From assembly GCA_027019175.1 (NCBI GenBank), contig JALUXB010000076.1, positions 1-33,134 of the forward strand: 33,134 bases of DNA, in the 5' to 3' direction. Position 1 is the stretch's first letter, and every line of letters starts with the position of its first letter. Both the position numbers and the translations under genes were made by a program. The notes beneath the pieces are model-generated. The model ran no database searches, was not told where the DNA came from, and saw nothing but the letters and a program-made list of their open reading frames with translations. Positions 1 through 33,134 of the stretch are shown piece by piece. Source of the stretch: Sulfurovum sp. (lineage in GTDB: Bacteria > Campylobacterota > Campylobacteria > Campylobacterales > Sulfurovaceae).

Positions 1-611
1 ACCTTCTCGCCCGCAAAATCACTCTGCGCAGGCCACCCTTCAAGCATCTCCTGTACTTTCGCAAGGTAACTGTCTTCCACTCCGCTGTCATGCGACTTCT
101 GCTGTTTGAGACTGCTTTTGATACGTTCCGAAGCTGACATCGGTACATCTTTCATCTCGAAGAGCTGTTTTTTGGGTTTGCTCTTGATTGGTTTGTCGGT
201 AATCTTTATCAGCGGTCTCTTTTTCAGTGTTTTGATACTGGCAAAAAGATCTTTCGTACGTCTCTTTTTGGGTTTGGTTGTATTGAGATCTTTGCGCTTC
301 ACACTCTTTTTAACCAGTTTCTCCTTGATCACCCTCTTATGTGTCTGCGTTTTCTTTGCCGGTTTCCTATCCATTTTTTTACGCCTGGAGGGCCGTTTCG
401 TTTTACGTTTTTTCCTGTCATGTTTTTTGGGCAGTACCTTTTTTCGGGGTGCACTCAAACCTACCTGAATCCGGTGTTCATCTCTCTTGACATAATGCTT
501 CCTGCTCTCTGTATCATGGTAATTGAAATAGATCAGAAGCAAAAAAACCAGAAAGAGGTAGATAGTTACAGCAACCACTCCCCAGACGATCCTCAGCTTC
601 TGCTCTTTCAT
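1..611 (-). CDS. tolA: TolA/TonB-like energy-transducing protein (C-terminus cut by window edge)
   Basis: This partial protein starts at ATG 611 and runs off the left edge after about 203 residues. It has a short cytoplasmic start, one N-terminal membrane helix (about residues 10-30, rich in V, L, F and I), then a long Lys/Arg-rich periplasmic linker. Near the edge begins a region resembling the TonB/TolA C-terminal domain (YLAKVQEMLEGWP). The ATG overlaps the tolR stop codon (ATGA), so the two are translationally coupled. With tolQ and tolR upstream this is the third component of a proton-motive-force transducer that spans the periplasm to the outer membrane. In Campylobacterota the usual order atpC-tolQ-tolR-tolA-tolB-pal favours TolA over TonB, but the sequence alone does not exclude TonB. 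Confidence 0.8.
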   Translation of the reverse strand, partial: MKEQKLRIVWGVVAVTIYLFLVFLLLIYFNYHDTESRKHYVKRDEHRIQVGLSAPRKKVLPKKHDRKKRKTKRPSRRKKMDRKPAKKTQTHKRVIKEKLVKKSVKRKDLNTTKPKKRRTKDLFASIKTLKKRPLIKITDKPIKSKPKKQLFEMKDVPMSASERIKSSLKQQKSHDSGVEDSYLAKVQEMLEGWPAQSDFAGEK

Positions 612-994
612 AGCGTGATGAGAGAAACCTTCCGGAAACCGGCAGCCTTGACTGTCTTGAGCAGGTACATCACGTCCTTGTACTTCAGACGCTCGTCCGC
701 ACGGATATAGACTTCACTGTTCTTGTCAAGCTTTGAAGACTGGTTGACAAAATCATCGGCAAAGGTCGCCAATGTGTATGTCTCTTTGTTGAGATAGATC
801 TTGCGGTTCTTGTCCATACGGATCGTCAGCGTTTTCGGCTTTACTACTTTCACTGTCTTGGAACCCTCTGGAAGGTCTATCTGTTCCTGATAGGTAATCG
901 TGGGGGCAGTGATCATCAAAATAGCCATGAGTACCAGCATGACGTCCACCAACGGCGTGATGTTCAGATCCGGATTGTCATCCCAGGAAAACAT
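608..994 (-). CDS. tolR: TolR/ExbD family biopolymer transport protein
   Basis: This 128-residue protein has one N-terminal membrane helix preceded by the family motif NITPLVDVMLVL, in which the Asp (about D17) is the conserved proton-carrying residue of ExbD/TolR. The rest is a small periplasmic domain. It would work with the TolQ/ExbB homologue next to it as the inner-membrane proton channel that drives the TolA/TonB-like partner. It lies 1 base after tolQ, and its TGA stop overlaps the next start, so the three genes form one operon downstream of atpC. TolR rather than ExbD is inferred from gene order. Confidence 0.9.
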   Translation of the reverse strand: MFSWDDNPDLNITPLVDVMLVLMAILMITAPTITYQEQIDLPEGSKTVKVVKPKTLTIRMDKNRKIYLNKETYTLATFADDFVNQSSKLDKNSEVYIRADERLKYKDVMYLLKTVKAAGFRKVSLITL

Positions 995-995
995 G

Positions 996-1568
996 CTACA
1001 CCTCTGTTTGGGAGAGGATGACTTCCGACTGCGAATTGAGCAGAGAAGAGAGCTCGTACGCCTTTCGTTTCAAGATCAGATGGAAGGTGTAGGCAAAGAT
1101 CGCCACCGAAATACCTGCAGCTGTCGCAACCAGTGCTTCCGAGATAGCAGGCGCCACCACATTGAGCGAGGCAGAAGACTGTCCGCCAAGTTCGGAAAAT
1201 GTCTCCAAAATGCCGATAACTGTTCCGAAAAGGCCGATGAACGGAGAAGTAGATGCGATGATAGAAAGCCAGGTCAAACCTTTGGTGGAAACCCGTATGG
1301 CATCAGAGACTGCCGCTTCAAGGATCGCCTTGTTCGGTCTGTTTACCCGTGCCAGATAAGTAAAAATAAGTGAGTTTGATGCCACTGATTTTGACTGACC
1401 TGTATAGAGTGATTTGAGAGAACGGGCCTCTGCGGAAATGCGTGCTTTAAGAAGAAAATAACGATCAAGAAAAATCCAGAACGTTGCAATAAAATAGAGT
1501 GAAAGCACAAGCAGCACGAAGATCGTGATCGCACTGCTGCCTGTGAAGTAGTGAAGAAGTGTGCCCAA
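996..1568 (-). CDS. tolQ: TolQ/ExbB/MotA-family proton channel
   Basis: This 190-residue protein has an N-terminal membrane helix (about residues 13-33), a cytoplasmic loop, and two C-terminal helices that include the conserved stretch SPFIGLFGTVIGI and the Ala/Gly-rich segment EALVATAAGISVAI. These are hallmarks of the MotA/TolQ/ExbB family. The only plausible start is TTG at 1568, one base after the atpC stop, because no Met occurs in the N-terminal part. That tight spacing suggests translational coupling to the ATP synthase operon. It forms the proton channel with the TolR homologue downstream. Confidence 0.9.
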   Translation of the reverse strand: MGTLLHYFTGSSAITIFVLLVLSLYFIATFWIFLDRYFLLKARISAEARSLKSLYTGQSKSVASNSLIFTYLARVNRPNKAILEAAVSDAIRVSTKGLTWLSIIASTSPFIGLFGTVIGILETFSELGGQSSASLNVVAPAISEALVATAAGISVAIFAYTFHLILKRKAYELSSLLNSQSEVILSQTEV

Positions 1569-1569
1569 A

Positions 1570-1956
1570 CTAGAGAGATTTCCCTATATTTTCGACTTTG
1601 CTGACTGCCGCCGCAATTACAGTATTTGAAGATTCCGCTTTTTTTAGCAGTTCTTTCGCCTCACTGAGTGCCTGAGCAAGATCACTGTCTTCTCCGGAAA
1701 GCGCAACCGCACCGTCAACGATGCATGTTGTCTTCTCTTCATCGACTTTAACGTAACCGGAGTTGATCGCCACTGCCACTTTCGATCCGTCAGCCTTGAC
1801 AATCTCGATCACACCGGTCTGGAGCAGAGAGACAAGTGTCGCATGCTTTGGAAGCACACCGAACTCGCCCTCAGAACCCGGAAGCGTGACCTGTCGGACT
1901 TCGTCATCAAAGATCACACCGTTTGGCGTGACGATTTCAAGCTTCATTAGTTCCAT
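1570..1956 (-). CDS. atpC: ATP synthase F1 epsilon subunit
   Basis: This 128-residue protein starts with the typical epsilon beta-sandwich (MKLEIVTPNGVIF, then GSEGEFGVLPKHA) and ends in an alpha-helical segment. Epsilon is part of the F1 central stalk and modulates ATP hydrolysis. The ATG at 1956 has AAAGGA five bases upstream; a second Met at residue 4 is also possible. It is the last atp gene, separated from atpD by 29 bases, and is followed after 1 base by tolQ. Confidence 0.95.
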   Translation of the reverse strand: MELMKLEIVTPNGVIFDDEVRQVTLPGSEGEFGVLPKHATLVSLLQTGVIEIVKADGSKVAVAINSGYVKVDEEKTTCIVDGAVALSGEDSDLAQALSEAKELLKKAESSNTVIAAAVSKVENIGKSL

Positions 1957-1985
1957 AAATATCCTTTATCAGACAAGAACTAAGC

Positions 1986-4288
<2,303 letters not shown>

Positions 4289-4300
4289 AACAAGCCTTTC

Positions 4301-5815
4301 TTACGCTTCAAAAGAAGCTTTGAAATCTTCGATCGCTTTTCTCAGTGCTGCTTCTGTCTCATCTGTGATCTTTTTATCATTTCTGATCGCATCGAGGATA
4401 TTCATATATTTTGCTTCCATGAACGGCATCAATTCAGCTTCAAACTTTGTTACTGCACTGACAGGAATGTCATCGAGGTAACCATTGGCACCGGCAAAGA
4501 TAATAACTACCTGCTTCTCGATCGGTACCGGAGAGTATGGCCCCTGCTTCAGTACTTCAACCATTCTCTGACCACGCTCAAGCTGCGCTCTTGTATGATC
4601 ATCAAGGTCAGATGCAAACTGTGCGAACGCCTGCAGTTCACGGAAAGAGGCAAGGTCAAGTCTCAATGTTCCTGAAACCTGCTTTGTTGCTTTAATCTGT
4701 GCAGCACCACCGACACGTGAAACAGAGAGTCCAACGTTGATCGCAGGTCTGATACCAGAGTTGAAGAGGTCTGTCTCAAGGAAGATCTGACCGTCTGTAA
4801 TGGAAATAACGTTTGTCGGGATATATGCCGCAACGTCTCCTGCCTGCGTTTCAATGATTGGGAATGCTGTGATTGAACCTGCACCCAGTTCGTCATTGAG
4901 TTTCGCTGCACGCTCAAGCAGTCTTGAGTGAAGATAGAAAACGTCACCGGGATATGCTTCACGACCCGGAGGGCGTCTAAGGATCAGTGACATTTCACGA
5001 TACGCCACAGCGTGCTTGGAAAGGTCGTCATAGAAGATAACAGCATGTCTGCCGTTATCTCTGAAGTATTCCGCCATCGTAACACCTGCATATGGTGCAA
5101 GGAACTGAAGTGCAGCAGAGTCTGCGGCACCGGCATTTACAACAATTGTGTAATCCATAGCGCCGTGCTCTTCAAGCTTCTTCACTGTCGCGGCAACTGT
5201 TGACTGTTTCTGACCGATCGCAACATAGATACATACTACATCTTGACCTTTCTGGTTGAGAATGGTGTCAATTGCCAGAGTTGTTTTACCTGTCTGTCTG
5301 TCACCAATGATCAGCTCTCTCTGTCCACGGCCTACCGGTACCAGTGCATCGATTGCTTTGATTCCTGTCTGAAGCGGTTCATGGACAGATTTACGTGCCA
5401 TGATCCCTGGTGCTTTCTCTTCAATGAAACGTTCTTCAGTCGCTTCAACAGCACCTTTGCCGTCAAGTGGCTCACCCAGCGGGTTGACAACTCTTCCCAT
5501 AAGGCTGTCGCCAACAGGAGTTTTGAGGAGCTGTCCAAGTCTCTTGACACTCATTCCTTCTTTAATACCTGCGCTTGTACCAAGCACAACAACACCGACA
5601 TTTGCCTCTTCGAGGTTCAGTACGAGTCCCTTCGCACCGTTTTCAAACTCAACGACTTCACCAGCCATTACGCTGTTGAGTCCGTATACAGTAGTAATAC
5701 CGTCTGCGATACCTACTACTTTTCCTACCTCATTGATGTCAACATCAATCTCGAAGTTCTCGATTCTCTCTTTGATGATGGAACTGATCTCGTCCGCTTG
5801 CAATTTTACTGCCAC
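4301..5815 (-). CDS. atpA: ATP synthase F1 alpha subunit
   Basis: This 504-residue protein is the expected length. It contains the P-loop GDRQTGKT at residues 171-178 and the arginine-finger segment [14 protein letters not shown]. The alpha subunit carries the non-catalytic nucleotide sites and supplies the arginine finger to the beta active site. It lies 13 bases downstream of atpH. Confidence 0.99.
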
Positions 5816-5828
5816 TGCTACTCCTTTC

Positions 5829-6356
5829 TTATAATGATTTCTTGATGAAATCGATTAGTTGTTCTTTGACTCTCTGCTTAGAGAAGTTCACCTCAATACC
5901 AAGATCTTCCACAGAAACACGCAGACCGTCAAGGTCACCCTTCTTCTGTTTCAATTTGATCTGTGCACCTGTATATTTTTCAAGCGTATCTTCCAGTTTG
6001 CCAAGCTCCTCTTTTTCAAGCTTATCACTGCTGGTTACCACACCTTCATACTTGTTGGCCGCCTTCTGTAATTCAGCATTGAGTACCTTTGCGACCACGG
6101 GGATCAGTGTCAGTCTCTTATGCTCACCGAGAATACGGATAAAGTTTTTCAGTGTATCATCTGCTGCGTTGCCGAGAGCCGCAATAATCATTGCTGTTTT
6201 CTTCTCCGTATCGATAATCGGAGATGCTAGTACCGACATGATCTCTTCATTGTCGATTGCTTCACTCAGTACTGTCAATGCCTTTGTTGCTGCACTGACA
6301 TCTTTCGTTGCAGAAGAGAGTGCCGTTGCGTATCGTTTTGCGATTAGCTCTTCCAT
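5829..6356 (-). CDS. atpH: ATP synthase F1 delta subunit
   Basis: This 175-residue protein starts [16 protein letters not shown], the typical N-terminal helical-domain start of the delta/OSCP family (xAxRYAxAL). Its C-terminal part carries a [21 protein letters not shown] segment typical of the family. Delta links F1 to the peripheral stalk. Its start abuts the atpF stop, and atpA follows after 13 bases. Confidence 0.95.
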
Positions 6357-6908
6357 TTACGCCACCTTCTTTGAAATAATATCAACCACTTTGGCACTGT
6401 CAAGCAGAATATCCTCAGTAGTAATGTTTTCACTCAATACTTCATCAATCGCTTCACGTGTCGCTTTACGCTCTTCGAGTTCGATTTTTTCATCGTACTG
6501 CTTCTCAAGCGCCGCAACTTCCTGTGCATTGGCTGCTGCGATTTTTTCAGCCAGTATTACAGCTTCTTTTTTCGCATCTTCAACAATCTGTTCAGCTTTC
6601 TTGATGCTTTCATCAAGACGTGCCTGTGCTTCCTGCTGTTCTTCTTTGGCTGCTTTGAGTCTCTCTTCGATCTCAGTCAGTTTCGATTTGATCCCTTCAC
6701 TTCTTTCTTTGAAAAAAGATTTGATGGGATTGGCCAAAAGGTACCAGAGCAGTGCGGCAAAGATCGTGAAGTTGATCACCCTCGGCCAGTAGTCACTCTC
6801 TCTACCTGTTTGAGCAAAGTAACGGCTTGCTTCCTCTCCGTGTCCACTGCTTGCCAAAAGCACCGCAGGCAGGACAAGCAAAGATACAAGTAACAGTTTT
6901 TTCTTCAT
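6357..6908 (-). CDS. atpF: ATP synthase Fo b subunit with N-terminal signal-like segment
   Basis: This protein has a hydrophobic N-terminal segment (KKKLLLVSLLVLPAVLLAS), a short periplasmic-looking stretch, a second membrane helix (VINFTIFAALLWYLL), and then a long charged coiled coil with an AEQIVEDAKKEA segment. This is the b-type peripheral stalk. An extra N-terminal signal-like segment is common in Campylobacterota b subunits. I prefer ATG 6908 because AGGAAGG lies six bases upstream; an ATG two codons earlier at 6914 overlaps that ribosome binding site. It is adjacent to the b' gene. Confidence 0.93.
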   Translation of the reverse strand: MKKKLLLVSLLVLPAVLLASSGHGEEASRYFAQTGRESDYWPRVINFTIFAALLWYLLANPIKSFFKERSEGIKSKLTEIEERLKAAKEEQQEAQARLDESIKKAEQIVEDAKKEAVILAEKIAAANAQEVAALEKQYDEKIELEERKATREAIDEVLSENITTEDILLDSAKVVDIISKKVA

Positions 6909-6919
6909 ATCCATCCTTC

Positions 6920-7342
6920 CTATAGCTTGCTGAACTTGGCTTTGAGGCTCTCTTTGAAAAGAGGCATTTGTGAAAGAAGCTCATTTTTAAGATTCTCTTT
7001 CTCTTCTGCCAGCTTTTCAGCGAACTCTGCATAGGCTTTGTCCAGTTCTGCCTGTTTGGCTTCGACTTTCTGAGCTGCCGAAGCTTTTGCTTCTTCGACG
7101 GCTTTCTGTCTAATCGCGGCAGCTTCGCTCTTAGCTCTGCTAAGATTCTCTTCTGCTTTGGCCTTAAGCTCTTCGCTGTTGCCGCTCAGACCCTTTGCCG
7201 CTTCCAAATCTTTTGCAATGCTACGATCACGATCGTCCATAAATTTCAACAGTGGTTGAAACAGCATTCGATTCAAAACGACAAGAAGGGTCAGAAAGAG
7301 CGCCAACACGAAAACCATCAGCCCTACGTGTATGTCAAGCAT
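6920..7342 (-). CDS. atpF': ATP synthase Fo b' subunit
   Basis: This 140-residue protein has one N-terminal membrane helix (LMVFVLALFLTLLVVLNRM) followed by LFQPLLKFMDDRD and a long Ala/Glu/Lys-rich coiled coil. This is the b' architecture, which pairs with b to form a heterodimeric peripheral stalk. Subunits a and c are not in the window, as is usual in Campylobacterota, where they are encoded elsewhere. It is the first gene of the atp run, 62 bases after parB. Confidence 0.93.
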   Translation of the reverse strand: MLDIHVGLMVFVLALFLTLLVVLNRMLFQPLLKFMDDRDRSIAKDLEAAKGLSGNSEELKAKAEENLSRAKSEAAAIRQKAVEEAKASAAQKVEAKQAELDKAYAEFAEKLAEEKENLKNELLSQMPLFKESLKAKFSKL

Positions 7343-7404
7343 TCAAACTCCTCTAGTAATTTCGCATTATATTAGCATCTTATAGATGAGATAAGGGTTA
7401 ATTT

Positions 7405-8268
7405 TTAATGATTTTTGAGGAAAGAAAGGAACTTTTCAACATCCTGTGTATTTTCGAAAGAGATCTCTATACTTTTAGACTTTATTTTGTGTGAAAACGG
7501 CAGTATTTCATCAATTTCATCTGCATACGCTTTGAGGATATTTTCGTTTTTTGGCTTGCTTTTAAAAGGTATGTTTTTATTCTGTTTGACCATCTTCTCT
7601 ACATCACGTACACTCAACTTCTGTCCGATAATAGAATCAATGATGATCTTCTGACGCTTCTCATCCAGGCCTACAAGTACTTTTGCATGTCCCTGGCTGA
7701 TCCTGCCTTCAGAAAGCTGTTTTTTCGCATAGTCACCAAGGGAGAGAAGACGCATCGTATTGGTAATCTGTGAACGGCTTTTATGCACAATTTCAGCCAG
7801 TTCATCGTGTGTAATCTTATGAACTTCAATCAGTTCGGCATAAGAGTTTGCCAGTTCAATTGCATTGAGATTCTCTCTTTGGATATTTTCAATCAGTGCA
7901 AGTTCACGCAGCCTGAACTCATCAATTTCGACATTCGCAACAATTGCTTTTATGGCAGAAAGCTTTGCCAGTTTATGTGCACGTAAACGCCGCTCTCCCG
8001 CTATCAGCAGGTAGCCATCTTCTTTTTCTATGACGACAATTGGCTGCAAAAGCCCGTGTGCCTTGATTGAGTCGCTGAGTTCTTTAAGTGCAGCTTCATC
8101 AAAATGCTTACGCGGCTGAAAGGGATTGGGGGTAATTTTTTCAATGGGGAGTTCTTCAACCCTTGCACCCTGTGCTTCCAGTTCAAAACTGTCTATGCCG
8201 CTGAGATCCTTTTCATACGCCTCTTCAACCTCGGAGAGTATATCTCCCAATCCTCTTCCCAGTGCCAT
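7405..8268 (-). CDS. parB: Chromosome partitioning protein ParB
   Basis: This 287-residue protein has the ParB N-terminal CTPase domain with the segment ITPNPFQPRKHF and the signature GERRLRA at residues 91-97. A helix-turn-helix follows (HDELAEIVHKSRSQITNTMRLL), then a short C-terminal dimerisation region. It binds parS sites near the origin and acts with ParA in chromosome segregation. It follows parA by 3 bases. I saw no parS-like site in the window. Confidence 0.97.
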   Translation of the reverse strand: MALGRGLGDILSEVEEAYEKDLSGIDSFELEAQGARVEELPIEKITPNPFQPRKHFDEAALKELSDSIKAHGLLQPIVVIEKEDGYLLIAGERRLRAHKLAKLSAIKAIVANVEIDEFRLRELALIENIQRENLNAIELANSYAELIEVHKITHDELAEIVHKSRSQITNTMRLLSLGDYAKKQLSEGRISQGHAKVLVGLDEKRQKIIIDSIIGQKLSVRDVEKMVKQNKNIPFKSKPKNENILKAYADEIDEILPFSHKIKSKSIEISFENTQDVEKFLSFLKNH

Positions 8269-8271
8269 CCG

Positions 8272-9060
8272 TTATCCTCTGGCAATCACAGTTGCAAGAT
8301 CACGATAAGCAAGAGAACCTTTGGAACCGGAGGCATACTCGGTAACGGGCTTTCCAAAGCTGGGACTCTCAGCGATCTTGACATTTCTCGGTACAACAAT
8401 ACACTCTTTGGAGTTCTTCTTCATGTGGAAGAGTTTGTCTTTGAAATGGTGAGAAAGATCTGCCAGTACCTGCTTGGAAAGGTTGTTCTGCTTGGAGTAC
8501 ATAGTCGGCAAAAAGCCCTTGATCTTCAGTTTCGGGTTGATGGTCTTTTTCAGCAGACTGACCGTATTGAGCAGCTGCGCAAGACCTTCAAGTGCAAAAA
8601 ATTCACACTGTATCGGAATAATGACTGAATCTGAGGCGCTGAGTGCATTGATGGTGATAGGACCCAAAGCCGGTGGCGAGTCGATAATGATAAAGTCATA
8701 CTTTTTGGATACTTCTTTGATCTTCTCTTTCAGTACCAGTTCCCGGTTTTTCTTTTTCGGGTTGTAGAACTCTTTTTCAATACCCACCAAACCGATATTG
8801 GATGGGGCGAGATCGAGTTTTTTGATCTGGGTCTTTAGGATCACTTCAGAGAGTTTCTTGCTGCCGATCAGGACATGATAGATATTGTACTCGTAGTCAT
8901 TTCTACTGAAGCCGAGACTGGTAGTGGCGTTGGACTGCGGATCGATATCCAGCAGCAGTACCTTCTTGCCTCTTTCTGCCAGTGATGCGGCAAGATTCAC
9001 TGCTGTCGTTGTCTTTCCTACGCCGCCTTTCTGGTTGGCTATGCTGATTATTTCACTCAT
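8272..9060 (-). CDS. parA: Chromosome partitioning ATPase ParA/Soj
   Basis: This 262-residue protein has the deviant Walker A motif KGGVGKTT at residues 11-18, the DIDPQSNATTSLG segment, and the Walker B region (YDFIIIDSPPALG). It is a chromosomal ParA/Soj-type ATPase that works with ParB. The start overlaps the birA stop (ATGA), so it is translationally coupled to the preceding gene. Confidence 0.97.
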   Translation of the reverse strand: MSEIISIANQKGGVGKTTTAVNLAASLAERGKKVLLLDIDPQSNATTSLGFSRNDYEYNIYHVLIGSKKLSEVILKTQIKKLDLAPSNIGLVGIEKEFYNPKKKNRELVLKEKIKEVSKKYDFIIIDSPPALGPITINALSASDSVIIPIQCEFFALEGLAQLLNTVSLLKKTINPKLKIKGFLPTMYSKQNNLSKQVLADLSHHFKDKLFHMKKNSKECIVVPRNVKIAESPSFGKPVTEYASGSKGSLAYRDLATVIARG

Positions 9061-9713
9061 CTTGAACTATATACCTTTTTCCCCTCGATAAGTAAAGAGC
9101 CGTCTTCACACAACTGCGCATTTTCAAGGCTCTTTCTACGGTTTTCGATGTGCACCGAATACCCTTTGCTCTTTTCAAATTCTACCCGATACTCACTAAA
9201 AACCTGCTTCCATTCCGGGAACTTTTCAAGTGCTTCAAGATAGCGTTCAAGAACCTCCGGCGCATCCGTTTTCAGAGAAAGCGCACCATAGGGTTCTCGT
9301 GCCGTTTTAAGGTTGATTCCCATCCCACACACCAGTATATCTCCAACTTTTTGTGTCATCGTACCGCCTGCTTTTTTTGATTCGGTGTAGAAGTCGTTTG
9401 GCCACTTCAGCCACACTGATTCTGCTTCTTTTTGTAACACTCCTTTCATCAAAAAGGAGAAGTAGATAGAAGCGGAAGCCAGCGGAAGGTCTTCAGGGAG
9501 TAATGACAGCGGAACAGCAATAGAGGCAAAGAAGTTTCCCTCCATCCCTTCCCATTGATTTTCCCGACTGCCGATACCATCTGTCTGCTCTTTGCAGATC
9601 ACCGCTGCGGGTGCTGTAATTTGGTTTTTTTTCAACGCATCGACAAGATAGCGCTGTGTCGAGGGAAGTCTGTCAAACACATATATATCAAATGCACCGA
9701 CATGTTGCCTCAT
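9057..9713 (-). CDS. birA: Biotin--[acetyl-CoA-carboxylase] ligase
   Basis: This 218-residue protein lacks an N-terminal DNA-binding domain and so is a group I (ligase only) BirA. It shows the family start DRLPSTQRYL, the glycine-rich segment TDGIGSRENQWEGMEGNFFAS (biotinyl-AMP loop plus following strand), and WLKWPNDFY, whose Lys is catalytic. It attaches biotin to carboxylase carrier proteins. ATGA overlaps join it to fmt upstream and parA downstream. Confidence 0.92.
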   Translation of the reverse strand: MRQHVGAFDIYVFDRLPSTQRYLVDALKKNQITAPAAVICKEQTDGIGSRENQWEGMEGNFFASIAVPLSLLPEDLPLASASIYFSFLMKGVLQKEAESVWLKWPNDFYTESKKAGGTMTQKVGDILVCGMGINLKTAREPYGALSLKTDAPEVLERYLEALEKFPEWKQVFSEYRVEFEKSKGYSVHIENRRKSLENAQLCEDGSLLIEGKKVYSSR

Positions 9714-10621
9714 AGCAGCGAATCATCCTTTTTAAGTCCACGTCCTACACAGTATGCTTTGGCACTCATTGCTTTTTTTGATGGCGGCTGGATGCTACCG
9801 ATACGCAGACTGCCTTTGGCACATCCTATATCGACACTTTCATTCTCGAAACCAAGAATCATAAAGGGAGTATGGGATTTAGCCTCTTCAAGTAGTGTTA
9901 CATCATCAAACTTCGTACCGTTAGCGGAAAAGATGCCCGGCCATCCCTCAAATGCACGGTATTTGTTGTACACCTCTCGTGCATCAGAGAAATCCACCTC
10001 TCCGTCACTTTTACGTATTTTTTTACAGAGTGTCGCTTTACTCTCATCCTGAGGCTGAGGGATAATGTTGTCAAAATTACGCAGAGTTGAGAGTGTCAAT
10101 TTGCAGGCATCTTCAGTCAGCTGTGCCATTAGGGCATGTAACCGCATATCTTCGGGGATCTCAAAGGGAATTTTTTCAAGAATCGGTCCCGTGTCAAGCC
10201 CCTCCTCCATCAGCATCGATGTCACACCGGTCACTTTGTCACCGTTAAGCAGTGACTGCTGCACCGGTGAAGCACCACGGTACTGCGGCAGCAGTGATGC
10301 ATGCAGATTGATACAGGGGGCAATATCGAGTACACTTTTGGGCAAAAGCTGCCCAAAGGCTGCCACGACAATAAAGTCAGGATGCTGCGCTTCTATTGCT
10401 TCTACCACACCTTCATCACTCAGTCTGTTCGGCTGCAGCACTTCAATGCCATGTTCTTGGGCCAGCACCTTCACAGGCGGCGGCGTAAGCACCTTTTTGC
10501 GCCCTACCGGACGGTCAGGCTGTGTAAGCACAAGCTTCACATCCATATCTTCAGCCTCAATAAGTGTTTGCAAAATTGCTTCAGCATAATGGGGTGTCCC
10601 CATATAAACAATCTTTTTCAT
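9710..10621 (-). CDS. fmt: Methionyl-tRNA formyltransferase
   Basis: This 303-residue protein is typical for Fmt. The catalytic region has N106, H108 and the SLLPQYRG motif, with the conserved Asp in EEGLDTGPIL. The C-terminal domain carries the AFEGWPG segment. It formylates initiator Met-tRNA. TGATG overlaps with proB upstream, and its own TGA overlaps the birA start. Confidence 0.97.
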   Translation of the reverse strand: MKKIVYMGTPHYAEAILQTLIEAEDMDVKLVLTQPDRPVGRKKVLTPPPVKVLAQEHGIEVLQPNRLSDEGVVEAIEAQHPDFIVVAAFGQLLPKSVLDIAPCINLHASLLPQYRGASPVQQSLLNGDKVTGVTSMLMEEGLDTGPILEKIPFEIPEDMRLHALMAQLTEDACKLTLSTLRNFDNIIPQPQDESKATLCKKIRKSDGEVDFSDAREVYNKYRAFEGWPGIFSANGTKFDDVTLLEEAKSHTPFMILGFENESVDIGCAKGSLRIGSIQPPSKKAMSAKAYCVGRGLKKDDSLL

Positions 10622-11394
10622 CAGCTCTCCTGCTGTTTTGGAGTAAAGAGTGTACCCCCTCTATGCATTTTCTCAAGCAAAAAGACAGATACATCATCAA
10701 GGTCGAACCCGCTGGCAAGGAACATCTCTCTGCCGTGCTGCATCAAAAAGTCAGCCGCCTGCAGCTTGGTCACAATGCCGCCCGTTGCAAATTCGTTGTT
10801 GGGTGTATGCTCTGCACAAAGCTCCGTATCACTGATATGTGTAACCACTTTTCTCGGCTTTGCATCGGTATGACAATTGGGATCTTTGTCGTAAAATGCG
10901 TCAATATCTGAAAGAATCACCAAAAGCGATGCATCAAAATAGTGCGTCACATGTGCTGAGAGTCTGTCATTGTCACCAAAAACAAGTTCATCGATACTGA
11001 CCGTATCATTTTCGTTGATAATAGGGACAACATGGTTTTCAAGCAGGGCATCGACCGCCTCTTTGGCATGTGCCGTCGCCCTTCTGGAGTCGAACACATC
11101 TGCACTGAGCAGTATCTGTGAACAGAGCAGCCCGTAACGTGCAAACTTCTCCTGATACATCTTCATTAACAGAGGTTGTCCTATCGCTGCAAGTGCCTGA
11201 CGGTTTGCGACAGAACTTCTGTCAAGTTTCAACTGGCTGTACCCTGCCGCTACCGCACCAGAACTGACAAGGATCACATCATGTTCAGCCTCTTTGAGTT
11301 TGGCAATCAGAGAGACCAGTGCAAGCATACGCTCTTTGGCGACACTACCATTCTCTGTCAGGACGTGAGAGCCTACCTTTATCACCAGACGCAT
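10621..11394 (-). CDS. proB: Glutamate 5-kinase, short form without PUA domain
   Basis: This 257-residue protein starts [12 protein letters not shown] and has the amino-acid-kinase motifs [34 protein letters not shown] and the C-terminal GTLF. It makes glutamate 5-phosphate for proline synthesis. It stops after the kinase domain, whereas the common form is about 370 residues with a C-terminal PUA domain; the short form is usual in Campylobacterota. The start directly follows the obgE stop. Confidence 0.95.
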
Positions 11395-12522
11395 CTACGC
11401 CTCCTCGTTTGCCGCTTTCTCCTCGGCTTCAACACTTTTAACAAAATCTGCCAGTGCGTACCGCAGTGCTTCGGTATTGAGATGTGCAACAGAGGAGATA
11501 GGCAGCACAAACAACGGTGCCTTTTCGGGCAAATCAACACCAAAATCCGTTTGAAACCCGTAACTCAGGTAATCGCTGTCGGCCTTGTATTTGGCAAGTG
11601 TCTTGTTTGGCTCCAATCCGATATCGGAAAGAAACTGTGCTGTCTTTTCATTCACTTCATCAGAAGAGAGCGCATCGATCTTTGTAATTGCTATGGCATG
11701 TTTTCGTGTTGCCAGTGTTTCAGAGTAACGTTTTAGCTCAACCAGCAATGTCTCGTACTGATATTTCATCTCACGGTAATTTGAAGCATCAATCATCAAG
11801 AGCAGGGTTTTGGTACGCTCAATATGGCGTAAAAACTCCAACCCAAGCCCCCGTCCATCGCTGGCTCCTTCAATGATACCGGGAATATCTGCCATCATAA
11901 AGGAATCGTAGTCACCTACATGGACGACACCAAGTTTTGGTGTGAGTGTTGTAAACTCATAATTGGCTACTTCCGGTTTGGCATTGGAAAGTGTAGCGAT
12001 GAGTGTTGATTTACCGACATTGGGGTAGCCTACAAGTCCTACGTCGGCAATGAGTTTCATTTCCAGACGTACATGCTTGGTAATCCCAGGCAGTCCCGGC
12101 TGCGCATAAGTTGGACGCTGATTGGTTGAACTTTTGAAGTGCATATTTCCAAGACCGCCTTTGCCGCCTTCAAGAAACTTGACTACCTGCCCCTCTTCTA
12201 CAAGATCAAGTAGCTCTTCACCCGTTTCAGCATCGATAACCACCGTTCCAGGAGGTACAGTAATGGTCACATCCTTACCTTTGCGTCCATACTTTTTACG
12301 CCCTTCTCCCGGACGGCCGTTTTCAGCTTTAATATGATTTCGCCCTCGTAACCCGGAAAGCGTATCGGTATTGTTGTCCACTTTGAAAAATACCGAACCG
12401 CCGCGTCCTCCGTCACCACCATCCGGTCCGCCTTTAATTACAAACTTTTCCGTCCAGAACGAAATCGCTCCGGCACCGCCTTTTCCTGAACTGATGGTCA
12501 GTTCTACACTGTCTACAAACAT
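11395..12522 (-). CDS. obgE: GTPase ObgE/CgtA
   Basis: This 375-residue protein has the glycine-rich Obg fold at the N-terminus (SSGKGGAGAISFW, then GGDGGRGGSVFF). The GTPase domain follows, with G1 GYPNVGKST, switch region FTTLTP, G3 DIPGIIEGA and G4 TKID. It acts in large ribosomal subunit assembly. It is the first gene of the minus-strand operon running obgE-proB-fmt-birA-parA-parB, with a TATAAT about 77 bases upstream. Confidence 0.97.
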   Translation of the reverse strand: MFVDSVELTISSGKGGAGAISFWTEKFVIKGGPDGGDGGRGGSVFFKVDNNTDTLSGLRGRNHIKAENGRPGEGRKKYGRKGKDVTITVPPGTVVIDAETGEELLDLVEEGQVVKFLEGGKGGLGNMHFKSSTNQRPTYAQPGLPGITKHVRLEMKLIADVGLVGYPNVGKSTLIATLSNAKPEVANYEFTTLTPKLGVVHVGDYDSFMMADIPGIIEGASDGRGLGLEFLRHIERTKTLLLMIDASNYREMKYQYETLLVELKRYSETLATRKHAIAITKIDALSSDEVNEKTAQFLSDIGLEPNKTLAKYKADSDYLSYGFQTDFGVDLPEKAPLFVLPISSVAHLNTEALRYALADFVKSVEAEEKAANEEA

Positions 12523-12598
12523 TTATCTACCTTGCTTCTTATAAAAATTGTCAAAAAATACTGCCGCAATACTCCGGACAGTAGAAAGATTGCTGCAA

Positions 12599-12630
12599 TT
12601 ATATCGAAATTCGTACACTTTTGATATAAT
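12599..12630. promoter_or_regulatory. Divergent -10 boxes for obgE operon (minus) and lipoprotein gene (plus)
   Basis: Perfect TATAAT hexamers occur on both strands of this intergenic region: minus-strand TATAAT at 12604-12599 facing obgE, and plus-strand TATAAT at 12625-12630 facing the gene at 12710. No good -35 element is visible for either, which is common for sigma-70 promoters in Campylobacterota. Assignment is by position only. Confidence 0.45.
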
Positions 12631-12709
12631 CATTCATAACCCAAATCTCAAAACAGGATTCAAAGTCATAAATTTCTGTTTCAAGATTTGAATAAAAGAA
12701 GTATAAGAG

Positions 12710-13027
12710 ATGAAAATGAAAAAAAAGACAACCTGTATACAGAATAGATCTGTTATAGTAATGTTTGCCCTTCTGCTTGCAGGGTGTGCATCAAACCAGA
12801 CAAATGCTACAAAACTGAACTACCTTGGTGGCTATACATATAGCGGTATCACCTTCGGCAAAAATCTTTCCCAGCTTTACAAAAGAGGCGTCCGTGACGG
12901 TTGCCAGACAGCCAAAGGGTATTATACCAAGTCACACAGGCTTTTCAATGATGAAGTGGATTACTATCGGGGATGGTTTGCCGGTAGACGGCGATGCAGA
13001 GATTTACTCATTGTCGAAACTGACTGA
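12710..13027 (+). CDS. Small predicted lipoprotein of unknown function
   Basis: This 105-residue protein has a lysine-rich start and a hydrophobic segment ending in the lipobox LLAGC (Cys at about residue 26), so it is probably exported and lipid-anchored. The mature part is Tyr/Arg/Gly-rich (YKRGVRDGCQTAKGYY and YYRGWFAGRRRC) with three further cysteines or near-cysteines that could form a disulfide. A second ATG two codons downstream (12716) is an alternative start. It is the only plus-strand gene between obgE and rpmA, with its own -10 box. I do not recognise the family. Confidence 0.7.
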   Translation: MKMKKKTTCIQNRSVIVMFALLLAGCASNQTNATKLNYLGGYTYSGITFGKNLSQLYKRGVRDGCQTAKGYYTKSHRLFNDEVDYYRGWFAGRRRCRDLLIVETD

Positions 13028-13087
13028 TAAGTGTGTTTGTCAAAAATAGATAAATATTAAATGAAGTGGTGAAATGTTAAGTAAAGT

Positions 13088-13108
13088 TGTTCCGGCAAAG
13101 CCGGAACA
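13088..13108. terminator. Hairpin between convergent lipoprotein and rpmA genes
   Basis: A perfect 8-bp stem GTTCCGGC/GCCGGAAC with an AAA loop lies between the convergent gene ends (13027 plus and 13125 minus). There is no clear T-tract on either side, so it may be a weak bidirectional terminator or a small palindromic repeat. Confidence 0.45.
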
Positions 13109-13124
13109 GAAGAAAGTATGAAAC

Positions 13125-13379
13125 TTATGCAGGGACAACAGAAACTTTTTTCTGTGTTCTGCTGTGGTTTTCAAACTTTACAACACCCTCTACGAGTGCG
13201 AAGATTGTATGGTCTTTTCCCATACCTACGCCGTTACCGGGCTTGACTTTTGTTCCTCTTTGTCTAATGATGATGTTACCTGGAATAACTTTTTCACCAC
13301 CGAATTTTTTAACGCCGAGACGTCGTCCAGCGGAGTCACGGTTGTTCTGGGTAGACCCTTGACCTTTCTTGTGTGCCAT
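13125..13379 (-). CDS. rpmA: 50S ribosomal protein L27
   Basis: This 84-residue protein starts [16 protein letters not shown] and contains [12 protein letters not shown] and IIRQRGTK, the L27 signature. Its N-terminal tail reaches the peptidyl-transferase centre. It follows rplU by 18 bases in the standard rplU-rpmA pair. Confidence 0.98.
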
Positions 13380-13397
13380 TTTATCTCCTTACCTTGA

Positions 13398-13703
13398 TTA
13401 TGCGATTTTTGTAATTCTAACTCTGGTAAAGTCTCTTCTGAAACCTCTTTTGAGCTTTGAATCTTTTCTTCTTCTTTTCTTATAGGTAATAACTTTTTTG
13501 TCTCTACCTTCGTTGATCACTTCACCTTTGACAACAGCACCTTCTACAAAAGGTGTCCCTACTGTCAATTCTCCGTTATCAAGCGCAAGAACCTCTTTGA
13601 ACTCGACCGCTGCTTTTGGCTCGAGACCCATCTTGTCAAAACAGATGATATCACCCTCTTGAACCTTGAACTGCTGACCGCTCGCTTTAATGATTGCGTA
13701 CAT
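13398..13703 (-). CDS. rplU: 50S ribosomal protein L21
   Basis: This 101-residue protein has the L21 start [18 protein letters not shown] and the basic C-terminal segment [16 protein letters not shown]. It is the first gene of the rplU-rpmA pair. The usual third partner obgE is nearby but in a separate transcription unit. Confidence 0.98.
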
Positions 13704-13744
13704 TGCAAACCCTTTACTATCTGTGTATTTTAAAAAAGTTCGTG

Positions 13745-13750
13745 ATTATA
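13745..13750 (-). promoter_or_regulatory. -10 box upstream of rplU
   Basis: A perfect minus-strand TATAAT within GGGTATAATCACG lies 42 bases upstream of the rplU ATG. The region before it is AT-rich without a consensus -35. AAAGGG precedes the ATG as ribosome binding site. Confidence 0.5.
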
Positions 13751-13788
13751 CCCAATCAATGTTTAATATTTTTTGAAAACAGAAAAGA

Positions 13789-14181
13789 TTATCCGAAATC
13801 AACCAGCTGATCTGCAAAAGCAATACACTCTATCTCTACCAATGCATTTTTGGGGAGTGTCTTTACCGCGATGGTACTGCGTGCGGGCTTGTGATCACCA
13901 AAGTAGTGCGCATAGATCTCATTGACCTTTTCAAAATCATTCATATCCGCCAAATAAATGGTGGTTTTGATGACATGTTCAAATCCTGCGCCTGCCTCTT
14001 TTAGCACATAGTAAAGGTTCTTGAGTACCTGCTTTGTCTGATACTCAATCCCTCGTGTTTCCATCTTGCCGTCAGGCATCAGTGCGATCTGACCTGAGGT
14101 ATAGACAAGGCCGTTGGCAATAATTGCCTGAGAATAGGGTCCGATTGCCGCGGGGGCATCTTTTGTGCTTACAAATCTCAT
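13789..14181 (-). CDS. ridA: RidA/YjgF family enamine/imine deaminase
   Basis: This 130-residue protein has the RidA signatures GPYSQAI, VYTSGQIAL and the C-terminal KPARSTIAVKTLPKNALVEIE, in which the Arg binds the substrate carboxylate. It hydrolyses reactive enamines/imines released by PLP enzymes. It follows a lipoprotein gene by 17 bases on the same strand. Confidence 0.95.
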   Translation of the reverse strand: MRFVSTKDAPAAIGPYSQAIIANGLVYTSGQIALMPDGKMETRGIEYQTKQVLKNLYYVLKEAGAGFEHVIKTTIYLADMNDFEKVNEIYAHYFGDHKPARSTIAVKTLPKNALVEIECIAFADQLVDFG

Positions 14182-14198
14182 TGATTTATCCTTTTAAA

Positions 14199-14546
14199 TT
14201 ATTTTGTATTTCTTTCATAGAAAATATAGGAGGTAGAGTAATCTGAAAATTCAAAGTAAACTTTCTTTTCACCCGGATCTTTTTTATAATTGAAATTTTC
14301 ATCATCAATACCGTACCCGTAACGGTAGGGGCGCTGCTTGCCATCGTTGCTGCCATATGCCGTAGACAGCTTGTCGATTTGAATAAAGCGGTGTACCAGT
14401 TTGTCTCCCGCATAGACATCAAGTACACCGTTCGTACCCGTCCAGTTCTGCAGCGACCGGCTTAATGAGTTCTGTGTCTCCTGTGTACAGGCAGTCATCA
14501 GAAAAAGACCTGACATAGCAACAGGAATGATCCATTTTCGTTTCAC
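14199..14546 (-). CDS. Predicted lipoprotein of unknown function
   Basis: This 115-residue protein has a lysine-rich start, a hydrophobic stretch and the lipobox LMTAC (Cys at residue 20), so it is probably lipid-anchored. The mature part contains NGVLDVYAGDKLVHRFIQIDKL and an aromatic-rich C-terminus (YFEFSDYSTSYIFYE). It looks like a small beta-rich domain. It is upstream of ridA, with a 17-base gap. I do not recognise the family. Confidence 0.7.
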   Translation of the reverse strand: MKRKWIIPVAMSGLFLMTACTQETQNSLSRSLQNWTGTNGVLDVYAGDKLVHRFIQIDKLSTAYGSNDGKQRPYRYGYGIDDENFNYKKDPGEKKVYFEFSDYSTSYIFYERNTK

Positions 14547-14619
14547 TTACACGCTCCTATTATTGGAATGTAAAAATTATACCTCAAAACCTTTTAGCGG
14601 TAGATTGAAGAACATATTT

Positions 14620-15309
14620 TTATAAAGCTTCAGGCTCTTTTTTAGGCATACCGAACTTTTGTGTCACCAATTCACCGTCTTCGTCAAAGTACAGATAGTA
14701 GAGTTTGTCTTTTACTACAGGCAATCCCGCCAGATAGCGCAGAGCCAGATTTGCCTGAAGCGAACCGATATGCATTACGATAGGCGCAGCTATACCGCCC
14801 GGCTTGTGGTCGGAAATGTTGAATACCTGAAAGTCTGCCTTGTCAAAAAAACAGACCTGTCCATTGAACTCTTCTACACTTGCATACACCCACGGCATCC
14901 CCTGCTCTTTGGCATACCTGTCAATCTCACCACGTACCGGCAGATTGTCCGTTGCATCGAGAATCAGGTCGTAAGCGTTGCCAAGTTCCCTAAACGCCTC
15001 AAAACGCATATCGAACGCCACCGCTTTGACAAAAGGATTCTTCCTCTCCAGCAGTGCTGCAACAGTTTTGGCTTTGTTCTTCCCTTCATCCTCAAGGGTA
15101 AAAGCGATCTGACGATGAATGTTGTGGCCTGAGACGATGTCAAAATCGACCAGATGAATTTCTCCAATACCGGAAGTACCCAGTGCCATGGCAAGTGTAG
15201 AGCCAAGTCCGCCGGAACCGATAATAGCGATCTTTTTGTGTTGAAGGCTCTTTTGTGTCGCCTCACCCCATAACTGAATCTGTCGGTTAAAGTACTCTTC
15301 TGGTGTCAT
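14620..15309 (-). CDS. ThiF/MoeB/HesA-family adenylyltransferase-like protein
   Basis: This 229-residue protein has the E1-like fold: the nucleotide-binding GSGGLGS, the strand LVDFDIVSGHNIHRQ with conserved Asp and Arg, and DATDNLPVR. Such proteins adenylate the C-terminus of small sulfur-carrier proteins (ThiS, MoaD). It contains only one Cys (in GQVCFFD), so the C-terminal CxxC zinc pairs of MoeB/ThiF and the usual catalytic Cys are absent. Its start overlaps the stop of the nitrilase-like gene (ATGA). The partner carrier protein cannot be told from the window. Confidence 0.85.
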   Translation of the reverse strand: MTPEEYFNRQIQLWGEATQKSLQHKKIAIIGSGGLGSTLAMALGTSGIGEIHLVDFDIVSGHNIHRQIAFTLEDEGKNKAKTVAALLERKNPFVKAVAFDMRFEAFRELGNAYDLILDATDNLPVRGEIDRYAKEQGMPWVYASVEEFNGQVCFFDKADFQVFNISDHKPGGIAAPIVMHIGSLQANLALRYLAGLPVVKDKLYYLYFDEDGELVTQKFGMPKKEPEAL

Positions 15310-16127
15310 TTTTCATCCTTTTCCGCTTCGTGTTCTTTCAGTGCTTTTTCAAACTGCCATGCCTTTCGGTGTTCACTCACCTCTTTTTTGTCAATGACCT
15401 CCACCAGCATCGACTCTTTGTCTTCAAGCATCATCTCCACTTCTCCTTCAGGAGAGACAAGCATTGTATCACCGTAGAACTTCCACTTTACCTCATTATC
15501 ACTGTACTCCCCCAGACGGTTGGCCCGCAGAATAAAGCAGCCATGCAAAAAAGCTTTGGTTTTGATGATTTCACGCCAGCGGTTGTGTGATCCGAACGTA
15601 GAAGCGGTAGGGAGCAGCACAAGGTCGATTTTCTTTTCCATTACTTTCTGCCAGAAAGGATCAAAATGCATCTCATACCCAGCCATAACCATGATTTTGA
15701 AACCTTTGAGTTTAAACACCATCGGATCTTTAAGCGGTTTGATCTTATTGGAGAAAAAGGATTTTTCATTCCAGTGTTCGTATGGAATCAATATCTGCTG
15801 TTCATAGTAGCGCGTATTTTTCGGTGTGATTTTAACGATGGTTTTGTAGTAGCCATCCTTTTTTGCCAGCACAATAGGAGCGACAAATACCATATCGTAA
15901 CGGACAGAAAATGCCTTGAGAAGTTCAAGATGTTTCTTTGTCTGCGCCTTCACCATTCCCCGGGACATGGTCGCAAGCTCTTTGAAAAAGTGGTTGAGTA
16001 CATACTCCCCAAGCAGCATCACCTGTGCACCCCGCTCTGTTGCCTTTTTGAGGTAAAATTCCAGACGGGTTGCATTCATCCCCAATGTGGGCAGCTGCAA
16101 CGCGGCGACAACGAGCTGCTTTGCCAT
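15306..16127 (-). CDS. Nitrilase-superfamily fold protein lacking the catalytic Cys
   Basis: This 273-residue protein resembles carbon-nitrogen hydrolases throughout (VVAALQLPTLGMN start, VMLLGEYV). The first catalytic residue Glu is present at E41. At the nucleophile site, where family members have a CYD or CFD motif, this protein reads MAGYEMHFDPFW, so position 150 is Gly instead of Cys. The usual catalytic Lys motif (YxKxHL) also reads YEQQIL. It is therefore probably not an amidase. It overlaps xseB upstream and thiF-like downstream by a few bases. A conserved non-hydrolytic role is inference. Confidence 0.8.
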   Translation of the reverse strand: MAKQLVVAALQLPTLGMNATRLEFYLKKATERGAQVMLLGEYVLNHFFKELATMSRGMVKAQTKKHLELLKAFSVRYDMVFVAPIVLAKKDGYYKTIVKITPKNTRYYEQQILIPYEHWNEKSFFSNKIKPLKDPMVFKLKGFKIMVMAGYEMHFDPFWQKVMEKKIDLVLLPTASTFGSHNRWREIIKTKAFLHGCFILRANRLGEYSDNEVKWKFYGDTMLVSPEGEVEMMLEDKESMLVEVIDKKEVSEHRKAWQFEKALKEHEAEKDEK

Positions 16128-16333
16128 CAGGCTTCATCCGCCGTCTGATTCTGCTGATCGATCACCGAAACCTTCAGCTTTGCCTCTTCAATAAGTTTCT
16201 GGGCTTCTTTAATGGTTTTAAGCCCTTCTTCATAAAGCTTAACCGATTCTTCCAACGTAATCTCCGGGTTCATCAGTTTTTCCAGCAGCTCTTTCGAGTA
16301 CGCCAATTTTTCTTCAAATGTTTCCGTTTTCAT
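16127..16333 (-). CDS. xseB: Exodeoxyribonuclease VII small subunit
   Basis: This 68-residue protein is the length of XseB and has the pattern TFEEKLAYSKELLEKLMNPE followed by LEESVKLYEEGLKTIKEAQ, typical of the helical small subunit. It binds XseA (not in this window). Its TGA stop overlaps the start of the nitrilase-like gene. A palindromic repeat lies 15 bases upstream of its start. Confidence 0.93.
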   Translation of the reverse strand: MKTETFEEKLAYSKELLEKLMNPEITLEESVKLYEEGLKTIKEAQKLIEEAKLKVSVIDQQNQTADEA

Positions 16334-16347
16334 TATGCATCCTTTTT

Positions 16348-16369
16348 GGTGCGTGATTACGCACCCTAC
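16348..16369. repeat. Dispersed palindrome, GGTGCGT...ACGCACC type
   Basis: GGTGCGTGATTACGCACCCTAC lies between the metX stop and the xseB start (22 bases; stem GGTGCGT/ACGCACC). Related copies occur at 17600, 26810, 26893 and 28303. It looks like a REP-type intergenic repeat. Confidence 0.8.
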
Positions 16370-16370
16370 T

Positions 16371-17537
16371 TTAAAGCTTTTCTTCTGAACATTTCATATT
16401 CTCTTCATTCGCATCTCGAATTTGTTTAAAGCTGTCTTTCTTTTTATTCAATACCTCTTCAATATGATAACTGAATTTCTCCAACTCTACCAAAAATGCA
16501 TCATGTCCATAATCACTGTCTACTTCAAGATAGGTATAGGACTGGCCGTTACGTTCGAGCATCTTGGCAATGTGCGCCATCTCGGAAGGGAAAAAGAGGT
16601 AATCTGATGAGAAACTGATCAAATGCACACGTGCTTTGATACGGCTGATCGCTTCATGCAGAGAGTCGTAGCCGCGACTCAGGTTGAATGTATTGATCGC
16701 CTTGACAATATAAAGATAGCTCAGTGGATCGAAAATACGTGCAAAGTTATTGGTATTGTACTCCATATAGCGCTCAACCTCATAGCGCCCGAAAAGTTCA
16801 AAGAGACCATCGTTGCTAACATAGTTACGCCCGAATTTTCTGTCCATAGACTCAGGTGAAAGATAGGAGATATGCCCCGCTATCCGCCCAATGGCAAGAC
16901 CGTCAAGCCCCTCCTCTTTAAAATCATCTTTCCCATAGTTGCCATTCTTGAAACGAGGATCACGGCGGATCGCTTCAACCGCTACCTTGTTAAAGGCAAT
17001 TGTCCAGGGACGTGTCGCATAGGTAGCCGCAAGAGAGATAATATCATCGGCAAAGTTGGGGTAATCTACGGCAAACTGCAAGGCCTGCATACCACCCATT
17101 GAACCGCCTACAACGGCACGCACATGGTAGATACCAAGATCAGAGAGCAGATGCATCTGCGCACGGATCATATCTTTGATAGTCACAACCGGAAATTTCA
17201 GACGGTATGGCTCAAGTGACGGATAGCTCTCACTCATCGGTCCTGTACTGCCAAAACAGGAACCAATAACGTTGGTGCAGATAACAAAGTACTTTGTCGT
17301 ATCGATCGCCTTGCCGTCACCGATAAGCCCGTCCCACCATCCAGGCTTTCTCTCACCTTCATAGAGCCCGGCTGCATGATGTGAACCACTGAGTGCATGA
17401 CAGACCAGAACAACATTGCTTTTGTCTGCGTTAAGCTCACCGTACGTTTCGTAAGCGATCTCATATGGCTCAATAATACGTCCGCTTTCAAGATAGAGCG
17501 GTGAGCTGAAATGTGCGGTTTTGGTCTCTATTTTCAT
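16371..17537 (-). CDS. metX: Homoserine O-acetyltransferase
   Basis: This protein has the alpha/beta hydrolase nucleophile motif GGSMGGM (Ser at about residue 146), the early HALSGSHHAAG segment, and the C-terminal Asp (SDYLFFP) and His (DYGHDAF) of the triad. It transfers acetyl from acetyl-CoA to homoserine, supplying metY downstream in the pathway. I prefer ATG 17537 (MKIETKTAHF); a TTG at 17561 would add eight residues. A few subfamily members are succinyltransferases, which I cannot exclude. It lies 84 bases after metY, across a palindromic repeat. Confidence 0.93.
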   Translation of the reverse strand: MKIETKTAHFSSPLYLESGRIIEPYEIAYETYGELNADKSNVVLVCHALSGSHHAAGLYEGERKPGWWDGLIGDGKAIDTTKYFVICTNVIGSCFGSTGPMSESYPSLEPYRLKFPVVTIKDMIRAQMHLLSDLGIYHVRAVVGGSMGGMQALQFAVDYPNFADDIISLAATYATRPWTIAFNKVAVEAIRRDPRFKNGNYGKDDFKEEGLDGLAIGRIAGHISYLSPESMDRKFGRNYVSNDGLFELFGRYEVERYMEYNTNNFARIFDPLSYLYIVKAINTFNLSRGYDSLHEAISRIKARVHLISFSSDYLFFPSEMAHIAKMLERNGQSYTYLEVDSDYGHDAFLVELEKFSYHIEEVLNKKKDSFKQIRDANEENMKCSEEKL

Positions 17538-17599
17538 ATGCTGCTTTGGTGTCGGATTCAATTAATGCTGTATTTTATCTAATTTGGACTTTTGTTTTC

Positions 17600-17625
17600 G
17601 TAGGGTGCGTGTTTACGCACCCTAC
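17600..17625. repeat. Dispersed palindrome containing the metY stop codon
   Basis: This is a near-perfect palindrome GTAGGGTGCGT-GTTT-ACGCACCCTAC. The last bases supply the metY TAG stop (17622-17624), so the repeat overlaps the 3' end of the gene. It separates metY from metX. Confidence 0.85.
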
Positions 17626-18890
17626 GCATTATCCAATGCTTTTTTGAGATCCTCAATTAAATCCTGTGTATCCTCTAACCCGACACTTAATCGGATCAAC
17701 CCTCCCGGAACACCTGCATCAATGAGCTCCTGCGCGGAGAGCTGCTGATGCGTCGTACTGGCTGGGTGGGTAATGATCGATTTGCTGTCACCAATATTGA
17801 CGACGACAGAGAATATCTCTGTCGAGTCGGCAATCTTTTGTGCCATCTCTTTGTTTTCCACTTCAAATGAAAGCAGACCGCTTGCCATACCGTCTTTGAA
17901 ATACTTCTCTATCAGTTCATGTTGCGGAGAAGATTTAAGACCCGGATAGTTAACACGCTTGACTTTAGGGTGCGCTTCAAGGAACTGGGCAATGGCCAGT
18001 GCCGAAGCGGAGTGCTGCTTCATCCTAAGCGGCAGGGTTTCAAGCCCCTGAATATGCAGCCAGGAATTGAACGGACTCGGTGCACCACCAAGGTCACGCA
18101 GCAATGCCAGACGCACACGCAGTGTAAAGAGCGGCAGCGGCAGGTCGCTGTAGACAAGACCGTGGTAACTTGCATCGGGCTCGTTGAAATGGTAGTAACG
18201 TGCATTGCCTTTGATCTTCTCTGCCAGGTTTTCACGCTCGACAATGATGCCTCCAAGCGCGAGCCCCTGGCCTGTGGTGTACTTGCTTGTCGAGTGCACT
18301 GTCAGATCAACACCATAAGAGAGCGGCTTGCACAGCACCGGTGTTGCCACAGTATTGTCCACACAGGTAAGCACATCGTGTCTGTCAGCAATGGCGACGA
18401 TAGCTTCGATGTCCGCCACATCGATACTCGGGTTGGTAATGCTCTCGAAGATGATCAGTTTCGTCTTCTCGTCGATAAGTGCTTCTATCTCACCCGGATT
18501 TGTCACGTCAAAGTAGCGTGTCTCGATACCGAAACGTTTGATGGTATGCCCAGTCAGCGTTGTTGTTCCGCCATAGACCTGCTTGGCGACAACCACATTG
18601 TCCCCCGCTTCGGCCACATTGGCGATGGCATAGAAGATCGCCGCCATTCCCGAAGCCGTACCGATGGCCGCCACACCGCCCTCAAGCGCAGCGAAGCGTT
18701 TTTCAAAGACATCGGTAGTGGGGTTCATCAGACGGGTATAGATGTTGCCAAGCTCTTTGAGTGCAAAGAGGTTCGCCGCATGTTCGGTATCTCTGAACTC
18801 ATACGCCGTACTCTGGTAGATAGGTACCGCCATCGTACCCTGTGCATCTTTTTCGTATCCTGCGTGTATCGCTATGGTCTGTTCGTGCAT
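17622..18890 (-). CDS. metY: O-acetylhomoserine aminocarboxypropyltransferase (sulfhydrylase)
   Basis: This 422-residue PLP enzyme of the Cys/Met metabolism family has the expected length for MetY. The PLP lysine is K203 in the motif HSTSKYTTGQG. Other family landmarks are YTRLMNPTTD and the substrate-binding GGLIRLSVGLED at the C-terminus. It converts O-acetylhomoserine and sulfide into homocysteine, following MetX. Its ATG overlaps the TAA of a toxin gene (TAATG), so translation may be coupled to a toxin-antitoxin operon. Confidence 0.96.
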   Translation of the reverse strand: MHEQTIAIHAGYEKDAQGTMAVPIYQSTAYEFRDTEHAANLFALKELGNIYTRLMNPTTDVFEKRFAALEGGVAAIGTASGMAAIFYAIANVAEAGDNVVVAKQVYGGTTTLTGHTIKRFGIETRYFDVTNPGEIEALIDEKTKLIIFESITNPSIDVADIEAIVAIADRHDVLTCVDNTVATPVLCKPLSYGVDLTVHSTSKYTTGQGLALGGIIVERENLAEKIKGNARYYHFNEPDASYHGLVYSDLPLPLFTLRVRLALLRDLGGAPSPFNSWLHIQGLETLPLRMKQHSASALAIAQFLEAHPKVKRVNYPGLKSSPQHELIEKYFKDGMASGLLSFEVENKEMAQKIADSTEIFSVVVNIGDSKSIITHPASTTHQQLSAQELIDAGVPGGLIRLSVGLEDTQDLIEDLKKALDNA

Positions 18891-19198
18891 TATGCTTCCT
18901 TTGTGTTTAAATATCGTGTTATATCCAAGGCTCCATGGAATACACCGAGGACTATTACACTCTTTTTATCTTTTATCAAATAGGCGATCCGATAGTGTCC
19001 GTAAAGCAGTATACGTACTTCCCTGCCATCATCATTTGGATAAACATAACCTATCTGAGGAAAAGTAGCCAGTATCTGTACTTTATTGTATATCTCTTTG
19101 ATGATCTTTTTGGCAATTCGTTCATTATCTTGCGTGATATAGTCATGTATATCTTTAAGCCATAATCTGGCTTCTTCTGTCCATTCAATCGTCACCAC
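18890..19198 (-). CDS. RelE/ParE-family toxin
   Basis: This 102-residue protein matches the RelE/ParE toxin pattern: WTEEARLWLKDIHDYI at the start, FPQIGYVYPNDDGREVRIL, then YRIAYLIKDKKSVIVLGVFHGALD at the end. Such toxins cleave mRNA or inhibit gyrase. Start is GTG 19198 or, with a GTGA overlap with the antitoxin stop, GTG 19195. The stop overlaps the metY start. It is paired with the antitoxin immediately upstream. Confidence 0.88.
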   Translation of the reverse strand: MVTIEWTEEARLWLKDIHDYITQDNERIAKKIIKEIYNKVQILATFPQIGYVYPNDDGREVRILLYGHYRIAYLIKDKKSVIVLGVFHGALDITRYLNTKEA

Positions 19199-19371
19199 TT
19201 GGATATTTCGTTTTCCATCTCTTTGTTTGAAATCACTTTGCCGGCTTCGACATCATCAAGCCCTCGCTGTATCATCATATCAAATGCCAACTCTCTGACG
19301 ATCTCTTCATATGTCGAATCTTCAGGCAATGTATCTATAATTCTTTTGGCTTCCTCTTTAGGCGCAGTCAT
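19192..19371 (-). CDS. Antitoxin of the RelE/ParE-type pair
   Basis: This protein of about 59 residues is Glu/Asp-rich, with a helical segment (KEEAKRIIDTLPEDSTYEEIVRELAFDMMIQRGLDD) like other small antitoxins of RelE/ParE modules, and a C-terminal tail ending SKW. ATG 19371 is preferred because GGAAGGA lies six bases upstream; an upstream ATG at 19386 overlaps that site. The stop overlaps the toxin start. Confidence 0.82.
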   Translation of the reverse strand: MTAPKEEAKRIIDTLPEDSTYEEIVRELAFDMMIQRGLDDVEAGKVISNKEMENEISKW

Positions 19372-19400
19372 AGAACATCCTTCCATTTAGTCGTGGAAAT

Positions 19401-19406
19401 ATTATA
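19401..19406 (-). promoter_or_regulatory. -10 box of toxin-antitoxin-metY unit
   Basis: A perfect minus-strand TATAAT within TGCTATAATATTTCC lies 30 bases upstream of the preferred antitoxin start. It could drive antitoxin, toxin and metY together. No consensus -35 is visible. Confidence 0.45.
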
Positions 19407-19528
19407 GCATACTTTGATTGTCGTATAATATCTGTTCCATTTTCTCCATTCTCCACGTAGAAATCCCTACGATACCTTTTTAGAGTGCTATTAAAGTTAT
19501 TTTTGTCGTTTTGACTGAAGTAATATGC

Positions 19529-19547
19529 TACCACGTAAACCGTGGTA
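19529..19547. terminator. Hairpin downstream of guaB
   Basis: A 7-bp stem TACCACG/CGTGGTA with a 5-base loop lies 21 bases after the guaB stop. No T-tract follows on the minus strand, so termination is uncertain. A second small hairpin (CGTAG/CTACG) is at 19456-19471. Confidence 0.35.
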
Positions 19548-19567
19548 ACTAGAAGGAAGAGAAAGAT

Positions 19568-22373
<2,806 letters not shown>

Positions 22374-22383
22374 GTATGTTTCC

Positions 22384-22509
22384 TTACTTGATATCGAACT
22401 TTTTTTTATAATATGCCACAACTGCCAGCCCGATACCGACCAATCCCAAAATAAAGACGATCGATCCGACAATAACGCTCATCGAAATAGGCTGACTGAG
22501 GTCAAACAT
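22384..22509 (-). CDS. 41-residue single-pass membrane protein between ileS and gatA
   Basis: This very short gene starts at ATG 22509 (overlapping the ileS TAA as TAATG) and ends TAA at 22384. The protein starts [15 protein letters not shown], has one membrane helix of about 24 residues ([21 protein letters not shown] is interrupted only by Gly), and ends YYKKKFDIK. Positioned in the ileS-gatA operon, it is translated by coupling. Its function is unknown. The overlap, helix and basic tail support it as a real gene. Confidence 0.75.
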
Positions 22510-25262
22510 TATGCTACAACCCTGCTACAGCGTTCACACAGTGTCTCTTCCGCCGGTGCTGTATAACGCCAGCAGCGTGGACACTTGTGTGCAGTTGCCT
22601 TGTGTACACTAAAGGTTTTCCCCTCCACCTCAAAAGAGGCAAGCTGTTCCCCTTCACTCTGTGCTTTTACCGCAGAGACAACGAACCAGTCTTCAAGGTC
22701 TTTGTCATCACTGATGGGGAAGAGTGTTCTGTCTCCTGCAATCTCAAGCTCCAGTGTGGCTTTGATGACCTTTTCTTTTTTCAGTGAATCGATCGCTTCA
22801 GAAAACTTCTCACGTGCCTCCATCAGCAACGTATCATCGAAACTTTCGGTAACTTCCGGTACCGCTTCATAGAGTAGGTCGAAGACACTCTCCATCTCAT
22901 CTTTGAACACTGCCGGTGCATAGTCGAGGATCTCATCACTGGTATAAGTAAGTACCGGTGCGACCAGCCCCAACATTGCCTTGGCAATACGCAGCATTGC
23001 TGTCTGTGTTGCACGTCTCACCTCAGAGTCTTTTGCTTCACAGTAGAGCCTGTCTTTGGTAATATCCATATAAATACCGCTCAATTCATTGGTGATGAAG
23101 TGGTTCAGCGTTGCAAAACCTTTGAGGAAATCATTGGCATCGTAACTTGCTTTGACTGAAGCAAATACCTCACCCGCCTTCTTTAAAATCCACTTCTCAA
23201 GTTCACCGTACGCCTCTTCTGAAACCGGTCTCTCCAGGTCATTGACATTTGCCAGCAGGAAGCGGAAAGTATTTCGTATTTTTCTATACTGCTCGGCTGT
23301 CTGCTTCAAAATGCCGTCACTGATCTTCAAATCGCTCTGGTAGTCGCTCAGTGCTACCCACAAACGCAGAATTTCCGAGCCATACTGCTTGATGACCTTG
23401 TCGGGTGCTACGACATTTCCTTTGGACTTGGACATCTTCTCACCCTTCTCATCGACCGTAAAGCCATGGGTAATGAGCGTCTTGTATGAAGAGATGTGGT
23501 TGATCGCACTGCTAAGCAGCAGTGAAGACTGGAACCATCCTCTGTGCTGGTCGCTTCCCTCAAGATAGAGTGACGCGGGGTAGTTGCCTGCATCGTAGTT
23601 GCCTGAGAGCAGTACGGAGTTCCACGTCGAACCGCTGTCGAACCAGACATCAAGGATATCTTCGATCTTCTCCAGATCATCCGGATCGTACTTGCTGCCT
23701 TCTGGCAGAAGCTCCGCAATGCTCATCGAATACCACGCATCCGCACCATGCTCGTCAAAAAGTGCTGCAATATGTTCCAGTACCTCATCATCAAGAATAA
23801 CCGTTTTGGTGCTTTTGCTTCTGAAGAAAGCAATAGGCACACCCCAGCTTCGCTGACGCGAGATACACCAGTCGGGTCTGCCCTCGATCATCGGCTTGAG
23901 ACGGTTTTTCGCTGTTTCAGGGTAGAACTTGACCGTTTCTATCGCTTTGAGGGCACTTTCTCTAAGCGTATCATCCGAACCTTCCGGCTTATCATCGATA
24001 GAGATGAACCACTGGTTTGTCGCTCTGTAGATAAGTGGTTTTTTGGTTCTCCAACAGTGCGGGTAGGAGTGGGTAAATTTGCTAACCTTGAGCAGGTTTT
24101 CACCCAGCAGCTCCAAAATCGGCTCGTTTGCTTTGAAGATGTGCATACCGACAAACTTTTCAGGTTCCGGTAGCAGATTCAGTCCGACAACCGACTCATC
24201 ATAGAGTCCTTTTTCATTGACCGGCATAATCACTTCAAGTCCATACTTGAGCCCTACCTTGTAGTCATCTTCACCGTGTCCCGGTGCGGTATGGACACAC
24301 CCCGTACCGCCGTCCATCAGGACATGGTCACCAAGCACCACCTTGGAGGGGCGGCCGTTAAGCGGGTTGATCGCCAACAGCCCTTCAAGTTCCGTTGCGG
24401 CAATTTTGCGTGAAGCGTGTCCGCTTACGACACCCTCTTCTATCATCGCATCGTAACGTGCTTCAGCGACAATATGCCCGTCATCGGTCAAAACATACAT
24501 CTCATCCGGGTTGATAGAGATACCGCTGTTTGCAGGCAGTGTCCACGGTGTCGTCGTCCAAATGACCAACCCGGCCTTGCCGTGAATGTCAAGCTTCTCT
24601 TTGGCAGCGTCGGAGAGTTCGAAATGCACATAAATAGAGTAGTCCTCTTTATCCTCATACTCCACCTCCGCATCCGCCAGTGCCGTCTGTGCCGCCCATG
24701 ACCAGAAAATAGGCTTGTGACGCTCTACCAAAAGTCCTTTCTTCGCTACTGCGCACAACGTACGGTAAATATTCGCTTCAAACTTGAAATCCATCGTCAC
24801 ATAAGGATTCTCCCAGTCGGCAATGACACCGAGTGACTTGAAACCGTCACGCTGAATATCAATGAATTTCGCAGCATGCTCACGGCAGAGCGCACGGAAC
24901 TGTTCAGTAGGCATTGCCTCTTTCTTCGCCTTTCCGAGTTTCTCTTCGACCTTCTGCTCAATTGGCAGACCATGGCAATCCCAGCCCGGCGTCATACGTA
25001 CCGCTTTGCCCTGAAAATAGTTGTATTTCAGAATAATATCTTTGAGGATCTTATTGAGTGCATGCCCAATGTGGATATCACCATTGGCATATGGCGGACC
25101 ATCATGCAAGGTGAATAATTCTGCACCTTCACGTTTAGTCTTCATTTGACTGTAAATATCAGCATCAAACCATGCTTTATACCGTTTTGGTTCGTTTGTG
25201 GGAAGATTTCCGCGCATCGGGAAGTCTGTTTTGGGCAGGAGGAGAGTCTCTTTGTAATCCAT
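22509..25262 (-). CDS. ileS: Isoleucyl-tRNA synthetase
   Basis: This class I synthetase has 917 residues from the preferred ATG 25262 (MDYKETLLLPKTDFPMRG). The HIGH motif is in PYANGDIHIGHALNK, the KMSKS motif in KGEKMSKSKGNVV, and the C-terminal zinc knuckle is CPRCWRY followed by CERC. It charges tRNA-Ile and edits Val. An ATG six codons earlier (25280) is possible, but GAAGG 11 bases upstream fits the later start. Confidence 0.97.
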   Translation of the reverse strand: MDYKETLLLPKTDFPMRGNLPTNEPKRYKAWFDADIYSQMKTKREGAELFTLHDGPPYANGDIHIGHALNKILKDIILKYNYFQGKAVRMTPGWDCHGLPIEQKVEEKLGKAKKEAMPTEQFRALCREHAAKFIDIQRDGFKSLGVIADWENPYVTMDFKFEANIYRTLCAVAKKGLLVERHKPIFWSWAAQTALADAEVEYEDKEDYSIYVHFELSDAAKEKLDIHGKAGLVIWTTTPWTLPANSGISINPDEMYVLTDDGHIVAEARYDAMIEEGVVSGHASRKIAATELEGLLAINPLNGRPSKVVLGDHVLMDGGTGCVHTAPGHGEDDYKVGLKYGLEVIMPVNEKGLYDESVVGLNLLPEPEKFVGMHIFKANEPILELLGENLLKVSKFTHSYPHCWRTKKPLIYRATNQWFISIDDKPEGSDDTLRESALKAIETVKFYPETAKNRLKPMIEGRPDWCISRQRSWGVPIAFFRSKSTKTVILDDEVLEHIAALFDEHGADAWYSMSIAELLPEGSKYDPDDLEKIEDILDVWFDSGSTWNSVLLSGNYDAGNYPASLYLEGSDQHRGWFQSSLLLSSAINHISSYKTLITHGFTVDEKGEKMSKSKGNVVAPDKVIKQYGSEILRLWVALSDYQSDLKISDGILKQTAEQYRKIRNTFRFLLANVNDLERPVSEEAYGELEKWILKKAGEVFASVKASYDANDFLKGFATLNHFITNELSGIYMDITKDRLYCEAKDSEVRRATQTAMLRIAKAMLGLVAPVLTYTSDEILDYAPAVFKDEMESVFDLLYEAVPEVTESFDDTLLMEAREKFSEAIDSLKKEKVIKATLELEIAGDRTLFPISDDKDLEDWFVVSAVKAQSEGEQLASFEVEGKTFSVHKATAHKCPRCWRYTAPAEETLCERCSRVVA

Positions 25263-25300
25263 AATTGATAATACCTTCATAGCGTGTATATTATCGGGGG

Positions 25301-25306
25301 ATTATA
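25301..25306 (-). promoter_or_regulatory. -10 box upstream of ileS
   Basis: A perfect minus-strand TATAAT in GGATATAATCC lies about 39 bases upstream of the ileS start, in the short divergent region with the PncC-like gene. No consensus -35. Confidence 0.4.
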
Positions 25307-25347
25307 TCCAAATGTCCATTAGAGGCTACTTTCGGTACAATTTCCTT

Positions 25348-25830
25348 ATGGAAAATATAAAATATATAACAGAAAAAATTATTAGGCATCTATCGGAAAA
25401 AGGCAACAGTATCACTTTTGCGGAAAGCTGCACGGGCGGGCGTATCGCTGCCGCATTTACCTCCATTTCAGGGGCATCTGCCGTACTGGGCGGCTCGTGT
25501 GTCACCTACTCCAACGAGATCAAACACCGCTGGCTCGGTGTCGAGAATAAGGTTTTGGATACTTACGGTGCGGTAAGCGAGGAGTGTGTTTCGCAAATGC
25601 TTGACGGTATTGTCAAAATGGCAGAAGCGGACTACGCCCTTGCCGTCTCAGGTATTGCCGGGCCTACCGGCGGTACCCTCCTCAAACCTGTAGGTACTGT
25701 TTACATCGGTGTGTTGACACCGGAAGACAAAGAAATATACCACTGTCTCTTTAAAGGAGACCGTGAAGCAGTACAACAGCAGTCAGTTGCTTTTGCCATT
25801 GAAAAACTTGCTTTAAAACTAAAAATTTAA
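25348..25830 (+). CDS. pncC: CinA C-terminal domain protein, nicotinamide-nucleotide amidase
   Basis: This 160-residue protein consists only of the CinA C-terminal domain. It has the motif FAESCTGGRIAAAFT (catalytic Ser about S27), SGASAVLGGSCVTYSNEIK, GAVSEECV, and VSGIAGPTGGT. Members deamidate nicotinamide mononucleotide. I prefer ATG 25348 (MENIKYITEK); an upstream ATG at 25312 would add 12 residues of no evident family match. A TACAAT box ends only 7 bases before ATG 25348, so the transcript could be leaderless. Confidence 0.9.
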   Translation: MENIKYITEKIIRHLSEKGNSITFAESCTGGRIAAAFTSISGASAVLGGSCVTYSNEIKHRWLGVENKVLDTYGAVSEECVSQMLDGIVKMAEADYALAVSGIAGPTGGTLLKPVGTVYIGVLTPEDKEIYHCLFKGDREAVQQQSVAFAIEKLALKLKI

Positions 25831-25858
25831 AATTTTTTTTTATTTTTCAGTTTTTCAC

Positions 25859-25887
25859 TTGACAACAAAGGGACTCTTGGCTATAAT
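25859..25887 (+). promoter_or_regulatory. Consensus sigma-70 promoter of the tRNA cluster
   Basis: TTGACA at 25859-25864 and TATAAT at 25882-25887 are both perfect consensus with a 17-base spacer, 38 bases before the first tRNA. Such a strong promoter fits a stable-RNA operon. Confidence 0.9.
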
Positions 25888-25924
25888 TCCGTCCACTTAT
25901 TCAGAAAACCTGCATAAGACGTGT

Positions 25925-26000
25925 GACCCGTTAGCTCAGTCGGTAGAGCAACTCCCTTTTAAGGAGTGGGCCCTAGGTTCGAATCCTAGACGGGTCACCA
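25925..26000 (+). tRNA. tRNA-Lys (anticodon TTT), copy 1
   Basis: 76 nt including encoded CCA. Acceptor GACCCGT pairs with ACGGGTC; anticodon loop CTTTTAA; T arm CTAGG/CCTAG. Identical to the copy at 26116. Confidence 0.97.
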
Positions 26001-26014
26001 CCATTTCGTAATGT

Positions 26015-26091
26015 GCGGCGGTAGTTCAGTTGGTTAGAATACCTGCCTGTCACGCAGGGGGTCGCGAGTTCGAGTCTCGTCCGCCGCGCCA
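26015..26091 (+). tRNA. tRNA-Asp (anticodon GTC), copy 1
   Basis: 77 nt with encoded CCA. Acceptor GCGGCGG/CCGCCGC, discriminator G, anticodon loop CTGTCAC. Identical to the copy at 26526. Confidence 0.97.
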
Positions 26092-26115
26092 TTACAACAC
26101 TTTATATTTTACTGT

Positions 26116-26191
26116 GACCCGTTAGCTCAGTCGGTAGAGCAACTCCCTTTTAAGGAGTGGGCCCTAGGTTCGAATCCTAGACGGGTCACCA
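26116..26191 (+). tRNA. tRNA-Lys (anticodon TTT), copy 2
   Basis: 76 nt with CCA, identical to the first tRNA-Lys, including the flanking GT before the acceptor and the CCACC after it. This suggests local duplication. Confidence 0.97.
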
Positions 26192-26210
26192 CCAAAACAC
26201 TCACTCCGTT

Positions 26211-26286
26211 GGTCGCTTAGCTCAGTTGGTAGAGCGCTACCCTTACAAGGTAGATGTCACAAGTTCGAGTCTTGTAGCGACCACCA
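26211..26286 (+). tRNA. tRNA-Val (anticodon TAC), copy 1
   Basis: 76 nt with CCA; acceptor GGTCGCT/AGCGACC; anticodon loop CTTACAA. Identical to the copy at 26396. Confidence 0.97.
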
Positions 26287-26314
26287 TATACAATGTGACT
26301 GTTTGGATCTAGAT

Positions 26315-26390
26315 GACCCTTTCATCTAGTGGCCAAGGATGCTACGTTTTCATCGTAGTCACAGAGGTTCAAATCCTCTAGGGGTCGCCA
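26315..26390 (+). tRNA. tRNA-Glu (anticodon TTC)
   Basis: 76 nt with CCA; acceptor GACCCTT/AGGGGTC with one G-T pair, discriminator G; anticodon loop TTTTCAT between stem CTACG/CGTAG. Confidence 0.95.
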
Positions 26391-26395
26391 TTTTC

Positions 26396-26471
26396 GGTCG
26401 CTTAGCTCAGTTGGTAGAGCGCTACCCTTACAAGGTAGATGTCACAAGTTCGAGTCTTGTAGCGACCACCA
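26396..26471 (+). tRNA. tRNA-Val (anticodon TAC), copy 2
   Basis: 76 nt with CCA, identical to the tRNA-Val at 26211. Only 5 bases separate it from tRNA-Glu. Confidence 0.97.
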
Positions 26472-26525
26472 TCGTATCTTAATTTTATTTCGATACAATT
26501 CTTTTCAACCTTTCAAGGTTACGGT

Positions 26526-26602
26526 GCGGCGGTAGTTCAGTTGGTTAGAATACCTGCCTGTCACGCAGGGGGTCGCGAGTTCGAGTCTCGTCCGCCGCGC
26601 CA
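26526..26602 (+). tRNA. tRNA-Asp (anticodon GTC), copy 2
   Basis: 77 nt with CCA, identical to the tRNA-Asp at 26015. Confidence 0.97.
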
Positions 26603-26626
26603 CTCTTTTTTATTCACTTTTGTTAT

Positions 26627-26713
26627 GCGGATGTGGCGGAATTGGTAGACGCGCTAGATTCAGGTTCTAGTGGGAGCAATCCCGTGGAGGTTCGAGTCCT
26701 CTCATCCGCACCA
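26627..26713 (+). tRNA. tRNA-Leu (anticodon CAG)
   Basis: 87 nt with encoded CCA and discriminator A. Acceptor GCGGATG/CATCCGC; anticodon stem CTAGA/TCTAG with loop TTCAGGT; normal long variable arm of a leucine tRNA. It is the last gene of the cluster. Confidence 0.96.
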
Positions 26714-26809
26714 CACTTATAAACACTACTTTTCCATACATCTTATCAAATCCTCGATATATTTTAACGTGCATCATTGCTTCTACATACTAACTTGGCC
26801 AACATACAC

Positions 26810-26832
26810 GTAGGGTGCGTATCCACGCACCA
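26810..26832. repeat. Dispersed palindrome, inverted-pair member 1
   Basis: GTAGGGTGCGTATCCACGCACC: the CTAC-flank is on the left, opposite to the copy at 26893. Stem GGTGCGT/ACGCACC-type with a few changes. Confidence 0.75.
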
Positions 26833-26892
26833 ATATGATCATGCGGATCCAAATAGAGGAAAGCAGCTGGCACAAGTAAAGAACGATTAGAA

Positions 26893-26914
26893 GGTGCATG
26901 GGTACGCACCCTAC
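26893..26914. repeat. Dispersed palindrome, inverted-pair member 2
   Basis: GGTGCATGGGTACGCACCCTAC, with one change in the left stem. Together with the copy at 26810 it forms an inverted pair about 105 bases long, like paired REP elements. Confidence 0.75.
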
Positions 26915-26989
26915 AGAAATTTTAAAAGCCGGTGGTTAAAAGTGGGTGGAGTAGAGGTCCAATCCAGCAATAATGCACAAAGAAGAGCG

Positions 26990-28285
26990 CTACTGATCTC
27001 TCAAGCGGATACGTACACTCTCCTCGTGTGCGGTAAGCCCTTCTGTGTGAGCGATCATCGCGCACTGCTCACCGATCTCTTTCATCCCCTGTTTGCTCAT
27101 CATAATGATGGAGGATTTTTTTAGGAAGTTCTCTACACTCAAAGGTGAGTAGAACTTCGCCGTACCGCCTGTTGGCAGTGTATGGTTGGGGCCTGCGATG
27201 TAGTCACCGATAGGCTCTGGCGTATTCTCGCCAAGGAAAATCGCACCGGCATGTTTGATCTTATCAAGCAGTGCCATCGGATCTTCCGTTACCACTTCAA
27301 GGTGTTCAGGAGCGATCTCATTCATCAGGTCGACTGCCTCGTCCATATCCTGTGTTACAATGATGGCACCACGCTCTTCTATGGATTTTCTGGCAATGGC
27401 TTCTCGGCTGAGCGTACTGAGGAATGCTTCTACTTTGTCACTGACTCTGTTGGCAAGTTCGGAGTCAGTCGTGATGAGGATGGAACTTGCCATCTCGTCA
27501 TGCTCCGCCTGAGAGAGCAGATCGATAGCAAGGTAGTCTTCTCTTGCGCTGCTGTCTGCCAAAATGCCGATCTCACTCGGTCCTGCGATCATATCGATAT
27601 TCACTTCGCCGTAGACCAGCTTCTTTGCCGTTGCAACAAAGATATTGCCCGGTCCCGTGATCACATCGACCTTTGGGATCGTTTCAGTACCGTACGCCAT
27701 CGCACCGATCGCTGATGCACCGCCAACTTTAAATACTTTCTTAACACCGCAGAGGTGACATGCTGCAAGCAAAAGCTCATTGAGTTCATTGTCCGGTGCC
27801 GGGGTACAGACGACAATCTCCTTCACGCCTGCAACCTGAGCCGGGATGACATTCATTAGCAGTGATGAGGGATAGGCAGCCTTGCCGCCGGGAATGTAGA
27901 GCCCTGCTCTGTCTACAGGTGTGACCTTCTGTCCCAGTATTGTGCCACTCTCTTCTGTATCCATCCATGTTTTTGGCATCAGCTTTTGATGATACGCTTC
28001 AATGCGGTCATAGGCAAGCTTGAGGGCATCTCTAAGTTTGCCGTCAATGTTCTCATAGGCTGCTGCCATTGCATCGGTCGATACCATCAGCTCTTCGTCA
28101 CTCTGAGGCTCCCAGCGGTCAAAACGTGCAATTTGCGCTCTTAACGCACTGTTACCTTGGGTTTGGATCTCTTTAAGGAGTCCGGAGACAATCCCTGTCA
28201 CCCCCTCGATATCCATCTTCCCTCGTTCAAGAAGTTCGTTGAAGTTGGCTTCGAATGTATCGTCACTGCTGTAAAATATTTTCAT
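26990..28285 (-). CDS. hisD: Histidinol dehydrogenase
   Basis: This 431-residue protein is full length. It carries VDRAGLYIPGGKAAYPSS, VDVITGPGNIFVATAKK, the IDMIAGPSEIGILAD segment, LLSQAEHDEMASS with the conserved zinc-site His, and PEHLEV plus GPNHTLPTGG near the C-terminus. It performs the last two oxidation steps of histidine synthesis. It has a palindromic repeat 18 bases upstream and no other his gene next to it. Confidence 0.98.
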   Translation of the reverse strand: MKIFYSSDDTFEANFNELLERGKMDIEGVTGIVSGLLKEIQTQGNSALRAQIARFDRWEPQSDEELMVSTDAMAAAYENIDGKLRDALKLAYDRIEAYHQKLMPKTWMDTEESGTILGQKVTPVDRAGLYIPGGKAAYPSSLLMNVIPAQVAGVKEIVVCTPAPDNELNELLLAACHLCGVKKVFKVGGASAIGAMAYGTETIPKVDVITGPGNIFVATAKKLVYGEVNIDMIAGPSEIGILADSSAREDYLAIDLLSQAEHDEMASSILITTDSELANRVSDKVEAFLSTLSREAIARKSIEERGAIIVTQDMDEAVDLMNEIAPEHLEVVTEDPMALLDKIKHAGAIFLGENTPEPIGDYIAGPNHTLPTGGTAKFYSPLSVENFLKKSSIIMMSKQGMKEIGEQCAMIAHTEGLTAHEESVRIRLRDQ

Positions 28286-28302
28286 TTGTATTACCTTTTT
28301 TT

Positions 28303-28324
28303 GGTGCGTAAATACGCACCCTAC
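28303..28324. repeat. Dispersed palindrome upstream of hisD
   Basis: GGTGCGTAAATACGCACCCTAC, same repeat family as at 16348, in the hisD upstream region. Confidence 0.8.
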
Positions 28325-28451
28325 ATTGATAAAAGATTTCTGGAAGAAATCATACCAAAACTATTCACGAATCATTATTAATTTATCATACTCCTTCTGG
28401 ATTTTCCTCTTTCCTCTCATCCTATCTTCAGTTAGAGAATGCAAACCATTA

Positions 28452-29381
28452 CTAAAAAACCTCCCAAACCAACCTGTTACGCTTGTTTTTATAAACGCTT
28501 TCCGGCAATTCTAATCGTAAGTGCGGTTTGTATATGGTGTTGTACTCCTGATAGAGGCTGAGCACTTTGGAGTGCTCGAACTCCAGTGAGGTTTTGGTGC
28601 AGTGTTTTTGGCAGGTTTTGGCGGGGAAGTAGGTCTGCTTGTCGTTGTAGATGCCGGCGATGTCGCAGGCTCTGGAGTGGGAGATGGTGCTGTTTGGGTA
28701 GTAGATGTCGGCATAGAAGAGCGGTTTTTTGTTCAAAAAGGACATATCGTAGGGTTTGTTCTCTATGCTGACTCTCGATACACCCATACTTTTGTAAAAC
28801 TCCCTTACGAAATCTATCTCGAACTCAAGGTGGGTGGTGAGCTTTTTTTGGTTTGCAAGCTGTTTGGAGCTGACCTCAAGCGGCTCTTTTGCGTCTAAAA
28901 AGGCATTTTTTATCGTTTTGGTGAAGTTGACGCCCAGTATCACTTTGAAGTCCTCTTTGACAAGTTGGAGCATACCGAAGTCGTTGACTACCACCTCTTT
29001 GACTTCCAGCCGTTTTAGCTCCTCCAAAATCTCTTTAGCTTCCTTCATCTTATGCTCACCGATAGGGGGAAAGACAAAGACAAAGTTATGATGCGTGTCG
29101 TTGAAGTAGCTGTATGCTTTGGCGATGTCAAGTGGAGAAGGCAGAAGATGCTCACAGTAGCTGTTGCCAAAATAGACCCCTTTTATCACCTTTTTGAGCT
29201 CCCGCTCGTCGTAGAAGTAGTGCTGGTTGTTTTGTATCTCTTTGATGGCGTAGTAGTAGTGCTTGTACTTGGGGTGCATCGCGGGGCTTATGAGCGGTTC
29301 GAAGCGTGAAGCGTGTGCCTGTAGGAGTTCATCGAGGTTTTTGAGTGTATGGATGTCGTTGGCTTTGATGTAGAGTTTCAT
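28452..29381 (-). CDS. Peptidase U32-like protein resembling UbiV
   Basis: This 309-residue protein looks like a U32-family TIM-barrel protein. It has the strand-turn EVVVNDFGMLQLV and four cysteines, C76, C239, C257 and C261. The spacing of the last two (TCQKHC) matches the UbiV pattern, in which four Cys hold an Fe-S cluster. It is the second gene of an overlapping pair (ATGA) with another U32-like protein. UbiU/UbiV hydroxylate a ubiquinone precursor without oxygen in other proteobacteria. Campylobacterota use menaquinone, so the substrate here is unknown; a pathway assignment would be inference. Confidence 0.7.
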   Translation of the reverse strand: MKLYIKANDIHTLKNLDELLQAHASRFEPLISPAMHPKYKHYYYAIKEIQNNQHYFYDERELKKVIKGVYFGNSYCEHLLPSPLDIAKAYSYFNDTHHNFVFVFPPIGEHKMKEAKEILEELKRLEVKEVVVNDFGMLQLVKEDFKVILGVNFTKTIKNAFLDAKEPLEVSSKQLANQKKLTTHLEFEIDFVREFYKSMGVSRVSIENKPYDMSFLNKKPLFYADIYYPNSTISHSRACDIAGIYNDKQTYFPAKTCQKHCTKTSLEFEHSKVLSLYQEYNTIYKPHLRLELPESVYKNKRNRLVWEVF

Positions 29382-30328
29382 AGGTCGTACTGGCTCTCTT
29401 TGTAGTTGTAGGGTTCGCTCTCATCATGTAGCAGAAACTTCACAAACTCCCTTCCTCTTGAGGGGATTTTATAGGAGACGATATTGGGGTGTTTTTGGAA
29501 AATCTCTATGGTTTTGAGGATGGCGGTTTTGTTGAGCTTGTGAAATATCTTGTAGGGGTTGTCCTCTTTGTCAAATGTCTGATAGTTCTCGTTTGTAGAG
29601 ATAGTTTTGAGTTGTGCTGCTTTTTGCTCCTGAGTGAGTTTGGGGTTTTTGAGTGTGTGCTTGAAGTGTACATCGGCTTTTTCGATGCTCTTTTTTGAGT
29701 TGATGGCATAACCGCAGAGTGAACCAAACTCCAGCGAATCGTACCCATGTTCACTGAAACAAAACGCTTCACTGAAGCGGCAGTTATCTCCAAACAAAAA
29801 CGCCTCGAACTGCACCTCTTTGTAGTGGGAGACGATACTTTCCAACTCCTCTATCGTGATATCTCTTGGCAAAATGATTTTCACAGGCGAGAACTGCAAA
29901 AAGAACGCCACCGCCGCTTTGGAGTAGAAGCCAAAGAGGTTGGAGAGCACTATCTTGTCATACCCAAGTGAGTGCAGATAGAGCAGTGTAGGCATATTGG
30001 CGACGATCATCCCATCAACCTTGTCGGCAAAGAGTGTGAAGTTGCGTTTTATCTCCTCCAAGATAATCCCATTGGTAAAAAAGGCGTTGAGTGCCAGATA
30101 GAGCGTGCCGCCATGCTGTTGGATTTTGGTGATGTCTTGTGTGATTTTTTCGATGGAGGAGTACTGCTCTTTGAGTCGGTAGCGTCTGTTTGGGGAGATT
30201 TGGGTGGCGTAGCTCTCTATGTAGCGCTTGTCGATATAGCCGAAGTAAAACTGCCGAAACCCAAGTCGCAGCAGTTCGTCGATATCGTTTTGTTGGGAGA
30301 TGCCTATGATGCATTTGGAAAAGTTCAT
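29378..30328 (-). CDS. Peptidase U32-like protein resembling UbiU
   Basis: This 316-residue protein has U32-like features: a barrel start with GFRQFYFGYID, YLALNAFF, VDGMIVANMPTLLYL, KIVLSNLFGFYS, and a Cys-rich region with C183, C190 and C205 (DNCRFSEAFCFSEHG, then GSLCGYAINSKKS). The C183/C190 spacing is like that of UbiU. It overlaps the UbiV-like gene, so the two probably form a heterodimer. Function unknown beyond the family. Its TGA stop is embedded in an ATGA overlap, evidence that TGA is a stop in this genome. Confidence 0.72.
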   Translation of the reverse strand: MNFSKCIIGISQQNDIDELLRLGFRQFYFGYIDKRYIESYATQISPNRRYRLKEQYSSIEKITQDITKIQQHGGTLYLALNAFFTNGIILEEIKRNFTLFADKVDGMIVANMPTLLYLHSLGYDKIVLSNLFGFYSKAAVAFFLQFSPVKIILPRDITIEELESIVSHYKEVQFEAFLFGDNCRFSEAFCFSEHGYDSLEFGSLCGYAINSKKSIEKADVHFKHTLKNPKLTQEQKAAQLKTISTNENYQTFDKEDNPYKIFHKLNKTAILKTIEIFQKHPNIVSYKIPSRGREFVKFLLHDESEPYNYKESQYDL

Positions 30329-30344
30329 GGGTTACTCTGAATTT

Positions 30345-30560
30345 TTACCGAGTCTTACTATTAAATGATGCTCTTATTTTATCAAGTGAAAGTTTTTTTA
30401 TTTTACCGCGTTCATAGCGTTCTCTTCTGCTTTCAAGAACCTTCTTGTGCCATGCCGGTGATGTTAATGGGGTTTCGTTTTGTTTCAAGCTGTTCCATAA
30501 TTGCTCCATAAGATAAACCTTTTGAGCCGGGGACATACTACTAATATTACTTATTGACAT
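30345..30560 (-). CDS. Addiction-module antitoxin-like protein, orphan
   Basis: This 71-residue protein resembles the small putative addiction-module component family: SPAQKVYLMEQLWNSL, then an AWHKKVLESRRERYERGK segment and a basic tail. Start ATG 30560 has AAAGGAG six bases upstream; a GTG at 30584 would add eight residues. Members usually precede a RelE-type toxin, but here the next gene is the U32-like gene 16 bases away, so no toxin partner is visible. It lies 76 bases from the unusual tRNA at 30637. Confidence 0.75.
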   Translation of the reverse strand: MSISNISSMSPAQKVYLMEQLWNSLKQNETPLTSPAWHKKVLESRRERYERGKIKKLSLDKIRASFNSKTR

Positions 30561-30636
30561 ATCGAACTCCTTTGATGCCTCCACTATTTATCTATTTTGT
30601 TTTATTATACTCTGTTTTGGATATTTTTTCAATTTT

Positions 30637-30729
30637 TGGCGAGAGCAATGGGAATCGAACCCATACCGAGGATTGGAAGTCCTCCATCCAGTCTTAGAGG
30701 CTGGTGTGCTACCATTACACTATGCTCTC
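30637..30729 (-). tRNA. Unusual 93-nt tRNA with two anticodon-like arms, CUA and UCC
   Basis: Read on the minus strand, the gene has an acceptor GAGAGCA/TGCTCTC, discriminator G, encoded CCA, a D arm GTGT/GCAC with loop AATGGTA, and a T arm ATGGG/CCCAT. Between D and T arms are two hairpins. The first (CCAG/CTGG, next pair C-A mismatched) has the 7-base loop CTCTAAG, giving anticodon CUA with U33. The second (GAGGA/TCCTC) has loop CTTCCAA, the glycine UCC loop. Read as a long-variable-arm tRNA it would decode UAG; read with the second arm as the anticodon arm it is tRNA-Gly-like with a 20-base extra hairpin. G73 and a long variable region would suit serine; the charged amino acid is unknown. 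Confidence 0.75.
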
Positions 30730-30736
30730 GTTTACT

Positions 30737-30765
30737 CTCGTTCCAACGCTTACCGCGGGAACGAG
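30737..30765. repeat. Imperfect palindrome next to the left tRNA
   Basis: An 8-bp stem CTCGTTCC/GGAACGAG with a 13-base middle, seven bases upstream of the tRNA on the minus strand. It has the form of a small dispersed intergenic palindrome and is unlike the GGTGCGT repeats. Confidence 0.5.
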
Positions 30766-30836
30766 GGAAGAATTCGTAAAATTTGTAGCTACTTAAATTA
30801 GAAGTGAATTGCACTTATGATTTGAATGGGCGGTTT

Positions 30837-30865
30837 AAAAAAAGGCAGATATAAGATCTGCCTTT
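30837..30865 (-). terminator. Rho-independent terminator of the recoded gene
   Basis: On the minus strand a 10-bp perfect stem AAAGGCAGAT/ATCTGCCTTT with a 5-base loop is followed by a run of seven T. It lies 31 bases after the TAA at 30896, so the TGA-recoded gene has its own end. Confidence 0.9.
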
Positions 30866-30895
30866 CAGGAGATATAGAACCAGGGAAAATTAATT

Positions 30896-30982
30896 TTATC
30901 TTTCCCAAATATCTCACCACTTTATAGTCACTCTTTGTCAAGGATATTTTTCACTTTCAACAACTACATCAGGACTATTCTA
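30896..30982 (-). other. In-frame continuation after the TAG of the recoded gene
   Basis: After the in-frame TAG (30980-30982, codon 279) the same frame continues 27 codons to TAA at 30896-30898. It includes two more TGA codons (293 and 301) that again read well as Gly (SEKYPGQRVTIKWGD). The segment looks like a normal beta-strand-rich protein end just before the terminator. Either TAG is also read through, for which a CUA tRNA is encoded nearby, or the TAG truncates a formerly longer protein. Confidence 0.6.
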
Positions 30983-31816
30983 ATATCAGCTTACTGATTT
31001 GCTTTCATCTCATTCACTTCAAGAAAATGTAATAGTTACTACTCATTGAACTTCATCATCATCTACCCAAGCTTTATAAGTATTATTACCTAAATCATCT
31101 ATTGCTCCAATATGACTACCAGCTGTTACATCTATATGATCAAGAACTGGTGCTTGCTCATTTACTTTGATAGTAATATGATTTGACTCTGTTACTGCTC
31201 CATCATCATCTGTTGCTTTTGCATAATAAGTATATGTTCAAGCTGTATTTTCTGTAATACTTATACTTACTCATGTTCAAACTTTATTACCATTTCAATC
31301 AAACCACTCTATTTTTGTAACTGTACCATCTGGATCTGATGCATTTGCTGTTAAAGTAACAGTTTCTCATTCTGTTACTGTTGTTTTATCTGCTGAAACT
31401 GATATAGTTGGAGCTTGGTTTGGGGTTACATTGGCTGTGCGTATAGAAATTGCTTCTATCTTTGTCTCCTCTTCTTGAAGTTCAGGATTCTCTCCTTTGA
31501 CTACAACCTGTACATTATACGTTCTGCCAGCAGATAGATTCTCTATCGTTTTGTTGGCATCAATAAAGGTACTATCAGTTGGAACTGCTATACTAAGTAT
31601 TTGTCAATCGACAATAAGTTCTATTTCTTTCAGTCAATCCTGATCCTCAGCTTTAACATTGACGATTGCTTGGTTTTCAAAAACTTGCCCTACTTGATTG
31701 GCAGATACAGTCAATACATGATTGATTGTTTCAATGGGTGTCCTCTGTCATTTACACCCCACCATCAGATAAGATGCTATAATCGCTGAAAGCGCAATGG
31801 AGGTTCACTTTTTCAT
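30980..31816 (-). CDS. TGA-to-glycine recoded lipoprotein with PKD/Ig-like domains
   Basis: From ATG 31816 this frame runs 278 codons to TAG, with 13 in-frame TGA at codons 4, 23, 61, 71, 150, 174, 180, 182, 193, 258, 266, 269 and 277. Read as Gly the protein is coherent: a lipoprotein signal MKKGTSIALSAI with lipobox LMVGC (Cys21), an Ig-like region with DQDGLKEIELIVDG (about 37-125), a PKD-like domain (about 130-215: TEGETVTLTANASDPDG, EWFDGNGNKVGTG, TAGTYTYYAKATDDDGA), then a beta-rich end. Ten further glycines use GGN codons. TGG encodes Trp at its sites, so TGA=Trp does not fit. In the standard code it would give a 3-residue peptide. UGA=Gly is known from Absconditabacteria and Gracilibacteria. 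Possible role: cell-surface adhesion, by domain type only. Confidence 0.88.
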
Positions 31817-31833
31817 TTTTTCCCTTTTTCTAC

Positions 31834-31877
31834 GCCACACCTCCAAAAGAGAGCTCTCTCTTCTTTGAATGTGTGGC
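31834..31877 (-). promoter_or_regulatory. Long hairpin just upstream of the recoded gene start
   Basis: GCCACAC at 31834-31840 pairs with GTGTGGC at 31871-31877, and the interior contains a GAGAGCTCTC self-complementary core. On the minus-strand mRNA it ends 17 bases before the ATG and contains GGAGG in its 3' arm. A purine run AGGG lies directly before the ATG. It could affect translation or be a recombination site; function not shown. Confidence 0.5.
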
Positions 31878-32202
31878 AGAACAACCACAAAACCTTTTCT
31901 TCAGAGCATAACCGAACACTCAAGGGCATGGAAGACAAAGTGTCGTGTACCGAAGCTACAACGCTCTGTATGCTTACTTACCGGGTATCCCTCCCGGCCC
32001 TCGTCACACACAGCGCATAGCCACAACACCCTTTTCTTTTAAACCACCCCTTTTTGGTTCAAGCGACACCCTTTTGCCTAGCGGTAAACCCAAGCTACTC
32101 GGGCTCACTTGTTATGGTGAGTACTTGTTTGGTGTCTGTCAAATATCTAATATGCATATTATAAGGGATGTTTTCTTAAAAAAGTATGAAAGCAATCTAT
32201 GC
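31878..32202. other. Non-coding, hairpin-rich region between recoded gene and right tRNA
   Basis: No convincing gene is visible on either strand with the standard code or with TGA as Gly. Hairpins include CCGGG/CCCGG at 31981-31997 and CTCAC/GTGAG at 32104-32121. On the minus strand a TATAAT (32163-32158) and a TTGACA (32142-32137) occur but are not spaced as a promoter. I could not match the region to RNase P RNA, tmRNA, 6S or SRP RNA. An 86-codon plus-strand frame at 31945-32205 has no ribosome binding site or recognisable family. Confidence 0.5.
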
Positions 32203-32208
32203 TAAAAT
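32203..32208 (+). promoter_or_regulatory. Extended -10 element before the right-hand tRNA
   Basis: TATGCTAAAAT (TGN plus TAAAAT) ends 12 bases before the tRNA 5' end, placing a start at about 32215. No clear -35. It could serve the tRNA and the gene at 32329 together. Confidence 0.4.
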
Positions 32209-32220
32209 TATAAAAAATCT

Positions 32221-32313
32221 GCGGGCGTGGCATAATGGCTGTGCGCTGGGCTTCAGACCCAGTATTGGACTTCCAATCCAGTTACGCGGGTTCGATTCCC
32301 GTCGCCCGCTCCA
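32221..32313 (+). tRNA. Unusual 93-nt glycine-type tRNA with two anticodon-like arms, UCA and UCC
   Basis: Acceptor GCGGGCG/CGCCCGC with U73 and encoded CCA matches bacterial glycine tRNA identity (G1-C72, C2-G71, G3-C70, U73). D arm GCAT/GTGC with loop AATGGCT, T arm GCGGG/CCCGT. Between D and T arms are two 5-bp hairpins: CTGGG/CCCAG with loop CTTCAGA (anticodon UCA, U33 present) and TTGGA/TCCAG with loop CTTCCAA (anticodon UCC). Leaving out the first hairpin with its TA gives a canonical 74-nt tRNA-Gly(UCC). With the first as anticodon arm it would read UGA, as the neighbouring recoded gene needs. A selenocysteine tRNA is unlikely: 7/5 acceptor/T branch, U73 and a normal D loop. Confidence 0.8.
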
Positions 32314-32328
32314 ATACAAGAGAAATTT

Positions 32329-32967
32329 ATGGCAAAACACTTCTACCATATCCCGCTACAAAATGCCCTACAGTTTGTCAAACAGCACAAAACCTGGCTC
32401 AACAGAGTAGCACAACACCCCAAAGAGCGCACCTACTACGCTCTGCTTGGCAAAAGCTACTACAACCTACAGATAGAAGAATTTATCCACTTTTTCAAGA
32501 TAGACAAAAACATCGATGCAACACTCAAAAGTGTAGAGTATTTCCATAGTATTGGTTTCATTGGCACGATGCACAAAGTGCTCAACTTTTCACAATTTCA
32601 GGTAGATAAAGACAAAGAGATGAAAAAGAGCTTTTTCTACGCTTTTTGCTACCGCTATGCCAAAGAGGAGGCAGAGGGCTTTGAGCTCTTTATACAAAAG
32701 ACACTGCTATACTACCACACAAGCTTCAACACCGAGTCCAACATATCAATAAACCATCAAGATATCTGCCATACTTTGGCAAAGAGCAGACATATCACCA
32801 TCAAAGAGTCCTTTGGAGAGGAGGGAAAAGGGGTCTTTTTCAAACTCTTTTTAGATGGTGCCATCACCATAGAGGAGAAAGGTAAACGCATTAAGACACT
32901 TCGTAAAAAGGCATACAAACGGCTGCTCTATGTTATACTGGAGCGTGGGGAGTCACATAGGGTGTGA
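32329..32967 (+). CDS. Hypothetical protein, 212 residues, 15 bases after the unusual tRNA
   Basis: The protein starts MAKHFYHIPLQNALQFVK and is rich in Lys, Phe, Tyr and His with no membrane segment or signal peptide. It looks mostly helical, with a basic C-terminal region (KRIKTLRKKAYKRLL). AGAG lies eight bases before the ATG. Glycines use GGN codons and the gene ends with TGA, so it follows the standard code, unlike the recoded gene. It may be co-transcribed with the tRNA. I do not recognise the family. Confidence 0.75.
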   Translation: MAKHFYHIPLQNALQFVKQHKTWLNRVAQHPKERTYYALLGKSYYNLQIEEFIHFFKIDKNIDATLKSVEYFHSIGFIGTMHKVLNFSQFQVDKDKEMKKSFFYAFCYRYAKEEAEGFELFIQKTLLYYHTSFNTESNISINHQDICHTLAKSRHITIKESFGEEGKGVFFKLFLDGAITIEEKGKRIKTLRKKAYKRLLYVILERGESHRV

Positions 32968-33060
32968 AATCTCGTACCTCATACGCGTTAATCGATAGTG
33001 AATATTATTCGCCAATTCAAACAATAAGTGCAATTTCTGAGAAAGTAACGTGAAAGAGAG

Positions 33061-33089
33061 GGTTAACCGATCATAGGTTATCCTTTTTT
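33061..33089 (+). terminator. Likely terminator after the hypothetical gene
   Basis: GGTTAACC at 33061 pairs with GGTTATCC at 33076-33083 with one mismatch and is followed by six T. It lies about 95 bases after the stop of the gene at 32329 and before a new start at 33113. Confidence 0.65.
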
Positions 33090-33112
33090 CACCACAAAAC
33101 TAGGAATGCACT

Positions 33113-33134
33113 ATGAAATATAAACAGTTAACCC
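33113..33134 (+). CDS. Start of a gene cut by the window edge, possibly an IS30-type transposase
   Basis: ATG 33113 with AGGA eight bases upstream is followed by seven codons (MKYKQLT) before the edge. Several IS30-family transposases start with a similar YKQLT sequence, but seven residues cannot establish this. Confidence 0.3.

Follow-up and report, generated by a model that had tools for sequence, protein, structure and literature searches.

How can a gene interrupted by 15 in-frame TGA codons persist in a bacterium that ends other genes with TGA? The question is raised by a reading frame in the window analysed here, a stretch of 33,134 nucleotides from Sulfurovum sp. (Campylobacterota; contig JALUXB010000076.1). 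The frame, on the minus strand (30896..31816, 306 codons), is assigned to a recoded surface lipoprotein gene on the basis of the frame itself, Pfam matches, and base composition. It starts with ATG at 31816 and runs through 13 TGA codons, a TAG (30982-30980), and two further TGA codons to a TAA (30896-30898), coordinates and counts that had been given exactly in an earlier note on this DNA. Before the terminal TAA, 0 TAA, 1 TAG, and 15 TGA are seen, where the gene's own positional base composition predicts about 7.5, 1.9, and 3.1, respectively. The remaining reading frames over the gene are full of stops.

With TGA translated as glycine, the product begins as a signal peptide/lipoprotein (MKK-G-...LMVGCK lipobox) and contains an Ig-like PKD/Big_7 domain recognized by Pfam; a protein search with this product across the genome contigs gave no match. 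Codon 4 is TGA in several recoded genes (MKK-, VKY-, or MKY-TGA; L057, L003, L078, and the window at 31805-31807), and in these UGA is met almost at the start of translation.

The Pfam scores discriminate between glycine and the alternatives. The Big_7 domain of the window gene reaches 44.8 bits with TGA read as Gly, and at most 38.7 bits with nine other amino acids (27.4 for Trp). The second of two recoded genes in Sulfurovaceae BB14 has its TGAs on the Gly positions of a PF16403 domain (VGDTYTELGATATDA...TVGTYEV), which scores 54.7 bits with Gly versus at most 44.3 otherwise; the values for the DUF4214 domain of the same gene are 71.8 and at most 68.6 bits. For the recoded gene of genome G019, PF16403 scores 31.8 bits with Gly versus at most 21.1 otherwise, and a Big_9 match appears only with TGA as Gly. 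Glycine is the best of ten amino acids in these three unrelated genes, and a reading as Trp is ruled out by the scores.

Homologous genes point in the same direction. As residue tallies at TGA are noisy over remote gene pairs, the four closest pairs were used; the codon opposite TGA in the partner gene is GGN in 9 of 18 cases, in an alignment that scores TGA as Gly. For the G433/G522 pair, GGN stands opposite TGA at four of six positions, also with TGA scored neutrally. GGA and TGA codons coexist within recoded genes, and some TGAs of the G257 gene fall in coiled-coil stretches, an unusual place for glycine. Internal TAA codons are absent from the full recoded genes, with about 7-32 expected and 4-21 TGA observed per gene; the open frame of G256 and some additional genes were assessed separately from this count. 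Across the read-through frames, dN/dS is about 0.35-0.65, which indicates translation and selection of the frames. At the level of sequence, these comparisons show UGA to be a glycine codon in the recoded genes that are linked to the leader described below.

The window gene is one part of a cassette. Counting genomes that show only a pair of UCA tRNA and a downstream gene (ORF212), only the tRNA, or only a cut leader, this cassette turns up in at least 15 genomes of Campylobacterota. DNA upstream of the window gene matches further genomes of this phylum, with a TGA gene directly behind it in the readable cases. The recoded genes carry several to about 20 in-frame TGAs at glycine sites, among them those of G019 (360 codons, 18 TGA), G256 (5 TGA), G399 (1090 codons, 21 TGA and 2 TAG), and the two BB14 cassettes (12 and 20 TGA). 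TGA-containing genes also lie behind leaders in G154, Sulfurovum HLG, G257, G433, G517, and G522, and two such genes are present in G492. Sulfurospirillum MAG-6, G475, and G514 are examples with the tRNA-ORF212 pair or the tRNA only, and G157 has a cut leader only.

G399 is a closed genome, a single contig of 3.27 Mb, and contains all parts of the window locus in the same orientation and order: U32b, U32a, tRNA-CUA, recoded gene, leader, tRNA-UCA, and ORF212. An assembly chimera is therefore excluded by an independent genome with the same seven-part arrangement. Among 175 genomes of the family, the leader is found in 9, the UCA tRNA in 10, and both in 7 (Fisher p 5e-9, kinship ignored). The tRNA was not detected in G019 and G492 despite the presence of leader and TGA gene; both are draft assemblies. 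Every recoded gene found sits behind the leader, save one short fragment in L003. This LamG-like C-terminal fragment (2850-2987, minus strand) has four TGAs at glycine sites and ends at a REP-like palindrome beside the G019 recoded gene.

Two leader-plus-gene cassettes occur in each of BB14 (L083 8465-9715 and 11907-13376) and G492 (L113/L120). The BB14 genes have a common N-terminus and differing C-termini, which suggests, as judged from their sequences, a variable surface protein. In G154 the cassette is cut by a RAYT-type transposase.

Upstream of the gene, on the plus strand, ARAGORN locates a tRNA with a long variable arm and the anticodon UCA, which reads UGA (32221-32313), and which we propose to be a tRNA-Gly(UCA). 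The earlier note had overlooked that the gene is flanked by tRNA genes reading UGA and UAG, one on each side. The UCA tRNA has 7/5 acceptor/T arms and a glycine-type acceptor end (G1-C72, C2-G71, U73). These positions and the anticodon are invariant in all 12 UCA tRNAs, while acceptor pairs 4-6 covary; in four of them (L082, L083, L084, L085) the acceptor stem contains the mismatch U3-C70. Among the genome's own other tRNAs, tRNA-Gly(UCC) is the best match. Two traits of tRNA-Gly are missing, the short variable loop and C35-C36, of which C35 is kept and position 36 is A. We infer that GlyRS would charge this long-arm tRNA with its A36. Gene order and co-occurrence show, at the genomic level, a dedicated UCA tRNA linked to recoded genes. 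In the genome scan, the tRNA lies upstream of ORF212 in six of six full loci, and ORF212 follows it directly at every locus where both are readable.

The gene is preceded by a conserved structured 5' leader RNA (31817..32130, minus strand), supported by covariation, with a core at 31942-32046 (model R3) that contains a hairpin with the invariant loop AGGGAUA. The consensus of six leaders has 43 pairs, with 94.5% of cells paired. Compensatory changes are observed in 22 of the 43 pairs, whereas 9.4 are expected from shuffling (none of 500 shuffles reaches 22) and 2-6 are found when the structure is slid; the structure was derived from this alignment, which had not itself been adjusted to it. The window leader folds with a z-score of -4.5 and has no match among Rfam families. 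A pairing of the heptaloop with the loop of the tRNA variable arm was judged by eye and rejected as too weak.

ORF212 (32329..32967, plus strand) is predicted to combine an RNase III-like helical domain with a C-terminal dsRBD. An AlphaFold2 model built from seven sequences (pLDDT 87) displays a helical domain followed by an alpha-beta-beta-beta-alpha unit. The model matches RNase III endonuclease domains with VIA Z-scores of 11-13 over about 125 residues at 3 Å, and dsRBDs with a Z-score of 8.6; mL44 is also matched. At the sequence level, hhalign, hmmsearch, and a PDB sequence search gave nothing of use on a relation to RNase III. The RNase III-like part has no invariant acidic residue, and E164, the one such column in the alignment, belongs to the dsRBD; a metal site of the RNase III type is therefore unlikely.

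Outside the cassette, UGA still acts as a stop. The RF2 gene prfB scores above the cut-off in six of six genomes tested, and 6 of 25 neighbouring genes in the window end with TGA. SelB is absent above the cut-off from the window's genome (G000) and from G019, G154, and G257, and present in G399 and G256. With RF2 present and SelB absent in the window's genome, the locus is therefore not a selenocysteine locus and UGA remains a stop. The claim of the earlier note that TGA stands at glycine sites inside a standard-code genome is supported. We consider it highly probable that this is a recoding cassette native to Campylobacterota, in which a leader-linked surface gene uses UGA as an additional glycine codon by means of a dedicated tRNA-Gly(UCA), with UGA kept as a stop in the remainder of the genome. 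UGA would be read by the adjacent tRNA with its class II-like long variable arm, with RF2-based termination elsewhere, and UAG would serve as a rarer sense codon in some loci.

How the two meanings could be kept apart is a matter on which we are more tentative. The structured leader and ORF212 may make UGA decoding message-specific, somewhat like SECIS and its binding factor; we infer this, with some uncertainty, because TGA still functions as a stop in these cells and because leader, tRNA, and ORF212 travel together. It looks as if a single message had a genetic code to itself. In the fullest version, which we put forward as a possibility short of an even chance, a leader bound by the dsRBD protein would license a special aminoacyl-tRNA complex or the ribosome. 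This one message would then be read with UGA as Gly throughout, and a second tRNA would give UAG or CGG the meaning of another amino acid, while all other messages would end at UGA or UAG.

A simple opal suppressor is a serious competitor to such specificity, although we would not bet on it either. The tRNA-Gly(UCA) would then read UGA everywhere at low efficiency, the surface gene would have adapted to it, and leader and ORF212 would be ordinary regulation. The normal 7/5 arms suit EF-Tu, and for two of the six TGA-ended window genes another stop follows in frame within three codons. However, backup stops at 26, 30, and 114 codons are found for others, and with TGA stops so common in the host general read-through would be costly. 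The strong co-occurrence of leader and tRNA also speaks against a simple suppressor, as does the position of the recoded genes, which apart from the L003 fragment all lie behind the leader.

The earlier note had offered two origins for the gene, an unrecognised recoding system or transfer from a code-25 lineage; the former is supported and the latter is not. A gene acquired from Absconditabacteria or Gracilibacteria (or joined by chimera) and dead in its new host would account for the AT-rich body and for several genes in which TGA outnumbers every other Gly codon, and the TGA=Gly LamG-like fragment adjoining the G019 gene could be taken in the same sense. Such an origin is nevertheless very improbable: a dedicated UCA tRNA and a conserved leader lie in situ, and leader, tRNA, and ORF212 are conserved together as a cassette across many Campylobacterota genomes, one of them closed, with diverged homologues under purifying selection. 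The BB14 DUF4214/Ig proteins, moreover, mix TGA and GGN.

That the UCA tRNA is tRNA-Sec and the gene encodes a selenoprotein has hardly any probability left. ARAGORN does name the tRNA SeC, and a long variable arm with a UCA anticodon is what this name calls for. We rejected it on the 7/5 arms, in place of the 13-bp acceptor/T arm of tRNA-Sec, on U73 in all 12 tRNAs instead of the G73 needed by SerRS, and on the lack of SelB in the window's genome and the three others named above; 15-20 TGAs per gene at glycine sites are equally incompatible with a selenoprotein. Only the single base between GGA and TGA speaks for a pseudogene formed by G-to-T decay of glycine codons or for a systematic error of sequencing; both are practically negligible in view of the same pattern in independent genomes, GGA beside TGA, no TAA, dN/dS below 1, and the adjacent UCA tRNA.

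The native cassette shares features with several known systems. Code 25 of Absconditabacteria (SR1) and Gracilibacteria (BD1-5) likewise reads UGA as Gly by a tRNA-Gly(UCA), but it is genome-wide, and RF2 is lost in these lineages; the cassette serves one gene family in hosts with RF2 and TGA stops, through a tRNA with a long variable arm. With selenocysteine insertion (tRNA-Sec, SECIS, SelB) it has in common the restriction to selected messages, a dedicated long-arm UCA tRNA, a structured mRNA element, and the retention of RF2. It differs in placing glycine at many sites per gene, in carrying the element in the 5' leader, in an RNase III/dsRBD-like partner protein, and, in the window's genome, in the lack of SelB. 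Recoded phages are similar in that a linked suppressor tRNA gives a stop codon a new meaning in some of their genes. The cassette, however, is chromosomal and uses UGA as Gly instead of UGA as Trp or UAG as Gln; relatives of ORF212 were not found in plasmids and phages, and viral contigs searched for ORF212, leader, and tRNA patterns gave no match. ORF212 resembles mL44 and other RNase III-fold dsRBD proteins by predicted structure, but it lacks detectable sequence similarity to them, has only 212 residues, and lies behind a tRNA gene. The selC* tRNA-Cys and the allo-tRNAs resemble tRNA-Sec without being tRNA-Sec, and some of them carry stop anticodons (PMC7609411). Their acceptor stems are longer and their identities different (PMC7609411), in contrast to the 7/5 arms, the glycine-type end, and the linked recoded gene and leader of the cassette.

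In the open-access PMC literature we found no description of UGA as Gly in Campylobacterota, nor is one given in the review and surveys that we read. The UGA reassignments known to us are genome-wide, insert a non-standard residue (Sec), or are phage-borne. If our reading is correct, the cassette is a standing chromosomal code by which a single message assigns UGA to an ordinary amino acid, and it brings along a tRNA, a leader RNA, and an RNA-binding protein of its own; it would show that one codon can have two meanings that stay separate in one cell over evolutionary time. The tolerance of ambiguous codons en route to reassignment would become directly testable, and the cassette could supply a natural, SelB-independent tool for message-restricted recoding of stop codons. 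Such genes are missed by standard gene finders and their tRNAs mislabelled SeC or Pyl by tRNA finders; the expectation that standard annotation would overlook the window gene was a fair one, and ARAGORN gives these two names to its flanking tRNAs.

The second flanking tRNA (30637-30729, minus strand; ARAGORN) also has a long variable arm, with the anticodon CUA, which reads UAG, and G73. Both window tRNAs are 93 nucleotides long, and their variable arms have GGACTTCCAATCC in common. Orthologues of the CUA tRNA have the anticodon CUA in G399 and CCG in G256. Two genes for U32-like proteins lie next to it on the minus strand: U32a (29378..30328), peptidase-U32-like and related to UbiU/TrhP, whose stop codon is a genuine TGA that overlaps the start of the next gene, and the second, diverged U32b (28452..29381). 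The second tRNA with the U32 pair beside it is found only at the window, G399, and G256 loci. The pair would serve tRNA-CUA, and a tRNA-modifying role is conceivable.

Of the trusted recoded genes, only the two that adjoin tRNA-CUA contain in-frame TAG (one in the window, two in G399), and those without this tRNA have none; two TAGs of G492b were left out, being located past the breakdown of the frame. Trusted genes thus offer only three in-frame TAGs, and as readings of UAG, Ser, Trp, Tyr, Gln, and Gly score alike. The tRNA-CUA would insert one particular amino acid at UAG, with Ser and Trp as candidates; the long arm and G73 would suit Ser. In G256 (L055, G256:C41), the CCG tRNA lies at 964-1056 and the recoded gene (198-731) has CGG where its HLG homologue has TGG. 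CGG may thus be reassigned in this gene, perhaps to Trp. Between the second tRNA and the recoded gene, the window has a REP-like palindrome and a short repeat (30733-30845), the latter recurring on other contigs of the genome.

Follow-up and report, generated by a model that had tools for sequence, protein, structure and literature searches.

A tRNA-Gly-like gene with two anticodon arms, set beside a stop-rich gene, suggests local recoding of UGA in Sulfurovum

Introduction

In many tRNAs the anticodon serves both the ribosome and the synthetase, and since a changed anticodon impairs charging, codon reassignment is limited. Bacterial tRNA-Sec has an 8-bp acceptor and G73. The Absconditabacteria and Gracilibacteria carry a UCA tRNA of the tRNA-Gly type with the usual arms, in a code that applies genome-wide. 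The UGA=Gly code of these two groups (NCBI table 25) has been reported (PMC4032931, PMC13092985), and the glycine identity elements in bacteria are C35, C36, G1-C72, C2-G71 and U73 (PMC9976931). According to the section of PMC7609411 on tRNA-Sec-like structures, tRNA-Sec has a longer acceptor and variable arm, and the allo-tRNAs and SelC* tRNA-Cys are 8/4 or 9/3 molecules of the serine or cysteine type, none of which is described there with a second anticodon-like arm for its own amino acid. The nematode nev-tRNA-Gly has a variable arm and in vitro is mischarged with leucine (PMC4300185).

Here we analyse a 33,134-nt stretch of Sulfurovum sp. DNA (the window) that holds a tRNA gene with a UCA and a UCC anticodon arm. 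The locus resembles the Absconditabacteria and Gracilibacteria in its probable reading of UGA as glycine, but differs from them in that UGA is a stop elsewhere, its tRNA carries an additional anticodon arm, a CUA partner exists, and the whole belongs to a dedicated island of Campylobacterota. As in the tRNA-Sec and tRNA-Pyl cassettes, a dedicated UCA or CUA tRNA accompanies stop-containing genes, and the long variable region recalls tRNA-Sec. Unlike in those cassettes, there is no 8-bp acceptor, position 73 is U, three of four hosts have no SelB over the cut-off, and each gene contains many stops, which lie at glycine positions and would not stand for a 21st amino acid. The tRNA shares with the allo-tRNAs and SelC* a natural non-canonical form and, probably, a charging identity apart from the anticodon, and with nev-tRNA-Gly the combination of a glycine-type anticodon and an extra arm, although here it is the extra arm that holds the glycine anticodon loop. 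The preliminary description of this DNA knew of no natural tRNA with this plan; searches of the open-licence full-text literature yielded no tRNA in which two such anticodon arms are combined, and the section on tRNA-Sec-like structures in PMC7609411 contains none. If our reading is true, a separate anticodon for the synthetase would show how evolution can get round the limit set by charging, would offer a design plan for engineered suppressors that retain their own synthetase, and would open to testing the idea that single genes are recoded while the genome-wide code stays as it is.

Two tRNA genes with two anticodon arms

The tRNA gene at 32221-32313 (+) was examined by sequence, ARAGORN, Rfam, RNAfold and a covariance model. 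Its layout is GCGGGCG TGGCATAATGGCTGTGCG CTGGG(CTTCAGA)CCCAG TA TTGGA(CTTCCAA)TCCAG TTAC GCGGG(TTCGATT)CCCGT CGCCCGC TCCA, that is, canonical acceptor, D, anticodon and T arms with a CCA end, plus an extra arm. Arm 1 (32246-32262, +) presents UCA at 32253-32255, complementary to UGA, and arm 2 (32265-32281, +), the putative handle for glycyl-tRNA synthetase, presents UCC at 32272-32274. The two-hairpin architecture proposed earlier is real: the acceptor (7/7), arm 1 (5/5), arm 2 (5/5) and the T arm (5/5) pair without a mismatch, and the minimum-energy structure of the 93 nt computed by RNAfold is a five-arm cloverleaf (-39.4 kcal/mol). Both ARAGORN and Rfam (56 bits) call a tRNA, with ARAGORN labelling it 'SeC' because of the UCA anticodon, and the covariance-model scan that the preliminary description had recommended gave 102.6 bits, a score to which the sequence itself contributed as one of those building the model. 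When arm 1 and the linker are removed, ARAGORN classes the remaining 74-mer as tRNA-Gly(tcc), as had been predicted; removal of arm 2 leaves a UCA tRNA. The 3' half, from arm 2 through the linker and T arm to the acceptor, matches ordinary plasmid-borne tRNA-Gly(UCC) genes at approximately 86-93%; plasmid BLAST matches to the tRNA proved to be ordinary tRNA-Gly(UCC) or fragments.

The acceptor is of the bacterial glycine type (G1-C72, C2-G71, U73). In the decoding anticodon, however, the pair C35 and C36 is incomplete, since UCA provides C35 only, and the two cytosines occur together only in the arm-2 loop. As in a nonsense suppressor, the arm-1 anticodon is complementary to a stop codon, and the cognate genes contain stops.

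A pattern combining a T loop, a UCC-type loop and a stop anticodon matched the window twice, against no match in 100 shuffles. The second match, absent from the preliminary description, is another two-arm tRNA at 30637-30729 (-; 96.6 bits; ARAGORN 'Pyl'), with CUA at 30695-30697 in arm 1, CCAGC(CTCTAAG)ACTGG, and UCC at 30675-30677 in arm 2, GAGGA(CTTCCAA)TCCTC, whose loop is that of tRNA-Gly(UCC). Its pair 31-39 is mismatched, its decoding anticodon has neither C35 nor C36, and its acceptor departs from the glycine type (A2-U71, G73). The two CUA tRNAs that we found come from two families, and both have a perfect CTTCCAA arm-2 loop. Because they carry G73 rather than U73, glycine at UAG is weakly supported; the six in-frame TAGs in recoded genes lie in ambiguous contexts. 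A two-arm tRNA with the anticodon CCG, which reads the arginine codon CGG, and with the arm-2 loop TGACCAA was seen in relative G481 (L253:5507-5601 and L255:18189-18283). The intact recoded genes near it contain TGA and no TAG, and it may be a former CUA tRNA with a changed codon.

Homologues and the evolution of arm 2

The search for homologues comprised 1,560 genome look-ups, with many genomes visited more than once (G000 denotes the window's genome, other G numbers its relatives and L numbers their loci). Two-arm homologues were present in six further genomes, giving six genera and three families overall. Two-arm UCA tRNAs occur in a second Sulfurovum (G039; contig CACVAS010000030.1, uncultured), in a member of the same family (G285), in three genomes of another family (G462, G481 and G500) and in one of a third (G591). 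The plan of a tRNA-Gly(UCC) body with an added stop-anticodon arm is thus shared by other genera, and arm 2 covaries. In an alignment of 11 two-arm tRNAs from 7 genomes (8 UCA, 2 CUA and 1 CCG), 96.5% of the cells expected to pair do so and 18/26 pairs show changes on both sides, values that lean in favour of the model since the alignment was fitted to it. In this model-fitted alignment, covariation reached 0.545, while shuffles gave 0.251 and slid controls no more than 0.136, and 51 cells had changes on both sides, compared to 15 in shuffles. In arm 2 (helix 4), all cells are paired (100%) and each of the five pairs shows compensatory changes.

Of the two arms, arm 1 is conserved more strongly. 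Its anticodon is always of the stop type or CCG, and UCA is kept in all eight UCA-type members. In the arm-2 loop, the CC is kept in 11/11 while U33 and N34 are not: most loops are CTTCCAA or CTTCCAC, alongside CTCCAA (L156), AACCAA (L253), AAACCAA (L258) and TGACCAA (L254 and the CCG tRNA of L253), with both U33 and N34 altered in G500 (AAACCAA) and G481 (AACCAA, TGACCAA). Loops of this kind would be expected to decode poorly. The retention of CC despite the loss of U33 and N34 indicates that arm 2 is probably read by glycyl-tRNA synthetase, not by the ribosome, and from these patterns we infer that arm 1 is read by the ribosome and arm 2 by the synthetase. Of the two decoding functions suggested in the preliminary description, the reading of UGA by UCA is the one that we retain as probable; UCC is probably not a second decoder. 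Without arm 1, six of the eight tRNAs tested are called Gly by ARAGORN.

At two distant loci (G526 and G061), the UCA tRNA at the corresponding position, before the homologue of the gene at 32329-32967, has a short, 4-bp variable arm, and the loop in G061 lacks CC. Among the matches listed by pattern scans of viral contigs, none was a two-arm tRNA whose loop had a glycine-type CC, and look-alike matches in the pattern scans were ordinary tRNAs or chance.

Stop-rich genes beside the two-arm tRNAs

Between the two tRNAs of the window lies a gene (30896-31816, -) of 306 aa with a lipoprotein-like start, an Ig-like domain (Pfam Big_7, 1.6e-7) that spans stops, 15 TGA and one TAG in frame, a TGA at codon 4, and a TAA end. 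Related genes remain open for up to 1090 codons save for TGA and TAG and contain Pfam domains; the surface gene of G462 (L156) has 1090 codons with 21 TGA and 2 TAG, and the recoded gene of G500 has 613 codons with 33 TGA and 3 TAG. In 19 standard-code alignments from related genomes, glycine accounts for 35/103 residues aligned with stop positions, compared to a background of 5.4%. At the stop positions of the window gene, glycine is enriched 5.7-fold over background among standard-code Ig homologues, with 14/17 at X193 and 9/19 at X150, and homologues have glycine at X60 of the G462 gene in 4/5 cases and at X48 of the G500 gene in 3/4. This bears out the earlier proposal that the adjacent gene needs UGA to be read as glycine. 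Near-identical paralogues retain their TGAs, and one GGA-TGA exchange was seen between paralogues in G481. Most of the UGA positions in G462 fall within repeats for which there is no reliable homologue, and no glycine enrichment was found there. A small coiled-coil protein in G591 (L256:8545-9117, -) has eight in-frame TGAs, two of them within heptad-like repeats, an odd setting for glycine; these two count against the glycine reading.

UGA is an ordinary stop elsewhere in the host genomes, and the proposed recoding is local, not global. TGA ends 27.6% of 134 long open reading frames in G000, compared to 23.6% in an island-free congener, and 16.9% in G462, compared to 13.3% in its island-free congener; ordinary genes of G000 stop at UGA, in contrast to the genome-wide code of table 25, and two genes of the island itself end in TGA, as described below. 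The simplest idea is that the tRNA is expressed weakly or only under certain conditions, which would protect normal UGA stops. In 7/8 recoded genes a TGA stands at codons 3-6 (P=4e-7 with the TGA density of each gene taken into account), so that translation should halt at once without a suppressor. This suggests a tRNA-dependent gate for the expression of these genes.

A model and its alternatives

We consider it probable that the gene encodes a natural nonsense-suppressor tRNA-Gly whose two anticodon arms split the jobs and which inserts glycine at UGA in the neighbouring gene. UGA decoding, glycine charging, the division of labour between the arms and gating are what we infer. Arm 1, in the normal place of the anticodon arm, would read UGA on the ribosome, while arm 2 would replace a class-II variable arm and retain the original anticodon loop of tRNA-Gly, in which glycyl-tRNA synthetase could still find C35-C36, besides G1-C72, C2-G71 and U73. 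The tRNA would put glycine at the many UGAs of the adjacent lipoprotein/Ig-domain gene while UGA stayed a stop in ordinary genes, and the CUA sister would do likewise at UAG. Because nearly every recoded gene has a UGA at codons 3-6, the recoded protein would depend on the tRNA, which would act as its gate. With somewhat less assurance, we lean towards a wider reading in which the two-arm tRNA, with one arm for the ribosome and one for the synthetase, would drive an expression gate that is mobile and locally recoded, such that UGA (and UAG) would mean glycine only for the surface protein of one island, under a structured leader RNA.

The most serious alternative, which we nevertheless regard as unlikely, is that the tRNA is a suppressor whose arm 2 is a mere class-II variable arm with no part in charging, so that either the acceptor by itself confers glycine identity or a different amino acid is inserted. 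The short variable arms in G526 and G061 and the G73 of the CUA tRNAs fit this account, as does the tRNA-Gly(UCA) of the Gracilibacteria and Absconditabacteria, which is not known to need an extra arm. It does not readily explain why the anticodon-like CC is kept in every aligned member despite compensatory turnover of the stem and the loss of U33 and N34, nor why both CUA tRNAs, in two families, keep CTTCCAA even though CUA destroys C35 and C36. Less probable still is processing of the 93-nt transcript, with arm 1 excised like an intron to yield an ordinary 74-nt tRNA-Gly(UCC). The Gly calls on deletion of arm 1, in the window and in most relatives, and the resemblance of the 3' half to plasmid-borne tRNA-Gly(UCC) would be expected from it. 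Against it, arm 1 is better conserved than arm 2 and its anticodon is in every case of the stop type or CCG, tRNA-Gly(UCC) genes are present in the host in any case, the adjacent genes need a UGA reader, and a spliced form of the G500 or G481 tRNAs, with no U33 in AAACCAA, AACCAA or TGACCAA, should read GGA poorly.

It is highly improbable that the stop-rich genes and odd tRNAs are decayed pseudogenes without function. The islands are indeed patchy, and broken or partial copies occur in G285, G337, G585, G061 and G082, but the reading frames are long and open except at TGA and TAG, they encode Pfam domains, glycine stands at the stop positions in homologues, the tRNA changes are compensatory, and near-identical paralogues preserve their TGAs. 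One refuting possibility named in the preliminary description, an ordinary selenocysteine tRNA, has next to no likelihood: the 'SeC' label of ARAGORN speaks for it, but the acceptor is of 7 bp with U73, SelB over the cut-off was found only in G462 and not in G000, G039 or G285, and the genes have many UGAs each, in glycine contexts.

The island and its neighbours

The proposed two-arm suppressor lies within a recurring island consisting of a structured leader, a stop-rich gene, the UCA tRNA and a gene that we term MAKHxYH; some copies also contain another two-arm tRNA and a pair of U32-like genes. The leader RNA (31817-32150, -; core GACGAGGGCCGGGAGGGATACCCGGTAAGTAAG at 31973-32005) lies upstream of the recoded gene, is approximately 330 nt long and is conserved in the window, G285, G039 and G462; its consensus fold shows compensatory change in 13/29 predicted pairs (four sequences). 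Rfam contained no family for it, and it is a possible regulator or recoding element. The MAKHxYH gene (32329-32967, +) directly follows the UCA tRNA and encodes 212 aa with a C-terminal GKSIKTLRKKAYK-like motif and a TGA end; members of the family have 200-230 aa and end in GKSIKTLRKKAYK or similar. All genomes with a two-arm UCA tRNA have a MAKHxYH homologue directly downstream of it, and a UCA tRNA directly precedes the gene at 10 loci in 9 genomes, which is every locus with an intact 5' end of the gene. The protein had no match in Pfam or NCBIfam and no relative in protein searches of viral contigs, plasmids and phages, and a single-sequence fold prediction was unusable (mean pLDDT 34).

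Downstream of the CUA tRNA lies U32-a (29378-30328, -), a U32-family gene (UbiU/TrhP-like) whose TGA end overlaps the start of U32-b (28452-29381, -), which encodes a second U32-like protein with a weak Pfam match below the cut-off. A test of 15 other genomes (G481 excluded) showed U32-b in G000 and G462 alone; in three genomes the U32 pair (28452-30328, -, in the window) stands beside the second two-arm tRNA. With UbiU and the tRNA hydroxylase TrhP among the U32 relatives, the two proteins are possibly a tRNA- or rRNA-modifying pair.

The order in G462 (L156) is that of the window: U32-b, U32-a, the CUA two-arm tRNA, the surface gene, the leader, the UCA two-arm tRNA and MAKHxYH. In G481 (L253), the UCA tRNA and MAKHxYH are accompanied by two TGA-rich genes, the second two-arm tRNA (CCG) and both U32 genes. 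We rejected assembly contamination, since islands are contiguous in several genomes, one of them on a single 3.27-Mb contig. Gene fragments only were present in G337, G082 and G585. In G285 (L189:1-2095), the island is decaying, with MAKHxYH broken by a TAA and the recoded gene shortened beside a REP-type transposase-like open reading frame, and the two-arm tRNA is still almost fully paired. At L255 of G481, parts of the island are interleaved with repeated transposase-like genes, which suggests mobility. By eye, we also noted a small addiction-module-like open reading frame directly downstream of the CUA tRNA and before U32-a (30360-30560, -), and a ParE-like open reading frame with a partner at 18890-19390 (-).
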